A stretch of 64,000 nt of DNA from Allosalinactinospora lopnorensis (GTDB taxonomy: Bacteria > Actinomycetota > Actinomycetes > Streptosporangiales > Streptosporangiaceae), in assembly GCF_000981225.1 (NCBI RefSeq), contig NZ_LAJC01000001.1, positions 62,001 to 126,000 of the forward strand. Reading direction: 5' to 3'. This document shows, piece after piece, positions 1 through 64,000 of the stretch. The position numbers and the translations under genes are program-made. Within the stretch, counting starts at the first letter, position 1, and every line of letters begins with the position of its first letter. The notes under the pieces were generated by a model that saw nothing but the letters and a program-made list of their open reading frames with translations, was not told the origin of the DNA and searched no databases.

Positions 1-417
1 GACGCCGTGCACGCCGGCGGTCTGGGCGGCACCTACGGCGGAAACCCGGCGGCCTGCGCGGCGGCGCTGGCCGCGCTGGAGACCATCGAGTCGCGAGGGC
101 TGGTGCGGCGCGCCCGGGCCATCGGCGAAGTGGCGCTCGATCGGCTGCGGGGACTCGCCGAGAAGTACGACATCGTCGGTGACGTGCGCGGCCGCGGCGC
201 GATGCTCGCGGTCGAGCTGGTCAAGGGGGGCGGCGACACCTCACCCAACACCGAGGCGCTGGGGCAGGTCGTCCGGTACTGCCACTCCCAGGGGCTGGTC
301 CTGCTGACCGCCGGCAGCTACGGCAATGTCATCCGGCTGCTGCCGCCGCTGGCGATCGGCGACGATCTGCTCGACGAAGGCCTGTCCATCCTGGAAGAGG
401 CGTTCGCCGGGATCTGA
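1..417 (+). CDS. gabT: 4-aminobutyrate aminotransferase family protein, C-terminal part (5' truncated by window edge)
   Basis: The frame is open from base 1, so only the last ~138 codons are visible. The segment GGTYGGNP is the conserved active-site entrance motif of class III (ornithine/GABA) PLP aminotransferases, and the tail VIRLLPPLAIGDDLLDEGL is the usual C-terminal small-domain ending. The enzyme would move the amino group of GABA or a similar omega-amine to 2-oxoglutarate. The PLP lysine and N-terminal domain lie outside the window. A nitrilase-family hydrolase, a second class III aminotransferase and a PucR regulator follow, a set linked to polyamine/GABA catabolism in Streptomyces. 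Family assignment is solid; GABA as substrate is inferred. Confidence 0.85.
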   Translation, partial: DAVHAGGLGGTYGGNPAACAAALAALETIESRGLVRRARAIGEVALDRLRGLAEKYDIVGDVRGRGAMLAVELVKGGGDTSPNTEALGQVVRYCHSQGLVLLTAGSYGNVIRLLPPLAIGDDLLDEGLSILEEAFAGI

Positions 418-443
418 GCCCCACCGGTACCCTCCGGCTACGT

Positions 444-468
444 GCCCGCGCCCTTCCCGGGCGCGGGC
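444..468 (+). terminator. Hairpin after gabT
   Basis: A 10-bp perfect stem (GCCCGCGCCC with its complement) and a short loop lies 27 bp after the gabT stop and 60 bp before the next start. There is no clear T-tract, so this is a GC-rich actinomycete-type terminator or processing hairpin. Confidence 0.5.
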
Positions 469-528
469 CGGCGCGGGCCGTACCGCCCGCCCGCCCTAGG
501 GTGGGAGTCGGGCGCCGAAGGAGGGACC

Positions 529-1326
529 ATGGTGCACGTCGCAGTCGGCCAATTCGCACCGGGCGAGGACAAGCTGGCCAACCTCGCCGCAGCGGGCGAG
601 CTCGTGACCGAGGCCGCCGGGAACGGCGCGCACGTGGTGCTGCTGCCCGAATACGCGATGTTCACCGCGCCCCGCGTCGATCACCGGTTCGTCGAGGCGG
701 CCGAACCCCTGGACGGCCCTTTCACCGCCGGGCTCGCCCGGCTCGCCCGCGACCACGGGGTGCACGTCGCCGCCGGCGTGAACGAGGCGCTGCCCGGTTC
801 CGGGCACTTTCTCAACACCTTCGTCGCCATCGACCCCCGCGGCGAGGTCACGGCCTCCTACCGGAAACTGCACCTGTACGACGCTTTCGGTGCGACCGAG
901 TCGGAGGTCGTGCGACCGGGGGAGATAGAGCCCCCGCAGACCTTCACCGTCGAGGGCCTGACGTTCGGCCTGCAGACCTGCTATGACCTGCGTTTTCCCG
1001 AAGTGACACGGCGGATCGTGGATGCCGGCGCCGATGTGCTGCTACTCGGCGCGGAGTGGGTGCCCGGCCCGCTGAAGGAGGACCACTGGGTCACGCTCGC
1101 GCGGGCGCGCGCGATCGAGAACACCATCTACATCGCCGCTGCGGGGCAGAACGCTCCGACCGGCGCCGGGAACAGCATGGTCATCGACCCTATGGGCGTC
1201 CGCATAGCGGCGCTGGGCGAGGAGACCGGCGTTGCGGTCGCCCGGATCTCGGCGAAGCGTGTGGCCGAGGTGCGGACGAAGAACCCCGCCCTGCGCCTGC
1301 GCCGGTTCACCGTCGTCCCGAACTAG
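529..1326 (+). CDS. Carbon-nitrogen hydrolase (nitrilase superfamily)
   Basis: 265-aa cytoplasmic amidohydrolase with the full Glu-Lys-Cys triad: E41 in LLPEYAM, K113 in YRKLHLYD and C151 in LQTCYDLRFPE. These contexts are typical of the Nit/omega-amidase-like branch, which hydrolyses small linear amides and not true nitriles. The ATG at 529 is preceded by GAAGGAGGG, a strong Shine-Dalgarno sequence; an in-frame upstream start at 442 falls in the preceding hairpin and is not preferred. It sits between two class III aminotransferases near a PucR regulator, so a role in removing an amide during polyamine or amino-acid breakdown is plausible, but the substrate cannot be read from sequence. Confidence 0.88.
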   Translation: MVHVAVGQFAPGEDKLANLAAAGELVTEAAGNGAHVVLLPEYAMFTAPRVDHRFVEAAEPLDGPFTAGLARLARDHGVHVAAGVNEALPGSGHFLNTFVAIDPRGEVTASYRKLHLYDAFGATESEVVRPGEIEPPQTFTVEGLTFGLQTCYDLRFPEVTRRIVDAGADVLLLGAEWVPGPLKEDHWVTLARARAIENTIYIAAAGQNAPTGAGNSMVIDPMGVRIAALGEETGVAVARISAKRVAEVRTKNPALRLRRFTVVPN

Positions 1327-1533
1327 CGCTCCCGATTCCGGGAATGTCGCGACAAGCCGCGCCGGACCGGCTGCGCACCATCGACGTCCGACTACCCTGG
1401 GTTGCCATCTCCGAGCTGTGAGTTACAAAAATCGGTCAAGGCCGTTTCGGCTTCCCACGGCATCTGATTCAATAAAGAGCCGATAACTTTACGGCCCGCC
1501 ACACTGTCCTAAACCACGGGGGGAGCAAGGACG

Positions 1534-1794
1534 TTGAGCGGTCTGAGCATAATGTGCCAGCCAAGCACAGCAAATGCCGACACAACCGACATCTACATCT
1601 TCGATCCAGGGTCGCTGAGCAGCGTGCAGTGCATGGGGGATGCCTGCGCGATCTGCCACGCGAAATGGCCGCGGCCTCGCACGCCGCTGGGGGAACTGCC
1701 CGACGGCACCAGGGTCTACGGGTGCCGCGAGTGCGCCGACATCATCGCGTCGCACATGGCGCGGTCCGCGGAGCACGCGCTGGCGGCCCATTGA
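1534..1794 (+). CDS. Small CxxC-CxxC zinc-ribbon-like protein
   Basis: 86-aa protein with two cysteine pairs, CAIC (about residues 38-41) and CREC (about 64-67), 22 residues apart, which look like one treble-clef or zinc-ribbon metal site. There is no signal peptide or membrane segment. The chosen TTG start at 1534 follows the purine-rich ggggggagcaagg; an in-frame ATG at 1552 is a possible alternative. It stands alone between the nitrilase gene and a convergent aminotransferase and ends before a strong terminator. I do not recognise a named family; a small nucleic-acid- or protein-binding role is only a guess. Confidence 0.6.
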   Translation: MSGLSIMCQPSTANADTTDIYIFDPGSLSSVQCMGDACAICHAKWPRPRTPLGELPDGTRVYGCRECADIIASHMARSAEHALAAH

Positions 1795-1825
1795 GGGCGG
1801 CGCCCGCCCGCGCCGCCTGATCCGC

Positions 1826-1858
1826 GCACCGAAGCGGCTCCGCGAGCCGCTTCGGTGC
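1826..1858. terminator. Bidirectional hairpin terminator
   Basis: Perfect 14-bp inverted repeat (GCACCGAAGCGGCT and its complement) around the 5-nt loop ccgcg. It lies between the convergent small zinc-ribbon gene and the minus-strand aminotransferase, so it can end transcription from both sides. Confidence 0.8.
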
Positions 1859-1995
1859 CGGTAAAAGAGCCGGAGAGCAGCGCCGGAGCATCTCGGCGGA
1901 CGGCGCCCGCCTCCAGCAGCGAACGCCCCCTCCGCGGCAGCACCGAAACCGCTCCCGGACCGGCCCCCGCACGAGCACCGGCATCCACCCCCGTC

Positions 1996-3294
1996 TCAGC
2001 CCTTGGTCGCCTCGGTGTGCACCGCGGTGATGGCATCGGTCAGGATGTCCAGCCCCTCCCGGGCGTCCTCCTCGGTGAGTGTCAGAGGCGGGGACATGCG
2101 CAGGGCGTTGTCGTGCAGCCCGCCCTTGCCCACCAGCAGGCCGCGCTCGCGCGCCCGCCCCATGACGGCCGTGGCGAGCGCGGGAGCGGGCGCCCCGGTA
2201 CCGGGCTCGACCATCTCGACGGCGAACATCAGACCCTTGCCGCGCACGGCGCCAACGGTGCTCAGCTCGGTGAGGGGCCGCAACCCGCCGATCAGCGTCG
2301 CACCCAGGCGGGCGGCGTTGCTCTGCAGGTCATGGTCGAGGACGTAGTCGAGAGTGGCGCCGGCGGCGGCCATGGCGATCGGGTTGCCGCCGAAGGTGGA
2401 CACCCCCTTGGCCGTGAGCCCGTCCATCAGCTCGCCGCGGGCGACCAGCCCGCCCACGGCGAAACCGTTGCCGAGCCCCTTGGCGAAGGTCATGGCGTCA
2501 GGGGTGACACCGTGGTTGCCGATCCCCCAGAAGCTGGATCCGGTCCGCCCCCAGCCCGTCTGCACCTCGTCGGAGATGAACAGGATGCCGTGCTCGTCGA
2601 GCACCTCCTTGTAGGCGGCGAGCAAGCCGTCAGGGGCCATCGCGAACCCGCCGACGCCCTGGACCGGCTCGGCGATCAGGCAGGCGACATCGGGCGCCGC
2701 GGCGGTGGCGAGCACGTCGCGCAGGTCGGCGACGCAGGCGTCGATGTACCCGGCGTCGGACATGCCCCGGAAGGCCGGGGCATCGCGGTCGGTGCCGTGC
2801 AGATAGTGCACGTTGAGCGGGGACAGCGAAGAGTTCTTCCAGCCGCGGTTGCCGGTGACCGCGATCGTGCCGTAGGAGCGCCCGTGGTAGCTGTTGCGCA
2901 TGGCCAGAACCTGGTCGCTGCCGCGCGCGCAGGTCGCCAGCAGCAGCGCGGTCTCGTTGGCCTCGGTCCCGGAGTTGGTGAAGAACACCTTGGCGTCCGG
3001 GATCCCGGAGAGGCCGGCGATCTTCTCGGCGAGCTCCACCTGGCCGCGGATCAGGTAAAGGGTGGAGGTGTGCACGATGCCGCGGGCGAGCTGGCGCTCG
3101 ACCGCCTCGCGGACCTCGGCGACGTCGTAGCCGAGCATGGTGGTGACGATCCCGCAGAAGAAGTCGAGGTAGGTCCGGCCGTCGGCGTCGGTGACCCGGG
3201 CCCCTTTGGCACTGACCGGCTCAACAGGGTTTTCGTAGTAGAGGGAGAGCCACGAGGGCATGACAGCGTGGTGACGAGCGAGCAGATCCGACAT
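1996..3294 (-). CDS. Class III aminotransferase (AGXT2/ornithine-type)
   Basis: 432-aa PLP-dependent transaminase. It shows the cofactor motif SGTEANE (about 108-114), the aspartate that contacts the pyridine nitrogen in SDEVQTGWGR (D242), the Schiff-base lysine K272 in TFAKGLGNGF, and the GGNP motif later on. Length is normal for the family. The ATG at 3294 opens a region divergent from the PucR regulator gene at 3515, a classic regulator-target arrangement. In Streptomyces coelicolor a comparable aminotransferase lies beside a PucR-like regulator of polyamine use, so an omega-amine such as putrescine or GABA is the likely substrate (inference). Confidence 0.88.
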   Translation of the reverse strand: MSDLLARHHAVMPSWLSLYYENPVEPVSAKGARVTDADGRTYLDFFCGIVTTMLGYDVAEVREAVERQLARGIVHTSTLYLIRGQVELAEKIAGLSGIPDAKVFFTNSGTEANETALLLATCARGSDQVLAMRNSYHGRSYGTIAVTGNRGWKNSSLSPLNVHYLHGTDRDAPAFRGMSDAGYIDACVADLRDVLATAAAPDVACLIAEPVQGVGGFAMAPDGLLAAYKEVLDEHGILFISDEVQTGWGRTGSSFWGIGNHGVTPDAMTFAKGLGNGFAVGGLVARGELMDGLTAKGVSTFGGNPIAMAAAGATLDYVLDHDLQSNAARLGATLIGGLRPLTELSTVGAVRGKGLMFAVEMVEPGTGAPAPALATAVMGRARERGLLVGKGGLHDNALRMSPPLTLTEEDAREGLDILTDAITAVHTEATKG

Positions 3295-3458
3295 GGTCTC
3301 AGTCTCACCCGCCGCGGCGCTCCGTCGCCAGCCTCACGCTGTCGATATCGGGAGTGTCCGTTTAACGGGTTATCAGAATCACCGGTACACGGCCGGCGGC
3401 CGGGCACCGGCCGCGCGGACCGTGACCGCACCGCGGGCGCCGACCGGGTGCGCCCCTT

Positions 3459-3487
3459 GGCACCCTGTAAAGTCGCAGGGCACCCTG
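3459..3487 (+). promoter_or_regulatory. Direct-repeat operator candidate upstream of the PucR gene
   Basis: GGCACCCTG occurs twice, at 3459-3467 and 3479-3487, exactly 20 bp apart (about two helical turns), so both copies face the same side of the DNA. The inner halves also pair as CCCTG/CAGGG. It covers the -35 zone of the presumed pucR promoter, in the region shared with the divergent aminotransferase. Binding by the PucR protein itself is inferred. Confidence 0.45.
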
Positions 3488-3502
3488 CCTGACAGAGCGA
3501 TC

Positions 3503-3508
3503 TACACT
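3503..3508 (+). promoter_or_regulatory. -10 box for a probable leaderless pucR mRNA
   Basis: TACACT fits the actinobacterial TAnnnT -10 pattern and ends 6 nt before the GTG start at 3515. No Shine-Dalgarno sequence precedes that start, as expected if transcription begins at or next to the start codon. Confidence 0.45.
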
Positions 3509-3514
3509 GGTCAC

Positions 3515-5125
3515 GTGCTGCCTACGCTCGCCGATGTGCTCCGGCTGCCCGCCCTTCAGCGGGCGCGTCCCCGGGTCGTGGTGGGGTCGGACCATCTCGA
3601 CGTCGCGGTGCGCTGGGTGCACATAGCCGAGGTCACGGACCTGGCGCACCTTCTCCGCGGCGGGGAGCTGGTCCTGACCACCGGCATCGCGATGCCCGAC
3701 GAATCCGCGGCGCTGCGGCGCTATGTCGACGACCTCGCGGCCGTGGGTGTCAGCGGCATCGCGGTCGAGCTGGGCCGCAAGTACCACTCCGATCTGCCCG
3801 AAGCACTTCTGGGCGCGGCCCGCGAGGCCCGTATCCCGGTGATCTCGCTGGACCGCGAAGCACGGTTCGTCGAGATCACCGAGGCGGTACACGTCCGGGT
3901 GGTCAACGAGCAACTGGAGGAGCTGCGCGAATCCGAGCAGCTGCACGAGGTCTTCACCCGGTTGTCGGTGGACGGGGCGCAGCCGGCGCGAGTACTGCGG
4001 GAGATCGCGCGGCTCTCCGGCTGCCCCGCGGTCCTGGAGAACCTCACGCACCAGGTGCTCGCCTGCGACCTCAACGGGGAGGAGCCCGGGATCCTGCTGA
4101 CCTCCTGGGAGAGCCGATCGCGTGCGGCGCGGACCGGCCAGCGCACCGTGCACGACCCCGCCGCGGGCTGGCTGATCACAACGGTGGGCGCGCGGGGCCA
4201 GGACTGGGGGCGGCTCATCCTGATCTGCGGCGCCTCCCCCACTCCCCGGCTGACCATGCTGGTGGAGCGCGCCGCCACGACCCTGGCGCTCGGCCGGCTG
4301 CTCGAACGCCACCAGGAGAGCCTGGAACGCCAGACGCACCGCACGATCATCGCCGGGATCGTCGACCGCAGCTACTCCGACCCCGAGGAGGCTCTGGTGC
4401 GGGCCCGCGCGGTCGGCGTCCCCCTGGCCGGGCGGCAGCTCATCGGCCTGGTCCTGCGGCTGCGGACGGACGGGACGGGCCTGGCCGCCCAGGCGCGGCT
4501 GGCCGACACCGCCGAGGGCGCCGCACGCGCCTGCCGCGAACTGCGGCTGCCCGCGCTGGTCGGCTCCCTGGACGACGTCCGGGTCGGCATCCTGCTCGCA
4601 CCCCCGGCCCAGGAGGACCCGGACTCCTGCCTGCACCGGCTCGCCGACCGCATCCGCGAACGCGTCGGCGCCGGGCCGGTGCTCGCCGTCGGCTCCCGCA
4701 CGGACGACATCCGGGAGGTGCGCCGCTCCTTCCTGGAGGCCCGCCAAGTGGGCGACGTCGCGGTGCACCAGACCGACCACCGCCCGTTCTACCGCCTGCC
4801 CGACCTGCGCCTGCGGGGTCTGCTGCACCTCTTCCGCGACGACGAGCGGCTGCAGACCTACGTGGAGCGCGAACTCGGCCCGCTGCTGGCCTACGACGCC
4901 CGCCACGGCAGCGACCTCACCGAGATGCTGCGCCGCTACCTCGCAGCGGGCCGGAACAAGGCGCTGGCCGCCTCCACCGCGCACCTGTCCCGGCCGGCGT
5001 TCTACGAGCGGCTGCGGCGGATCTCGCATGTGCTGGACGCCGATCTGGAGTCCGTGGAAACCTGCCTGTCGCTGCACGTGGCACTGCTCTCCCTGGATTC
5101 GGTGCGCGACCGGCTCCAGAGCTGA
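3515..5125 (+). CDS. PucR-family transcriptional regulator
   Basis: 536-aa regulator. The N-terminal PucR domain (about residues 1-120, with LTTGIAMPD and VSGIAVELG) senses a small nitrogenous ligand. A central GGDEF-like/linker region follows, and the C-terminal PucR HTH (about 475-530, DLTEMLRRYL...LSRPAFYERLRRI) binds DNA. The GTG at 3515 was chosen because the family N-terminus (LPTLADVLRLP) begins right after it; longer in-frame starts reach into the promoter. It is divergent from the class III aminotransferase. In S. coelicolor a PucR-like protein in this context controls polyamine utilisation, which fits the neighbouring genes; the ligand here is unproven. Confidence 0.88.
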   Translation: MLPTLADVLRLPALQRARPRVVVGSDHLDVAVRWVHIAEVTDLAHLLRGGELVLTTGIAMPDESAALRRYVDDLAAVGVSGIAVELGRKYHSDLPEALLGAAREARIPVISLDREARFVEITEAVHVRVVNEQLEELRESEQLHEVFTRLSVDGAQPARVLREIARLSGCPAVLENLTHQVLACDLNGEEPGILLTSWESRSRAARTGQRTVHDPAAGWLITTVGARGQDWGRLILICGASPTPRLTMLVERAATTLALGRLLERHQESLERQTHRTIIAGIVDRSYSDPEEALVRARAVGVPLAGRQLIGLVLRLRTDGTGLAAQARLADTAEGAARACRELRLPALVGSLDDVRVGILLAPPAQEDPDSCLHRLADRIRERVGAGPVLAVGSRTDDIREVRRSFLEARQVGDVAVHQTDHRPFYRLPDLRLRGLLHLFRDDERLQTYVERELGPLLAYDARHGSDLTEMLRRYLAAGRNKALAASTAHLSRPAFYERLRRISHVLDADLESVETCLSLHVALLSLDSVRDRLQS

Positions 5126-5194
5126 CCGGACCGGGAGCGGGACGGGCCGCTGGAAACGGGCCTCTCCGGTCGGCAGACTCGGACACCACCGCCG

Positions 5195-5668
5195 TCAACC
5201 GGGCAGCAGCCCCATGGCCGCGCCCGGCGCGTAGACCAGAAGCAGGAACCGCGCCGTCCGGGTCGCCAGCGTGACCAGGACGAAGGTCAGCAGGGGAACC
5301 CGGACGGCGCCCGCCAGGACGCAGATGACCATGAATGGCGGGATGCTGGAGAAGGAGCTGACGGCCACCAGCCCCGCCGTCGACCACGGGCGCCCTTCGG
5401 CCTTGGCCCGCCATCGGGCCAACCACTCGGTCCAGCGGCCGGTGCGGCCCGCCTTCCGGTGCAGCCAGGCGATGTCGAGCGTTCCCTTCCCCAGGTAGTA
5501 GTAGGCGATCTTGCCGAGCGTCTGGCCGACGCCGGCCGCCAGCGCCATCGCGAACAGCGCTCCGTCGCCCCCCACCGCCGCCGCGCCCACCAGGTAGATC
5601 TCCACATTGATGATCGGCAGTAGGGCGGAGGCCAGTCCGACCAGGAACGCGGCGGCGGTCTCGATCAC
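5195..5668 (-). CDS. VTT/YqaA-like small membrane protein
   Basis: 157-aa polytopic membrane protein with hydrophobic segments near residues 1-30, 35-55, 95-120 and 125-150. The pattern GLASALLPIINVEIYLVGAA, followed by an amphipathic loop and a Gly/Ser-rich second half, resembles the short YqaA branch of the VTT (SNARE-associated/DedA) family, which includes lipid scramblases and transporters. The GTG start at 5668 has a modest AGGG upstream. It lies 36 bp downstream of rlmN on the same strand and could be co-transcribed. Family assignment is moderate; substrate unknown. Confidence 0.65.
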   Translation of the reverse strand: MIETAAAFLVGLASALLPIINVEIYLVGAAAVGGDGALFAMALAAGVGQTLGKIAYYYLGKGTLDIAWLHRKAGRTGRWTEWLARWRAKAEGRPWSTAGLVAVSSFSSIPPFMVICVLAGAVRVPLLTFVLVTLATRTARFLLLVYAPGAAMGLLPG

Positions 5669-5704
5669 TGCGGCCCTTCCGGTGGGGGCGGGGGCGCCCG
5701 AGGG

Positions 5705-6802
5705 CTACTTCTCGGCGGCCGCGAGCTGGCCGCAGGCCCCGTCGATCTCCTGGCCGCGGGTGTCGCGGACGGTGACCGACACCCCGTGCGACTCCAGCCG
5801 GCGCACGAACTCCCGCTCGTCCTCGGGCCGCGAGGCCGTCCACTTCGAGCCGGGGGTGGGGTTGAGGGGGATCAGGTTGACGTGCACCAGATTCCCGGAC
5901 AACAGCTCGCCGAGCAGGTCGGCACGCCACGCCTGGTCGTTGATGTCGCGGATCAGCGCGTACTCGACGGAGACCCTGCGGCCGGTGCTCGCGGCGTAGG
6001 ACCACGCCGCGTCCAGCACCTCGGAGACCTTCCAGCGCGTGTTGACTGGCACGAGCTCGTCGCGCAGTTCGTCATCGGGCGCGTGCAGTGAGATGGCCAG
6101 CCGGACCTGCATACGCTCGGCGGTCAGCTTCTCGATCGCCGGGACGAGACCGACAGTGGAGACGGTGACGCCCCGCTGGGAGATGCCCAGCCCGCCTGGC
6201 ACGGGATCGGTCATCCGGCGTACCGACTCCAGTACCCGCCGGTAGTTGGCCAGCGGTTCCCCCATCCCCATGAAGACGATGTTGCCGATGCGCCCGGGGC
6301 CGCCGGCGACCTCGCCGCGGGCGAGGTCGCGCGCGCTGGAGACCACCTGGTCCACGATCTCCGCGGTGGACAGGTTGCGGGTGAGCCCGTTCTGTCCGGT
6401 GGCGCAGAACGGGCAGTTCATCCCGCACCCGGCCTGCGACGAAACGCACAGTGTCACCCGGTCCGGGTAGCGCATGAGGACCGACTCGAACATCACCCCG
6501 TCGAACGCCTTCCACAGGGTCTTGCGGGTCATGCCGTTGTCGCAGGTGATGTGCCGCACGGGGGTGAGCAGTGTGGGCAGCAGCGCCTCTTGGAGACGTT
6601 CCCGCGAGCCGGCGGGCAGGTCGGTCATGGCCGAGGTATCGGACTCCAGGTGACCGAAGTAATGCTGGGCGAGCTGCTTGGCACGGAACGGCTTCTCCCC
6701 GAGCTCCGTGACCACGGTGCGGCGCTCCTCGGCGCTGAGGTCGGCGAGGTGGCGGGGCGGCTTGGCCCGGTTCGGGGCGGCGAAGGTGAGCTCGGCAGGC
6801 AT
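5705..6802 (-). CDS. rlmN: Dual-specificity rRNA/tRNA adenine-C2 methyltransferase RlmN
   Basis: 365-aa radical-SAM enzyme that methylates C2 of A2503 in 23S rRNA and of A37 in certain tRNAs. The iron-sulfur ligands are C126, C130 and C133 (CGMNCPFC, the CX3CX2C motif). The second catalytic cysteine is near the C-terminus in DGACGQL. GEPL and the SAM-binding region are intact. The ATG at 6802 is the only reasonable start. The gene is divergent from the SUFU-domain gene across about 180 bp. Confidence 0.96.
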
Positions 6803-6986
6803 CGGGATCCAAGGTGGGCGGACGAGGGTGAAAACGGCGACGAAATCGGCGATGCGCGATAATTTGGGGTTCTATATGACCAGTACACGTTTACGCCGCG
6901 GTGCCGACCGTTAAGGCGCACCGCTCATACTATGCGGCACGCGGTCGGCACCGTTCGCTGGACGACGATCCGAGAAGGAGGGCAGG

Positions 6987-8081
6987 TTGGCTGGGACTCG
7001 CGTCCTCCTCGACCAGATCAGCCCCTACCGTAGCCGCCGCGTGGTCGTCGAGTGCGACACCCGCACCACCGCCGCCTACCTGCTCGACGCCCGCGGCGAG
7101 GTCCGCGTCCCGGTGTGGCTGGCCAACCACGAGGTCGCGCCCGAAACCAGTGACCCCACCGGCCTATACCACGGGCGGGCCCCGCTCATGCCCGCCGCGC
7201 ACACCAAGCACCCGCACGGCCGCACCCGGTTCGACACCGACCGGCTGCGCGCCGTGTGGTTCGAGGAGGGCGACGGAGTGGCCTTGCTCGACGGTGACAC
7301 TCCCCTTGCCATCATCCCCGGCTGGGCCGAGGCCGACAGCGGACTTCCCGGCTACACGCGCGACGCGATCGGCCGCAGCCCGTACGCGTGGGAGCTCGAC
7401 ACTGTGGAGGCCCAGTTGTGGCCGCGAGTGGTGCACGCCGAGGCGTACTGGAACTGGAGGGCCTCGCCCAACGCCTGGCGCAGCGTGCAGCGCACCGTGT
7501 ACAACCACCTCACCCGCAAGGTCGGCACGGCGGGGCACTACTGGGACGTCTCCGACGGCCACGCCCCCCTTGTCCGCGTCTCAGAGCACCCGCCCCGGAC
7601 CGGACGCCCGTTCACCGTCCTCAGCACGGTCGGCATGTGCGGCCAGCGCATGCCCACACTCGACCGCTACATGGCCGACGCCTCCTCCTTCGCCCGGATC
7701 GAGCTCGGGCTGGCCACGACCATGCCCGCGCACCTGGCGGCCCGGATCTTCCGGTGGATCGGCGCGTTCCCGTGGCGCGCGGTGACCTGGTTCGGCCCCG
7801 GGCACAGCGTCAAGTGGCTGGACAACAACGAGGACACGGTCATGCGCGGGGAGAGCACGGCGGTCCTGCTCGTGGCCGACCCCGCGCCGCTCTCCGGCGG
7901 CGCCCGCATCCCGCCCGACACCTCGGGCCTCACCTTCCACGGCGACCCGGTGCAGTGGCTGTGGGTCGTCCCCATAACCCGTCCCGAGCACCTCTTCGCC
8001 AAGGAGCACGACGCGGCGACCCTCATCGACAAGCTCGCGGCCGAAGGCCGGAGCTGGGTGCTGGCGGGGCCGCACTCGTAG
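6987..8081 (+). CDS. Suppressor-of-fused (SUFU) domain protein
   Basis: 364-aa soluble protein. The C-terminal half (about 190-360) follows the SUFU pattern: a Thr/Val/Gly strand with a Met-Pro motif (VGMCGQRMPT), IELGLATTMP, the WPxxxL-like RIFRWIGAFP, TWFGPGHSV, and a terminal strand ending in PITRPEH. The N-terminal ~180 residues (ECDTRTTAAYLLDARGEVRVP at the front) are not recognised. TTG at 6987 has an excellent Shine-Dalgarno sequence (AGAAGGAGGG). Bacterial SUFU proteins are often immunity proteins of polymorphic toxins, but no toxin gene is adjacent, so the role here is open. Confidence 0.72.
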   Translation: MAGTRVLLDQISPYRSRRVVVECDTRTTAAYLLDARGEVRVPVWLANHEVAPETSDPTGLYHGRAPLMPAAHTKHPHGRTRFDTDRLRAVWFEEGDGVALLDGDTPLAIIPGWAEADSGLPGYTRDAIGRSPYAWELDTVEAQLWPRVVHAEAYWNWRASPNAWRSVQRTVYNHLTRKVGTAGHYWDVSDGHAPLVRVSEHPPRTGRPFTVLSTVGMCGQRMPTLDRYMADASSFARIELGLATTMPAHLAARIFRWIGAFPWRAVTWFGPGHSVKWLDNNEDTVMRGESTAVLLVADPAPLSGGARIPPDTSGLTFHGDPVQWLWVVPITRPEHLFAKEHDAATLIDKLAAEGRSWVLAGPHS

Positions 8082-8177
8082 CGGCGGAGGCGAGCACTCT
8101 CCGGTCGGGATGCCCGTGCCGCGAACGCATGCTATACGGGGCACAGTGCTCCCGCTCATACCCCCATCGAGGTTCCC

Positions 8178-8435
8178 GTGTTCGAGTCGCTGGATTCCCT
8201 GTACTTCGTCCTTCTCGCCCTGCTCGTCGCGGCGAATCTGTTCTTCCTGGTCAACATCGTCCATCCGCGGCTGTCGTGGGTGCTGACGAAATGGCAGTAC
8301 CGCGACCCGGAGGCGGTGGAGCCGAGCCGGGTGGTGTTCGAACTGCGCAGGGTGAAGTACACGGTGCTGTTCATCGTCTTCACGGTGGGGACCGTGACGC
8401 TGTGGAACGTGCGGGACGGCCTCCCGGGAAGCTGA
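8178..8435 (+). CDS. Small two-TM protein, DUF6199-like
   Basis: 85-aa membrane protein with TM helices at about 7-30 and 62-80. Between them is a conserved-looking cytoplasmic loop, HPRLSWVLTKWQYRDPEAVEPS, whose W-x-Y-x-DPEAxEPS pattern is typical of DUF6199-like proteins. GTG at 8178. It lies 96 bp after the SUFU gene on the same strand. Family call is from memory and tentative; function unknown. Confidence 0.6.
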   Translation: MFESLDSLYFVLLALLVAANLFFLVNIVHPRLSWVLTKWQYRDPEAVEPSRVVFELRRVKYTVLFIVFTVGTVTLWNVRDGLPGS

Positions 8436-8607
8436 CGGCCGCCCACGTGCGGCGCATCCCGTAAGCGGCGGCCGGAACGGTGCGGGCGCCGGTCCGGGCT
8501 CGTCCGCGGGGCGCTCCGCCCCCGGAAAATCCTTTGACCGCCGGTTCGGTCCGGTACATCGTCGGCACCATGCCCGCCCCCGCCTCCAGGCTCCCCCGAG
8601 GGAAACG

Positions 8608-8715
8608 GTGACCTCCCCCGGCGAGCACACCCCTATCACCGCTCCATTGCGGCACCGCGACTTCCGCGCACTGGCCGCCGGACGCACCCTGATGTACTTC
8701 GGCGCCGGACGGTGA
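8608..8715 (+). pseudogene. N-terminal remnant of an MFS transporter
   Basis: A 35-codon frame opens with GTG at 8608 and reads ...APLRHRDFRALAAGRTLMYFGAGR before a TGA at 8713. The string LRHRDFRxLxxGRxLxxFG is the typical cytoplasmic N-terminus and start of TM1 of MFS_3-type drug exporters. Nothing MFS-like follows in any frame; instead the Phd/VapC operator begins about 25 bp later. This looks like a transporter gene cut down to its first exon-like scrap, perhaps when the toxin-antitoxin cassette entered. It is too short to be functional. Confidence 0.6.
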
Positions 8716-8758
8716 CCCTTTCTGCGCTGGAGCCGTAGAGTATAAGTATCTTCGTAGC

Positions 8759-8784
8759 ACTCTGTCGCACAGAGTACTACTCTG
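8759..8784 (+). promoter_or_regulatory. Alternating palindromic operator over the vapBC promoter
   Basis: Three half-sites alternate in orientation: ACTCTG (8759-8764), CAGAGT (8770-8775), ACTCTG (8779-8784). They form two overlapping inverted repeats (7 bp with a 3-nt centre, then 6 bp with a 3-nt centre). A fourth partial copy AGAGT sits at 8737-8741. The last half-site contains TACTCT, a TAnnnT -10 box 6 nt before the antitoxin ATG. This suits cooperative autorepression by the antitoxin-toxin complex, as is known for Phd/VapBC families. Confidence 0.6.
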
Positions 8785-8789
8785 GAAGC

Positions 8790-9041
8790 ATGGCCAAAGA
8801 GATCAACCAGCGCGAGTTGCGCAACGACAGCGGTGCGATCCTGCAGGCCGCCGCCAACGGAGAGACGTTCATCGTGACCCGGAATGGGACACCCATGGCG
8901 GAGCTGCGCCCGTTGAGCAAACGGACCTTCGTCTCCAAGGAGGAGGCCCTGCGCGCCACCGCTCACCTGCCCCCGGTCGACGGCCGGGGGCTCCACGCCG
9001 AGCTCGACGAGCTGTTCGATCCGGAGCCCTACCGTGACTGA
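8790..9041 (+). CDS. vapB: Phd/YefM-type antitoxin
   Basis: 83-aa antitoxin. The N-terminal half (NQRELRNDSGAILQAAANGE then FIVTRNGTPMAEL) is the Phd/YefM DNA-binding fold; the acidic C-terminal half (LHAELDELFDPEPYRD) is the part that wraps the toxin. The ATG at 8790 has no usable Shine-Dalgarno sequence and probably starts a leaderless mRNA. Its stop overlaps the toxin start by 8 nt, so the two are translationally coupled, with the antitoxin made first. It should bind the alternating palindromes just upstream. Confidence 0.87.
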   Translation: MAKEINQRELRNDSGAILQAAANGETFIVTRNGTPMAELRPLSKRTFVSKEEALRATAHLPPVDGRGLHAELDELFDPEPYRD

Positions 9042-9441
9042 TTCAGCCCAGGTCAGCCGCGGACTGCTCGACACCTCCGTCATCGTCGACTTTCAGGCGC
9101 TCGGTGACAGGCTCCCGGACGAGTTCGCCATCAGCGCGATCACGCTGGCAGAGCTGTCCGCGGGACTGCACACGACGAACGATCCGCTCAAGCGGGCACA
9201 GCGCCAACTCCGGTTGCAGTGGATCGAGTCGACTTTCGCACCTCTTCCCTTCGACACGGAGGCCGCCCGAGCATACGGCTCGGTCGCCGCACTGGTACTG
9301 GCGGCCGGCCGCAAACCGCGCAAGCGGGTGGCCGACCTGCAGATCGCCTCCATCTCCATCACCCACGGGTTCCCCCTCTACACGCGCAACCCTGAGGACT
9401 TCAAAGGACTCGAAGCGTTCCTCGACGTCGTCGCCCTCTGA
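9034..9441 (+). CDS. vapC: PIN-domain ribonuclease toxin (VapC)
   Basis: 135-aa toxin of the VapC type, a Mg2+-dependent RNase. Acidic active-site residues are visible: D13 in LLDTSVIVD, E40 in TLAELSAG, D101 in VADLQIAS, and a fourth carboxylate in TRNPEDF. Length is normal. The start is GTG at 9034, inside the end of the antitoxin gene. All catalytic residues are present, so the toxin looks active and must be held by the antitoxin. The target RNA cannot be inferred. Confidence 0.9.
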   Translation: MTDSAQVSRGLLDTSVIVDFQALGDRLPDEFAISAITLAELSAGLHTTNDPLKRAQRQLRLQWIESTFAPLPFDTEAARAYGSVAALVLAAGRKPRKRVADLQIASISITHGFPLYTRNPEDFKGLEAFLDVVAL

Positions 9442-9675
9442 CGCTTCGGCTGCAGACCGCGCGTCTGGGCTCGAGTAAACAAGTCAGGAGCCTGGTCTAA
9501 GGTCCGCTGACACGTCCCGATGTGTGTTTCCGTAGAGGACGGCGCCGACCTCCGTGGACCGCCCCGTCACCGTGCCCGCACCTTCCTCGCCTCCGCGCTC
9601 ACCACGGCCGGCACCCTGTGCAGCCGCGGCGCAAGGGCACCGGCCCGCAGGTGAGCGGGACCGGCGGGCGGAGGC

Positions 9676-9697
9676 TTGACATCAACCTTGGTTGAGG
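9676..9697 (+). promoter_or_regulatory. MerR-type operator-promoter upstream of the NmrA-like reductase
   Basis: TTGACA at 9676-9681 is followed directly by TCAACC-TT-GGTTGA (9682-9695), a 6-bp inverted repeat with a 2-bp centre. Placing the dyad right after the -35 is the hallmark of MerR/SoxR-family promoters, which have over-long spacers. The rest of 9442-9743 shows no gene. No MerR-family gene is encoded in the window, so the regulator would act from elsewhere. Confidence 0.6.
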
Positions 9698-9743
9698 ATG
9701 TTCCGTTGTCCCAGGCACGCAGAACACCTGTGAGGGAGACAGC

Positions 9744-10592
9744 ATGATCCTGGTCATCGGAGCCACCGGCAAGGTCGGCGGGCAGGTCGTCCGGCAGCTG
9801 CGCGAGTCGGGCGCGCGGTTCCGCGCGCTGGCGCGCGATCCGGCCTCGGCACACCTCCCCGGCGGCACCGAGATCGTCCGCGGCGACCTGTCGGATCCGC
9901 CGTCGCTGCACACGGCGCTTGAGGGAGTGGAGGACGTCTTCCTGGTATGGCCCTTCCTCAGCAGCGAGGGGGCGCCCGCTGTGCTGGAGGTGATCGGCGG
10001 GCACGCCCGGCGCGTCGTCTACCTGTCGTCGACGGGCGTGGACGAAACCGCGGACCAGCAGGCCGACCCGATCAACCGGTTCCACGCCGATCTCGAACGG
10101 CTCATCCGGAACTCGGGGTTGCGCTGGACCTTCGTCCGGGGCGGCGGGTTCGCAAGCAACGACCTGCAGTGGGCTGAGCAGATCCGCAGCGGGGACGTGG
10201 TCCACGCCCCGTTCGCGGCGGGCGCGCGGGCGGTCGTTCACGAGGCCGACCTGGCGGCGGTGGCGGTGCACACGCTCACCACCGGCGGTCACGACGGGAA
10301 GAAGTACGAGGTGACCGGCACGGAGGTGCTGAACACGGCCGAGCGGGTGCGGATCATCGGCAAGGTGCTGGAGCGCCCGCTGCGCCTGGAGGAGGTCCCG
10401 GCCGAGGCCGTGCGCCAGGAGATGCTCGGCGCCGGGTGGCCGGCCGACGTCGTGGACGGCATCCTCGACGCGCACGCCGAAAGCGGGACCGGTGGCCGCG
10501 AGGAGCCGGTCAGCCCCGCGGACCGGATCACCGGCTCGCCCGCGCGCACCTATCACCAGTGGGTCGCCGACCACGCCGGCGACTTCCGCTGA
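9744..10592 (+). CDS. NmrA-like NAD(P)-binding oxidoreductase
   Basis: 282-aa atypical short-chain dehydrogenase. The Rossmann motif GATGKVG is at residues 7-13, followed by the NmrA pattern (RALARDP, GDLSDPPSL, VVYLSSTGV). The canonical Tyr-x3-Lys is absent, as in NmrA/azoreductase-like members that sense or use NAD(P)H. The ATG at 9744 has GAGGGA upstream. A MerR-type promoter about 50 bp upstream suggests induction by redox-active or aromatic compounds, which would fit a quinone- or azo-reducing role (inference). Confidence 0.82.
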   Translation: MILVIGATGKVGGQVVRQLRESGARFRALARDPASAHLPGGTEIVRGDLSDPPSLHTALEGVEDVFLVWPFLSSEGAPAVLEVIGGHARRVVYLSSTGVDETADQQADPINRFHADLERLIRNSGLRWTFVRGGGFASNDLQWAEQIRSGDVVHAPFAAGARAVVHEADLAAVAVHTLTTGGHDGKKYEVTGTEVLNTAERVRIIGKVLERPLRLEEVPAEAVRQEMLGAGWPADVVDGILDAHAESGTGGREEPVSPADRITGSPARTYHQWVADHAGDFR

Positions 10593-10647
10593 CTCTCGCC
10601 CGCGGGCCCGCGGCCATTGCGGTCCGGCCCCCTTGACCGCTGAAGCT

Positions 10648-10677
10648 AATGGGATTAGCTTTAAAGCTAATCCCATT
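10648..10677 (+). promoter_or_regulatory. Perfect 30-bp palindrome, TetR operator candidate
   Basis: AATGGGATTAGCTTT (10648-10662) is followed at once by its exact reverse complement (10663-10677). A further half-site AGCTAAT at 10644-10650 makes three alternating copies of AGCTAAT/ATTAGCT. TTGACC at 10633-10638 could be the -35, so the palindrome covers the spacer and -10 of the hydrolase-tetR operon. Autorepression by the TetR protein encoded downstream is the natural reading. Confidence 0.7.
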
Positions 10678-10694
10678 CACAGGAGGGAACGGCC

Positions 10695-11516
10695 ATGCAC
10701 CTTCTCAACCGCCCTGAGGGCCGGATCGCCTACGACCTCTACGACGCGGAGGACGCCACCGGGCCGCTCGTCGTCTGCGTGCCCGGCATGGTCGACGTCC
10801 GCTCCACCTATCGGCACCTGGGGCCGCCCCTCGCCGAGGCCGGGTACCGCGTAGCGGCGATGGACCTGCGCGGGCACGGCGACAGCGACACCACCTTCGG
10901 CGACTACAGCACCCTCGCCACGGCCGGCGACGTCGCCGCGCTCATCGAGGAGCTCGGCGGCGGCCCCGCGCTGGTCGTCGGCAACTCGTTGGGCGCGACC
11001 GCGACGGCCTGGGTCGCGGCGACCCGGCCAGACCTGGTGTCCGGTGTCGTCCTGCTCGGCGCGTTCCTGCGCGGCGAGGGGCTGGGGACCGCCCGGCGGC
11101 TCGCCTTCCAGGCGATGTTCCTGCGCCCGTGGGGTCCGGCCTTCGTCCTGAGGTACATCGGGGGACTATTCACCGGGCGCACGGCCGACGACCACGCCGA
11201 CCACATCGCGGCGATCCGCGCCCACCTGCGCCCGCGGGACCGCTACCGGGCCATCGTCAGCACCATCGGCAACTCCTTCCACCCGGTCCCGGCCCGCCTG
11301 GACGACGTCGCGGCCCCGGCACTGGTGATCATGGGGGAACAGGACCCCGACTGGTCCGAACCCGTCGCCGAGGCGAACTGGATGACCGGACGGCTCGGCG
11401 CCCGTGAGCTGATCGTCCCCGAGAGCGGCCACTACCCCCAGGCGCAGCGGCCCGATCTCGTGGTGCCCGCGGTGCTCGCTCTCGCCGACTCGGTAGGCCG
11501 GGCGCACGGTGCCTAG
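10695..11516 (+). CDS. Alpha/beta-fold hydrolase
   Basis: 273-aa serine hydrolase. The nucleophile elbow is GNSLG (S98), the acid is probably in MGEQDPDW (about 217) and the histidine in ESGHYPQ (about 248). HGDSD near 60-65 is usual for epoxide hydrolase/esterase-like members. ATG at 10695 with AGGAGGG upstream. Its stop overlaps the following tetR start by 8 nt, so both are one operon under the palindromic operator. Substrate unknown; control by its own TetR suggests a xenobiotic or signalling ester. Confidence 0.85.
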   Translation: MHLLNRPEGRIAYDLYDAEDATGPLVVCVPGMVDVRSTYRHLGPPLAEAGYRVAAMDLRGHGDSDTTFGDYSTLATAGDVAALIEELGGGPALVVGNSLGATATAWVAATRPDLVSGVVLLGAFLRGEGLGTARRLAFQAMFLRPWGPAFVLRYIGGLFTGRTADDHADHIAAIRAHLRPRDRYRAIVSTIGNSFHPVPARLDDVAAPALVIMGEQDPDWSEPVAEANWMTGRLGARELIVPESGHYPQAQRPDLVVPAVLALADSVGRAHGA

Positions 11517-12096
11517 GGCCGGGCTGACCCCCGCGGTGCTGGCCGAGGAGGCCGCACGGATCGCCGATGAGGAAGGCTTCGACCGGCTCTCGCTGGCCGC
11601 GGTCGCCAAACGTGTCGGCGTCGCGGTACCGAGCCTGTACAAGCACGTCCGGGGGGTGGAGGGGCTCCGCCGCGAGGTAGCGGTCCGGTGCGCGCGGGAG
11701 TTCGGGGAACGGCTGGGCCGCGCCGCGATGGGCCGCTCCCACGACGACGCCCTGCGCGCGGTCGCCACCGCCTACCGCGAGTACGCCCGCACACACCCCG
11801 GCCGTTACGCGGCGCTGCAACGGGCACCCTCCCCCCAGGACGAGGAGGCATCGGCCGCGTTCTACGTGGGAGTGGAGGCCATGGTCTCGGTCATGCGCGG
11901 GTTCGGCCTCCCCGACAGCGACGCCATCGACGCGATCAGGGCGCTGCGCAGCGCCCTGCACGGGTTCGTGGAACTGGAGGCCCGCGGCGGCTTCGGCCTG
12001 CCGCAGAGCACGGAGCACAGCTACCGGATACTCGTCGAAGCGCTCATCAGGGCCCTGCGGGACTGGCCGCGGTCCGCACCTGAGGCGGGCGGTTGA
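11509..12096 (+). CDS. TetR-family repressor with WHG-type C-terminal domain
   Basis: 195-aa regulator. The N-terminal HTH (about 20-50: LSLAAVAKRVGVAVPSLYKH) has the WHG-subfamily recognition-helix style ending SLYKHV. The C-terminal ligand domain contains HGFVELEARGGFGL. The GTG start at 11509 lies inside the 3' end of the hydrolase gene. It most likely binds the 30-bp palindrome upstream of the operon and is released by the hydrolase's substrate or product (inference). Confidence 0.86.
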   Translation: MPRAGLTPAVLAEEAARIADEEGFDRLSLAAVAKRVGVAVPSLYKHVRGVEGLRREVAVRCAREFGERLGRAAMGRSHDDALRAVATAYREYARTHPGRYAALQRAPSPQDEEASAAFYVGVEAMVSVMRGFGLPDSDAIDAIRALRSALHGFVELEARGGFGLPQSTEHSYRILVEALIRALRDWPRSAPEAGG

Positions 12097-12281
12097 ACAC
12101 CCCGCGCCCGTGGAGGAGCATGGGCGCATAGGGCCGCGCCCCGAGCGGGTACCGCGGCGCGGGGCACGGGGAGAAACCGGGCCGGACGTGGGAGTCCCAG
12201 GGAACAAACGCATCCGCCTGGAGGCCGCCTCCAGCCAGCGCGCCCGCCGGACCGGAGCGGCACCCCGATCGCGCCCTCGGC

Positions 12282-13282
12282 CTACACCAGCAGGGTCAGC
12301 ACCACCCAGGCGACCGGGCCCGCAATGAGCAGGGAGTCGACGCGGTCGAGCAGTCCGCCGTGCCCCGGCATGAAGCGGCCCATGTCCTTCATGCCCAGAT
12401 CCCGCTTGATCAGCGACTCGACCAGGTCGCCCATGGTGGCGGCCAGCACCACCGCGGCACCGAGCAGCACACCCGCCCATGCCGGGCCGCCCAGCATCAG
12501 TTCGACCGTGAGAGCTCCGGCCAGCATGCAGCCCAGAACCGAACCGGCGAAACCCTCCCACGTCTTGTTCGGCTGATGACCGGGGCCATCTTGTGCCGGC
12601 CCGCGATGATCCCCGCGAAATAGCCTCCGATGTCGCTGCTGATCGTCACGACGATGAACGCGATGAGCCGCTCCTGGCCGTCGCCTGGAGTGGCGATCAG
12701 CAGCTGCCAGGTGCCCAGGAGGAACGGCAGGTACAGCAAGGCGAAAAGGTTCGCCGCGGCGTCGCGGACATACCCCTCGGCCCCCGCCCGCAACCGCCAC
12801 GAGAGGACGACGATCGCGGTGATCGCGGTCGCCCCCACGAGCCAGGCGGGACCGCCGAAGTACGCGCACACCTGCATCGCCACACCGCCCGCCAGGAGCG
12901 GCGGCAGCACCAGCGCTGTGCCCTGGCCGGCGACCGCCCGGCTCAGCTCGCGCAGCCCGAGAAACACCGCCGCGGACGTGATCGCGACGAACGCCGCCGG
13001 GAACGGGTAGATCGAGACCAGGACCAGCGCCCCGAGCACCACTCCCGAGCCGATGGCCAGCGGCAGGTTACGGCCGGTACGGATCGGTTCGCCCCCGGGC
13101 TTGTGCAGGATGAATCGCTGCTTCTCATTCGCGCTTTCGCGCCGCCCGGCCCCGCCACCCTCACCCGCCGCCTCCGGTGGCGGGTCCAGCGGCTGTTCCG
13201 GCGCGTCGGCGCCCCCGGCGGACTCGCCGGGCACCGGCCGGCGCCCGCCTTCGGCGTCAGGGGCCGATTCGGAGTTCAACAA
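12282..13282 (-). CDS. cdsA: Phosphatidate cytidylyltransferase, frame broken by one missing base
   Basis: CdsA makes CDP-diacylglycerol from CTP and phosphatidic acid at the membrane. The first part (13282 down to about 12575) encodes a disordered Pro/Glu-rich N-terminus, several TM helices and SSDIGGYFAGIIAGRHKMAPVIS. The rest, in another frame, resumes with PNKTWEGFAGS and carries the family signature ESLIKRDLGMKD...LLDRVDSLL. One G is missing near 12571-12572 on the plus strand; adding it gives a continuous 333-aa protein. The gene is essential in bacteria, so sequence error is the likely cause. TTG at 13282 is the only upstream start in this frame before frr, 5 bp away; the exact start is uncertain. 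Confidence 0.85.
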
Positions 13283-13287
13283 GGGAA

Positions 13288-13845
13288 TCAGACCTCGAGT
13301 AGTTCCGATTCCTTGTGCTTCAGCAGCTCGTCGATCTCCCCTACGTACTTGTGGGTGAGCTCGTCCAGTTCATCCTGGGCGCGATGGCCTTCGTCCTCGC
13401 CGATCTCGCCGCCCTTCACCGCCTTGTCCAGCGCGTCCTTCGCGTGCCGGCGAATGTTGCGGATCGAGACCTTGCCGTCCTCGGCCTTGCTCCGCACGAC
13501 CTTGATGTACTCTTTGCGGCGCTCCTCGGACAGGTCCGGGAACACCACCCGGATCACGTTGCCGTCGTTGGCCGGGTTGACACCGAGATCGCTGTCGCGG
13601 ATGGCCTTCTCGATGGCCTGCGCCGAGTTCTTGTCGAAAGGCGAGACGACCACCATGCGCGGTTCCGGAACGGCGAACGACGCGAGCTGGTTGATGGGAG
13701 TCTGGGCGCCGTAGTACTCAGCCGTGATCTTGTTGAACGTCGCGGGTCCCGGACGTCCCGTGCGGATCGCGGCGAAGTCCTCCTTGGCGACCCCGACTGC
13801 CTTCTCCATCTTCTCCTCGGCTTCGAGGAGTGTCTCTTCGATCAT
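13288..13845 (-). CDS. frr: Ribosome recycling factor
   Basis: 185-aa protein of standard length. With EF-G and IF3 it splits post-termination ribosomes. Family landmarks are present: the N-terminal [10 protein letters not shown] helix, [13 protein letters not shown], the hinge around [12 protein letters not shown], and the C-terminal helix ending [12 protein letters not shown]. It lies between cdsA (5 bp) and pyrH (51 bp) on the minus strand, the usual actinobacterial order. Confidence 0.97.
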
Positions 13846-13896
13846 GTCGGCTCCCGTGAGTCGCTTGCTGCGTCGGTTCGAGGTCTGCGCGCGGGG

Positions 13897-14664
13897 TCAG
13901 CTGTCCGCCGGGCACACGATGGTGCCGATCTTCTCGCCTCGCGTGGCGCGGACGATGTTGCCCTTCCCCATGAGGTCGAAGACGACGATCGGCAGACCGT
14001 TGTCCATGCACAGGCTCACCGCGGTGGCGTCCATGACCTTCAGACCCCGAGTGAGCACTTCGTTGTAGTCGAGCCGGTCGAATTTGACCGCGTGCGGATT
14101 GCGCCGCGGATCGGAGTCATAGACCCCATCGACCTGCGTACCCTTCAGGACCGCCTGTGCACCGATCTCCAGCGCTCGCTGGGCCGCCGTGGTGTCGGTG
14201 GAGAAGAAGGGCGCCCCTAGCCCGGCGCCGAAGATGACCACGCGCCCTTTCTCCAGGTGCCGCACGGCCCGGCGCGGGATGTAGGCCTCGGCGACCTGGC
14301 TCATGTGGATGGACGTCTGCACGCGGGTCTCGACACCGAGCCGCTCCAGGAAGTCCTGCAGCGCCAGACAGTTGATGACGGTGCCCAGCATCCCCATGTA
14401 GTCGGCGCGGCCGCGTTCCATCCCGCCTTCGGACATCGCCTGGCCGCGGAACATGTTCCCGCCGCCGACGACCACTGCGACCTCGATGCTCTCGGACACG
14501 GCGTCCGCGACCGCCGCCGCGATGTACTCCACGACCCCGGGATCGATGCCTAACTGCTCACCGCCGGCAAAGGCCTCCCCCGACAGCTTCAGGACAACAC
14601 GTCCCCACCCCGAATCGTGCATGGGCGGGTCGTTGGCCTCTGCATGCCCCTCGTTCTCCGACAC
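13897..14664 (-). CDS. pyrH: UMP kinase
   Basis: 255-aa hexameric UMP kinase (UMP + ATP to UDP) of the amino-acid-kinase fold. [13 protein letters not shown] near the N-terminus and GGGNMFRGQ are the nucleotide-binding motifs. Asp residues in [11 protein letters not shown] and [10 protein letters not shown] are conserved. GTG at 14664 was chosen because AGAAGGAGG lies about 9 nt upstream; an ATG 45 bp further in (HDSGWGRVV) is the alternative, and longer upstream frames lack support. Confidence 0.95.
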
Positions 14665-14753
14665 GGCGCTCGGCCTCCTTCTCCGTTCCCCCGAGTGGTA
14701 CAGCGGTGCGAGGCCCACCCGGTTCCCGGCCGAACCCCGCCTTTATCCACCGA

Positions 14754-14780
14754 AGGTGCCGGGGAAAACCCCCGGCACCT
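14754..14780 (-). terminator. Hairpin between tsf and pyrH
   Basis: Perfect 11-bp stem (AGGTGCCGGGG and complement) around a 5-nt loop, 16 bp after the tsf stop. It has no T-tract and likely attenuates rpsB-tsf transcription before pyrH. Confidence 0.6.
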
Positions 14781-14796
14781 CCATCATGTCAAAGGT

Positions 14797-15633
14797 CTAG
14801 GACTGGCCGACCTTGAAGCGGACGAAACGGCGGACAGTGACGCCGGCCTCGCTGACCACCTTCTCGATGGTCTTCTTGTTGTCCTTCACGAACGGCTGGC
14901 CGAGCAGCGTCGCGTCCTTGAAGAAACCGTTGACGCGACCTTCGATGATCTTGGGCAGCGCCTGTTCCGGCTTGCCCTCCTCGCGGGCCGTGGCCTCGGC
15001 GATGCGGCGCTCGCTCTCCACGACGTCCTCAGGGACGTCGTCCTTGGAGACGTACCTCGGAGCGAGCGCGGCGATCTGCTGGGCGAGGTCCTTGCCGACC
15101 TCGGCATCGGCCTTGTCCAGCTCGACGAGCACGCCCATGGTCGGCGGCAGGTCGGGGTCGGACTTGTGCAGGTAGCTCGCGACGTAGCCGCCCTCATAGC
15201 GGGCGAAGCGGCGCAGCTCCAGTTTCTCACCGATGACGGCGCTGTGCTCCTCGACGACCTGCTGCACGGTCTTGCCGTCGGCGTACTCCGAGGTGAGCAG
15301 CGTCGCGGTGTCAGTGGGACCGGTGCGGGCCACGAAGTCGGCGATGTCAGCGGCGAGCTGCTGGAACTTCTCGTTCTTGGCGACGAAGTCCGTCTCGCAG
15401 TTGAGCTCGACCAGGGCCGCGGAGGTCTCGTCCTCCTGCTTGAGCGCGACCAGGCCGTTGGCGGCGGTGCGCTCGGCGCGCTTGCCGACGTCCTTGGCGC
15501 CCTTGACGCGCAGGACCTCCACGGCCTTGTCGAAGTCGCCCGCCGATTCCTCCAGCGCCTTCTTACAGGCCATCATGCCGGCGCCCGTAAGGTCGCGCAG
15601 CTTCTTGACATCGGCGGCGGTGTAGTTCGCCAT
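14797..15633 (-). CDS. tsf: Elongation factor Ts
   Basis: 278-aa nucleotide-exchange factor for EF-Tu. The N-terminal UBA-like domain ([21 protein letters not shown]) and the TDFVAKNE segment that contacts EF-Tu are intact, as is the C-terminal dimerisation module. ATG at 15633. It follows rpsB on the same strand with a hairpin in the 102-bp gap, the usual rpsB-tsf operon. Confidence 0.97.
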
Positions 15634-15679
15634 AACTGTGTCTCTAATTTCCCTAGGAATGGGTCGACAGGTCTCAAAG

Positions 15680-15721
15680 GGCCCTCCGCGCCTGCCGGGA
15701 TACTCCCCTTCGCGGAGGGCC
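15680..15721 (-). terminator. Intercistronic hairpin between rpsB and tsf
   Basis: An 11-bp stem (GGCCCTCCGCG and complement) with a 20-nt loop sits 14 bp after the rpsB stop. An attenuator in this gap would set the S2:EF-Ts ratio, as known for rpsB-tsf in other bacteria; here this is inferred. Confidence 0.6.
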
Positions 15722-15735
15722 GGTCGCAGCCCGGT

Positions 15736-16644
15736 TCAGGCTTCCTTCGGGGCCTCGGCGTCCGCGGCCGACGCGGCGGCGGCCTCAGGGGCCTCGGCGG
15801 GGGCCTCAGGGGCCTCGGCGGGGGCCTCCGCACCAGTCGCCTCGGCCTTGGCCTCGGCCGGGGCTTCGCTCTCGGCCTTGCCCTCCAGGAGCTCCCGCTC
15901 CCACTCGGCGAGCGGTTCCTCGGTGGTCTTCTCCTCGCTGGCGGAGGCACCGGAGCGGGCGAGGAGCCCGTCGGCCACGGCCTCGGCGACGACCCGGGTG
16001 AGCAGGCTGACACTGCGAATCGCGTCGTCGTTACCCGGAATCGGGTAGTCGACCTCGTCAGGGTCGCAGTTGGTGTCCAGGATGGCCACGACCGGGATGT
16101 TCAGCTTCCGGGCCTCGCTGATCGCGATGTGCTCCTTCTTGGTGTCCACGATCCACACGGCGCTGGGCACGCGGGCCATGTCGCGGATGCCACCGAGGGT
16201 GCGCTCGAGCTTCTCCTTCTCGCGGCGCAGACCGAGCAGCTCCTTCTTGGTCAGGCTCGACCCGGCGACGTCGTCGAAGTCGATCTCCTCGAGCTCCTTG
16301 AGCCGCTGCAGCCGCCGGTGCACGGTCGAGAAGTTGGTGAGCATGCCACCGAGCCACCGCTGGTTCACGAACGGCATACCGACGCGGCGGGCCTGCTCGT
16401 CGATGGCCTCCTGCGCCTGCTTCTTCGTACCGACGAAGAGGATGCTGCCACCGTGGGCGACCGTCTCCTTGACGAACTCGTAGGCGCGGTCGATGTAGGC
16501 CAGCGACTTCTGCAGGTCGATGATGTAGATGCCGTTGCGCTCGGTGAAGATGAAGCGCCGCATCTTCGGGTTCCAGCGACGGGTCTGGTGTCCGAAGTGG
16601 ACGCCGCTCTCGAGCAGCTGACGGATCGTCACGACTGTGGCCAT
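15736..16644 (-). CDS. rpsB: 30S ribosomal protein S2
   Basis: 302-aa S2 protein. The core (1-240) has the family segments [39 protein letters not shown] and [10 protein letters not shown]. The last ~60 residues are a low-complexity Ala/Glu/Pro tail, encoded by a nearly exact tandem repeat of a 21-bp unit around 15786-15828 (APAEAPE blocks); such tails are common in actinobacterial S2. ATG at 16644 with AAGGAGGAC upstream. Confidence 0.97.
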
Positions 16645-16970
16645 GACTAGGTCCTCCTTGAAGCGGCGGAACGCGTTCCGCCTCGGTTGTTCCTGACGCC
16701 CCGGCCGGTCCGCCGCACCGCGGTGCGGACCGAAGGAACGGCCCCTTCCCGAAGGAAGTCGCGAGGACGTGCGTAGTTGTAGGGCCCATACGGGCCACAG
16801 CAGATTCTAACCGGCCCGGCGGTATCACCGCGCCCCTTTAAACGTCACCGTCATGAGATGTCAAGCATGTCCGCCGAACCGCTCGAAGACGCCGGACGGG
16901 TTCCCCTCCGGCATCCACAGGACGGTGGTCCGGCTGGCCGCGCGCTTCGGCACCGATCAAGCTCGAAGAC
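16645..16970. other. Structured rpsB leader region
   Basis: No gene seen. Just upstream of the rpsB Shine-Dalgarno lies an 18-bp perfect palindrome (GGCGGAAC-GC-GTTCCGCC, 16665-16682), and further up a nested inverted repeat (CGGTCCGC 16706-16713 with GCGGACCG 16725-16732). Together they would fold the 5' leader of the rpsB mRNA. The rest (about 16780-16970) should hold the rpsB promoter, but I cannot pick the boxes with confidence. Confidence 0.5.
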
Positions 16971-17591
16971 ATGGGAACAGCACTCCTCCGGCACCGGCCC
17001 CGGACACTGCTCGCCCTGCTCGTGCTGGTACCGACCGTACTCGCCGGGCCGGCCCCCGCCCCGGCCGACGACGGCCCGTGGCGCCGGCCGCTCAGCGGCG
17101 AGCCGGAGGTGATCCGCGAGTTCGCCCCTCCGGCGCAGCGCTGGCTCCCCGGCCACCGGGGAGTCGATCTCGCGGCCGAGCCGGGCGATACGGTGCTCGC
17201 CCCCGCCCCTGGGCGGGTGGCCTTCGCCGGGAACGTGGCGGGAACCGCCGCGGTGAGCATCCGCCACGGCGAACTGCGCACCACCTACGTTCCGGTGCGG
17301 GCGGAGATCGCACGTGGTACGGAGATCGGCGCCGGCGACCCGATCGGCACCGTGGCCGCTGCGCCCCGGCATTGCGGCGCCCGTTCCTGCCTGCATTGGG
17401 GTCTGCTGCGCGACCGCACCTATCTCGATCCCCTGTCCCTGCTCGGCGCGGGAGAGGTCCGGCTGCTTCCGGTCCGGGGCCGAGGCGCCGCCCGGCCCCG
17501 TTCATCAGGCGCGGGGATGGGAGCGGTTGTAGGTCTCGGTGAGGCGGTCGATCGAGACGTGCGTGTAGATCTGGGTGCTCCGCAGAGATGA
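16971..17591 (+). CDS. Secreted M23-family metallopeptidase (LytM-like)
   Basis: 206-aa protein with an N-terminal signal peptide (hydrophobic core LLALLVLVPTVLAG, cleavage near APA-DD). The M23 domain has the zinc ligands H and D in GHRGVDL (about 59-65) and the later HxH-like SCLHWGLL. It would cut peptidoglycan cross-bridges or act as a cell-wall binding factor outside the membrane. The last 29 codons overlap the end of the convergent xerC gene. Located opposite rpsB, where actinomycetes often keep an M23 gene. Confidence 0.85.
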   Translation: MGTALLRHRPRTLLALLVLVPTVLAGPAPAPADDGPWRRPLSGEPEVIREFAPPAQRWLPGHRGVDLAAEPGDTVLAPAPGRVAFAGNVAGTAAVSIRHGELRTTYVPVRAEIARGTEIGAGDPIGTVAAAPRHCGARSCLHWGLLRDRTYLDPLSLLGAGEVRLLPVRGRGAARPRSSGAGMGAVVGLGEAVDRDVRVDLGAPQR

Positions 17592-18419
17592 GTGCCCCAG
17601 AACCTCCTGGACACTGCGCAGATCGGCTCCCCCGTTGAGCAGGTGCGTGGCGGCACTGTGCCGCAGTCCGTGCGGCGAGGTGCCGTCGCCCACCACCTCG
17701 TGCACGTCACGGCGTGCAGAACGGGTGCCCAGCCGCCCGCCGCGCGTGCCGAGGAAGACCGCCGTGCCGCTGGCGGACGTGCTCCAGTGCGGGCGGCCGT
17801 CGCGCAACCAGCGGTCAAGCGCCGCCAGCGCGGGAGTGCCGACGGGCACTACGCGCTCCTTCCCGCCCTTACCGCGCACCCGCAGGGTGTGGCGTTCGCG
17901 GTCGACGTCGTCAAGGTCGAGCCCGCAGAGCTCCGCCACGCGGATGCCGGTGGCGTAGAGGATCTCGGCCACGGCCGCCCGCCGCAGCGCCGCGGGGGAG
18001 CTGACACCGACCGCGCTCTCGTCGAGTGCCGCTACCGCCTGCTCTTCGCCGAGTACCGAAGGCAGGGAGCGGTGCTGCTTGGGGGAGGCGACCAGCGGGC
18101 CCGGATCGGTTTCCAACCGGCCCCTGCGGTACAGGAACGCGGTGAAAACCCTGGCCGCGGCGATGCGCCGTGCCATCGTGGCACGGCTTGCTCCACTGTC
18201 GTGCAGCCGGGAGAGCCACCCGCGCAGCACGTTGACGTCGATGCCGTCGATGCCCGCGGCCGCCTCGCTGAGGTAGGCCAGCAGGGAACGCAGATCACCG
18301 AGATAGCCGCGGACCGTATGCGGGGAGCGCCCCAGTTCGGACTCCAGATGGCGTCGGAAATCCAGGAGGACATCCGCGTGCTCGTCCTCCGCCCGGGAGC
18401 CGGCTCTGGATCCGCTCAT
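17505..18419 (-). CDS. xerC: Tyrosine recombinase XerC
   Basis: 304-aa site-specific recombinase that, with XerD, resolves chromosome dimers at dif. The N-terminal SAM-like core-binding domain (about 12-105) precedes the catalytic domain with R160 (TGIRVAEL), K in RGKGGKER, H250 and R253 (PHGLRHSAATHLL), H276 (LGHSSL) and the nucleophile Y285 (IYTHV). The ATG at 18419 overlaps the RidA stop as ATGA and matches the family N-terminus; a longer in-frame opening is rejected. It overlaps the convergent M23 gene by 87 nt. Confidence 0.94.
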   Translation of the reverse strand: MSGSRAGSRAEDEHADVLLDFRRHLESELGRSPHTVRGYLGDLRSLLAYLSEAAAGIDGIDVNVLRGWLSRLHDSGASRATMARRIAAARVFTAFLYRRGRLETDPGPLVASPKQHRSLPSVLGEEQAVAALDESAVGVSSPAALRRAAVAEILYATGIRVAELCGLDLDDVDRERHTLRVRGKGGKERVVPVGTPALAALDRWLRDGRPHWSTSASGTAVFLGTRGGRLGTRSARRDVHEVVGDGTSPHGLRHSAATHLLNGGADLRSVQEVLGHSSLRSTQIYTHVSIDRLTETYNRSHPRA

Positions 18420-18793
18420 GTCGCCGGGGCGGAACGGTCGTCGCGGGGCAGCCTCGCCACGGCGTCGAGCTCCATGAGATAGCGGGCGTCGACGAAGCCC
18501 GCGACCTCGACCAGCGTCGCGGTCGGGCGCGGCTGGTGCACCAGGAACTCCTGCAGCACCTCCTGGACCACCCCAAGGTCGGAGATGTGGCGGAGGTAGT
18601 AGGTGAGCTTGACGAGGTGCCGCAGGTCGGCCCCGTGCTGCGCGAGGACCTTCTCGAGATTGTGGAAGACCTGGCGGGTCTGTTCCGCGGCGTCCCACGC
18701 GGCCACACTGCCGTCGGAGGCGTCGGGCACCTGACCGGAGACGAATATCAGCGGTCCGTCCACCACGATCGCGTCACTGTGGGTCTTCGTCAT
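18416..18793 (-). CDS. RidA-family protein
   Basis: 125-aa YjgF/YER057c/UK114-fold protein. It contains VSGQVPDASDGSVA, DAAEQTRQVFHNLEKVLAQHGADL and a C-terminal RPTATLVEVAGF with the conserved Arg that binds the substrate carboxylate in enamine/imine deaminases. Trimer expected, cytoplasmic. Its stop overlaps xerC (ATGA), so the pair is translationally coupled, an unusual partner for a recombinase. True RidA activity versus another Rid subgroup is uncertain. Confidence 0.85.
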   Translation of the reverse strand: MTKTHSDAIVVDGPLIFVSGQVPDASDGSVAAWDAAEQTRQVFHNLEKVLAQHGADLRHLVKLTYYLRHISDLGVVQEVLQEFLVHQPRPTATLVEVAGFVDARYLMELDAVARLPRDDRSAPAT

Positions 18794-18823
18794 GGCGTTA
18801 CCCTACCCTCGGCCGCCGCGCCG

Positions 18824-19963
18824 CTACCGTCCCCTGACGCGCCACCCCGCGGGGCTTCGCTCCACGAACCCGCCGGCCGCGAGCAGACCGAGGCAGCGCA
18901 GCGCGGAGTCGAGCCCGAGGTTCGCGGCGCCGGCGATGGCGGCGGCCCCGGCTCCCGAACGCTCCGGCACGGCCGCCAGCACCCGCCGGGCCTCGACGTC
19001 GAGCCGATCACAGGCCACACCGGGGCGCAGGTCGGCGCCGATATGGCCGACCTGCTCGGCGACGTCCGCAGCATCGGTGACGCAGACGGCCTGCCAATCG
19101 CGCAGCAGCCGGTGGCACCCGGCTGACAGCGCCGAGGTGACGGGCCCGGGAACCGCCATGAGCGCCCGGTGGAGTTCCAGAGCGTGTCCGGCGGTGTTCA
19201 GCGCGCCGCTGCGCAGCCCCGCCTCGACGACGACGGTTCCCGGAGTGAGCGCGGCGATCAGCCGGTTGCGGACCAGAAAACCATGCCGGGTGGGCCGGAC
19301 TCCTATGGGATGCTCGCTGACGAGCGTGCCGCGGACGGCGATGTCGGCGAAGAGGTTCTCGTGTCCGCGCGGGTAGTCCCTGTCGAGGCCGCAGGCCAGG
19401 ACGGCGACGGTCGGCGTACCGCCGGCGAGCGCTCCGCGGTGCGACGCCGCGTCGATACCGTAGGCGCCGCCGGACACGATCGCCCACGACCGTCCCGCAA
19501 GCCCGCTGGCCAGCTCGCCGGCGACATGCAGTCCGTACCCGGTGGCCGCCCGCGCACCCACCATGGCCACCGAGCGCAGGCAGGCGTTGCGCAGATCGTG
19601 CGCCCCGCGCACCCACAGCGCGTAGGGGCGCTGCTCGTGCAGCTGGTCCAGCTGGCCCGGCCATTCCGGATCGCCCGGGGTGACCAGCCGTATCCCCAGA
19701 TCGGCAGCGCGGGTCAGCAGCGCGTCGGCGTCAATGGCGGCGGCGCGGGCCCGCCAGCGTCCGAGTCGCGCGGTGTCGCGGCCGTGTGCGGACCCGACCG
19801 GCAGGTCGTCTCCCGAACGCAGCGCCTCCCAGACGGCGGCCGCGCCGCGTTCGGCGAGCATGGCTCCCAGGAGGGGATCGGCCGGGGTGACCGTGGCGGT
19901 CAGGCACGCGCGCGCCACCGCGTCTCGCGACGGCTCCTCAGCGGGCACCAGCGGGCCGGTCAT
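18824..19963 (-). CDS. dprA: DNA-processing protein DprA/Smf
   Basis: 379-aa protein that loads RecA on incoming single-stranded DNA. The Rossmann-like DprA core is intact (VGARAATGYG, SGGAYGIDAASHRGAL, VLACGLDRDYPRGH, SEHPIGVRPTRHGFLVRNRLIAAL), with an N-terminal SAM-like part and a C-terminal winged-helix-like part. The ATG at 19963 overlaps the comM stop (ATGA). Neighbours comM and YraN form the usual actinobacterial trio. Confidence 0.93.
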   Translation of the reverse strand: MTGPLVPAEEPSRDAVARACLTATVTPADPLLGAMLAERGAAAVWEALRSGDDLPVGSAHGRDTARLGRWRARAAAIDADALLTRAADLGIRLVTPGDPEWPGQLDQLHEQRPYALWVRGAHDLRNACLRSVAMVGARAATGYGLHVAGELASGLAGRSWAIVSGGAYGIDAASHRGALAGGTPTVAVLACGLDRDYPRGHENLFADIAVRGTLVSEHPIGVRPTRHGFLVRNRLIAALTPGTVVVEAGLRSGALNTAGHALELHRALMAVPGPVTSALSAGCHRLLRDWQAVCVTDAADVAEQVGHIGADLRPGVACDRLDVEARRVLAAVPERSGAGAAAIAGAANLGLDSALRCLGLLAAGGFVERSPAGWRVRGR

Positions 19964-21483
19964 TGAGCTCGTCCCGACCAGAGGGCGAAGGCGTAGGCCG
20001 TGTCGTCCGCCCCGGGCCGGGACCGTCCCGCCAGATCGGCCAGGCTCCACGCTACTCTGAGCGTCCGGTCGACCCCCCGAGCGCTGATCTCGCCCCGCTC
20101 CATGGCCGTGCCCAGGGGCCGCAGCGCCGGCTCGGAGACCGGGAATCGGCGGCGCAGCTCAGCGCCGGGGATCTCTGCGTTGGTGGACCACGGTGTACCG
20201 GAGAGCCGCCTGGCGGAGCGCTCCCTGGCCTGGGAAACGCGGGTGGCCACGGTCTCGGACGCCTCGGCGAATGCCTGGTCGGCCAGCAGTTCGGCGCGCG
20301 TCACCGGTTGCAGTTCGACCTTGAGGTCCACCCGGTCGAGCAGCGGCCCCGAAAGGCGGGCCAGATACCGCCGGCGCTGCAGCGACGAACAGGTGCAGGC
20401 GCTGCCCGGCTTGCCGCAGGGGCACGGGTTCGCGGCCAGGACCAGCAGGAAACGCGCCGGAAAGCACACGGTGGCGGCGGAACGCGCCACGATCACCTCC
20501 CCGGTCTCCAGTGGCTGGCGCAGCGAGTCGAGGACGCCTCGGCCGAACTCGGGAGCCTCGTCCACGAACAGCGCGCCGCGGTGTGCCAGCGAGACGCAGC
20601 CGGGGCGCAGCCGGTTGCTGCCGCCCCCGACGATCGCCGCGCGGGTGGCGGTGTGGTGCGGCGCGCAGAACGGCGGCTCGGTGATGAGCGGCGCACCTTT
20701 GGGAAGGGCGCCCGCGACCGAATGCACGGCGGTGACCTCTATGGACTCCGCCATGCTGAGGGGAGGAAGGACGGTCGGGAGACGCTCGGCCAGCAGGCTC
20801 TTGCCGGTGCCCGGCGGGCCGAGGAGCATCAGGTTGTGCCCGCCGGCCGCGGCGATCTCGACGGCCCTCCGGGCGACGGGCTGACCGAGGACATCGGCGA
20901 GATCGGGACGCGGTCCGGTGCGCGGGGCCGTTGGCTCTTCCTCGTCATCGAAGAGCGGCTCGTCCACGAGCTCGCCCCGAAGCCGCGCGAACAACTCGCT
21001 GAGGGAGGCGACCGCCAGCACCTCGACGTCGGGAACGAGCCGGGCCTCGGTGGCGTTTCCCCGCGCCACCACGAACGTGCTGTGCCCGCCGCGCGCGCCG
21101 GCCAGGACCGCGGGCAGCACGCCGGCAATGGGCCGGGTACGGCCGTCAAGGCCGACTTCGGCCAGGAACACGGCGTTGTGCAGGGTCCCCACGGGGACGG
21201 CGCCGCTGGCTCCCATGACGGCCGCGGCGATGGCGAGGTCGAAACCGCTGCCGCGCTTGGGCAGGCTGGCCGGTGAAAGGCTGACCGTGATGTGGTCGTC
21301 GGGCCAGGACTCGCCGCTGTTGACCACGGCCGCGCGGATGCGGTCGCGGGCCTCGCGCACGGCGGTATCGGGCAGGCCGACGAGGGTCAGTCCAGCCGGG
21401 CCGCCGCCGAGGTGCGCCTCGACCTCCACAGTGTGTCCGTCGACCCCGAGCAGGGCGACGGACCTGGCGCGCGCGAGTCCCAT
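19960..21483 (-). CDS. comM: YifB/ComM family Mg-chelatase-like AAA ATPase
   Basis: 507-aa protein. The N-terminal Lon-protease-like ChlI domain (about 1-170) precedes an AAA+ module with Walker A GPPGTGKS (222-229), Walker B LFVDEAPEF and a C-terminal Mg_chelatase_C domain. A Cys cluster (NPCPCGKPGSACTCS) is typical of the family. ComM is known as a branch-migration helicase in natural transformation. Its ATG abuts the YraN stop with no spacing and its end overlaps dprA, so the three are one operon. Confidence 0.93.
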   Translation of the reverse strand: MGLARARSVALLGVDGHTVEVEAHLGGGPAGLTLVGLPDTAVREARDRIRAAVVNSGESWPDDHITVSLSPASLPKRGSGFDLAIAAAVMGASGAVPVGTLHNAVFLAEVGLDGRTRPIAGVLPAVLAGARGGHSTFVVARGNATEARLVPDVEVLAVASLSELFARLRGELVDEPLFDDEEEPTAPRTGPRPDLADVLGQPVARRAVEIAAAGGHNLMLLGPPGTGKSLLAERLPTVLPPLSMAESIEVTAVHSVAGALPKGAPLITEPPFCAPHHTATRAAIVGGGSNRLRPGCVSLAHRGALFVDEAPEFGRGVLDSLRQPLETGEVIVARSAATVCFPARFLLVLAANPCPCGKPGSACTCSSLQRRRYLARLSGPLLDRVDLKVELQPVTRAELLADQAFAEASETVATRVSQARERSARRLSGTPWSTNAEIPGAELRRRFPVSEPALRPLGTAMERGEISARGVDRTLRVAWSLADLAGRSRPGADDTAYAFALWSGRAQ

Positions 21484-21864
21484 CTAGGCCACCCCGCGCC
21501 GGTGCTTGATGTAGCTGCGGCCTCCCGGGAACACCAGCACGGCCACGGCGTCGATGCGCGTGCGCACTCCGCCGGTCGCGTTCTCCGCGGCCCAGAGCCG
21601 GGCCAGCCTGCGCAGTCGCTGCCGTTTCCCGCGGCTCACCGCCTCGAGCGGCGTACCGAAACGCAGACTCGCGCGCGTTTTGACCTCGGCGATGACGAGC
21701 GTACCGCCGTGGCGGGCGACGATATCGATCTCGCCCGCTGCGCACCGCCAATTGCGCGCCAGGATACGCATCCCCGCGCGTACCAGATAGGCCGCGGCCA
21801 GCTCTTCTCCGTGCCGGCCGAGGGCCTCCCGGCGCCGTACCCATGCCCGGGCGTCGGTCATCAT
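21484..21864 (-). CDS. YraN family (UPF0102) nuclease-like protein
   Basis: 126-aa protein with the Holliday-junction-resolvase-like fold: GRHGEELAAAYL, then GEIDIVARHGGTLVIAEVKTRA, in which E-x-D and E-x-K form a PD-(D/E)xK nuclease core. GGAGGTGATC precedes the double ATG at 21864/21861. First gene of the YraN-comM-dprA operon; its biochemical role is still unclear in the family. Confidence 0.9.
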   Translation of the reverse strand: MMTDARAWVRRREALGRHGEELAAAYLVRAGMRILARNWRCAAGEIDIVARHGGTLVIAEVKTRASLRFGTPLEAVSRGKRQRLRRLARLWAAENATGGVRTRIDAVAVLVFPGGRSYIKHRRGVA

Positions 21865-22030
21865 GGACGATCACCTCCGCACACCAAGGTGCGACGGTGA
21901 TCCGGGGCGGTGCTACCGCGGTTTCGCGCCTGTGGACGGACAGTGCACAGACGCGAACCGCGGCAGGCACCGGGGCCGGGCGGCGTCCGTCAGGACGCCG
22001 GCGGCGGATCAGCGATGATCGGGGAGTGGG

Positions 22031-22363
22031 TCAGCTCTCGTCCCCCGGACCGCCGGCGGAGGGGACCTCGAGATCGGCCTTGGTGATCTCTTCGACGTTG
22101 ACGTCCTTGAACGTCACGACGCGCACGTTCCTGACGAACCTCGCCGGCCGGTACATGTCCCAGACCCAGGCGTCCTCCATCGTGACCTCGAAGTACATCT
22201 CGCCGTTGTCCGTGGTGCGCGGCTGCAGGTCCACGTGGTTGGTGAGGTAGAAGCGGCGCTCGGTCTCCACCACGTAGCTGAACAGGCCGACGACATCGCG
22301 ATACTCGCGGTAGAGCTGCAGCTCCATGTCGGCCTCGTACTTCTCCAGGTCCTCAGAACTCAT
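22031..22363 (-). CDS. DUF2469 domain protein
   Basis: 110-aa actinobacterial protein. The N-terminus MSSEDLEKYEADMELQLYRE and the run FSYVVETERRFYLTNHVD are the near-invariant DUF2469 signature. The ATG at 22363 matches homolog starts and has GAGCACGAG before it; an upstream ATG 24 bp earlier is possible. Function unknown. In most actinomycetes this gene follows rnhB, which is missing here. Confidence 0.92.
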   Translation of the reverse strand: MSSEDLEKYEADMELQLYREYRDVVGLFSYVVETERRFYLTNHVDLQPRTTDNGEMYFEVTMEDAWVWDMYRPARFVRNVRVVTFKDVNVEEITKADLEVPSAGGPGDES

Positions 22364-22499
22364 CTCGTGCTCGCTTTCGTCGTGCACTCCCGGTTCGGCG
22401 GTCCGGCCCCCTCACCCGTTCGGTCTTCCCAGCGTGGGATGTGGCCACTCTCTTCGAGCGAGGATCAACCCGCTACAGATTCCATCATGCGCCACTGTG

Positions 22500-23378
22500 T
22501 CAACCGTTCCCGGCCAGTGGCCGGGAACGGTCGTCCGCTCCGCGCACGGAGCGGAGACGGTTCCGGAGGCGGCGGCCGCCACGATGCACCGGGACCGCGG
22601 CGACGGCCCCGAGCATGAGCGGCAGCCCCGCCGCGGCGGTATCGCCGGTCCGCTCCTCGAGCGAGGAGTACGTCTCGGGGACGGAGAGCACGTCGATCCG
22701 GTTCAGCGGCCAGACGAGCACGAACGCCCGGCCCACCACGCTCTCCTCGGCGACGCTTCCCTCGCCGGGATCGTTCTGGTGCAGCCGGGAGTCGTAGGAG
22801 ATCTCCCGGTGGTCGCCCATGAGCCACAGTCGGCCCTTGGGGACCTCCACCGGACCGAACTCGCTGTGGGTGCTCTGGCTTCCCGGGTAGAGATACGTTT
22901 CGTCGAGCGGTTCGCCGTTGACCAGGACGCGGTTCTCGGAGTCGCAGCACTCGACCGTGTCGCCCGGCACACCGATCACGCGCTTGATGTAGTCCTTGCC
23001 GGTGGGAGCCACGCCGAGCTGCTGACCCACCCATGTGAAACCCTGGGAGACCGGGTTGCTCGCCTCCTGCACGGTGACGGCGTCCTCCTCGTCCCAGGAG
23101 CCCGTTCCGTTGAACACCACGAGTTCACCGCGCTCGATGTCGCGGATCTGGTAGACGACCTTGTTGACGAGGACCCGGTCGCCGATGAGCAGGGTGTTCT
23201 CCATCGATTTCGAGGGAATGTAGAACGCCTGGACGACCCAGGTCTTGATGACGAAAGCCAAGACCAGCGCGATCACGATCAGAATGGGGAGTTCTTTCCA
23301 GAAGGACCCCTGTTTCTCGCTCTTGGCGCTCTTTTTTGCACTCATCTTGTCGTCCGCGCTCTCCTCAGCCGTGCCCAC
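22500..23378 (-). CDS. lepB: Signal peptidase I
   Basis: Membrane-anchored peptidase that removes Sec/Tat signal peptides (292 aa from the chosen start). One N-terminal TM helix (ELPILIVIALVLAFVIKTWVV) precedes the catalytic Ser in IPSKSMENTL; the general-base Lys is in DYIKRVIGVPGD. The second conserved boxes GDHREISYDSR and a C-terminal hydrophobic tail are present. GTG at 23378 has GGGGGA upstream; an ATG at 23345 (start SAKKSAKSEKQ) and a GTG at 23444 are alternatives. It lies between rplS and DUF2469 as in other actinomycetes. Confidence 0.92.
   Translation of the reverse strand: MGTAEESADDKMSAKKSAKSEKQGSFWKELPILIVIALVLAFVIKTWVVQAFYIPSKSMENTLLIGDRVLVNKVVYQIRDIERGELVVFNGTGSWDEEDAVTVQEASNPVSQGFTWVGQQLGVAPTGKDYIKRVIGVPGDTVECCDSENRVLVNGEPLDETYLYPGSQSTHSEFGPVEVPKGRLWLMGDHREISYDSRLHQNDPGEGSVAEESVVGRAFVLVWPLNRIDVLSVPETYSSLEERTGDTAAAGLPLMLGAVAAVPVHRGGRRLRNRLRSVRGADDRSRPLAGNG
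22504..22530 (-). terminator. Hairpin overlapping the end of lepB
   Basis: CCGTTCCCGGCCA and its exact reverse complement flank one base, ending 2 nt before the lepB stop codon. No T-tract follows. It may terminate the lepB transcript; a TTGACA (22503-22498, minus strand) overlaps the stop and might serve the next gene. Confidence 0.4.
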
Positions 23379-23614
23379 CGATTCCCCCGTCTCGAAACAC
23401 TGTTCCGCGCACGACAGAGCCCCACATACCGATGGCTCCCCCACGTCGGGACATGAGGGAGCCAGTGTTCTCGGGCGGACCGCTCGCTGCAGAGCAGTCC
23501 CTGCTCGCGCGCTACCCGGTCGTGCGAGGATTCGTCCGTCATTGCCCAGACCTTATCCGAGGGCGGGGGCGTGCGCCGGACGAAACACTCCCCGAGGCGA
23601 CCGGATCTTTGGTC

Positions 23615-23974
23615 TCAGCGCTTGGCGGGCTCGCGGCGCTCGGGAATGCGGGCGGCCTTGCCGCGCAGGTTGCGCAGGTAGTAGAGCTTGGCACGGCGCA
23701 CCCTGCCGCGGGTGACAACCTCGATCTTGTCGACCACGGGAGTGTGCACGGGGAACGTGCGCTCCACGCCCACGCCGTAGCTGATCTTGCGGACCGTGTA
23801 GGTCTCCCGGCTGCCTTCGCCCTGCCGCCGGATCACGACACCCTTGAAGACCTGGATCCGGGAGCGGCTCCCCTCCGTCACGCGCACGTGGACGTTCAGC
23901 GTGTCACCCGGGCGAAATTCGGGGATGTCGGAGCGCAGTTGGGCCTTCTCAAGCTCCTGAATAGCGGTGTGCAT
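23615..23974 (-). CDS. rplS: 50S ribosomal protein L19
   Basis: 119-aa L19 with the conserved [33 protein letters not shown] core and the terminal [15 protein letters not shown]. It sits at the 30S-50S interface. ATG at 23974. A 170-bp gap to trmD gives room for its own promoter. Confidence 0.97.
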
Positions 23975-24144
23975 CTCAGCGGTTCCTCATCGATTGCGCG
24001 CCGCGGCGACGGACCGACGGACACTGCGGTTCGCGCGGGCGGATCTGCTGGGGTCGGAATAGCGTGCCTCTGGCAGGTTCCTCGCAACCATCAGAGCCGG
24101 TACCGGCAGCATACGAACGGAACTCAACGGCAGGGGCAACTCAT

Positions 24145-24963
24145 CTAGTCTGCCACAGATTCGGAGCCGACCTGTAACCGAGCCCCGCGGAGGACATCCT
24201 GATCGTGTTGGTCGAGGTGGTTCTCCGGGATCTCACGCAGCAGCTCGGGGCGGTTGCGTGCGGTCTTGCGGAGAGCTTCGTCTCGGCGCCAGCGGTCGAC
24301 CGCCCCGTGGTCTCCCGACAGCAGAACCGGAGGGACCTCGCGGCCGCGCCAGACTGGCGGCTTGGTGTAGACCGCCCCTTCCAGGAGGTTCTCCATGGCC
24401 CCCGGCGCGAAGGAGTCCTGAACGGCGGAGTCGGCGTTGCCCAGCACACCGGGCATCAGCCGTGAGATCGTCTCCACCATGACCAGGGTCGCGGACTCCC
24501 CGCCCGCCAGGACGTAGTCGCCGATGCTGAGTTCCTCCACAGGCATCCGCTCCCAGGCGTCGTCGACGACCCGCGCGTCGATGCCCTCGTAACGCCCGCA
24601 CGCGAAAACCAGCCACGGTTCATCGGAGAGCCGTTCAGCGTGCACCTGTGTGAAGGGGACACCGCTGGGGGCCGGCAGGATCAGTCTCGGCCCGGGCGCG
24701 GCGGGAGGCACGGGCGGCGCCGCGGCCGTCTCCGCCGGCGCCGTGACGGCGTCGAGCGCCTCGCCCCACGGCTCGGGTTTCATGACCATGCCGGGCCCTC
24801 CGCCGTAAGGCGTGTCGTCCACCGTCTTGTGCCGGTCGTAGGTCCAGGAGCGGAGGTCGTGCACCCGGATGTCGAGGATCCCCGCCGCTCTCGCCTTGCC
24901 GATCAGCGACAGCTCCAGAGGCGCGAAGTAGTCAGGGAAGATGGTGATGATGTCGATGCGCAT
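24145..24963 (-). CDS. trmD: tRNA (guanine-N1)-methyltransferase
   Basis: 272-aa SPOUT enzyme that makes m1G37 next to the anticodon. The trefoil-knot motifs CGRYEGID and LSIGDYVLAGGE are intact and DSF/AMENLLEGAVYTKP follows. An Ala/Pro-rich insert lies near 90-110, as often seen in actinomycetes. The ATG at 24963 opens MRIDIITIFPDYF, the standard N-terminus; a longer frame is rejected. Confidence 0.96.
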   Translation of the reverse strand: MRIDIITIFPDYFAPLELSLIGKARAAGILDIRVHDLRSWTYDRHKTVDDTPYGGGPGMVMKPEPWGEALDAVTAPAETAAAPPVPPAAPGPRLILPAPSGVPFTQVHAERLSDEPWLVFACGRYEGIDARVVDDAWERMPVEELSIGDYVLAGGESATLVMVETISRLMPGVLGNADSAVQDSFAPGAMENLLEGAVYTKPPVWRGREVPPVLLSGDHGAVDRWRRDEALRKTARNRPELLREIPENHLDQHDQDVLRGARLQVGSESVAD

Positions 24964-25064
24964 GGTACTCAGTAGCTCTTCCGGCCTCGTCGCCCGCCGT
25001 TCGCGGGCGGGCTGCGTGTTGGAAACGTGGCGCGCCTCACCACCGGTCGGCTCGTTCCCCGGCG

Positions 25065-25577
25065 TCAACGACCCAGGTCGAGCAGACCGGGCGGGGGATC
25101 GATCACAAGGCGGCCGGCTGCCGTGTCGACCTGGGGCACGAGGTCGCGGACGAACGGGATCAGCACCTCCCGCCCGGACGGATCCTTGACCACCAGCACG
25201 TCCTGAGCGTTGTGCAGGATGTCGTCGACGGTCCCGACCTTCTCGCCTCCGCCGGTCACGACGGTAAGGCCGATAAGTTCATGATCGTGGAACTGGTTCG
25301 GGTCGTCCAACAGACCGATATCGGCCGAGTCCACGAGCAGGGTCACGCCCCGCAGGTTCTCGGCGTCCGTGCGATCGGAGACCGAGTCGAACCGGACGAG
25401 TAACCGCCCGGCGTGCCGACGGGCCGCCGCGATCGTCAGCGGCCCCGCACTCTCGGGATCGGTCAGCAGCCGGACCCCCGCGACGAAACGCGCAGCCGGA
25501 TCATCGGTGCGCACCTCGACGGCGACCTCACCGCGAATGCCGTGCGCCCGGCCGATCCGGCCGACAACGAGACGCAT
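25065..25577 (-). CDS. rimM: 16S rRNA-processing protein RimM
   Basis: 170-aa 30S assembly factor for the 3' head domain. It begins MRLVVGRIGRAHGIRGEV and has the PRC-barrel half ending LVPQVDTAAGRLVIDPPPGLLDL. The ATG at 25577 has GAGGAGAACG upstream. Located between khpA and trmD as usual. Confidence 0.94.
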   Translation of the reverse strand: MRLVVGRIGRAHGIRGEVAVEVRTDDPAARFVAGVRLLTDPESAGPLTIAAARRHAGRLLVRFDSVSDRTDAENLRGVTLLVDSADIGLLDDPNQFHDHELIGLTVVTGGGEKVGTVDDILHNAQDVLVVKDPSGREVLIPFVRDLVPQVDTAAGRLVIDPPPGLLDLGR

Positions 25578-25670
25578 CGTTCTCCTCACGGATCGCTGAT
25601 CTCTACGTTAGACGGTTCCCGCGGACCCGTCGGCGGATCGCGACCAGCGAGGGAGGCGGGACAGAAAACA

Positions 25671-25698
25671 GGGGCGCCGACCATTCGGCCGACGCCCC
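25671..25698 (-). terminator. Rho-independent terminator after khpA
   Basis: On the minus strand a 12-bp stem (GGGGCGTCGGCC, two G-U pairs, GAAT loop) is followed by TGTTTTCTG. It lies 11 bp past the khpA stop and separates rpsP-khpA from rimM-trmD. Confidence 0.75.
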
Positions 25699-25709
25699 CG
25701 GAGCGCGAT

Positions 25710-25952
25710 TCAGCGCACTTCGTGCAGGTCCAGCAGGTCGACCCGGACGTAGCGCCCTCCGGCCAGCGCACCGATGACGGTTCGCAGCGACTTGGCGGTA
25801 CGGCCGCTGCGGCCGATCACCTTCCCGAGGTCATCGGGGTGGACCCGAACTTCGAGCACCTTGCCCTTGCGAAGCCTGCGGGCTCTCACCTGGACATCGT
25901 CGGGATTCTCGACGATGCCTTTCACCAGGTGCTCAAGTGCCTCTTCCAGCAC
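25710..25952 (-). CDS. khpA: KH-domain RNA-binding protein KhpA
   Basis: 80-aa single KH domain. The GxxG loop is IGRSGRTAKSL within VIGRSGRTAKSLRTVIGALA. KhpA partners with KhpB/Jag in RNA binding in Gram-positive bacteria. It starts 1 bp after the rpsP stop, so the two are tightly coupled. Confidence 0.93.
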   Translation of the reverse strand: MLEEALEHLVKGIVENPDDVQVRARRLRKGKVLEVRVHPDDLGKVIGRSGRTAKSLRTVIGALAGGRYVRVDLLDLHEVR

Positions 25953-25953
25953 G

Positions 25954-26415
25954 TCAGGCCTCGCCCTCGGACTTCTCCCCAGCCTGAGCGGGCTGCTTCT
26001 CGGCCTTCTCGGACTTCTTGCCGGACTTGCCCTTGTTCTCGGCCTTGCCGCTCTCCTCCTGGCCGGGCAGGACGAGCTCCTTCAGGACGGCCTGGAACGT
26101 GGCCTCCTCGGCTTCCTTGTCCTTGGGCTCGGCCACCTTCAGCGGCTTCGGAGCCGGCAGGCCCTTGAACTTCTGCCAGTCGCCGCTCTTCCGCAGCAGA
26201 GCCTTCACAGGGTCGGTGGGCTGCGCCCCCACGGACAGCCAGTACTGCGCCCGCTCGGAGTCCACCTCGATCAGGCTCGGCTCTTCCTTCGGGTGGTACT
26301 TGCCGATCTCCTCGATGACCTTGCCATCGCGCTTCTTCTGAGCGGCGGCGACAACGATGCGGAACTGCGGCGCACGGATCTTCCCCATACGCTTGAGCTT
26401 GATCTTGACAGCCAC
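25954..26415 (-). CDS. rpsP: 30S ribosomal protein S16
   Basis: 153-aa S16. The first ~85 residues ([25 protein letters not shown]...) are the standard fold; a Lys/Glu-rich tail ([12 protein letters not shown]) extends it, as in other actinomycetes. GTG at 26415 opens the conserved N-terminus with GAGAAG upstream; the frame runs further upstream but without homology. Confidence 0.95.
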
Positions 26416-26755
26416 TGGTGTGGTCTTCTCCCGATTACGGTGTGGATGCCCAGTTCCGCGCCGCGTGGGGATGCGGAGCGTCACCGAGCGGAGGACGTGG
26501 GTGCCCGGGCAAGTAGAGGGCCGGCCCGAGACACCGTTAGTCGACATCTCATTGTGCCAGATTCACGGGTACGAATTGCGCGGCCGACCGGATACCGGCG
26601 GGTCCCCCGAGCCGGACCGGGCGCGCCCCGCCTCCGCTGTGGGGAAACGGGAGCGGACGCGATCCGCACAGACCGCCGGTGAGTATCAGGCCACACCACG
26701 ATCATAGGTGATCGCGTGGACAGAGGCCCCGATCCGGCTCCCCGGAACGCGGGGA
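26416..26755. other. Intergenic region between ffh and rpsP
   Basis: 340 bp without a convincing gene. A small hairpin (CCCCG-gaacg-CGGGG, 26740-26754) follows the ffh stop directly. The rest presumably holds the rpsP promoter; I see no clear -35/-10 pair. Confidence 0.4.
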
Positions 26756-28348
26756 TCACTGCTTGGGCAGCTTGAAATCCGAAAGGTCGGGCATCTTACC
26801 GCCTCCCAGTCCGGGAGGAAGCTGCGGTGCGCCGGCACCCCCGCCGAGGCCCGGAGGCAGTTGCGAGGACTGGTCGCCGCCCTCCTCCTGGCGGCGCTGG
26901 CGCTCGGCCGCCTTCTCGGCCTCCTGCTGCTTGGCCTTGAGCGGGTTGCCGCTGCGCTGCTTGCCCTTCTTGGCCTTCTTGGCCTGGGCCTTGGCCTTCT
27001 TCTTGCCACCACTCTGCCCCGGCATACCCGGCATTCCGGGCATACCCCCGTTCTTCATCTGGCGCATCATCTTCTGCGCCTCGAAGAACCGGGTGACGAG
27101 GCCATTGACGTCACTGACCTGGGTGCCCGAACCGTTGGCGATGCGCAGCCGACGCGACCCGTTGATGATCTTCGGATTGTCCCGCTCGGCAGGCGTCATC
27201 GACTGGATGATGGCCGCGATCCGGTCCAGATCCTTGTCGTCGACGTTGCCGATCTGCTCCTTCATCTGGCCCATGCCGGGCATCATGCCGAGCAGGTTGC
27301 TGATCGGTCCGAGCCTGCGGACCATCGACATCTGCTGCAGGAAGTCGTCGAGGGTGAAGTCCTCTTCAGAGGCCAGCGTGCTGGCCATCTTCTCGACCTC
27401 GGACTCCTCGAACGTCTTCTGGGCATGCTCGATGAGGGTGAGCATGTCGCCCATGTCCAGGATGCGCGAGGCCATCCGGTCCGGGTGGAAGAGGTCGAAG
27501 TCCTCCAGCTTCTCACCGGTGGAGGCGAACATGATCGGCCGGCCCGTGATGTGCCGGATGGACAGCGCCGCACCGCCCCGGGCGTCGCCATCGAGCTTGG
27601 TGAGCGCGACGGCGTCGTAACCGACACCGTCCAGGAACGCCTGGGCCGTGTTGACCGCGTCCTGCCCGATCATCGCGTCGACGACGAAGAGGATCTCGTC
27701 GGGCCGCACCGCGTCGCGGATGTCGGCCGCCTGCTGCATCATCTCGCTGTCGACGCCCAGGCGGCCCGCAGTGTCGACGATGACGACATTGTGGTTGTTG
27801 CGCTGGGCGTAGTCGATGGACTCCCGCGCCACCTCGACCGGATCACCGACGCCGTTTCCGGGCTGCGGCGCGAAAACCGGAACGTTCGCCCGCTCACCTA
27901 CCACCTGCAGCTGAGTGACCGCGTTGGGGCGCTGCAGGTCGGCCGCGACCAGCAGCGGAGTGTTGCGCTCGTCCGCCAGCCACAGGCCGAGCTTGCCGGC
28001 GAGCGTGGTCTTACCGGTGCCCTGGAGCCCCGCGAGCATGATGACCGTGGGCGGGTTCTTGGCGAACCGGATCTCGCGGGTCTCGCCCCCGAGGATCCGG
28101 ATGAGTTCCTCGTTGACGATCTTGATGACCTGTTGCGCCGGATTCAGCGCCCTGGAAACCTCTTCGCCCCGGGCCCGCTCCTTGATCTGGGCGATGAAGT
28201 CGCGGACGACGGGAAGCGCGACGTCGGCCTCGAGCAGCGCGAGACGGATCTCGCGCGCGGTCGAGTTGATGTCCTCCTCGGACAGCCGTCCCTTGCCGCG
28301 CAGCGAGGTGAAGACCGATGTCAGCCGGTCGGAAAGCGTCTCGAACAC
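26756..28348 (-). CDS. ffh: Signal recognition particle protein Ffh
   Basis: 530-aa SRP54 GTPase that targets nascent membrane proteins to FtsY. The N domain starts FETLSDRLTSVFTSLRGKGRL; the G domain has GLQGTGKTT, DTAGRLGVD and TKLDGDARGG; the Met-rich M domain binds 4.5S RNA, and the last ~80 residues are a Lys/Gly-rich tail. GTG at 28348 matches family starts; TTG at 28360, which abuts AAGGA, is an alternative. Confidence 0.96.
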   Translation of the reverse strand: MFETLSDRLTSVFTSLRGKGRLSEEDINSTAREIRLALLEADVALPVVRDFIAQIKERARGEEVSRALNPAQQVIKIVNEELIRILGGETREIRFAKNPPTVIMLAGLQGTGKTTLAGKLGLWLADERNTPLLVAADLQRPNAVTQLQVVGERANVPVFAPQPGNGVGDPVEVARESIDYAQRNNHNVVIVDTAGRLGVDSEMMQQAADIRDAVRPDEILFVVDAMIGQDAVNTAQAFLDGVGYDAVALTKLDGDARGGAALSIRHITGRPIMFASTGEKLEDFDLFHPDRMASRILDMGDMLTLIEHAQKTFEESEVEKMASTLASEEDFTLDDFLQQMSMVRRLGPISNLLGMMPGMGQMKEQIGNVDDKDLDRIAAIIQSMTPAERDNPKIINGSRRLRIANGSGTQVSDVNGLVTRFFEAQKMMRQMKNGGMPGMPGMPGQSGGKKKAKAQAKKAKKGKQRSGNPLKAKQQEAEKAAERQRRQEEGGDQSSQLPPGLGGGAGAPQLPPGLGGGKMPDLSDFKLPKQ

Positions 28349-28472
28349 GAGTGTGGTCAATCCTTCGTCTCGGGTTGACTTCCTAGCTACCTGCCGAATC
28401 CCGGTTATGCGCCTCCGGCGGACGCCGCGGAAATCCGCGCGTCAACCTCAGTCCGCGCATCAGCCTCGCAGG

Positions 28473-29684
28473 TCATTCCGAGTCGCCCTCCTCGTCCGGG
28501 CTCTCCTCGGCACTTTCGTCCTCGCCCAGGGTCGTCTGGCGCTCCGTCTGGAGCGTCTCGACCAGTTCGTCCCTGGCATTGCCGGTGATCCCGCGTGTCG
28601 AAAGCAGGCCTTCGCCGCCGATCTCGTACTCCTGCGGGGTGGAGCTGGGGGCCAGCTCGTAGTCGACGCTGCAGGAGAGGGTGACGGTTCCACCGGCCTC
28701 CAGCTTGGCGGTGTCGTCGCACTCCTGCTCGCCCAGTTCGTCGTTCTCGAACGAAGCGTCCATCCGGACCTGCACGGTGCCCGACCCCTCGTCGACGGAA
28801 TCGTCTCGCACCGTGCCCTCGACGGTGCACTGGCCGCCGGTCTCGCACTGCATGTCGAGCTGGCCGTCCCAGGCGACCTCCAACCGGGCGTCCCGCGCGC
28901 CACCCAGGTCGTCCTCGGCCCAGGCGATGAGGTCGTCGTAGGCCTGCTCCACGTCGGCGGTCTCGGGTTCGGAGATGTTCAGCCGTGTCCGGGGACCGCT
29001 CTCGGCGTCCTTGGGAACCAGCTCCTCGATCTCGATGCGGAGCAGTCGGTGCGGTTCCTCTTCGGTGACCCACACGCGGTTGTCCGTACCGGCGAGGTCG
29101 ATCCGGTAGGCGGCGGTGCCGTCGAGGTTCTCCGGCGTCGCCTCGCCGCCGGCGGGCGCAAGCTCCCGCAGGGCTTCGGAGAGCCGCTCCGGTGCCAGCA
29201 CCGCGGCGGGGTTGACGCCCATCTGCGTTCCGTCGACGCGGACCCAGTTCTCCCCGTACTGGTCGCTGTCGGGGTTGAAGACTCCCTGGTTCAGCCAGTA
29301 CTCGTCCGGCGCCTGGACGAACATCTTGCTGTCGCCCATCCTCACCTGGGCCTCGCTCTCGCCTTCCTGGACGGAGCCGGTGGTCGCGCCGGAGTCGGTC
29401 ACCGTGAACGACGCCTCCTTGACCTCCCCGCCGTCGGAGTTGCCGATCTGGCCCTGCGCGAGAATGGCGGGGGCGGCGGCAAGGGAGTCGAGCGCCTCCT
29501 CCAGCAATGGGGCCGCGTCGACGGGGTCGGAAGACTCCTCGGCCTCCGCTCCTCCACCGCCGCCGGGGCGCCAGTCACTCAGGTCGATGGAGCATCCCGC
29601 TGTGCCGACCGCGAGCACGGCCGCCACCGCCGCGAACCTGAAAGGCCCGCTTGATCGGCGTTCACTAGGAATAACCGGCGCCAT
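28473..29684 (-). CDS. Secreted lipoprotein, LppX/LprG-like
   Basis: 403-aa lipoprotein. Signal peptide with a lipobox ending VGTAGC (about residue 23). The mature part has paired blocks (VSFTVTDSGATTGSV..., MFVQAPDEYWLNQGVF, MDASFENDEL) like the beta-sheet cup of LppX_LprAFG carriers. It ends in an acidic tail. The ATG at 29684 has AGGAGGCATA upstream. It occupies the place between amtB and ffh where Streptomyces keeps glnK-glnD. Lipid or glycolipid binding is a guess from fold resemblance. Confidence 0.65.
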   Translation of the reverse strand: MAPVIPSERRSSGPFRFAAVAAVLAVGTAGCSIDLSDWRPGGGGGAEAEESSDPVDAAPLLEEALDSLAAAPAILAQGQIGNSDGGEVKEASFTVTDSGATTGSVQEGESEAQVRMGDSKMFVQAPDEYWLNQGVFNPDSDQYGENWVRVDGTQMGVNPAAVLAPERLSEALRELAPAGGEATPENLDGTAAYRIDLAGTDNRVWVTEEEPHRLLRIEIEELVPKDAESGPRTRLNISEPETADVEQAYDDLIAWAEDDLGGARDARLEVAWDGQLDMQCETGGQCTVEGTVRDDSVDEGSGTVQVRMDASFENDELGEQECDDTAKLEAGGTVTLSCSVDYELAPSSTPQEYEIGGEGLLSTRGITGNARDELVETLQTERQTTLGEDESAEESPDEEGDSE

Positions 29685-29998
29685 TATGCCTCCTGGCCCT
29701 GCCATGGGTACATGCGGGGGAACGAGCATGTCGTCTGTAGTCGGGAATTGGACGCGCGGGAACGCAACACGGCTCCGGGCGTTTGTCCGGGGGCCGCCCG
29801 GCGTCTCGGAGTTCGTTCCGGAACGAAGAGCGCGGATCCCTCGTCAGCCAATAAGCGTATCGAACGCCTTCCCCGCACCGGGCGGGCGAACAGGCGCGGG
29901 CGTCCCCTGCCATGCGACGGACGCGCCACACACGATCGGGGACCACGACGGACACCGTCACGCAGTGGGGTAGCTCACGGCGCGCGCCGTACGGAAAA
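29685..29998. other. Upstream region of the lipoprotein gene
   Basis: About 310 bp with no gene I can support; the open frames on both strands have shadow-type composition. It should contain the lipoprotein promoter, not identified. Confidence 0.35.
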
Positions 29999-30036
29999 AG
30001 CCGGACCGGCGAGGGGTCTCCCACACCGGTCCGGCT
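29999..30036 (-). terminator. Rho-independent terminator after amtB
   Basis: Perfect 11-bp stem (AGCCGGACCGG and complement) followed on the minus strand by CTTTTTCCG. It lies 62 bp past the amtB stop, so amtB is monocistronic. Confidence 0.85.
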
Positions 30037-30098
30037 CCGCCTCGCGGCGTATTGGTACGGTCACCGCCCTCTACGCTGAGGACGCCTGCTGATCGGAC

Positions 30099-31403
30099 CT
30101 ACCGCGAGGCCACCTCCTCGCCCGGAGGCGTCGGCGAGGAGAGCTCCGGTCCTTCCAGATCGTCGAGTTCGTCGAAGGCGTAGGCGGTCTCGGAGTGCAG
30201 TTCGCTGTCCAGCCCGTTGGTCTCGACGTGCTCCGGAATCCGGAAGCCCATGACCAGGTCGATGAGCTTGCCGATGATGTAGGTGACGACGAGAGAGTAG
30301 AGCAGCACGCCGATCACCGCGATGAGCTGCACCAGCAGCAGGGAGACCGAGCCGCCGTAGAACAGGCCGTTCGTGCCGCCGGCGATCTCGGCCGCGAGGA
30401 AACCGATCATCAGCGAACCGACGATGCCGCCGACCATGTGGATGCCCACGACGTCCAGGGCGTCGTCGTACTTGAACTTGAACTTCCAGCTGATCGCGTA
30501 GGCGCAGACGGCGCCCGAGGCGAAGCCCACCCCGATGGCACCCAACGGGGTCACGTCCGCGGCGGCCGGAGTGATGGCCACAAGACCGGCGATGGCACCG
30601 GAGGCGAAGCCCAGAGCCGTCACGCTGCCGTAGCGGAGGCGCTCGACGAGCATCCACGCACCCGTGGCCGCGGCCGTGGCCACCTGGGTGTTCACCAGCG
30701 CCAGAGCGGCGCTCTCGTCAGCGGCGTAGGCGGAACCCGCGTTGAAGCCGAACCAGCCGAACCACAGCAGGGCGGCGCCGAGGAGCACGAACGGCAGATT
30801 GTGCGGACGCATCGACTCCGCGCCGAAGCCCTTGCGGCGCCCCAGGACGAAGGTGAGCGCGAGAGCCGCCGCACCCGCGTTGATGTGCACGGCCGTACCG
30901 CCGGCGAAGTCGATGACCTCGGCACCGCCGATGGTCAGCTCTCCGACCCAGCCGCCGCCCCAGACCCAGTGGGCCACGGGGAAGTAGACGAGCAGCGCCC
31001 ACAGCGGAACGAATATCACCCAGGCGCCGAACTTGGCGCGGTCGGCGATGGCGCCGCTGATCAGGGCCACAGTGATGACGGCGAACATCATCTGGAACCC
31101 GGCGTCGACGAGTTCGGGGTACCCGCCCTCGGCGACCTCGCCGATGAGGCTGCTCAAGCCGACGTACTCGAATCCGCCCACGAACGGGGTGAGCGGCCCG
31201 GAACCACCGCCGTAGGCCAGTGAGTGCCCGACAAGTACCCAGAGGACGCTGACGATCGCGATGCTCGCGAAACTCATCAGCATCATGTTCAGCACGCTCT
31301 TGGCCCGGGACATGCCTCCGTACAGGAAGGCCACACCCGGTGTCATCAGCATCACCAGAGCGGCGCTGATCAGCAACCACGCGGTAGTACCGCTGTCGAT
31401 CAT
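30099..31403 (-). CDS. amtB: Ammonium transporter
   Basis: 434-aa integral membrane channel of the Amt/Rh family with about 11 TM helices. Landmarks include the ammonium-gate region AHWVWGGGW, FAGGTAVHINAGAAAL and the pore-lining histidine region DVVGIHMVGGIVG. The C-terminal cytoplasmic tail (FDELDDLEGPELSS) is where GlnK normally docks. GGAGGCGAA precedes the ATG at 31403. No glnK or glnD follows; a terminator does, so PII control would have to act from another locus. Confidence 0.95.
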   Translation of the reverse strand: MIDSGTTAWLLISAALVMLMTPGVAFLYGGMSRAKSVLNMMLMSFASIAIVSVLWVLVGHSLAYGGGSGPLTPFVGGFEYVGLSSLIGEVAEGGYPELVDAGFQMMFAVITVALISGAIADRAKFGAWVIFVPLWALLVYFPVAHWVWGGGWVGELTIGGAEVIDFAGGTAVHINAGAAALALTFVLGRRKGFGAESMRPHNLPFVLLGAALLWFGWFGFNAGSAYAADESAALALVNTQVATAAATGAWMLVERLRYGSVTALGFASGAIAGLVAITPAAADVTPLGAIGVGFASGAVCAYAISWKFKFKYDDALDVVGIHMVGGIVGSLMIGFLAAEIAGGTNGLFYGGSVSLLLVQLIAVIGVLLYSLVVTYIIGKLIDLVMGFRIPEHVETNGLDSELHSETAYAFDELDDLEGPELSSPTPPGEEVASR

Positions 31404-31761
31404 TTCGCCTCCACGAGATATGGATGGGGGATTCGTATTCAGCCGAGAAGAAATGGTCAGCGAGCACGTCGTCGGGCTCGGCGAAGATCACCAGCAGTCA
31501 CCTTCGACCCGCGGTGTTTCTCGGGAGGGCCGTACGCGTTGCGCCGCCGTAAAGACATGGCGCCACGTGTTAAGTCCGGGTAAAGCACCGCCCCAGGAGG
31601 AGTCGTAGACCTGCACGGACACCCGAAGTGGACATCCGCAGGCACAGGACCGCCGCGGCCGGACGCCTCCGTCCGTTAAGAACCCGCTAAGGCGGGTCTG
31701 AGCGCCCTTCCGGTAGGGCATATTCGGACGTGTACAGGATGTTCAGTCGATAATGAACTTT
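31404..31761. other. Divergent promoter region amtB / gbsR-like gene
   Basis: 358 bp. The gbsR-side promoter is at 31741-31758 (separate entry). GTAAAG occurs at 31547 and 31579 near the amtB side, but I do not see a convincing GlnR box (GTnAC-n6-GAAAC). No gene is supported. Confidence 0.4.
31741..31758 (+). promoter_or_regulatory. Operator over the -10 of the GbsR-like gene
   Basis: GTTCA (31741-31745) and TGAAC (31754-31758) form an inverted repeat around GATAAT (31749-31754), a near-consensus -10. The ATG at 31762 begins 7 nt after the -10, with no Shine-Dalgarno, so the mRNA is probably leaderless and autoregulated. Confidence 0.55.
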
Positions 31762-32274
31762 ATGAGCGATGCTGATAGCGCTGGAGAGCCCACGGGATCC
31801 TCCACGGCCGCGGAGCTGGCCTACGTGGAGAAATTCGCCGTGCTCTTGGAGCACATGGGGCTGGTCCGCATGCACGGCCGAGTCCTGGCGCTGCTGCTCG
31901 TCTGCGAACCGCCGGAGCAGAGCGCTCCAGACATCTGTGCCGCCCTGCAGGCCAGCAAAGGGTCGATCAACCCGGCACTGCGCACCCTGACCGCCGCCGC
32001 ACTGGTGGAGAAGGTCGCCAAGCCGGGACATCGGCGGGATTACTACCGCATCAAGAGCGATGCCTGGACCCAGATCATGCGGACCAGGGCATCGAGGTTC
32101 ACCCCGGTCATCGAGGCTGCCGACGAGGGGATCGCCACACTGGCGGACTCCCCGCCGGGCAGGCTGGACCGACTCAGGGAGATGCGGGACTTCTACCGCT
32201 GGTTCGACCAGGAGCTGCCCCAGCTGATCGAACGCTGGGAACAATGGCAGACGCAGAATCGAGCGAACGAATGA
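31762..32274 (+). CDS. GbsR/MarR-family transcriptional regulator
   Basis: 170-aa regulator. The winged-helix (about 20-95) has ELAYVEKFAVLLEHMGLVRMHGRVLALLL, CEPPEQSAPDICAALQASKGSINPALRTL and DYYRIK, typical of GbsR. A C-terminal helical dimerisation part follows. ATG at 31762 is preferred over 31753 because the latter lies inside the operator. Its stop overlaps the ABC ATPase start (ATGA), so it likely controls the exporter in the same operon. Confidence 0.87.
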   Translation: MSDADSAGEPTGSSTAAELAYVEKFAVLLEHMGLVRMHGRVLALLLVCEPPEQSAPDICAALQASKGSINPALRTLTAAALVEKVAKPGHRRDYYRIKSDAWTQIMRTRASRFTPVIEAADEGIATLADSPPGRLDRLREMRDFYRWFDQELPQLIERWEQWQTQNRANE

Positions 32275-33218
32275 CCGTACACCCCCCACGGGTTATCACC
32301 GCTACAGGACTGACCAAGAGCTACGGTCGGCACCGCGCGCTTTCGGGAGTCGACCTGGACGTCCGGCAGGGCGAGATCTTCGGGTTCCTCGGGCCCAACG
32401 GGGCCGGCAAAACCACGACCATCCGGATCATGCTGGACCTGATCCGGCGCGACGAGGGCGAACTGAGCGTCCTGGGACACGACCCGCGCACCGACGGCGT
32501 GCACATCCGCCGCGATATCGGGTACCTGCCCGGGGAACTGGCCATGTCCAGCCGGCGCCCCGCCCGCGAGCTGCTCACCTACCTGGGCAACCTGCGTGGC
32601 GGTGTGAGCCGGGGCCGGATCGACGAACTGGCCCGGCGCCTCGGCCTCGACCTGGCACGGCCCATCCGCGGCCTGTCCAAGGGGAACAAGCAGAAGGTCG
32701 GCCTGGTGCAGGCCTTCATGCATGAGCCCCGGCTGCTGGTCCTGGACGAGCCCACCAGCGGCCTGGACCCGCTGCTGCAGCAGGAGTTCCTGGCCATGGT
32801 GCGCGAGGCCCGCGACGAAGGGCGGACCGTGTTCATGTCCTCGCATGTGCTCAGCGAAGTGCAGGACGTGGCCGACCGCGCCGCCATCATCCGCAGGGGC
32901 CGCATCGTGGCGGTGGAGGACATGGACGCCCTGCGCGAGCGCTCCTCCCGCAAGATCACGCTCCGCTTCACCGAACCGGTCTCCGGGGACCAGTTCGCGG
33001 CCGCGGAGAACGTCCGCGAGGTCGCCGTCGAGGGCGACACGCTGCACTGCGTGGTCGACGGCAGCCCCGACGCGCTGGTGAAGCTGGCCGCCCAGCACAC
33101 GGTGCTCACACTGACCAGCGAAGAGCCCGACCTGGAGGAACTGTTCTTCATTCACTACAACGGTGGCGGCGCCGACGCCGGCGCAGAGGGAGAGGCGGAC
33201 CGCGATGCTGCTGCGTAA
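32271..33218 (+). CDS. ABC transporter ATP-binding protein
   Basis: 315-aa ATPase of the drug/lipid-exporter (DrrA/CcmA) type. Walker A GPNGAGKTT, signature LSKGNKQKVGL, Walker B LLVLDEPTSGLD, and a C-terminal DUF4162-like domain. The ATG at 32271 overlaps the regulator stop; an in-frame ATG at 32244 is possible. It overlaps the permease gene by 14 nt. Substrate unknown. Confidence 0.9.
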   Translation: MTVHPPRVITATGLTKSYGRHRALSGVDLDVRQGEIFGFLGPNGAGKTTTIRIMLDLIRRDEGELSVLGHDPRTDGVHIRRDIGYLPGELAMSSRRPARELLTYLGNLRGGVSRGRIDELARRLGLDLARPIRGLSKGNKQKVGLVQAFMHEPRLLVLDEPTSGLDPLLQQEFLAMVREARDEGRTVFMSSHVLSEVQDVADRAAIIRRGRIVAVEDMDALRERSSRKITLRFTEPVSGDQFAAAENVREVAVEGDTLHCVVDGSPDALVKLAAQHTVLTLTSEEPDLEELFFIHYNGGGADAGAEGEADRDAAA

Positions 33219-34004
33219 CGTCTTCGGCAAGTACCTGCACGACAACCTCCGCGCGCTCGTCGGCTGGGTGGTCGCCGTCGCCGCCGTCACCCTGCTGTAC
33301 AGCGGGTTCTGGCCGTCGATGGCGGACTCCGCCGAAGCCATGGACGAGTTCATGCAGGCCTACCCCCAGGGGCTCGTCGAGGCCATGGGCTGGCAGGACA
33401 TGACCTCGGCCGAGGGCTATCTGAACTCCACCGTGCTCGCTCTGCTCACGCCGGTCCTGATGATCGTCGCGGCGATCATCATGGCACCCGGGCGGTCGCG
33501 GGGGACGAAGAGGACGGCGGCCTGGAACTGGTCCTCGCCTACCCGGTGAGCCGCACCCGGGTGCTGGTGCAGAGGTTCGCCGGGATGGCCGCGTTCGTCG
33601 CGGCGCTCGGACTGGCCGTGTTCCTCATCCTGCTGGTGTTCGGCCCTCTGCTGGAGATCGAGATCGCCGCCGCGAACCTCTTCGCCGCCGCCGCGATGGT
33701 CACGCTCATCGCGCTGTCCTACGGCTCGCTCGCGCTGGCCGTCGGCGCTCTCACCGGAAGGCGCAGCATCGCCCTGGCGACCGCGGCGCTGTTCGCGGTG
33801 ATCGGCTACATCGGCAACACGTTCGCGATGCAGGTGGAGGAGCTGGAGTGGCTGCGCTTCCTCTCCGCCTTCTACTACGGGCTGGACCCGAACCCGCTCG
33901 TGAACGGGTTCGACGCGGGGTTCACCGCCGTCCTCGTCGCCGTTCCGGCGGCACTGGTGAGCATCGCCGCCGGCACGTTCACCCGGCGTGATGTGTCCGT
34001 GTGA
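33205..34004 (+). CDS. ABC-2 type permease, frame broken by one missing base
   Basis: Membrane partner of the preceding ATPase. The first part (33205 to about 33490) has the N-terminal TM helix ALVGWVVAVAAVTLLYSGFW and SAEGYLNSTVLALLTPVLM. The second part, in another frame, resumes with AVAGDEEDGGLELVLAYPVSR, the usual cytoplasmic coupling motif of this subfamily, then four more TM helices. One G is missing in the run at 33490-33492; restoring it gives 266 aa. Sequence error is likely. Confidence 0.8.
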
Positions 34005-34030
34005 CACCTGAGAGACAGGCGCTCGGCAAT

Positions 34031-34063
34031 ACGGCCTCCCTCCCAGCGCGGGAGGGAGGCCGT
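34031..34063. terminator. Bidirectional terminator between ABC permease and ftsY
   Basis: Perfect 14-bp stem (ACGGCCTCCCTCCC and complement) with a 5-nt loop, followed by TCGTTGT on the plus strand. It lies between convergent genes. Confidence 0.85.
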
Positions 34064-34088
34064 TCGTTGTACAGGGCGCGGCGGAGGC

Positions 34089-35264
34089 TCACCCCTCGCC
34101 GAGGATCGCGTCGACGAACGTTTCGGGTTCGAACGGCGCGAGGTCGTCGGGCCCCTCACCCAGCCCGACCAGCTTCACCGGAACCCCGAGTTCCCGCTGG
34201 ACCTGGACGATGATGCCGCCCTTGGCGGTGCCGTCGAGCTTGGTCAACACGATGCCGGTGATGTTGACGACCTCGGCGAACACTCTCGCCTGCCGCAGGC
34301 CGTTCTGCCCCGTGGTCGCGTCGAGGACCAGCAGGACCTCGTCCACCTGGGATTTCTTCTCGACGACCCGCTTGACCTTGCCGAGCTCGTCCATCAGCCC
34401 GGTCTTGGTGTGCAACCGGCCGGCGGTGTCGATGATGACCGTGTCGGCGCCCTCGTCCGATGCGCGCGTGACCGCGTCGAAGGCGACACTGGCCGGGTCG
34501 GCGCCCTCGTCCTTGCGGATCACGGGCGCACCGACACGGCTGCCCCACGTCTCCAGCTGATCGGCCGCCGCGGCGCGGAACGTGTCGGCCGCGCCGAGCA
34601 CCACGCTGCGCCCGTCGCCGACGAGCACTCGGGCGAGCTTGCCGCAGCTTGTGGTCTTGCCCGTCCCGTTGACCCCGACGACCATGATCACAGCGGGCCG
34701 GGTGCCATGCGGCTCGGTGCGCACCGCGCGGTCGAGCTCGGGGTTGATCTGCGCCAGCAGTTCCTCCCGGAGCAGGCCGCGCACCTCTTCGGGGCTCCGG
34801 GTCCCCAGCACTTTGACCTTGGTGCGCAGGCCGTCCACGATCTGCGAGGCGGAGGTGACGCCGACATCGGAGGTCACGAGGATGTCCTCGATCCCCTCCC
34901 ACGCGTCCTCGTCGAGCCTGTCCGACGCGAGCAGGTTGAGCAGTCCCTGGCCGAAAACGCTCTGCGAGCGTGCCAGCCGGGCACGCAGCCGCACCAGCCG
35001 CCCCGCGGACGGCGGCGGGATCTCGATCTCGACCGGCGCGACGGGCGGTTCTTCGATGGTGGCCGTTCCCGCCGCGGCGGACGGACCGCCGGGTTCCTCC
35101 TTCTCCTCCGGTTCGGCGACGGCCGTACCCGTGGCCGAACCGCCCTCGTCGCCGGCGCGCGGCTCCTTGCCGGAATCGGGTCGCCGCGGCCGGATCAGGA
35201 AGACGCCGCCGAACACCAGGACGGCGACGACGAAGATGGCGACAGCGAAGATGGTGTAGTCCAT
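34089..35264 (-). CDS. ftsY: Signal recognition particle receptor FtsY
   Basis: 391-aa SRP receptor GTPase. An N-terminal TM helix (TIFAVAIFVVAVLVFGGVFLI) and acidic linker precede the NG domain with GVNGTGKTT, DTAGRLHTK and TKLDGTAKGG. It works with Ffh at the membrane. ATG at 35264. In actinomycetes it usually follows smc; here btuF-btuC are inserted between them. Confidence 0.95.
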   Translation of the reverse strand: MDYTIFAVAIFVVAVLVFGGVFLIRPRRPDSGKEPRAGDEGGSATGTAVAEPEEKEEPGGPSAAAGTATIEEPPVAPVEIEIPPPSAGRLVRLRARLARSQSVFGQGLLNLLASDRLDEDAWEGIEDILVTSDVGVTSASQIVDGLRTKVKVLGTRSPEEVRGLLREELLAQINPELDRAVRTEPHGTRPAVIMVVGVNGTGKTTSCGKLARVLVGDGRSVVLGAADTFRAAAADQLETWGSRVGAPVIRKDEGADPASVAFDAVTRASDEGADTVIIDTAGRLHTKTGLMDELGKVKRVVEKKSQVDEVLLVLDATTGQNGLRQARVFAEVVNITGIVLTKLDGTAKGGIIVQVQRELGVPVKLVGLGEGPDDLAPFEPETFVDAILGEG

Positions 35265-35320
35265 AACGTCAACCAGTCTTACAGAAGAAGAGGCACGATC
35301 AGGTCACGCGGCTCACGAGA

Positions 35321-36352
35321 TCACGTGCCGCGGTTCCGCGTGGCCCGCAGGATGACCAGGAAGAATGGGGCTCCCAGGAACGCCGTCACGACACCGAGGG
35401 GGAGCTCCGCAGGGGCGATGACGGTGCGTACCGAGATGTCCACCAGCACCAGGAAGGCCGCACCCGTCACCAGCGACATCGGCAGGATCAGCCGGTAACC
35501 GGTACCGACGAGGCGGCGCACGATGTGCGGCACCACGATGCCGACGAACCCGATCAGTCCGCTGACCGAGACGGCGGCGGCGGTGGCCAGCGAGGCGGCC
35601 GAGATCACGAGCAGCCGCACCCCCGTCGCGTTCAGTCCGAGGCTGGTCGCCTTCTCGTCGCCCATCGCCAGCAGGTCCAGCAGGTATCCGCAGGCCAGCA
35701 GGACGGCCACGCTAACGGCCGCGTAAGGGGCGACCATCCAGACGTCGTCCCAGCCGCCCCTGCCCAGGCCGCCGAGCAGCCAGGAGTAGATCCGCTGCAG
35801 GTTCTCGATCCGGGTCATCTGGACGAGCGTCTGCGCCGCGGACAGGAACGAGGACACCGCCACCCCGGCGAGGATCAACGCGGCGGTGCCGCCCCTTCCC
35901 GCCGAGCTCCCCAGCGCGTAGGCCGCGGCGACGCCGAGGATCGCTCCGGCGAACGCGGCGGCCGGGATCAGCGATCCCGGGTCCACGGCCAGGGTCGGGC
36001 CGTAGACGATGACCAGGGTCGCGCCCAGCCCCGCCCCGCCGGCCGCCCCGAGCAGGTAGGGGTCGGCCAGCGGGTTGCGGAACACGCCCTGGTAGGCGGC
36101 GCCGGCCGTGGCCAGCAGGCCGCCGACGACCGCCCCCAGCACCACCCGGGGCATCCGCAGCTCCACCAGGACCGCGAGCTCCCGGTCGTTGAGCGGGGAC
36201 TCCGCCCCCAGCGGCAGCCTGGCCACCAGTTCACCCGCGATGTCCGCCGGGGTGATGGAGGCGGCGCCGGCGGCGACTCCGGCCAGCATCGCGGCCGCGA
36301 GTACGGCCGCCGCGCAGCAGAGCCGGCCCCAGGCCGACCGGGTGCGTCGCAA
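35321..36352 (-). CDS. btuC: FecCD-family ABC permease, vitamin B12 type
   Basis: 343-aa permease with about 10 TM helices. Family blocks include LRMPRVVLGAVVGGLLATAGAAYQGVFRNPLADPYLLG and GLIGFVGIVVPHIVRR, the loop that contacts the ATPase. TTG at 36352, 4 nt after the btuF stop, has GGAGGAGAC upstream. The cobalamin riboswitch ahead of btuF argues for B12 over siderophore as substrate. No ATPase gene (btuD) is adjacent. Confidence 0.82.
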   Translation of the reverse strand: MRRTRSAWGRLCCAAAVLAAAMLAGVAAGAASITPADIAGELVARLPLGAESPLNDRELAVLVELRMPRVVLGAVVGGLLATAGAAYQGVFRNPLADPYLLGAAGGAGLGATLVIVYGPTLAVDPGSLIPAAAFAGAILGVAAAYALGSSAGRGGTAALILAGVAVSSFLSAAQTLVQMTRIENLQRIYSWLLGGLGRGGWDDVWMVAPYAAVSVAVLLACGYLLDLLAMGDEKATSLGLNATGVRLLVISAASLATAAAVSVSGLIGFVGIVVPHIVRRLVGTGYRLILPMSLVTGAAFLVLVDISVRTVIAPAELPLGVVTAFLGAPFFLVILRATRNRGT

Positions 36353-36356
36353 AGGA

Positions 36357-37286
36357 CTACGTCTCCTCCGCGGCGATGACCGCCTCGGACACGCTCTGGG
36401 CCAGTTCCACGACACGCGGCCCCCAGCGCGACGCGATGTCGGGGTCGAGCGTGACCACGTCGCCGTTCTGGACGGCGCTGATGGTGTCGAAGGCCGGGCG
36501 CTCCTCCAGCGAAGCGACGGCGTCCACGCCGCCGTGGCTCAAAAAGATCAGGTCCGGATCCTCGGCGACGACGAACTCCGCCGAAAGCTGCGGGTAGCCG
36601 TCGGCCTCGTCCCCGGCGGCGTCGGCGATGTTGCTCAGCCCGAACCGCTCGTAGACCTGTCCGATGAAGGTCCCGGAGTTCACCGAGTACATGGCGTCGT
36701 CGAGCTCGTGGTAGTAGCTGAGGTCGACGTCGCCCGTCTGCTCCCGGGTCTCGGCGACGATGCCGTCGAGCTCGGCCTCGACCTGATCGGCCGCCTCTTC
36801 GGCCTCATCGGAGTGCCCGGTGGCCTCGCCCAGCAGCCGCATCTGGTCGTAGGTGTCCTCCAGGACCTCGCCCGCGGGGAGCACGACGACCGGGATCTCG
36901 ATCCTTTCGAGCTGCTCGGCCGCGTCCTCGGCGTCGCGGGCCAGGATGACCAGGTCCGGCTCGTGTTCGGCGATCGCCTCGACGCTGGGGGTGAAGCCGG
37001 ACAGTTCGGTGTCGGGCGCCTCCTCCGGGTGGTTCGAATGCTCGTCGGCGGCGACCACCTGCTCGCCCGCCCCGATCGCGAAGAGGATCTCGGTGCTGGT
37101 CGGCGAGAGCGAGACGATGCGCCGCGGCGCCTCCTCCAGGGTGGTCTCGCCGCGCGCGTCGGTGATGGTGACGGGGAACTCGCCGCCCGCCCCGGCGCCG
37201 GGGCCCGCCGGTTCCCGGGCACCGCAGGAGGGGAGCACGAGGATGGCCAGGAGCAGTACGGCCGTTGTTCGGCGTGCGGTACGCAC
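36357..37286 (-). CDS. btuF: Cobalamin-binding lipoprotein of ABC transporter (BtuF-like)
   Basis: 309-aa lipoprotein with lipobox LPSC near residue 21. The TroA/FecB-type fold has RRIVSLSPTSTEILFAIGAG, SVEAIAEHEPDLVI, and a second lobe with YHELDDAMYSVNSGTFIGQVYERFGL and AEDPDLIFLSH. It would bind cobalamin outside the membrane for BtuC. GTG at 37286 follows AAGGAGACCC. Controlled by the riboswitch upstream. Confidence 0.82.
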   Translation of the reverse strand: MRTARRTTAVLLLAILVLPSCGAREPAGPGAGAGGEFPVTITDARGETTLEEAPRRIVSLSPTSTEILFAIGAGEQVVAADEHSNHPEEAPDTELSGFTPSVEAIAEHEPDLVILARDAEDAAEQLERIEIPVVVLPAGEVLEDTYDQMRLLGEATGHSDEAEEAADQVEAELDGIVAETREQTGDVDLSYYHELDDAMYSVNSGTFIGQVYERFGLSNIADAAGDEADGYPQLSAEFVVAEDPDLIFLSHGGVDAVASLEERPAFDTISAVQNGDVVTLDPDIASRWGPRVVELAQSVSEAVIAAEET

Positions 37287-37359
37287 GGGTCTCCTTCGGC
37301 ATAGGTCGGAAAGCGCGGAGCCCGCGGAGACGGACTGCCCTTCCCACGAGAACAGCGGT

Positions 37360-37495
37360 CGCCGGCATCCGTGGAGGCGACCTGGCTCGTCCCGCCGCCG
37401 GGGCGGCGGGCGTCACAGTTGCGGGACAGCGCCGGATTCCGGGGCCGCGCCCCGACCGGACTTCGCTCGCACGGTGCCATTGCCCTGCCAGAACC
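37360..37495 (-). ncRNA. Cobalamin riboswitch
   Basis: On the minus strand, between smc and btuF, conserved adenosylcobalamin riboswitch pieces occur in order: CACCGTGCGAGCGAAGTCCGG (upper region), GCTGTCCCGCAACTGTGACG (37430-37411) and the B12 box GAGCCAGGTCGCC (37388-37376). A GC hairpin (37392-37410) lies between the last two. The btuF start is ~75 nt downstream. High B12 should switch off btuF-btuC. Exact ends are approximate. Confidence 0.82.
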
Positions 37496-37588
37496 GCTCG
37501 GCAGCGGCAATACTGCCACTTTACCGGGTCCCTTTCCGGATGCCTGGACGGCGGGGGTGCCCCTCGCGCCCGGACGGCGGCACGGGGG

Positions 37589-40500
37589 TCAGGCCCTCTC
37601 CTTGCGCTCCAGCTTCTGGCTGATGACCTGGGAGATGCCGTCGCCCTGCATGGTCACGCCGTACAACGCGTCGCAGGCCTCCATGGTGCGCTTCTGGTGG
37701 GTGATGACGATGAGCTGGGAGGCCTGGCGTAGTTCGTCGAAGATCAGCAGCAACCGCTGCAGGTTGGTGTCGTCGAGCGCCGCCTCGACCTCGTCCAGCA
37801 CGTAGAAGGGCGAGGGCCGCGCTTTGAAGATCGCGGCGAGGAAGGCCACGGCGGTCAGCGACCGTTCGCCCCCGGACAGCAGGGACAGCCGCTTGACCTT
37901 CTTGCCCGGGGGCCGCGCCTCCACCTCGATGCCGGTGGTGAGCATGTCGCCGGGCTCGGTGAGGACCAGGCGCCCCTCCCCTCCGGGGAAGAGCCGGCCG
38001 AAGATCTTCGCGAACTCCCGCTCGACGTCGGCGAAGGCCGCGGAGAACACCTCCTGGACCCGGTCGTCGACCTCTTTGACCACCGTGATCAGGTCACTGC
38101 GGGTCTTCTTCAGGTCCTCCAGCTGCGCGGTAAGGAAGTTGTGGCGCTCCTCAAGGGCGGCGAACTCTTCGAGCGCCAGTGGATTGATCTTGCCGAGCTG
38201 GTTGAGCTGGCGCTCGGCGGTGCGCGCTCGTTTCTCCTGGACCTCGCGGACGTAGGGGACGGCGACGGCCTCGGCGTCCCCGGCGTCGTCGGGCGGCGGG
38301 ATGGGGACCCGCGGCCCGTACTCGTGGGTGAGCGTCGGGACGTCGACCCCCATCTCGTCCACGGCTTTCGTCTCCATCTGCTCCAGCCGGAGCCTCCGCT
38401 CGGCACGGGCGACTTCGCTGCCGTGCACGGCGTTGACCAGTTTCTCCATCTCGACCGAGAGCTCGCGGACGCGCGCCCGGACGGTTTTCAGCTCGACGTC
38501 GCGGGCGTCGCGTTCCTCTTCCGCCGCCCGGCGTTCGGCGTCGGCGTCGGCCACGGAGGCCTCGATCCGCTGGAGCGCTTCAGCGGCGCTCTCGGCCACC
38601 GCCTCGGCGACGCGCGACTGCCGGCGCCGGAGCTCGCGGCGCTGTGCGGCGCGCTCCCGCGCCTCGCGTTCCTTGGCGGCGGCACGCGCCAAGCCGTCGG
38701 CCCGGCCGGAGATCGAGCGGACGCGCTCCTCAGCGGTCCGTACCGCCAGGCGCGTTTCCGTCTCCGCCGCTCTGGCCGCGGAGGCGCGCTCGGCAAGGGC
38801 GTCGCGGTGGTCGGTACCGGGCTCGTCGTCCTCGATCGGTTCGGCCTCGGCAACGGCCAGGCGCTCCTCCAGGCCGGCGAGCTTCTCCAGGTCCGCCTCG
38901 CGGCCCCGGCCCGCCTTCGCGGCCGCCGAGGCGTAGCGCTCGGCCTCGGCCTCGGCGGAACGGGCCTGCCCGCCGAGCTTCCCGAGTTGCTGGGCCACCT
39001 CGTTCCGGCGCTTGTCGGCGGCGCGGCGGCGGGCGGCGAGGTCGTCGGCGGCGCCCGTGATACGTGCCCTTTCCTCCTCGGTCTCGGCCAGCTCCGCCGC
39101 AGCCCGTTTGCAGGCGGCCGCCGCCTCTTGGAGCCGCTCCTCGGCCTCGTCCACGGCCGCCTGCACTTCGAGGAGGCTCGGCGACGATGAGGACCCGCCG
39201 TGCACCAGGGCCGGGGCGAAGACGTCGCCGTCGCGGGTGACCGCGCGCAGCTCCGGCTCCGCACCGAGGACCCGGCGGGCCTCGGCGGCGTCGGCGACCA
39301 GGGCCGTCCGGTCGAGCAGCGCGGTGACGGCGGACTCCAGTTCCGGCGGCGGGTGCACGGTGTCGACGACGTATTGGACGCCCTGGGGCAGCGTCGGCCA
39401 GGCGCTCCGCGGCGGTACGGCCCCGTCGGCGTTCTGGGCCACCACGATCCCGGCGCGGCCGGCGTCGTCTGTTTTCAGCAGGTCCAGCGCGGCCTCGGCG
39501 GCGTCGGCGCCGTCGACCGCGACGGCGTCGGAGGCCGCACCAAGGGCGGCGGCGATAGCGGTCTCGTGCCCGGGGGCCACCTGCACCAGGGCCGCTATGG
39601 AGCCGATAAGCCCGGGCAGCCGGTCGGCGGCGCCCAGCAGCGCGCCCGCTCCGTCCTTGCGGTTGAGGCCCATCTCCAGGGCCTCCTTGCGGGCGGCCAG
39701 TGCGGCGCGTTCGCGCTCAGCCGCCCGTTCGGTCTCACGCAGCTTCTTCAGCCGGGCATCGACGGCGGCGAGTTCGCGCTTGGCGTTCTCCTGGGCCTCG
39801 TTGAGTTCGGCGTCCCCCTGGTCCAGCCCCTCGGAGTCGGCGCTGGCCTGCTCGTGCTCGGCGCGGGCGGTTTCGGCCCGCTCCCGGGCATCGACGGCGG
39901 CGGCGTCGAGGCGGTCGACCTCGGCCTCGCTGGCCGCGAGCCGGCTGCGCAGCGCCTCGACCTGACCGCGGAGACGAACCAGGTCCTCCCGCCGTTCGGC
40001 CGCCGCGCGGGCTGCGGTCGCGATCCGTCTCTCCTCCTCCTGGAGGGCCTGCTCGGCGGCGGTGCGGTCGGTAACGGCCGCTTCCAGCCTCTCCCGGGAG
40101 TCGTCCAGGCGGAACCGCAGCTCCTCTTCTTGGGCGCGCACCTCCTCGGCCTCGCGTTCGAGTTCCTCCGGGTCGCGGCCGGGGCGCTCTTCCTCGGATT
40201 CGGCGGTGAGGCCGGCGAGATTGCGGTGGCGTTCCGCGGCGAGACCGGCCACGGCGTTCAGCCGCTCCCTGAGCCGGGAGAGCCCGTGGTAGGTCTCCAG
40301 GGCCCGAGCGAGCCGGGGAGCGGCCTCGGTGGCCGCGTTCTCCAGCTGGGTCTCCCGTTCCTGGGCATCGGCGAGGGACCTCTCGGTGGCCTCTCGGCGG
40401 GTGCGGACGGTGGCCTCGTCCGCCTCCTCCTTCTCCAACCGCTCCTTGAGGGTGACGATGTCGTCGGCGAGCAGCCGGAGCCGGGCATCGCGGAGGTCGG

Positions 40501-41158
40501 CTTGGATGACCGCGGCGCGGCGGGCGAGCTCGGCCTGCTTGCCCAAGGGCTTGAGCTGGCGGCGCAGCTCGGCGGTGAGGTCGGTTACGCGGTCCAGGTT
40601 GCCCTGCATCGCGTCGAGCTTGCGCAGGGCCTTCTCTTTGCGCTTGCGGTGCTTGAGGATGCCCGCGGCCTCTTCGATGAGGCCGCGCCGTTCTTCCGGC
40701 CCGGCGTGCAGAACGGTGTCCAGCTGCCCCTGGCCGACGATGACGTGCATCTCGCGGCCGATACCGGAGTCGCTGAGCAGTTCCTGAAGGTCGAGCAGCC
40801 GGCAGGTGTCTCCGTTGATCGCGTACTCCGAACCGCCGTTGCGGAACATCGTCCGCTTGATCGTGACCTCGGAGTAGTCGATGGGAAGTGCCCCATCGGT
40901 GTTGTCGATGGTGAGGCTGACCTCCGCGCGGCCCAGCGCGGCCCGCGAGGACGTACCGGCGAAGATGACGTCCTCCATCTTGCCGCCGCGCAGGGATTTC
41001 GCCCCTTGTTCGCCCATGACCCAGGCCAGCGCGTCGACGACATTGGACTTGCCGGAACCGTTGGGCCCGACGACACAGGTGATGCCGGGCTCGAAACGGA
41101 GGGTGGTGGCCGAGGCGAACGATTTGAAGCCACGCAGCGTGAGGTTCTTCAGATACAC
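37589..41158 (-). CDS. smc: Chromosome segregation ATPase SMC
   Basis: 1189-aa condensin subunit. Walker A GPNGSGKSN (about 32-40), long Ala/Glu/Arg-rich coiled coils (about 170-500 and 660-1000) around the hinge (LLGAADRLPGLIGSIAALVQV... near 510-660), then the signature LLSGGERSLTAVAF and Walker B FYVLDEVEAALDD. Frame intact over the full length. Start GTG/ATG at 41158 opens MYLKNLTLRGFKSFA, the standard N-terminus. Confidence 0.97.
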   Translation of the reverse strand: MYLKNLTLRGFKSFASATTLRFEPGITCVVGPNGSGKSNVVDALAWVMGEQGAKSLRGGKMEDVIFAGTSSRAALGRAEVSLTIDNTDGALPIDYSEVTIKRTMFRNGGSEYAINGDTCRLLDLQELLSDSGIGREMHVIVGQGQLDTVLHAGPEERRGLIEEAAGILKHRKRKEKALRKLDAMQGNLDRVTDLTAELRRQLKPLGKQAELARRAAVIQADLRDARLRLLADDIVTLKERLEKEEADEATVRTRREATERSLADAQERETQLENAATEAAPRLARALETYHGLSRLRERLNAVAGLAAERHRNLAGLTAESEEERPGRDPEELEREAEEVRAQEEELRFRLDDSRERLEAAVTDRTAAEQALQEEERRIATAARAAAERREDLVRLRGQVEALRSRLAASEAEVDRLDAAAVDARERAETARAEHEQASADSEGLDQGDAELNEAQENAKRELAAVDARLKKLRETERAAERERAALAARKEALEMGLNRKDGAGALLGAADRLPGLIGSIAALVQVAPGHETAIAAALGAASDAVAVDGADAAEAALDLLKTDDAGRAGIVVAQNADGAVPPRSAWPTLPQGVQYVVDTVHPPPELESAVTALLDRTALVADAAEARRVLGAEPELRAVTRDGDVFAPALVHGGSSSSPSLLEVQAAVDEAEERLQEAAAACKRAAAELAETEEERARITGAADDLAARRRAADKRRNEVAQQLGKLGGQARSAEAEAERYASAAAKAGRGREADLEKLAGLEERLAVAEAEPIEDDEPGTDHRDALAERASAARAAETETRLAVRTAEERVRSISGRADGLARAAAKEREARERAAQRRELRRRQSRVAEAVAESAAEALQRIEASVADADAERRAAEEERDARDVELKTVRARVRELSVEMEKLVNAVHGSEVARAERRLRLEQMETKAVDEMGVDVPTLTHEYGPRVPIPPPDDAGDAEAVAVPYVREVQEKRARTAERQLNQLGKINPLALEEFAALEERHNFLTAQLEDLKKTRSDLITVVKEVDDRVQEVFSAAFADVEREFAKIFGRLFPGGEGRLVLTEPGDMLTTGIEVEARPPGKKVKRLSLLSGGERSLTAVAFLAAIFKARPSPFYVLDEVEAALDDTNLQRLLLIFDELRQASQLIVITHQKRTMEACDALYGVTMQGDGISQVISQKLERKERA

Positions 41159-41611
41159 GCTCTGCGTCCCCCTCGGTCGCGTTCCGCTGCCCCTGATCTG
41201 CCCCTGAGGGTAAGGGTGCCATGAACCACCCGGTCCTGCCGCACGTTCGCGCCGGTACCAGCGGCGCCGCTCCCGCGGACTCCGGTCACGGCGCGGCCGA
41301 GTCCGGAGGGCGTGCGGGGTGCACGCACGGCGAAGACCGAATGCGGTTCACGGATATCGAGGTCCCGCGAAGCACCGTCGCAGCCGCTGTCCCCATCCGC
41401 GTAGCGGTGGCGTCAGAGAGGTCGACAACGAACGAAACGGTGCGCGGTATCGAACGAAGATACCGAGGATTGCGGGGAAATCGCTCCGGGTACACCCTGG
41501 ACGATAAAGGGCCGACCACCGGAGGGAAAAGAACAGCTCAACGTAAGCGGCCCAAGGGACGCCGGGGAAATACTGGGCGCCCCTTACTCCACGCGGGCAC
41601 GCTATAGAGCG
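41159..41611. other. smc upstream region
   Basis: 453 bp without a gene I can support. It contains a 7-bp inverted repeat with a 7-bp spacer (CGGTATC/GATACCG, 41445-41465) and two copies of CGAACGAA (41429-41436, 41451-41458), 22 bp apart. These may be regulatory; no regulator is known to me. A plus-strand open frame covering much of it has shadow-like composition. Confidence 0.4.
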
Positions 41612-41803
41612 TCAAGCGAGCGCGGGCTCGCGGTCGGTCGCACTGACGGTGACATCCGTGACAGCAGCAGAGAGCTGATCGTTTCGGGCTTGAAGTCGCC
41701 CGATCTCGTCTTCGAGGTCACGTACTCGCTTCTGCAGCCGCCGCATTTCCTGAACCATTTGAGGATCAGGACCGCCGACGTGGCCAAACAGAGCCTTCGC
41801 CAT
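41612..41803 (-). CDS. Small coiled-coil protein, DUF6752-like
   Basis: 63-aa protein MAKALFGHVGGPDPQ then a leucine/arginine-rich heptad region (MVQEMRRLQKRVRDLEDEIGRL) that forms a coiled coil, and a short tail. The MAKAL-G-VGxxDP opening is strongly conserved in actinobacteria (I recall it as DUF6752-like). The ATG at 41803 has GGAGGACCC upstream. It stands alone between smc and acyP. Function unknown. Confidence 0.75.
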   Translation of the reverse strand: MAKALFGHVGGPDPQMVQEMRRLQKRVRDLEDEIGRLQARNDQLSAAVTDVTVSATDREPALA

Positions 41804-42118
41804 GATGTGGGTCCTCCACACTGAGTGACCAGATTAACCCCACGCACACGTGAGCCACGATCACGCGACCGGAATTCCGATGCGTCTCATGACTGGAAAG
41901 GCACGTGGTCTATCTTCCAGAATCTCACTGCGGGCGCTACTGGTCAAGATTGAACGGGACTGTACGTAACTGAGCAGTAACCAGGCAGGTCACAGCGCAC
42001 GACTCGTATTCGAGCACCCCCGGGGCACCATTTGTGCCCTACCGCCGCATCACGTGCACTGCGGACGACACACTCCTGCCGCGGGGCGCTCACGAACCGC
42101 GTAGCCCCTCTAGGATAC
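41804..42118. other. Intergenic region between acyP and the coiled-coil gene
   Basis: 315 bp of visibly lower GC than the surroundings. I see no gene, tRNA or clear hairpin. It should carry the promoter of the coiled-coil gene. Confidence 0.35.
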
Positions 42119-42397
42119 TCATCGTTCAATGAATCCGGAGAACGAACCCCCGGAGTTCCCCCAACGTTCAACGACCAAAGCAACCTGACCAGGGGTATCG
42201 CTCCCACGCAACAGTTCGAGCAATTGCTCACACGCCTTCCGGGGCCCCTCTGCGACCACCTCGACCCGGCCGTCCGGCAGATTGGTCGCCGCTCCGTTGA
42301 GCCCGAGCTCCAGCGCCCGCGACCGGACCCACCACCGGAAGCCGACGCCTTGAACGTAGCCGTGCACCCAGGCCGTCAGCCGGGCTTCCCCTGACAT
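42119..42397 (-). CDS. acyP: Acylphosphatase
   Basis: 92-aa enzyme that hydrolyses acyl phosphates. The signature GYVQGVGFRWWVR (with the catalytic Arg) and the Asn in NGAATNLPDGRVEVVAEG are both present. The ATG at 42397 has GGAGGAGCCG upstream; a much longer in-frame opening overlaps mutM and is rejected. Confidence 0.94.
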   Translation of the reverse strand: MSGEARLTAWVHGYVQGVGFRWWVRSRALELGLNGAATNLPDGRVEVVAEGPRKACEQLLELLRGSDTPGQVALVVERWGNSGGSFSGFIER

Positions 42398-42414
42398 CGG
42401 CTCCTCCTCCCACG

Positions 42415-43326
42415 TTACGGCGCGGCCTCTGAGAACCAGGGCTCCGGCTGGCATTTCGGACAGCTGAACGACGACCGGTTCATGAACGCGACACGCCGGA
42501 TGAGTGCCCCGCACCGTTCGCACGGGAGGTCCCGCCTCCCGTAGACCTTCAGGCCGCGCTCGAAATACCCGCTCTCGCCGTTCACATTGACGTAGAGGCC
42601 GTCGAAGGAGGTCCCACCATCCTCCAGCGCGTCGCGCAGCACAGCGCGCACCTGCTCCAGCAGAGTGGCGACCCGCGGACGCTCCAAGTCCGCTGTTGCG
42701 CGCTCCCCGTGCAGCCGGGCCCGCCACAGCGCCTCGTCCGCATAGATGTTGCCTACCCCACTGATGAGGGACTGATCCAGCAGCGCGCGCTTCAGGGTGG
42801 TGCGGCGGCGCCGGAGCGCCTCCGCGAAGGCGCGGTCGTCGAAGGCCGAGTCCAGGGGATCACGCGCGATGTGCCGGATCACCGAAGGCACGGCCAGGTC
42901 CGCTCCCACGGCCGCGGCCGTGTCCGGTCTCACCTGTGCGGTGTCGGCGACGAGCGAGTCCACCATCAGGTGGCCGAACGTGCGCTGGTCGACGAAGCGC
43001 AGCTCGCCGCCGTCCCCGTCCAGCGGAACACGCACGCGCAGATGGCGCTCGGGAGCGCGCTCAGCCGGCTGGACCAGCAGCTGACCGCTCATCCCCAGGT
43101 GGGCGAGCAGCGCCTCCCCGGAGTCCAGCGTGAGCCACAGGTACTTTCCGCGGCGCCGGGCCGCGGTGACCGCGCGTCCCGCCAACCGCCCGGAGAAATC
43201 ACCGGCACCGGCCGCGTGGCGGCGGATCGACCGCGGGTGCAGCACCGAGACGTCGCCGATCCCGCGTCCGACCACCCAGCGCTCAAGGCCGCGCCGGACC
43301 ACTTCGACCTCTGGGAGCTCAGGCAT
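42415..43326 (-). CDS. mutM: Formamidopyrimidine-DNA glycosylase
   Basis: 303-aa repair enzyme that excises 8-oxoguanine and nicks the abasic site. The catalytic N-terminus PELPEVE (P2, E3) is intact, a Lys lies in RRGKYLWL, and the C-terminal zinc finger is [13 protein letters not shown]...CPKC. It is 17 bp upstream of acyP and 14 bp downstream of rnc. Confidence 0.96.
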
Positions 43327-43340
43327 CGGCGGCGCACTTC

Positions 43341-44072
43341 CTAGTTCTGGTGTTCTCCGTGCCGCTGGACCTCGGCCCGGGCCCGGATCGCCTTCCAGGC
43401 CGACTCGGCGGCCTGCTGCTCGGCTTCCTTCTTGCTGCGCCCCTCGCCGAGACCGTGCGTCTCCCCCGCTACCCGGACCGTCGCGCGGAACGTCTTCTGG
43501 TGGTCGGGACCGCTCTCCTCGACCTGGTACTCGGGAACACCGAGCATCTCGGCCGCGGTGAGCTCCTGCAGCGACGTCTTCCAGTCGAGCCCCGCGCCCA
43601 GGCCCGACGCCGTGGCGATCAGGGGGTCAAACAGACGGTGCACCAGATCGGAGGCCACGTCCAGGCCGCGGTCGAGGTACACCGCGCCGATGACCGCCTC
43701 CAGCGTGTCGGCGAGGATCGAGGACTTGTCGCGTCCGCCGGTGGCCTCCTCGCCCCGCCCCAGGCGAATGTAGTCGCCGATGCCCAGGCCGCGCGACACA
43801 TCGGCGAGCGCGCGCATATTGACCACAGCGGCCCGCAGCTTGGCGAGCTGCCCCTCGGGCAGATCCGGGTGCTCCCGGAACAACGTGTCGGTGACGACCA
43901 GGCCCAGGACCGAGTCGCCGAGGAACTCCAGACGCTCGTTGGTCGGCAGCCCGCCCTTCTCGTAGGCATAGGAGCGGTGCGTCAGCGCCCGTACCAGTAC
44001 CTGGGGATCCACCTCGACACCGATCGCCCGGTAGAACTCCTGTGCCTCGGTCGGGTTGAGTTGAGTGGCCAC
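43341..44072 (-). CDS. rnc: Ribonuclease III
   Basis: 243-aa dsRNA endonuclease. The signature [15 protein letters not shown] carries catalytic acids; a second set is in [13 protein letters not shown]. The C-terminal dsRBD (about 165-232) has [18 protein letters not shown]. The ATG at 44072 follows a region without rpmF read-through because of the terminator at 44274. Confidence 0.96.
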
Positions 44073-44273
44073 TGAAAATTCACATCCCTATATCCGGCGC
44101 CGCACCACAGGGCGCGCTCTCCTTCGTTCCTGGCTGCGCTCGTCTGGGCCGATTAGGGACGCTCGAGGGCGAGGTGATCGTCGCGAAGAAGTGTCTTCTC
44201 CCCGGCGGCCACCACGGCCTCGGGTAGGCCCGCACCGGCACGATGTCCTCTTATCCGGTTGTTTCCGATAGGC

Positions 44274-44309
44274 GTGATGGCGGGCTCAGTGAACTGAGCC
44301 CGCCATCAC
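44274..44309 (-). terminator. Strong hairpin terminator after rpmF
   Basis: Perfect 16-bp stem (GTGATGGCGGGCTCAG and complement) with the tetraloop TGAA, 7 nt after the rpmF stop. Confidence 0.85.
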
Positions 44310-44316
44310 TCGCGGT

Positions 44317-44493
44317 TCAGGCCGGGTTGACGACCTGCCGGTTGTTATAGGTGCCACACGTGGGGCAGGCGACGTGCGGGAGCTTGGGGTCGCGGCAACG
44401 CGGGCAGCTGGTCAGCACCGGGCGCGACGCCTTCCACTGGGAACGGCGAATGCGGGTGCGGGCCCGCGACTTCTTCCGCTTCGGGACGGCCAC
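44317..44493 (-). CDS. rpmF: 50S ribosomal protein L32
   Basis: 58-aa L32 starting MAVPKRKKSRARTRIRRSQW. Two cysteine pairs, CPRC (30-33) and CPTC (43-46), form a zinc ribbon, so this is the C+ form. GTG at 44493 with GGAGGATTGAA upstream. Between the YceD protein and rnc, the usual place. Confidence 0.96.
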   Translation of the reverse strand: MAVPKRKKSRARTRIRRSQWKASRPVLTSCPRCRDPKLPHVACPTCGTYNNRQVVNPA

Positions 44494-44543
44494 TTCAATC
44501 CTCCTGGGTCACCCCCGCGGCCGCGGGAGCTCGCTTTGCCTAT

Positions 44544-44571
44544 GGTCATTCCCGCGCTCGCGGGGGAACAC
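44544..44571 (-). repeat. Solitary CRISPR-repeat-like element upstream of rpmF
   Basis: Read on the minus strand: GTGTTCCCCCGCGAGCG then CGGGAATGACC. This resembles the type I-E repeat consensus GTGnTCCCCGCGnnnGCGGGGATGA. A weaker look-alike (GAGCTCCCGCGGCCGCGGGGGTGACC) lies at 44507-44533, 37 bp away, not the 61-bp CRISPR period. No cas gene is near. It may be only a GC-rich palindrome. Confidence 0.3.
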
Positions 44572-44639
44572 CGCACTCCTGCGCGGACCGCACGCCCCAT
44601 GGCCGGGACGGTGCCGTCGCCCACTCAGGGAGTGAGATC

Positions 44640-45254
44640 TCATTGGTCGCCGAACTCCTCGCTCAGCTTCCGTAGCGCCTCCCAACGGGGGTCGGCGCGC
44701 TCGCCGTGACCGTGATCGGCTCCGGCCTCGGCGAGTTTGACACCGCACTCGACGCACAGACCTGGGCAGTCGGCCCTGCAGAGCGGTGTCAGCGGTAACG
44801 CGAGAACGACCGCGTCACGGATCACCTGCTCCAGGTCGAGCAGGTCGCCCTCAAGATAGTAGTCCTCCTCCTCGTCTCCGGAGTCCGCTTCGGTCCCGGA
44901 ACCGGCGCCCCCGGAGCCGTCGTCGTCGCCCGGATACCGGAACAGCTCCTGGAAGTCCGCCTCCACGGAGGAGGAGACCGGATCGAGGCAGCGCGAGCAC
45001 TCCCCTTCGAACAGGGTCCGCGCCGTGCCCGTGATTAGCACACCCTCCATGACCGCTTCGAGCCGGTAGTCGAGCTCGATGTCGGTGCCCTCGGGTACGC
45101 CGACCATCCCGGTCGCGAACGAACCGGGACTGGGCACGACGCGGTTGGAGGTCCGCATCGAACCTGGCTGGCGGCCCAGCGGCCGGGTGTCGACCACGAA
45201 CTGGGAACGGGGGTCGAGACGAGTCAGAGTAATCGCGCTTTCAGTGGAGTGCAC
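44640..45254 (-). CDS. YceD family (DUF177) metal-binding protein
   Basis: 204-aa protein. The core TGTARTLFEGECSRCLDPV and the C-terminal CRADCPGLCVECGVKL supply two cysteine clusters typical of DUF177; an acidic insert (DDDGSGGAGSGTEADSGDEEE) lies between. Its gene accompanies rpmF in nearly all bacteria. GTG at 45254 keeps the conserved LDPRSQFVVDTRPLGRQPGSM; the start is uncertain because no Shine-Dalgarno is clear. Confidence 0.87.
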   Translation of the reverse strand: MHSTESAITLTRLDPRSQFVVDTRPLGRQPGSMRTSNRVVPSPGSFATGMVGVPEGTDIELDYRLEAVMEGVLITGTARTLFEGECSRCLDPVSSSVEADFQELFRYPGDDDGSGGAGSGTEADSGDEEEDYYLEGDLLDLEQVIRDAVVLALPLTPLCRADCPGLCVECGVKLAEAGADHGHGERADPRWEALRKLSEEFGDQ

Positions 45255-45429
45255 CGCCCGTGGCGGGCGGTGACGACGGGCTGGGCCCGCCGGCGGTCGT
45301 CGGCGACGGGCCTCGAACCGGTACGGACCACGAGAACAGAGCAATGGTCAGCCTTGAATTCTACCGACCGGGGAAGCCTGTTCCCAAATCAGCGGGGACA
45401 CGCACCCCTCACTGTCCTACTCCGGCCCC

Positions 45430-45906
45430 CTACTCCTTGTACTTCTCCCGCAACCGCTGCTCCACGTACGGGGGCACCAGGCTGCTGACGTCGCCCCCGT
45501 GCTGGGCGACCTCCTTGACCAGACTGGAACTGAGGAACGAGTACTGCGGATTGGCCGTCATGAACATCGTCTCCACACCGGAGAGCTGATAGTTCATCTG
45601 GGCGATCTGCAGTTCGTAGTCGAAGTCGCTGACCGAGCGCAGGCTGCGGATGATCGTGCCGATGTCGTTCTCCCGGCAGAAGTCCACGAGCAGGCCGTCG
45701 AACTTGGCGGTGCGCACATTGGTGAACGCGCGCGTGCACTCATCCAGCATCTCCAGCTTCTCGTCGACACTGAAGAGGGCGCGCTTGCTGACATTGCCCA
45801 GGACGGCCGCGATCACTTCGTCGTACTGGCGCGCGGCGCGCCCGATGATGTCGATGTGACCATTGGTGACCGGATCGAAGGACCCGGGACAGACGACGCG
45901 GCGCAC
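45430..45906 (-). CDS. coaD: Phosphopantetheine adenylyltransferase
   Basis: 158-aa enzyme of CoA synthesis (4'-phosphopantetheine + ATP). The nucleotidyltransferase motif PGSFDPVTNGH is at the N-terminus and the SSSLVKEVA motif (ISSxxVKE type) near the C-terminus. GTG at 45906 follows AGAGGACG; longer in-frame starts overlap rsmD. Confidence 0.96.
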   Translation of the reverse strand: MRRVVCPGSFDPVTNGHIDIIGRAARQYDEVIAAVLGNVSKRALFSVDEKLEMLDECTRAFTNVRTAKFDGLLVDFCRENDIGTIIRSLRSVSDFDYELQIAQMNYQLSGVETMFMTANPQYSFLSSSLVKEVAQHGGDVSSLVPPYVEQRLREKYKE

Positions 45907-45976
45907 GGGAACCGTCCTCTCTGGCGACCTGCTACGGGCGGCGAGGCCGCCCCACCGGTGTTTCCTTCCCGGACGC

Positions 45977-46558
45977 TCAGGAGCCTTCGGGGGGACTCGC
46001 GGCGCGACCGTACCAAAGGGCCGCTTCACCGTATCGACGGGCCCTCGTCTCTATGTACCCTTCGGGCCACTCCAGGTCGGGCCCGCGGCTGGAGCGCTCC
46101 ACCACGACGAGCGCCTCCGGTGCGAGCCAGCCGTGATCGCGCAGCGCCGCCAGCATCTCGGTGATCTCGGCGTCGGTGAGCACGTAGGGCGGGTCGGCGA
46201 GCACGAAGCCGTAGGGCGCACCCTCGGGGCCGCGTTCGAGCACCCGCCGGACCTGCCCGGCGACCGGCTGCGCGCCCGGAAGGCCGAGGGATGAGACGTT
46301 GCGCCGGAGGGTGCTCAGCGCGCGCCGATCGGACTCGACGAGCAGCGCGTGCGCCGCCCCGCGCGACAGCGCCTCCAGCCCGAGCGCCCCGGACCCGGCG
46401 TAGAGGTCCAGCACCCGGAGCCCCGCGAAGGACCCGAGGTCCGACCACGCGGACGCGAACAGCGCCTCACGGGCCCGGTCACCCGTGGGGCGGGTGGTAC
46501 GGCCGGCGGGGACGGCGAGCCGCCGCCCGCCCGCGGTGCCGGCGATGATGCGGGTCAT
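45977..46558 (-). CDS. rsmD: 16S rRNA (guanine966-N2)-methyltransferase
   Basis: 193-aa SAM-dependent enzyme. SAM motif LDLYAGSGALGLEALSRGA and the catalytic ADPPYVL (DPPY) are intact. It starts MTRIIAGTAGGRRL at ATG 46558. Located between recG and coaD as in most actinomycetes. Confidence 0.95.
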   Translation of the reverse strand: MTRIIAGTAGGRRLAVPAGRTTRPTGDRAREALFASAWSDLGSFAGLRVLDLYAGSGALGLEALSRGAAHALLVESDRRALSTLRRNVSSLGLPGAQPVAGQVRRVLERGPEGAPYGFVLADPPYVLTDAEITEMLAALRDHGWLAPEALVVVERSSRGPDLEWPEGYIETRARRYGEAALWYGRAASPPEGS

Positions 46559-46609
46559 GGCCGTTACGTTAGCGCGGCCGGACGCTCCGGGACACCACTC
46601 TCGGCGGCG

Positions 46610-48809
46610 TCAGGTCTTGTCCAGGTAGGCCGCCCGTTCCTCGTCGAGGAGCCGGCTCAGGGCGTCGGCCAGTTCCGGGTGCAGTTCGAGCCCGGGATCG
46701 GCTCGATGAGCGCGATGGCCTCGTCGCGGGCCGCCCCGATGAGCTCCTCGTCACGCAGCAGCGTGAGCAACCGCAGTGAGGACCGCCGCCCGGACTGCGT
46801 CCCGCCGAGGACGTCGCCCTCGCGCCGCTGCTCCAGGTCCACCCGCGACAGCTCGAACCCGTCGGTCGTGGCGGCGACCGCGGCCAGCCGCTCGCGCGCG
46901 GGCGCCCCCTCCGCGGCGTCGGTGACGAGCAGGCACAGGCCGGGCAGCTTCCCCCGCCCCACTCGGCCGCGGAGCTGGTGCAACTGGGAGACCCCGAACC
47001 GGTCGGCGTCCATGATCGCCATGACCGTGGCGTTGGGCACGTCCACCCCCACCTCGATGACCGTGGTCGCCACCAGCACGTCCAGCTCCCCCTCGGCGAA
47101 GCGGCGCATGACCGCGTCCTTGTCGTCCGGGGCGAGGCGGCCGTGCAACGCGGCCACGCGCAGCCCGGACAACGGCCCTTCGGCCAGTTCGGAGACGACG
47201 TCGAGGACCGCCAGCGGCGGGCGGCGGCCGGGCTCCTCCTGCGGCTCCGCTGTGTCGGCGGCCGCGGTCTCCTCCCGCTCGTCGCCGCCGATGCGCGGGC
47301 AGACGACGTAGGCCTGCCGCCCCTGGTTCACCTCCTCCCGGATGCGCTCCCAGGCCCGGGCCAGGTAGTGCGGCTTGTCCTGAGCCGGCACGACATGCGT
47401 GGCCACCGCCGAGCGGCCGGCCGGAAGCTGGGTGAGCGCTACGACGTCGAGGTCGCCGTAGACGGTCATCGCCACGGTCCGCGGGATCGGGGTCGCGGTC
47501 ATGACGAGCACGTGCGGACGGCCTCCGGCGGCCTTCTCCCGCAGGGCGTCGCGCTGCTCCACGCCGAACCGGTGCTGCTCGTCGACGACGACCAGGCCGA
47601 GGTCGGCGAAACTCACGTGCTCCTGCAGCAGCGCGTGGGTGCCGACCACGATGCCGGCGGCGCCGGACGCCGCGTCGAGCAGCGACTCGCGCCTCGCCGC
47701 CGCCCCCTGGGACCCGGTGAGTAGCGCCACCCGCGTGGCGTGCTCGGCGCCGTCCAGCCGCCCTCCTCCGGCCAACGGGCCGAGCATGGCGGTGATGGAA
47801 CGGTGGTGCTGCTGGGCGAGCACCTCGGTCGGGGCGAGCAGGACGGCCTGCCCTCCGGCATCGACCACCTGCAGCATCGCGCGCAGGGCCACGAGCGTCT
47901 TGCCGGAGCCCACGTCGCCCTGGAGCAGCCGGTGCATCGGGTGGCTGGAATCGAGCCCGGCGGAGACGACCTCACCGACCTCGGCCTGCCCGCTGGTGAG
48001 GGTGAACGGGAGTCCGGCGTCGAAGGCGTCGAGCAGGGCGCCCGCCGCCCGCGGCCGGGGTGTTGCGGGCAGCTCCGCCGCCTCCCCGCGGCGCCGGGCG
48101 AGCACGAGTTGCAGCACGAACGCCTCGTCCCACTTGAGCCGCCGGCGGGCGGGGCCGATATCGGCCTCCTCAGCGGGCCGGTGAATCCGTTCCAGGGCTT
48201 CGCGCAGCCCCTGGAGACGGTGGCGCCGCCGCAGCTCCTCGGGGAGCGGCTCGGCAAGCTCGTCGAGCTGATCCAGCAGGAGGCCCACGCACCGGGCGAT
48301 CGCCATGGAGGTGAGCTCCTTGGTCGCCGGTAGATGGGGATCGGCCGCTCGGCGAACTCCCGGACCCGGTCCTCCTGGTCGCCGCCGTCCGGAAGCATCT
48401 CGTAAACGGGGTGTGCGAGCTGGCGCTTGTTCCGGTACAGGGAGATCTTCCCGGCGAACATGCCGCGTCGGCCCGGACGCAGCTCGCGCGCATGGAAGCC
48501 CACCTTGTTGAAGAACGCCAGGGTGAGCTGGCCCGTGCCATCGGTGACGACGACCTCCAGCAGGCTGCGGGGCCTGCTGCCCGGTTTGCCCCGAAGGTCG
48601 CGTGTGCGCGCGCTGAGCACCTCGGCCACAACGGTCACCTGCTCCTCTTCGGCCAGGGAGTCGAGTTCGGTCAGCTCGCCCCGGGTGGCATAGCGGCGCG
48701 GGTAGTACCGCAGCAGCTCCCCGGCGGTGCGCAGGTCCAGGTCGGCGGCGAGCTTCTTGGCGGCGGACGCGCCAAGAACCGTCCGCAGCGGTTTGTCCCA
48801 ACTGATCAA
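46610..48809 (-). CDS. recG: ATP-dependent DNA helicase RecG, frame broken twice
   Basis: RecG remodels stalled forks and Holliday junctions. The N-terminal wedge/OB part runs from 48809 (MISWDKPLRTVLG) to REFAERPIPIY, then the frame shifts near 48329-48330 and resumes PATKELTSMAIARCVGLLLDQL. The helicase core is intact (GDVGSGKT, VVDEQHRFG, MTATPIPRT, HQLRGRVGRGKLPG). A second shift near 46702 moves the true ending to PGLELHPELADALSRLLDEERAAYLDKT, stopping at 46610. Each site lacks one C/G; restoring both gives 733 aa, normal length. Sequence error is likely. Confidence 0.86.
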
Positions 48810-49203
48810 CGGCTCTCCTCACCCCGGCGTCGAGGCCTTGGCGGGCCCACGTTCCCGCGCAGTTCCCTGCCCTGCCACGTTAGAACGTGCGTACACCTTC
48901 CGGGCGGCGAACGCGTCCGATCGGCGCGGTCTCGGAGGGCGGGCCCCTCCTCGCCGCTCTGACACCCGACGCGGCCGATCGGGTTATACTGGGTACGGCG
49001 ACGGGCGTTCATTCCCGGACCGCCAACCCCGTTGTCCTCGGCGTGTACGAGGGGCTGACTCGCTCTCGTTTGGGATCGGGCCTCGGCCGTCGTGTACGCT
49101 TCCACGGTTGGCGCCGCGCGCCAACCTGCTCATCAGACCTCTCTCGGGTCGGTACACCGCGTGCGCGAAGGCATGCGGGCCCGAGCGCTTGAATGGAGTT
49201 ACC
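48810..49203 (+). other. Promoter and long leader of rpmB
   Basis: 394 bp between divergent recG and rpmB. TATACT (48985-48990) is a good -10; a CTGACA ~20 bp upstream is a poor -35. The leader would be ~207 nt, with a 9-bp hairpin (GGTTGGCGC/GCGCCAACC, 49106-49126). No gene seen. Confidence 0.45.
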
Positions 49204-49389
49204 GTGGCTTCCGTCTGCGACGTCTGCGGCAAGGGACCAGGGTTCGGTAACAGTGTTTCCCACTCGCACCGCCGCACCCGCCGCCGCTGGAATCCCAACA
49301 TCCAGACCGTGCGCACGCGCGTGGGCGGAACGCCCAAGCGCCTGAGCGTGTGCACCTCGTGCATCAAGGCGGGCAAGGTCTCCCGCTGA
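49204..49389 (+). CDS. rpmB: 50S ribosomal protein L28
   Basis: 61-aa L28 (MASVCDVCGKGPGFGNSVSHSHRRT...). CDVC (5-8) and CTSC (50-53) form a zinc ribbon. The GTG at 49204 follows GGAGTTACC. One of the few plus-strand housekeeping genes in this half. Confidence 0.96.
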   Translation: MASVCDVCGKGPGFGNSVSHSHRRTRRRWNPNIQTVRTRVGGTPKRLSVCTSCIKAGKVSR

Positions 49390-49540
49390 CCTTCCGGGCG
49401 GGCCGCCTTCCGCCCGCCGAAAAACGCCGTGCGGAGCGCTGCGGTACGGACACGAGCACCGTGTTCGCGCCGCGGCGCTCTTGCGCGTTCACACCGCGGG
49501 AATCCGCGGTCTCCGCCGCCGACCGCACCGATGGGACGGG

Positions 49541-50214
49541 TCACAGGGAGCAGGCGTCGCCGTTCAGCGAGCAACTGTCAGGGGTCTGGGCGGGCCCCTC
49601 CGCGGTGAAGTCGATGGTGGCCGCCTCTCCCGGAGCGAGCGGGTCCGTCCCCGGGGGGTGGCGCGCGACGATGCCGCCCTCCGTGGACTCCCAATTGGCA
49701 TTCCTGAGGGAGGTCACCTGCGCGTTGGCGAAGCCAGGACGAGTTCCCAGTCCGCCAGTGCGCCGCGGGAGGTGTTGGTGACGGTGATCTGTCCGCTGAA
49801 GGCGCTGTCGGTGGAGTCGAGTACCTCGTAGGAGACCGTGGCGAGACCCGCCGGACTCCCGCCCTCCCCACCGGGCTGGGAGGAGTTCCCGGGGTCGGTC
49901 TGCTGATCCGGTGTCTCCTGGGGCGACGGCGACTCGGACTCTTCCTCTCCGGGAGAGGGCACCGCCCCCGCCCCCTGCTGTTCCGCGGGCGGCTCGTTGA
50001 AGCGCAGGTAGATCTGGGTGGTGCTGTACGCGAACAGCAGGAGGCCCAGCGCGACCCCGGAAACCAGCAGTACGGACAGCAGGCGCGGCGGTTCGACGCG
50101 CCGGGGCACGGTGCTCCCGAGTACCTGCCCGACGTTTCCCAGAGTTCCGGAGTTCTTCGGCTCGGCCCGGTGCGCGCCGCGCCGGTCGCCCCCGGGTCCG
50201 TCATGCCGCCCCAT
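49541..50214 (-). CDS. Membrane-anchored CBM2-like protein, frame broken by one missing base
   Basis: Short cytoplasmic N-terminus, one TM helix (LLSVLLVSGVALGLLLFAYS), a Pro/Ser/Glu linker and an extracellular beta domain: SGQITVTNTSRGALADWELVL, then after the shift GFANAQVTSLRNANWES...IDFTAEGPAQTPDSCSLNGDAC. The N-T-x-W-x-L pattern followed by a Cys pair resembles carbohydrate-binding module family 2. One base is missing at 49733-49735; restoring it gives 224 aa. ATG at 50214 with GGAGGGCGG upstream. Role unknown; wall or polysaccharide binding is a guess. Confidence 0.68.
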
Positions 50215-50395
50215 ACTCCGCCCTCCGTCACGCTTCGTGTGCGATGGCGTTGTTCTCCGCCCCGCCGTCATCGTGGGTCCGATCTCCGACGACAATGTCC
50301 GATGCGCGTCAGCAGCTTAGCGTGATTTACCCCGTAAGACCGATTCTCTCTCACTGCGCCGGTGAGTGTTGGCTGTCCACTCCACCAATTCTGGA

Positions 50396-51355
50396 TCATC
50401 CGAAATGGTCCCATCCGCCCGCGGGCACGGTCGAACCGTCAACCGTGACTCCGGTCCCCGCCGCGACGGTCCCGATCCGGCTCCACTCCAGGGGAAGCGC
50501 CACGTCGGGCGGGAAGGTCGCCGCGAGAGCGTGATCTTCGCCTCCCCCGAGCATGAAGTCGACGGGGTCGCGTACCGGCTTCCGGAACTCGGCCAGCCTT
50601 TCCACTGCCTCATATAGTTCGGGAACGGGGATCAGCGTGTCGGGGTTCAGATCGATCACCACCCCGCTGGCGCGCGAGATGTGCCCAAGGTCTTGTACCA
50701 GGCCGTCACTGATGTCGAGCATCGACGTCGCCCCGAGCCCGGCCGCCGCCGGCCCCTGTGCGTAGGGCGGGCGCGGCCGGAGGTGTTCCTCCAGGCATTT
50801 CCGCGGCCGGTCGAGCCCCGCGCCGAGGAGTTCCAGCCCGGCCGCGGAGAGTCCGAGGTTCCCGGTCACGGCGACGATGTCCCCCGGCCGCGCCCCGTCC
50901 CGCCGGACCGCGCGCTGCCCGGCCAGATCCCCCAGAGCGGTGATCGCGATCGTCAGGGTGTCGGAGGCGACGGTGTCCCCGCCGGCCACGGATCCGCCCG
51001 CGGCCGCGCATTCGTCCCTGATGCCGTCGGCGAACGCGTCGACCCAGGAGACCGGAAGCTCGGGAGGGGCGGCCAGACCGATCAGCAGAGCGGTCGGGCG
51101 GGCCCCCATGGCGGCGATGTCGGCGAAGTTCTGGGCGGCGGCCTTGTGCCCCACCTCACTCGGAGACGACCATTCGCGGCGGAAATGCCGCCCCTCGACG
51201 AGCACGTCGGTCGTGGCGACCACACGCCCGTCAGGGGCTCCGACGATCGCGGCGTCATCGCCCGGTCCGAGGATTACGTTGTCTGTACCGGGGAATCTGG
51301 CCGTAACACGCGCGATCAGCCCAAACTCACCCAGGTCCCCAATGGTCTGCAACAC
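50396..51355 (-). CDS. thiL: Thiamine-monophosphate kinase
   Basis: 319-aa enzyme making thiamine diphosphate from TMP and ATP. It has GDLGEFGLI, GPGDDAAIV, TTDVLVEGRHF, NFADIAAMGA and LDISDGLVQDL, the AIRS-fold metal/ATP sites. Divergent from the AsnC-domain gene. No other thiamine genes are near, as is usual for thiL in this cluster. Confidence 0.94.
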   Translation of the reverse strand: MLQTIGDLGEFGLIARVTARFPGTDNVILGPGDDAAIVGAPDGRVVATTDVLVEGRHFRREWSSPSEVGHKAAAQNFADIAAMGARPTALLIGLAAPPELPVSWVDAFADGIRDECAAAGGSVAGGDTVASDTLTIAITALGDLAGQRAVRRDGARPGDIVAVTGNLGLSAAGLELLGAGLDRPRKCLEEHLRPRPPYAQGPAAAGLGATSMLDISDGLVQDLGHISRASGVVIDLNPDTLIPVPELYEAVERLAEFRKPVRDPVDFMLGGGEDHALAATFPPDVALPLEWSRIGTVAAGTGVTVDGSTVPAGGWDHFG

Positions 51356-51451
51356 AGCCCTCAGGGTACGGTGACGATTTCGGCGCAGTGGTCTAGACCC
51401 GCGCTCATCGGTCGGCGACGATCACGCAAGTTCTCCAAAAGGGGTTTCACG

Positions 51452-51682
51452 GTGCAGGCATACATCTTGATCCAGACCGAAGTCGGCCGGACCACGGACG
51501 TCGCGAAGGAGATCTCCGCGATCGACGGAGTGATCCAGGCCGACGATGTCACGGGGCCCTACGATGTAATCGTGCGGGCACAGGCCGATGACGTCGACGC
51601 CCTCGGACGCCTGGTGGTGGCGAGGATCCAGCGGCTACGGGGAATCGCGCGAACGCTCACGTGCCCGATCGTGAACATCTGA
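51452..51682 (+). CDS. Stand-alone Lrp/AsnC ligand-binding domain protein
   Basis: 76-aa protein made only of the RAM/AsnC ligand domain: QAYILIQTEVG...ISAIDGVIQADDVTGPYDVIVRAQA...VVARIQRLRGIARTLTCPIV. It lacks the HTH of full Lrp proteins, so it cannot bind DNA itself and may pair with full-length Lrp or act as an amino-acid sensor. GTG at 51452; the upstream ...AAAAGGGG is a fair Shine-Dalgarno. Conserved next to thiL in actinomycetes. Confidence 0.88.
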   Translation: MQAYILIQTEVGRTTDVAKEISAIDGVIQADDVTGPYDVIVRAQADDVDALGRLVVARIQRLRGIARTLTCPIVNI

Positions 51683-51703
51683 GGCATAGGAGCTTCGACC
51701 CTG

Positions 51704-52162
51704 ATGCGACGTTCGGCGATAGGCGGACTGCTGGCCGGAGTGACACTGATGGCGGGGTGCACCGCGACCGACGTCCAGGTGCCAGAGCCGACGCCGGGAG
51801 AGCAGGCGGCCGAGTTGTGCCGCACGCTGGTGGATGACGTTCCCCGCACGCTGTTCGGCGAGGCCGAGGTCTCGGAGCCCGGCTCCGACCTCGTCGCGGC
51901 GTGGGGCGATCCCGTGATCGCGCTGCGCTGCGGAGTGGACCGCCCGGACGCGCTGCGGCCGGACTCGGAGCTCATGGTGGTGAACGACGTCGCCTGGCTG
52001 CCGGAGCCCCCGGACGAGCCGAACCTGTACACCGCCGTGGGACACGAGGCCTACGTCGAGATGTCCATTCCGCCCGCCTACGGGGCGCCCGCCGAAGGTC
52101 TGGTGGAGATCAGCGACCTGATCAACGAGAACATCCCGGCGCTGCCCGGGGGGAAGCTCTGA
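51704..52162 (+). CDS. DUF3515 lipoprotein
   Basis: 152-aa lipoprotein; lipobox LMAGC near residue 19. The mature part has EQAAELCRTLVDDVPRTLFG, WGDPVIALRCGV and DVAWLPEP, the DUF3515 pattern. It starts 21 bp after the AsnC-domain gene on the same strand. Function unknown; actinobacteria-specific. Confidence 0.85.
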   Translation: MRRSAIGGLLAGVTLMAGCTATDVQVPEPTPGEQAAELCRTLVDDVPRTLFGEAEVSEPGSDLVAAWGDPVIALRCGVDRPDALRPDSELMVVNDVAWLPEPPDEPNLYTAVGHEAYVEMSIPPAYGAPAEGLVEISDLINENIPALPGGKL

Positions 52163-52171
52163 GCGCCCGGT

Positions 52172-52831
52172 TCACCCGAGACCGTCGATCTCCTTCTCGG
52201 CCTCCTTCTCGCTGAGGGGAACACCGCCGGAACAGGCCCCGTCCGGTTCGGGGACGTCCGAACTCCGCTCGTGGACCTGGAGGAACTGGTCGAGACGCTC
52301 GTCGCCCGCGTCCTGGAGCGGAAGCTGCTTACCCCACGCCGAAGCGACGATGGGGGCGGGCATGTCGCCTTCGTACGGGCTGACCAGCACGAAGCTGCCG
52401 GGTGTATGGCGCGCCTCAAGCTGCTCGACCTGCTGGTCGTCGAGGCCGGGCTCGTAGGCGATCCACACCGCGCCGTGCTCCATGGAGTGCACCGCGAACT
52501 CGTTGAGGAGCGGCTCGGAGTAGACGTCGCAGTCCTGCCACGTGGCGAAGTGCTCCCCACCCACCGGAGGCGACTGCTCGTAGTCGACCCGCTCGGTCAC
52601 GTGCCCCCGGGCGGTATCGTACTCCGCGAGCCCGTCGATGTTGCGGCGGTCGTAGTCGCGGTACCACAGGTAGGCGATCCCTCCGACGACCAGCACCACG
52701 GCCGCGACGCCGGCCACGATCTTGAGCACCTTGCGCCTGCGCGCCTCCTTGATGCGTTGGGTGCGTCTCTCCTCGGCCTTGTTGCGCCGCTGCTCCGCTG
52801 AGGTCTTGCCCACCGCGTCTCCCGTCGTCAC
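52172..52831 (-). CDS. DUF3105 membrane-anchored protein
   Basis: 219-aa protein: Lys/Arg-rich cytoplasmic N-terminus, one TM helix (KIVAGVAAVVLVVGGIAYLWY), and an extracytoplasmic DUF3105 domain with PPVGGEHFATWQDC, HSMEHGAVWIAYEP and a late Cys (DGACSGG). The His/Met/Cys residues hint at metal binding. GTG at 52831; a GTG at 52813 is also possible. Divergent from the DUF305 gene, a frequent pairing. Confidence 0.86.
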   Translation of the reverse strand: MTTGDAVGKTSAEQRRNKAEERRTQRIKEARRRKVLKIVAGVAAVVLVVGGIAYLWYRDYDRRNIDGLAEYDTARGHVTERVDYEQSPPVGGEHFATWQDCDVYSEPLLNEFAVHSMEHGAVWIAYEPGLDDQQVEQLEARHTPGSFVLVSPYEGDMPAPIVASAWGKQLPLQDAGDERLDQFLQVHERSSDVPEPDGACSGGVPLSEKEAEKEIDGLG

Positions 52832-52911
52832 TCATAGCCCACGGAACGAAAAAGCTTTCCTATGCTCTTACACGCGCGTGGAGAACGTCTATTCGACCAG
52901 GATTGGTTCCC

Positions 52912-53580
52912 ATGGGACAGGAATACACCAATGGGACGGAAGAGGTCCCGACCGCCCGACCCGTCCTCACCCGCTCCACTCCCCTATGGATCGTAGCCGT
53001 ACTCATCGTGGTCGCCCTGGGGGCGGGCTATCTGCTGGGGCGCCCCACCGTCCCGCTGGACAACAGCGCCGAGGCCGGTTTCCTGCGGGACATGAGCGCG
53101 CACCACTCGCAGGCGGTGGACATGTCGCTGATCATCCTGGAGAAGACGGACGAGCCGCGGCTCTCCGCGGTCGCCGCGGACATCACGCGCACCCAGCAGG
53201 CCCAGATCGGGCGGATGCAGGGGTGGCTGGCCCGGTGGGAGCTCGGCGCCCGCGGCCCGGAACCGCCGATGACCTGGATGGAGGGGCACGGGGGCCACGG
53301 GGGCGGCGAGGTCCCCGAGACGATGCCGGGGTGGGTCTCCGACGAGACCATGGCCGAGCTGCGGGACGCCGAGGACCGCGAGGCCGAGATCATCTTCCTT
53401 GAGGCGATGGTGGGGCACCACGTAGGCGGCATCGATATGGCCGAGGCCGCGGCGGTGCTGGCGGAGGAGCCGAAAGTCGTTCGCCTGGCGTCGGGCATGG
53501 CGGAGGCGCAGCAGAGTGAGATCGAGCTGATGCAGGACATGCTGGAGGAGCGCGGCGCCGACCCGGTCGAGATCGACTGA
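52912..53580 (+). CDS. DUF305 membrane-anchored protein
   Basis: 222-aa protein. One N-terminal TM helix (PLWIVAVLIVVALGAGYLLG) precedes two ferritin-like DUF305 repeats, each with a Met/His core: FLRDMSAHHSQAVDMSLI and FLEAMVGHHVGGIDMAEA. A Gly/His stretch (GHGGHGGG) lies between. Such Met/His pairs suit copper binding (inference). ATG at 52912; a TTG at 52903 is possible. Upstream of cydA but separated by its operator region. Confidence 0.87.
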   Translation: MGQEYTNGTEEVPTARPVLTRSTPLWIVAVLIVVALGAGYLLGRPTVPLDNSAEAGFLRDMSAHHSQAVDMSLIILEKTDEPRLSAVAADITRTQQAQIGRMQGWLARWELGARGPEPPMTWMEGHGGHGGGEVPETMPGWVSDETMAELRDAEDREAEIIFLEAMVGHHVGGIDMAEAAAVLAEEPKVVRLASGMAEAQQSEIELMQDMLEERGADPVEID

Positions 53581-53662
53581 CGCCCTCCCTCCGCCATCGC
53601 GGCGGATGCCCGCATCCCCTGCCGCGCCGGTGATGTACGCCTCTCCTGCCCCGCTCGACTTA

Positions 53663-53705
53663 CTACACGCTGTAGAACTACAGTTTGTAGTACTACGCGT
53701 TGTCG
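53663..53705 (+). promoter_or_regulatory. Three tandem 15-bp palindromic operator units before cydA
   Basis: The unit CTACA-nnn-TGTAG-nn begins at 53663, 53678 and 53693, exactly 15 bp apart. The first two are perfect 5+3+5 inverted repeats; the third is degenerate (CTACG-CGT-TGTCG). The array ends 20 bp before the cydA ATG. It does not match the Rex box known for Streptomyces cyd genes. The regulator is unidentified. Confidence 0.65.
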
Positions 53706-53724
53706 GGCGGCTGGAGAGGCGAGC

Positions 53725-55164
53725 ATGGAGGCACTGGACCTCGCACGGTGGCAGTTCGGGATCACGACCGTCTACCACTTCCTGTTCGTGCCGCTGACGA
53801 TCGGCCTTTCGCTCATCGTCGCCGCCTTCCAGACCGCCTGGTACCGGACCGGCAGGCACGAGTACCTGCAGGCGACCAAGTTCTTCGGGAAGCTCTTCCT
53901 GATCAACTTCGCCATGGGAGTGGTCACCGGGATCGTGCAGGAGTTCCAGTTCGGCATGAACTGGAGCGAGTACTCGACGTTCGTGGGCGACGTGTTCGGC
54001 GCACCGCTGGCCATGGAGGCGCTGCTGGCGTTCTTCCTGGAGTCCACGTTCATCGGACTGTGGATCTTCGGCTGGGACCGGCTGCCCCGGAAGGTGCACC
54101 TCGGGTGCATCTGGGCGGTCGCGGTCGGCAGCAACCTCTCCGCCTACTTCATCCTCGCCGCGAACGCCTGGATGCGGCACCCGGTCGGCTACCAGGTCAA
54201 CGAGACCACCGGGCGCGCCGAACTCACGAGCATCTGGGCGGTGCTCAGCAACGCCCAGGCCTGGTCGACCTACCTGCACGTGCTCAGCGCGTCCTTCATC
54301 ACCGCCGGGCTGTTCGTGGCCGCGGTGAGCGCCTTCAAGCTGTGGCGGGGCAGGACGGCGGGGCAGGAGGGCCCCCTGCCCAACGGGGAGCACGAACTGT
54401 TCCGCAAGACGCTGCGGGCCGGCCTGATCGTCACCCTGATCGCCGGCGTCCTCGTCGTCTTCTCCGGCGACCACCAGGCCAAGCTGGCCGCGCAGTACGA
54501 GCCGATGAAGCTCGCCGGCGCCGAGGCGCTGTGGAACACCGAGGACGCGGCGGAGTTCTCGATGTTCGCGGTCGGCGACACCGAGGCCCGGGAGAACGTC
54601 GTCGACCTGAACATCCCCTACGTGCTGAGCTTCCTGGCGACCGGGGAGTTCGGCGGGACCGTCGAGGGCATCAACGACCTCCAGGCACAGTACGAGGAGG
54701 CCTACGGCCCCGGGGACTACACCCCCAACATCTTCGCCTTGTACTGGTCGTTCCGGCTGATGATCGGGCTCGGGCTGGCCGGTGTCGCGGTGGCGGTCCT
54801 CGGGCTGTGGCTGACACGCCGGAAGCGGCTCCCCGAGACCCGCTGGTTCTACTACGCCACGATGCTGGCGCTCCCCTCGGCGCTGCTCGCCAACATCCTC
54901 GGCTGGTTCCTGACCGAGATGGGCCGCCAGCCCTGGACGGTGCACGGGGTACTGCTCACCGCGGAGAGCGTCTCGCCCGGGGTGAGCCTCGCCGAGGTGG
55001 CGTTCACCCTCAGCCTGTTCACAGCGATCTACGGAGCACTGGCCGTCGTCGAGGGATGGTTGCTGTGGCGCTACGTCAAGGCAGGCCCCTCGCACGTGGT
55101 CCCCGCCAAGGAGGACGACGGCGAGGACGGCAGCGACAGTCCTGTTCCGGCGTTCGTCTACTAG
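53725..55164 (+). CDS. cydA: Cytochrome bd oxidase subunit I
   Basis: 479-aa quinol oxidase subunit carrying hemes b558, b595 and d. H18 in FGITTVYHFLF is a heme ligand; further ligands are in WSTYLHVLSASF and the Met/Glu-rich GWFLTEMGRQPW motif. The length marks the short-Q-loop type. ATG at 53725 with GGAGAGG upstream. First gene of cydABDC; it gives high-affinity, proton-motive respiration under low oxygen or stress. Confidence 0.96.
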   Translation: MEALDLARWQFGITTVYHFLFVPLTIGLSLIVAAFQTAWYRTGRHEYLQATKFFGKLFLINFAMGVVTGIVQEFQFGMNWSEYSTFVGDVFGAPLAMEALLAFFLESTFIGLWIFGWDRLPRKVHLGCIWAVAVGSNLSAYFILAANAWMRHPVGYQVNETTGRAELTSIWAVLSNAQAWSTYLHVLSASFITAGLFVAAVSAFKLWRGRTAGQEGPLPNGEHELFRKTLRAGLIVTLIAGVLVVFSGDHQAKLAAQYEPMKLAGAEALWNTEDAAEFSMFAVGDTEARENVVDLNIPYVLSFLATGEFGGTVEGINDLQAQYEEAYGPGDYTPNIFALYWSFRLMIGLGLAGVAVAVLGLWLTRRKRLPETRWFYYATMLALPSALLANILGWFLTEMGRQPWTVHGVLLTAESVSPGVSLAEVAFTLSLFTAIYGALAVVEGWLLWRYVKAGPSHVVPAKEDDGEDGSDSPVPAFVY

Positions 55165-55176
55165 GAGCCGACCACC

Positions 55177-56223
55177 ATGGATCTCGTACTCATCTGGTTC
55201 CTCGCCATCGCGGTGCTGTGGACCGGCTACTTCGTCCTCGAAGGCTTCGACTTCGGCGTCGGGATGCTGCTTCCGGTGATCGGCAGGGACGACACCGACC
55301 GGCGCGTCATGATCAACTCGATCGGGCCGGTCTGGGATGGTAACGAGGTGTGGGTGATCACCGCGGTCGGCGCGACGTTCGCCGCGTTCCCCGCCTGGTA
55401 CGCCTCCATGCTCAGCGGTTTCTACCTGCCCGTGTTCCTCATCCTGCTGGCGCTGATCGTGCGCGGGCTGGCCTTCGAGTACCGCGGCAAGGGCGACACC
55501 GACCGCTGGCGCTCCTGGTGGGACCGGGCCATCTTCTACGGCAGCGCGATCCCCGCCCTGCTGTGGGGCGTCATCTTCGCCAACCTGGTGCGCGGGCTGG
55601 CCATGGACGCCGACCACATCGTCACCGCCAGCCTGTTCGACCTGTTCACCCCGTACGCCATGCTGGGCGGGGTGATGACACTGTCCCTGTTCGCCCTGCA
55701 CGGCGCGGTGTTCCTCACCTTGAAGACCGGGGGCGAGGTCCGGGCCCGCGCCCGCGCCTCGGTCGCCGCCACGGCCGCCGTCGCGATCCCCACCACCGTG
55801 GTGTTCCTGGTGTGGACGCAGGCCGCGCACGGGGCGCCGTGGACGGCGCCGATCGTGGCCATCGCCGCCCTCGGGCTGGTCGCCGGCGTCGTGCTCGCGG
55901 CGAAGCGCCGGGAGGGCTGGTCCTTCGCCGCCACGGCGGTCACCGTCGGCGCGGTCTCCACCACCCTGTTCGGGTCGCTGTTCCCCGACGTGCTGCCGTC
56001 GACGACGGACCCCGCCCACAGCCTGACGATCCGCAACGCCGCGTCCGCCCCGTATACGCTCACCGTCATGACGTGGCTGGCGGTGGTCTTCCTCCCGCTC
56101 GTCCTCGGTTACCAGGCCTGGAGCTACTGGGTGTTCCGCAGGCGCGTCACCCGGGAGCACATCGAGCCGACTCCCTCCTACGGCGGCGGCGCCGAGGCCG
56201 GCCCGCCGCCGAGCGTCCACTAG
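55177..56223 (+). CDS. cydB: Cytochrome bd oxidase subunit II
   Basis: 348-aa membrane subunit with about 9 TM helices. The N-terminus (LIWFLAIAVLWTGYFVLEGFDFGVGMLLP) and NGPVWDGNEVW-like SIGPVWDGNEVWVI are conserved CydB blocks. ATG at 55177, 12 bp after cydA. Confidence 0.95.
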   Translation: MDLVLIWFLAIAVLWTGYFVLEGFDFGVGMLLPVIGRDDTDRRVMINSIGPVWDGNEVWVITAVGATFAAFPAWYASMLSGFYLPVFLILLALIVRGLAFEYRGKGDTDRWRSWWDRAIFYGSAIPALLWGVIFANLVRGLAMDADHIVTASLFDLFTPYAMLGGVMTLSLFALHGAVFLTLKTGGEVRARARASVAATAAVAIPTTVVFLVWTQAAHGAPWTAPIVAIAALGLVAGVVLAAKRREGWSFAATAVTVGAVSTTLFGSLFPDVLPSTTDPAHSLTIRNAASAPYTLTVMTWLAVVFLPLVLGYQAWSYWVFRRRVTREHIEPTPSYGGGAEAGPPPSVH

Positions 56224-56252
56224 TGCCCACCGAGGAGGGACGACTTTTTCGG

Positions 56253-58103
56253 ATGAAGCCCCTTGATCCGCGACTGGTGCGCACCGCACAGGCGGTACGG
56301 GTACATCTGGTCGTCACGGTGCTCAGCGGCGTGGCGATCACCGTCCTCGTGCTCGCGCAAGCCTGGCTGCTGGCGCACGTCATCGCCGGGGCCACCCGCG
56401 GGATGGGATTGGACGAACTGTCGTGGGCGATCACGGCCGTCGCCGGGGTCGCGATCGCCCGGGGGGTGCTCGCCTACGGGGCCGAGACAGCGGCCCTGCG
56501 CTCCGCGGCACGGGCGAAATCCCAGCTCCGCCGCAGGCTGCTCGCCCATGTGACGGGCACTCGGGCGGCCGAGGAGGAAGGTCTCCCGGAGAGTCCGGGA
56601 CGCGGAGCGGTCTGGTTGTCAGGGCAGACCGGCTCCGATCAGGGGACGGGCACCCCGCGCGCCGGTGAACTGGTCACTCTCGCCACACGTGGCCTGGACG
56701 CGCTGGATGACTACTTCGCCCGGTATCTCCCGCAGCTGGTGCTGGCGGTGCTCGTCCCCATCTCGGTACTCGTCGTCGTCACCAGGGCCGACTGGATCTC
56801 GGGGATCATAATCGCGGTGACGCTGCCGCTGATCCCGATCTTCATGGCACTGGTCGGCCGGCACACCCAGGCCCGCACGCAGCGCCAGTGGCGGCTGCTC
56901 AACCGCCTCGGCGGGCACTTCCTCGACGTGGTCGAGGGGCTGCCCACCCTCGCGGTCTTCCGCCGCGCCAAGGCCCAGGCGGCCATCATCCGCCGGATCA
57001 CCGACGAGCACCGGCGCACCACCATGTCGACGCTGCGTATCGCGTTCCTCTCGGCGTTCGTCCTGGAGCTGCTCGCCACCCTCGCGGTGGCGCTGGTCGC
57101 GGTGGAGATCGGCATCCGGCTGATGTACGGGATACTGGACTACGAGACCGCGCTGCTGGTGCTGATCCTGGCCCCCGAGGCCTACCTGCCGCTGCGGGAG
57201 GTGGGCGCCCGCTTCCACGCCAGCATGGAAGGGGTCGCGGTGGCGGAGCAGGTGTTCCGCGTCCTCGATGAGCGGGCCGAGGAGGCGCGCGCCCGCCCCG
57301 GGGAACGCGGCGAGGACCCGACCACTCCGGTACCGATCGGCGCCCACAGGGCGCCGCGGATCCGCCTGGACGGCGTGGGACTCGTCTACCCGGACCGCGA
57401 GGCCCCGGCGCTGCGCGACGCGGCACTGCTCGTCGAACCGGGGCGGAGCCTGCTGCTCACCGGACCCAGCGGATCCGGCAAGAGCTCGATACTGTCGCTG
57501 CTGCTGCGGTTCACCGAACCCACCTCCGGGCGGATCCTGGTCCAGGAGATCCCGGAACCGGCGGCCGGCGGCACCACTGAAGCGGGCGGGGAAGGCCCGC
57601 CGGAGGGCCCGACCGGCGCGGACGGGTGGGTGCCGCTCTCGGCGATCCCGCCCGACGAATGGCGGCGCCGGATCGCCTGGGTGCCGCAGCACCCCTACCT
57701 CTTCGACGACAGCGTCGCCGGCAACATCCGGTTGGGGGATCCGGAGGCGAGCCTCGAAGCCGTCCGGCGCGCCGCCGCGCGGGCGGAGGCCGACGCGTTC
57801 ATCCGCGCACTCCCCGAGAGCTACGACACCCGCATCGGCGAGCGCGGGACCCGGCTCTCGGCCGGGCAGCGCCAGCGGATCGCACTGGCCCGCGCGTTCC
57901 TGCGCGATGCGCCGATCGTGCTGCTCGACGAGCCGACGGCCCACCTGGACCCGGAGAACGCCGCGGCGATCCGGACCGCCGCCGCACGGCTGGTGCGGGG
58001 GCGCACCGGCATCATCGTCGCGCACGACACCGGATGGGCCGACCTCGCGGACGAGGTCGTGCGGGTCGAGGCCGGCCGGACCACAACGGAGGTGCCTTCA
58101 TGA
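56253..58103 (+). CDS. cydD: Thiol reductant ABC exporter subunit CydD
   Basis: 616-aa half-exporter that with CydC moves glutathione/cysteine-type thiols needed for bd assembly. Six TM helices, then Walker A GPSGSGKSS, signature LSAGQRQRIALARAF and Walker B IVLLDEPTAHLDPE. ATG at 56253 opens KPLDPRLVRTAQAV; GTG at 56223, overlapping the cydB stop, is an alternative. It overlaps cydC as ATGA. Confidence 0.93.
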   Translation: MKPLDPRLVRTAQAVRVHLVVTVLSGVAITVLVLAQAWLLAHVIAGATRGMGLDELSWAITAVAGVAIARGVLAYGAETAALRSAARAKSQLRRRLLAHVTGTRAAEEEGLPESPGRGAVWLSGQTGSDQGTGTPRAGELVTLATRGLDALDDYFARYLPQLVLAVLVPISVLVVVTRADWISGIIIAVTLPLIPIFMALVGRHTQARTQRQWRLLNRLGGHFLDVVEGLPTLAVFRRAKAQAAIIRRITDEHRRTTMSTLRIAFLSAFVLELLATLAVALVAVEIGIRLMYGILDYETALLVLILAPEAYLPLREVGARFHASMEGVAVAEQVFRVLDERAEEARARPGERGEDPTTPVPIGAHRAPRIRLDGVGLVYPDREAPALRDAALLVEPGRSLLLTGPSGSGKSSILSLLLRFTEPTSGRILVQEIPEPAAGGTTEAGGEGPPEGPTGADGWVPLSAIPPDEWRRRIAWVPQHPYLFDDSVAGNIRLGDPEASLEAVRRAAARAEADAFIRALPESYDTRIGERGTRLSAGQRQRIALARAFLRDAPIVLLDEPTAHLDPENAAAIRTAAARLVRGRTGIIVAHDTGWADLADEVVRVEAGRTTTEVPS

Positions 58104-59886
58104 CCCGGGCGCCCGCCACGCCCTCGCCGGCCCCTGCCGACCCCGCGGGGCGCGCACGCGATCCGCTCCGGCGCATGATCGCGCTGGCGTGGCCGCGCGG
58201 TACGCGCTTCGCCCTGGGGGTCCTCCTCGGTGCCGCCGCGACCGGTTCCGGGGTCGCGCTGCTGGCGGTGGCCGCGTGGCTGCTGGCCAAGGCCGCCGAG
58301 CACCCGCCATCACGGCGCTGAGCATCGCTGTGGTGGCCACCCGCGCCCTGGGGATCTCCCGCGGCGTCGCCCGCTACCTGGAGCGGCTGGTGACGCACGA
58401 CGCCGCGTTCCGCACGCTGGCCGATGTCCGGGTCCGCGTCTACGAGCGGCTGGCGCGCACGGAACCTGTTCGCAAATTCCGTTCCGGTGACCTGGTCTCC
58501 CGGCTGGTCAGCGACACCGACGCCACGCAGGACCTGCTCATCCGGGGGTTGACCCCGCCGCTGGCCGCGCTGCTGACCGGCGGAGCCGCGGTCGCGTTCT
58601 GCACCTTGCTGTTCCTTCCGGGCGGGCTGGTGCTGGGGGCCGGACTGCTGCTCGCGGGCCTGGCCGTCCCCTTCGCGGCGGCCGTGCTCGGCAGGGGGCC
58701 CGGCCGGCGCCAGGCCGCGGTCCGCGGCGAGCTCGCCACGTCGCTGGTGGACACCCTCTACGGCGCTCCCGACCTGGTCGCCTACGGCGCCATGGACCGC
58801 GCCGTGCGGCGAGTCGAGCAGGCCGACGACGAACTGACCCGCGTCGCCCAGCGCGACGCGACGCTGCTCGGGTTCGGCGCCGGAGCGACCACCCTGATCA
58901 CCGGCGTGACCGTGTGGGCGGCGCTGCTGCTGGGAGTGGCCGCGGTCGAGGGCGGCGCGCTCGGCGCGATCTCCCTCGCGGTGCTCGTGCTGACCACACT
59001 CGCCGCCTTCGAGATCGTGGCGCCCCTCCCCGCGGTGGCGGCGCGCCTGGGCTCGCTGCGCGCGAGCGGCGAGCGGCTGTTCGACGTGCTGGACACACCG
59101 CCGATGACCGCACCGCCGACCGAGCCGGGACCGCTGGAGCCGGACGGCACCGGGCTGCGCGTGCGCTCGCTGCGGGTCCGCTACGGCCCGGACGAGCCAC
59201 GGGCGCTGGACGGCGTGGACATCGACGTTGCCCCGAGCCGGACCGTCGCCGTGTTGGGGCCCAGCGGCGCCGGGAAGAGCACGCTCGCCTCCGTGCTGCT
59301 GCGTTTCCGCGACCCCGAGTCCGGAACGGTCGAGCTCGGCGGCACCCACATCGCCGCGTACCCGGCGGACGAGGCGCGGCGGTTCATCACCGGTGTTCCG
59401 CAGGACCCGCACATCTTCACCAGCACGCTCCGGGAGAACCTGCGGCTCGCCGCCCCGTCCTGTTCCGACGAGGACCTCTGGGAGGCGCTGCGGCGCGCCC
59501 GGCTGGACCACGAGGTGGCGGCGATGCCCGCGGGTCTGGACACGGAGGTGGGCGCGCACGGCATGCGGCTGAGCGGCGGCATGCGGCAGCGCCTCGCGCT
59601 GGCCCGCGCACTGCTCGCCGCACCCCGGATCCTGGTGCTGGACGAACCGACGGCCCACCTCGATCCGGACACCCGCGACGAGGTGATCACCGACCTGCTC
59701 GCGGCCGCCGAGGGGTACTCCACGCTGCTGATCACGCACGACCTGACCGGGCTGGAGCAGGTGGACGAAATCCACGTGCTCTCCGAAGGCCGGATCCTGC
59801 AACGGGGAACCCACGCCGACCTGCTCGCCCAGGACGGCTGGTACCGCGACGCCGCGGTGCGGGGGTCGTGGGATTCCGGGGCGTGA
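58100..59886 (+). CDS. cydC: Thiol reductant ABC exporter subunit CydC, frame broken by one missing base
   Basis: Second half of the exporter. The opening (MTRAPATPSPA...VALLAVAAWLLAKAAEHP) stops in frame at 58321; the continuation, one frame over, begins ITALSIAVVATRALGISRGVARYLERL and runs to 59886 with Walker A GPSGAGKST, signature LSGGMRQRLALARAL and Walker B ILVLDEPTAHLDPD. One C is missing at 58306-58308; restoring it gives 595 aa. ATG at 58100 has GGAGGTGCC upstream and overlaps cydD. Sequence error likely. Confidence 0.86.
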
Positions 59887-59939
59887 CCCCGGCGGAACGG
59901 TTTCACCGGAGCTGAGGCTGCCCCGTCCCAGAGAGCGGA

Positions 59940-60599
59940 TCAGGGCGTGGCCTCGGCCATGACCTCGGCAACGGTCTCGATGAGCTCCTCACGGTCCTCC
60001 TGGGCGGCCTGGCGCAGGTACCCGCCCACCTCCACCAGGTCGACGGTGCTGTTCTGCGGGCTTTCGGAGCCCTCCCGGGGGGACCGGATGACGTTGGCGT
60101 TCGTCCTGCCGGAGAGATCAGCACGAACTTCGAAAGCCTCCCCCGCCTCCACTCCCACGTTCCTCGCCGCTTCTTCCGTCACTATCCGCGTCACCACGAG
60201 ATCACCTTCCCATGCGCAGACGTAGTAGTCAGGAGAAGGGTCGGAAGGAGGGGGAGAATCCGGGTCGCATCCGAGGTAACCGGTGAAGGACTCGCCCGAC
60301 TCGACTACCACGCGTCGGTCGGCGCCGTCCGCGTAGGTGATCCTTACGTGCTCCCTGGTCTCCCCACCGCTGACGATGAGGTCCTGTGGTTCCCACCCAC
60401 CGCCGTCCAGAACGGCGAACTCTCCCTCGTAGGCATCCACCTGTCGCTGCACATAGCGCTGGTGCGGATTCTGGCATCCGCCCAGCGCGGGCGCGCTGAG
60501 GAAGAGGACCAGCAGCACGGCAGAGGGCCGTAGCCGCCTGGACGACGCAGACGGTCTTTTGCGGGCCCCTCCGGCAAGGGGTGCGGTACCAGTACGCAT
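59940..60599 (-). CDS. Hypothetical lipoprotein
   Basis: 219-aa protein; signal peptide with lipobox APALGGC (about residue 42). The mature part is acidic with a Cys pair (YLGCDPD...YYVCAWEG) that may form a disulfide. No family recognised. Convergent with cydC, divergent from the EI24 gene. Confidence 0.65.
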   Translation of the reverse strand: MRTGTAPLAGGARKRPSASSRRLRPSAVLLVLFLSAPALGGCQNPHQRYVQRQVDAYEGEFAVLDGGGWEPQDLIVSGGETREHVRITYADGADRRVVVESGESFTGYLGCDPDSPPPSDPSPDYYVCAWEGDLVVTRIVTEEAARNVGVEAGEAFEVRADLSGRTNANVIRSPREGSESPQNSTVDLVEVGGYLRQAAQEDREELIETVAEVMAEATP

Positions 60600-60674
60600 G
60601 CGGGCAATCCAATCCGACGTGTCCGGTTACCGGAAGAGCCGACCGGGGTCCGGGAGCCGCTATCGTCGGTCAGC

Positions 60675-61442
60675 GTGAGTAATCCCGTTACCGAAGCCTT
60701 CGGCGGCACTGCTGTGCTGCTGCGCGGCTTCGCCACCGTGCTGCGGCGGCCGAAACTGTTCCTGCTCGGGGCCCTCCCCCCGCTCGTCACGTCGGTACTG
60801 TTCCTGGCGGCGCTCATCGCACTGCTGGTGAACATCGACGACATCGCCGCGTGGATGACGCCGTTCGCCGACGGGTGGGCCCCGGAGTGGAGCACCGCAC
60901 TGCGCGTTGCCCTGGGACTCGCGGTCGTGGCCGGTTCGGTGCTCGTCATGGTCGTCGGCTTCACCGGGATCACCCTCGCCCTGGGCGCCCCGCTCTACGA
61001 CAAGATCGCCGAGGAGGTCGAGCACGAGCTGGGCGACGCCCCGCCCGAGGCCGATGAGCCGTTCGCCGCGTCGATCGCGCGCGGGATCCGGCAGTCGCTG
61101 ACCCTGGTGCTGATCTCGGTGGCGGTGACGGTCCTGCTGTTTTTGGCCGGGTTCCTCCCGCTGGTCGGGCAGACCCTGGTGCCGGTCGTGGCGGTGCTCG
61201 TCGGCGGCTGGCTGCTCGGTACCGAACTGGTCGGCGCGGCCTTCGACCGGCGCGGCATGCGCCGACTGTGCGACCGCCGCCGCCACATGGCCACTCGCCG
61301 GGTCCGGACGCTGGGCTTCGCCGTCCCCTGCTACCTGCTGCTGGCCATCCCGTTCGTGGCCGTCGCGGTGTTCCCGGCCGCTGCCGCGGGCGGCACCATC
61401 CTGGCCCGGCAACTGCTGCCGCCGGCGCAGCCCGCACACTGA
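60675..61442 (+). CDS. EI24 (CysZ-like) membrane protein
   Basis: 255-aa polytopic membrane protein. FGGTAVLLRGFATVLRRPKLFLLGALPPLVTSVLF and LGAPLYDKIAEEVE are hallmarks of the EI24 domain (CysZ relatives). Five to six TM helices. GTG at 60675. Sulfate transport, as in CysZ, is not assured; no sulfur genes are adjacent. Confidence 0.85.
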   Translation: MSNPVTEAFGGTAVLLRGFATVLRRPKLFLLGALPPLVTSVLFLAALIALLVNIDDIAAWMTPFADGWAPEWSTALRVALGLAVVAGSVLVMVVGFTGITLALGAPLYDKIAEEVEHELGDAPPEADEPFAASIARGIRQSLTLVLISVAVTVLLFLAGFLPLVGQTLVPVVAVLVGGWLLGTELVGAAFDRRGMRRLCDRRRHMATRRVRTLGFAVPCYLLLAIPFVAVAVFPAAAAGGTILARQLLPPAQPAH

Positions 61443-61535
61443 CGCCACAGGCCCTCGGCGATCAGTATCGCCACATCCACCACACGGAACCGCAGGGAAT
61501 TCCTCAGAATTGATGGTTTGGGGGCACAGGGCTGC

Positions 61536-61541
61536 TAGAAA
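61536..61541 (+). promoter_or_regulatory. -10-like box for the alarmone-synthetase-like gene
   Basis: TAGAAA lies 6 nt before the GTG at 61548; no Shine-Dalgarno is present, which suggests a leaderless mRNA. A small inverted repeat AATTC-ctca-GAATT (61498-61511) is just upstream. Confidence 0.35.
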
Positions 61542-61547
61542 TATCCC

Positions 61548-62363
61548 GTGCGGCTCCCCCTGTCAAAAAACCAGATCGGCGAGCTTGGCCGAAGACTGAT
61601 CCACGCGGAGACTCCAGCGGCCGAGGATATCGCCGCTCTCAACGAACTCCTGCTGGTCTACTCGGACCTGCTGTTGGAGACGGTCGAGCGGGTGTCCACC
61701 AACCTCGGTCTTGAACCCACCTACCGCACCAAAACCAAGGACACCATCCTTGAGAAACTGGCTAGAGGGGGTGGGCGTTGGCTCCGCGATGTTCAGGATC
61801 TCGCCGGCATGCGACTGGTCTGTGACATGAGCCTCATAGAACAGGACGCACTCGCCGACCGTATTCTGGAGTTGTTCTCCAACGCCCCGAAAGAGGCACG
61901 ACTCATTGACCGGCGGCACAACCCGAGCCATGGCTATCGGACACTGCACGTAATCGCCTACCCATACGGCATTCCGGTTGAGATCCAGCTCCGCACCCGC
62001 CTACAACACGAATGGGCGGAAACCTTCGAGAGGTACGCCGACGTGGTAGGGCGCGGCGTCCGCTATGGGGAGGAACCCTCTCATGTGGTGATGCACGACG
62101 GCGCGAACGAAAGGTGGCTCCTCGCCGGCCGGACCGAGACACGCGTGATCGAGGAGGAGAGCCAGGCCGGAGTCAGCAGAGCAGCCGGCGACAGCCTGCA
62201 GAACCTCTCGCGCTTGATCACTCAGCACGAGCACAGGCGGTGTGCGGATGATAACCGCGCCGACATCGCTCGCGCGGAAGCCGAGATCCAGTGGACACTG
62301 CGAAGCTTCCAGGATGGTTTTGCGAGCCTGGTCCGAGCACTACGCGGAAGGTATGGTGGCTAG
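61548..62363 (+). CDS. RelA/SpoT-domain protein, small alarmone synthetase-like (toxSAS candidate)
   Basis: 271-aa protein built around one RelA/SpoT nucleotidyltransferase domain (about 20-170). Motifs in order: RTKTKDTILEKL (G-loop), LRDVQDLAGMRLVCD (catalytic Asp region), NPSHGYRTLHV (Tyr and His of the acceptor site) and VEIQLRTRLQHEWAE (catalytic Glu). It lacks the HD hydrolase, TGS and ACT domains of long RSH enzymes. The last ~100 residues are helical. The core residues look intact, so (p)ppGpp/ppApp synthesis or pyrophosphorylation of tRNA is possible. It abuts an 83-aa gene with no gap, fitting a toxSAS toxin-antitoxin pair; no hydrolase is near. Confidence 0.8.
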   Translation: MRLPLSKNQIGELGRRLIHAETPAAEDIAALNELLLVYSDLLLETVERVSTNLGLEPTYRTKTKDTILEKLARGGGRWLRDVQDLAGMRLVCDMSLIEQDALADRILELFSNAPKEARLIDRRHNPSHGYRTLHVIAYPYGIPVEIQLRTRLQHEWAETFERYADVVGRGVRYGEEPSHVVMHDGANERWLLAGRTETRVIEEESQAGVSRAAGDSLQNLSRLITQHEHRRCADDNRADIARAEAEIQWTLRSFQDGFASLVRALRGRYGG

Positions 62364-62615
62364 GTGGTGAACTTCCTGCTGGTCTATGACCGCACGCGAG
62401 GCGAGATCCTCCGTGAGGAGGAGTTCAGCGATGCCCGCGAGGCGATGGAAGCGCGCTTCGCCGCCGAAGCGGACCACCAGGGCCGTGATGTCGAGGTCAT
62501 CGTGCTCGGTGCCCGGTCCCGCGACGATCTCCTCCGCACCCACGGACGGTACTTCTACACGATGGATCAGCTCATCGACCGGTTCTCCGCGTCGGTACGC
62601 GCCGCGACCGCCTGA
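62364..62615 (+). CDS. Small partner of the RelA/SpoT-domain protein, antitoxin candidate
   Basis: 83-aa soluble protein, start GTG at 62364 directly after the upstream TAG (a second GTG at 62367). It has FLLVYDRTRGEILREEEF, an acidic helix (DAREAMEARFAAEAD), VEVIVLGARSRDDLLRTHGRYF and a short tail. Not a known antitoxin family to me, but I recall similar small proteins beside RelA/SpoT-domain genes in actinomycetes. The direct coupling implies joint function: inhibitor, chaperone or accessory subunit. Confidence 0.6.
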   Translation: MVNFLLVYDRTRGEILREEEFSDAREAMEARFAAEADHQGRDVEVIVLGARSRDDLLRTHGRYFYTMDQLIDRFSASVRAATA

Positions 62616-62790
62616 AAGGCGCAGGCCGCGTTCAGTCGTTGGTGGGTGGTCTGGCCAGCCCACCCACCAGAAAGCGCATCCAACCGAAACCAGGCCGCGC
62701 CCGCTGTTTGAGACGTACCAGCGCCGACCGTGCGGATCCCGGGCACACACCCCACCGACTGATGTAGAAGCGTTAACGGGTGTCTCTCGG

Positions 62791-63042
62791 CTACAGCCGG
62801 TCGGTTTTCACATCAGCGAGGAACGCCGCCCACGCCGGCACCGCGAAGCCCAAGTGCCCCAACTCCCGATGCTGCGTGTCCCGTACCAGCACCGAGCGCG
62901 AAGCCTCGGCGATCTCGACGTAGGCCCCGGCGTTGCCGCCGCTGTAGCTGGACGTGCGCCAGGTCTCAGCGACCTCGACACAGGCCCCGCCGGTGTCGTT
63001 ACTGTAGCTGGACGTGCGCCAGATCAGCTCATGGGCGATCAT
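62791..63042 (-). CDS. DUF397 protein with internal duplication
   Basis: 83-aa protein. The DUF397 start WRTSSYS occurs twice (WRTSSYSNDTGGACVEVAE and WRTSSYSGGNAGAYVEIAE), then VLVRDTQHRELGHLGF. So the N-terminal half-motif is tandemly duplicated. The ATG at 63042 overlaps the stop of the second DUF397 gene (ATGA). Such proteins usually accompany XRE/DUF5753 regulators; some act in development or as partners of the regulator. Confidence 0.82.
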   Translation of the reverse strand: MIAHELIWRTSSYSNDTGGACVEVAETWRTSSYSGGNAGAYVEIAEASRSVLVRDTQHRELGHLGFAVPAWAAFLADVKTDRL

Positions 63043-63227
63043 GAGAATTCTCCGGCCTTGATCGCCTTGATGAAGGCTTTCCATTCCGCAACCGAAACCG
63101 ACAGGCGCCCCAACTCCCGGTTCTGGGTATCTCGGACTTCCACGGCCTGGGGAGACTCCGCGGTCTCCAGGCAGTTCTGGTGGGTTGCTCCGCTGTAACT
63201 CGACTTCCGCCAGACCTGCTCACCCAT
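63039..63227 (-). CDS. DUF397 protein
   Basis: 62-aa single DUF397: VWRKSSYSGATHQNCLETAE then VEVRDTQNRELGRLSVSVAEWKAFI. ATG at 63227 overlaps the XRE gene stop by 8 nt. Middle gene of the XRE-DUF397-DUF397 unit; likely a specific partner of the regulator. Confidence 0.88.
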   Translation of the reverse strand: MGEQVWRKSSYSGATHQNCLETAESPQAVEVRDTQNRELGRLSVSVAEWKAFIKAIKAGEFS

Positions 63228-64000
63228 GGTTCAACCTCTCCGTCTCTTCCCGGATCAGCTGCAGTGAGTCTTCGGGCGACAAAGCCACGGCGCGTAGATC
63301 ACTCAACAGCACCCGGAACTTTTGCACCTGGTCCGGATCGTCGATGATCCGCCCAGCGTACGCAGACTCCGCATACACGACATCTGGTGCCCCTGCGGAC
63401 GATAGCAGCATAAATGGGCCTATTAACCCGGGATGACACCAGGGTCGAACTACCTGAACATCGATGCGCTCCCTCTCAGCCAACCCTGCGACGTGTTCCA
63501 GTTGTTTGGTGAGCAGCTCGGGCCTTCCGTGGTGGTAGGTCACGACGCTCGCAGGGATGACCAGTCGGTACACCGGAGCGTGAGAATCCGCGAACCGCTG
63601 TGCGCGTACAAGTCTGGTCTTGACCGTTTCCTCTATTTCGTTGGGAGCAGCCCAAGGAGTCGTGGTCCGGGCCACCGCCCGGGCGTAGTCCTCGGTCTGG
63701 ATGAGGGCGGGGAACAGAACCGTATGCGTCTCCATGATCGAGGTGGCGCGGCGCTCCACTTCTTCCAGGTCGTCGAGCCAGACCGGTTCTCCGTCACCGG
63801 TCAGGGTCGCCCATAGCCGCTCTAGGCGTCCCTCTGCGCGTAGGACCCGGTCCAGGTCGGCGACCAACCGAAGGTCCGGCGTGCGCTTCCCGTTCTCGAC
63901 GTTTCCTATATGTCCGTGGCTGACTCCCACTTCTTTTGCGACTCGGGCTTGCGTGTATCGGGCTATGCGCCGCAGCCGACTCATCTCACGGCCGAAGCGC
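63220..64000 (-). CDS. XRE-family regulator with DUF5753 domain (5' truncated by window edge)
   Basis: The frame is open through the right edge (RFGRE precedes the first visible Met at 63984), so the N-terminus is cut. HTH_31/XRE region (IARYTQARVAKEVGVSHGHIGNVENGKRTPD) then the DUF5753 domain (LFPALIQTEDYARAV...VRPWCHPGLIGPFMLL...VYAESAYAGRIID). Overlaps the DUF397 gene. This trio is common in actinomycetes and is compared with BldB/WhiJ-type developmental switches. Confidence 0.88.
   Translation of the reverse strand, partial: RFGREMSRLRRIARYTQARVAKEVGVSHGHIGNVENGKRTPDLRLVADLDRVLRAEGRLERLWATLTGDGEPVWLDDLEEVERRATSIMETHTVLFPALIQTEDYARAVARTTTPWAAPNEIEETVKTRLVRAQRFADSHAPVYRLVIPASVVTYHHGRPELLTKQLEHVAGLAERERIDVQVVRPWCHPGLIGPFMLLSSAGAPDVVYAESAYAGRIIDDPDQVQKFRVLLSDLRAVALSPEDSLQLIREETERLNHG

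Follow-up and report, generated by a model that had tools for sequence, protein, structure and literature searches.

The BlaI family is best known for its control of penicillin-resistance genes. In Mycobacterium tuberculosis, BlaI is reported to bind the promoters of cytochrome bd and ATP synthase, and its mycobacterial partner reportedly has no beta-lactam sensor domain (PMC5473688, citing Sala 2009). In addition, BlaI is described as a repressor of Rv1303, which is co-transcribed with the ATP synthase genes (PMC12565901), and sigC and atpH are named as members of its regulon (PMC8265638). BlaI control of cyd is already stated for M. tuberculosis (PMC5473688), and a Clostridium BlaI is known that uses a five-base spacer and operators in pairs (PMC8457756). 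In Streptomyces the cyd genes are controlled by Rex (PMC5355995). In the part of the accessible literature that was surveyed, we found no account of a conserved set of ctaA, ctaB, resA-type and Rieske targets, nor of a split between lineages with BlaI-type and Rex-type cyd promoters.

In this study, we analyzed a 64,000-nucleotide stretch of Allosalinactinospora lopnorensis DNA (the window) in which cydA is preceded by an array of short palindromes. The sites, their conservation, their occurrence before both blaI and cydA, and the recurrence of particular target genes lead us, with high confidence, to read the array as a tandem operator for a BlaI/MecI-family repressor that would be encoded elsewhere in the genome together with a metalloprotease partner, and that would control respiration genes. 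All four cyd genes are on the plus strand: cydA (53725..55164, cytochrome bd subunit I, Pfam PF01654), cydB (55177..56223, subunit II, PF02322), cydD (56253..58103, an ABC exporter half named from operon order only, with an ATG start read off the sequence) and a frame containing cydC (57268..59886, over the cut-off of NCBIfam TIGR02868), whose true start probably lies further downstream because the CydC profile matches residues 344–826. Upstream of cydA are a DUF305 gene (52903-53580, plus strand), with the array between it and cydA, and a DUF3105 gene (minus strand). The DUF305 protein scores 82.9 against the CopM copper chaperone profile, just under the cut-off of 90. The closest named matches to CydA, among the best 80 of at least 594 relatives, are from Nocardiopsis and Actinorugispora.

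The sequence from position 53660 reads TTACTACACGCTGTAGAACTACAGTTTGTAGTACTACGCGTTGTCGGG and contains three candidate operator sites, none assigned to a strand, which we compared with the unit TACTAC-N5-GTAGTA. Sites 1 (53661..53677, TACTACACGCTGTAGAA) and 2 (53676..53692, AACTACAGTTTGTAGTA) each have one mismatch to this unit, and site 3 (53691..53707, TACTACGCGTTGTCGGG) is degenerate with three; each site begins 15 bp beyond the one before. The original prediction of three palindromes phased at 15 bp was correct as to the period, which is exactly 15, and as to two of its members, since CTACA-N3-TGTAG is exact at 53663-53675 and 53678-53690; the third (53693-53705) has two mismatches, with a right half of TTGTCG. 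Such a degenerate third site was seen again in the cydA arrays of several close relatives, and the GTCGT half site is also used at ctaA. The array adjoins the cydA start, as had been noted, with 19 bases between its last core base (53705) and the ATG at 53725.

The array exceeds chance. Allowing at most two mismatches, CTACA-N3-TGTAG has 14 matches in the window versus 5.1 expected (maximum of 11 in 100 shuffles), and TACTAC-N5-GTAGTA with at most three mismatches has seven versus 1.9 expected (maximum of five in 100 shuffles). Four of these seven fall in the cydA array, two of them as overlapping registers. The tandem CTACN5GTAG-N2-CTACN5GTAG occurs 1, 2, 2 and 3 times in the window at up to 0, 1, 2 and 3 mismatches, with means of 0, 0, 0 and 0.05 in 40 dinucleotide shuffles of the window. 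A motif search of the whole A. lopnorensis genome, which had been proposed as a check, returned only three tandem matches with at most one mismatch, of which two are registers of the cydA array and the third is a site before the blaI gene on contig C56. Searches allowing one to three mismatches were not counted as evidence because their backward-read controls were high, and shuffles and exact matches were used instead; weak matches with at most three mismatches were no commoner in this genome than the control (50 versus 146), and such a search was positive in 97 of 120 genomes of the window's GTDB family, most genomes also having control matches. By eye, no respiratory gene was recognized adjoining the one-mismatch sites at C36:5320 and C12:54474 of the same genome.

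Comparison with the cydA upstream regions of relatives, also suggested at the outset, gave tandem 15-bp sites in 21 of 29 loci and in none of 50 shuffles; cydA matches were present in 48 of 60 related genomes, from which 30 loci were taken, 29 with readable upstream DNA (L114 was excluded). In two genomes (G015 and G031) whose first cydA locus shows no tandem, a second cydA has an array. Within the family, 71 of 120 genomes contain the exact double unit with 15-bp spacing, versus 2 of 120 for the backward control. In a class-wide sample it was found in 25 of 41 family genomes versus 1 of 353 others, with controls of 1 and 5, respectively; the sole exact tandem outside the family (G486) was set aside, being below the control there (5/353). 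Derivation of the conserved unit from the 150–250 bp before cydA in relatives showed that CTACA-N3-TGTAG, as originally proposed, matches here, but that the constant part across relatives is TACTAC-N5-GTAGTA, in which the five inner bases vary and A5, C6, T13 and G15 are invariant in 64 sites.

A broader set comprised 80 named actinomycete cydA loci, the best 80 of at least 594 confirmed relatives, in which only non-overlapping sites with at most two mismatches were considered for counts and spacings. At least two sites were found upstream of cydA in 28 of the 80 loci and in none of 50 shuffles, in agreement with the earlier reading of the repeats as a regulatory array of cydABDC. The positive loci are from Nocardiopsis (4/4), Actinorugispora (1/1), Pseudonocardia (5/7), Nonomuraea (6/7), Actinomadura (2/4), Microbispora (1/2), Micromonospora (4/4), Kribbella (4/4) and Leifsonia (1/1). 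No BlaI-type site was found before cydA in 46 of the 80, including all 28 Streptomyces loci. Five loci without BlaI- or Rex-type sites (L039, L042, L044, L049 and L070) have an exact GGACCNNGGTCC palindrome at most 250 bp upstream of cydA, which resembles a DosR-type box; possibly, these loci represent a third kind of cyd control. Nocardiopsis, Actinorugispora and Microbispora have their sites 15 bp apart; the spacing is 15 and in some cases 18 bp in Nonomuraea, 15, 19 and 34 bp in Actinomadura, 18–19 bp in Pseudonocardia, 19 bp in Micromonospora, 33 bp (once 23) in Kribbella and 24 bp in Leifsonia, and is 18 bp in L027 and L033. Strict 15-bp phasing was therefore rejected as a general rule, and the earlier proposal that successive dimers sit on alternate DNA faces is fair as arithmetic for 15 bp, but the spacings of 18–19, 24 or 33 bp in other genera mean that a fixed helical phase is no general requirement.

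The A. lopnorensis genome has five BlaI-type (PF03965) genes. Two of them are divergent and ~1.4 kb apart (C32:47263-49305), with a site-like ACTACGATTATGTAGT (ACTAC-N6-GTAGT) between them. The gene preceded by the tandem site is blaI (C56:20311-20670, minus strand), which is outside the window and encodes P0001, a protein of 120 aa that scores 94.4 bits versus a PF03965 cut-off of 22.6; its sites have two mismatches each and the tandem ends 7 bp from the ATG. The best PDB match to P0001 is 2g9w (E 1.3e-30), labeled as a 'conserved hypothetical protein', which we take to be M. tuberculosis BlaI (Rv1846c). Three of the BlaI paralogues match 2g9w at 8e-16 to 9e-14, and the fourth does not at E ≤ 0.001. 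BlaI matches were present in 50 of 60 related genomes, and among the 30 best, taken one per genome and 60–100% identical, tandem 15-bp sites precede the blaI start in 20 (for example L284; L299 is without), compared to none in 50 shuffles. Five genomes (G001, G038, G039, G042 and G058; L305-L309) were chosen because their blaI and cydA matches were adjacent, and in each of them blaI and a cydA-type gene point away from one another and have their sites in common. Allowing at most two mismatches, the gap contains two sites in G001, whose partner gene encodes a distantly related bd-type subunit I (32% identity to CydA), and three in the other four, those of G042 reading TTCTAC-N5-GTAGAA. In addition, one array lies between blaI and a divergently oriented gene for a second type of bd subunit I in L220, L246 and L250, and single sites precede both cydA and blaI in G043. 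A BlaI-like gene is present in G016 and G052, in which no site was found at cydA, and in G011, G032, G056 and G045, in which no site was detectable at blaI or cydA.

In all 34 distinct loci (35 were searched, G001 twice), blaI has a metalloprotease gene downstream of it in the same orientation, counting a 38-residue piece at a contig end (L291). In A. lopnorensis it begins about 4 bp past the blaI stop codon and encodes a protein of 313 aa with an HEHAH motif, above the Pfam cut-off for M48 and below that for M56. These were its only matches in the profile search, which showed no beta-lactam sensor domain of the classical BlaR1 kind. Based on these sequence comparisons, a BlaI-type repressor very probably binds the repeats before cydA, and P0001 is likely to be the regulator of the array. 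This differs from the original prediction, which had set BlaI and CopY aside over their 2-bp spacing; a BlaI-family gene has the same sites, which it shares with a cydA-type gene in five genomes, and inverted repeats five nucleotides apart are also used by C. thermocellum BlaI (PMC8457756).

Other regulators of the array were considered. Since the genome has five BlaI-family genes, another paralogue could bind it, and one or several of the other four might do so in place of the C56 protein, as their winged helices are related and could recognize similar half sites. That reading seems unlikely to us, as a scan of 3.3 kb at each of the five BlaI loci (L001-L005) found ACTACA-N3-TGTAGT with at most three mismatches at C56 only, including two sites 15 bp apart, and it is the orthologues of the C56 protein that are divergent from cydA-type genes elsewhere. 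The prediction that the regulator is not Rex agrees with our results. A Rex-type redox repressor acting on cydA here would follow the precedent of Streptomyces, where cyd is under Rex (PMC5355995), but the Rex-type box GTGAA-N3-8-TTCAC precedes cydA in 27 of 28 Streptomyces loci versus 0 of 52 others, no BlaI-type site was found in those 28, the two site types do not occur together in any of the 80 loci, and the A. lopnorensis cydA upstream region has no TGTGAACNNNTTCACA-type Rex operator. Control by Rex is contradicted by the sequence and hardly credible.

A CopY-type repressor sensing copper or another metal would tie the copper-free bd oxidase to the copper supply and to the neighboring DUF305 gene, whose product comes close to the CopM cut-off (82.9 versus 90). 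The older CopY consensus TACANNTGTA resembles CTACANNNTGTAG (PMC7253601), the putative targets include synthesis of haem A for the copper oxidase, and copper deprivation induces cydA in M. tuberculosis lacking the chalkophore and, after longer deprivation, in the wild type (PMC12140626). However, that induction may arise indirectly from a failing oxidase, the spacer here is one base longer (TACA and TGTA are 3 apart versus 2 in TACANNTGTA), and P0001 scores only 43 versus a CopY cut-off of 122 and has no cysteine, and therefore no Cys-X-Cys metal site. The link to the DUF305 and DUF3105 genes that had been envisaged also found no support, as in the window no site with at most three mismatches was found at these genes besides the cydA array itself. 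We consider a CopY-type repressor very improbable. A copper-starvation regulon, prompted by a WhiB-like gene (L018/L195) and a CopC-like frame, was rejected based on the same lack of a DUF305/DUF3105 site and the cysteine-free regulator.

Further putative targets of the BlaI-type repressor were sought in 60 stretches (L194-L253) fetched around perfect, tandem or other good sites, eight of which had no site passing a stricter filter and two more (L194 and L243) no called gene. As the stretches were picked for their sites, counts of neighboring genes show recurrence, not frequency. The genes beside sites, recognized mostly by eye, encode a Tat-type Rieske protein (six genomes), a membrane protein of 111–114 aa (nine genomes) and another of ~120 aa (four genomes), a succinate dehydrogenase-type cytochrome b at 159 bp (two genomes), FAD-dependent oxidoreductases, a thioredoxin-like protein, and WhiB-like and acetyltransferase pairs, along with blaI and bd-type oxidase genes; no beta-lactamase was recognized by eye among the frames of the 60 stretches. 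The own-genome copies confirmed with Pfam/NCBIfam were Rieske, WhiB, COX15-CtaA, heme o synthase and an AhpC-TSA/thioredoxin-type ResA-like protein, with a DsbD_TM (CcdA-like) gene downstream of the latter, and the own-genome copies of the two small membrane proteins had no Pfam family. A perfect site lies 2–11 bp before the start of the 111–114 aa protein in nine genomes, at loci picked for perfect sites (C60:7819-7835 in A. lopnorensis, L196; also L201, L204, L206, L207, L209, L211, L251 and L252), and this protein may be a respiratory assembly factor. Tandem sites also precede a Pfam WhiB-family gene at C27:121-152 (L018, L195), with a CopC-like frame seen by eye farther downstream, and in other genomes such sites separate divergently oriented WhiB-like and acetyltransferase genes.

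A site with at most two mismatches was found upstream of ctaA in 18/18, ctaB in 15/18 and the resA-like gene in 18/18 family genomes, compared to shuffle means of 0.02, 0 and 0.04, respectively, counts that are not independent since these genomes were chosen as relatives. The ctaB and resA-like sites have two mismatches each. The ctaB site is 184–316 bp upstream of the conserved portion of the protein; in A. lopnorensis it falls in the interval that separates ctaB from a divergent transketolase-like frame, and could therefore act on either of the two.

Most probably, winged-helix dimers of the BlaI/MecI family would fill the adjacent TACTAC-N5-GTAGTA units near the cydA and blaI starts and block transcription, which would hold both cydABDC and blaI itself low. 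The partner protease would probably remove BlaI when respiration is disturbed, and loss of BlaI would turn on cytochrome bd together with the genes for haem O/A synthesis and cytochrome c maturation. The repressor role and its relief by cleavage are modeled on what is described for S. aureus and mycobacteria (PMC9834060, PMC5473688).

More tentatively, and with slightly less than even confidence, we suggest that actinomycetes possess a conserved respiratory-stress system, made up of a beta-lactam-blind BlaI and its protease, which adjusts cytochrome bd jointly with haem O/A synthesis and cytochrome c maturation, and that this system and Rex have traded places at cyd as actinomycetes evolved. 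If so, the role of BlaI in penicillin resistance would be a derived use. Our results also name a candidate regulator of cytochrome bd outside the Rex lineage, with a clear operator, would put a beta-lactam-resistance family at the center of respiratory gene control, and make the signal detected by a BlaR-like protease without a sensor domain an approachable question in harmless actinomycetes.

Among the described systems, M. tuberculosis BlaI (Rv1846c) resembles the present one in being the closest solved structure (2g9w, presumably this protein), in its BlaI-protease gene pair and in its cyd promoter target. It appears to differ in that here there are tandem 15-bp operators and conserved ctaA, ctaB, resA-like and Rieske sites. 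The Rex system of Streptomyces has the same target operon, cydABCD, and other energy genes (PMC5355995), and acts through another DNA site. CopR-CopY belongs to a homologous repressor family with TACA/TGTA half sites, but has a two-base spacer and a Cys-X-Cys metal motif, neither of which is present here (PMC7253601). For Clostridium thermocellum BlaI_0696, the inverted repeats are likewise separated by five nucleotides, each target has two ordered pairs, and there is autoregulation; however, its half site is GTCTAT versus TACTAC here, and its reported targets are the blaI/blaR1 operon and hypothetical genes rather than those of respiration (PMC8457756).
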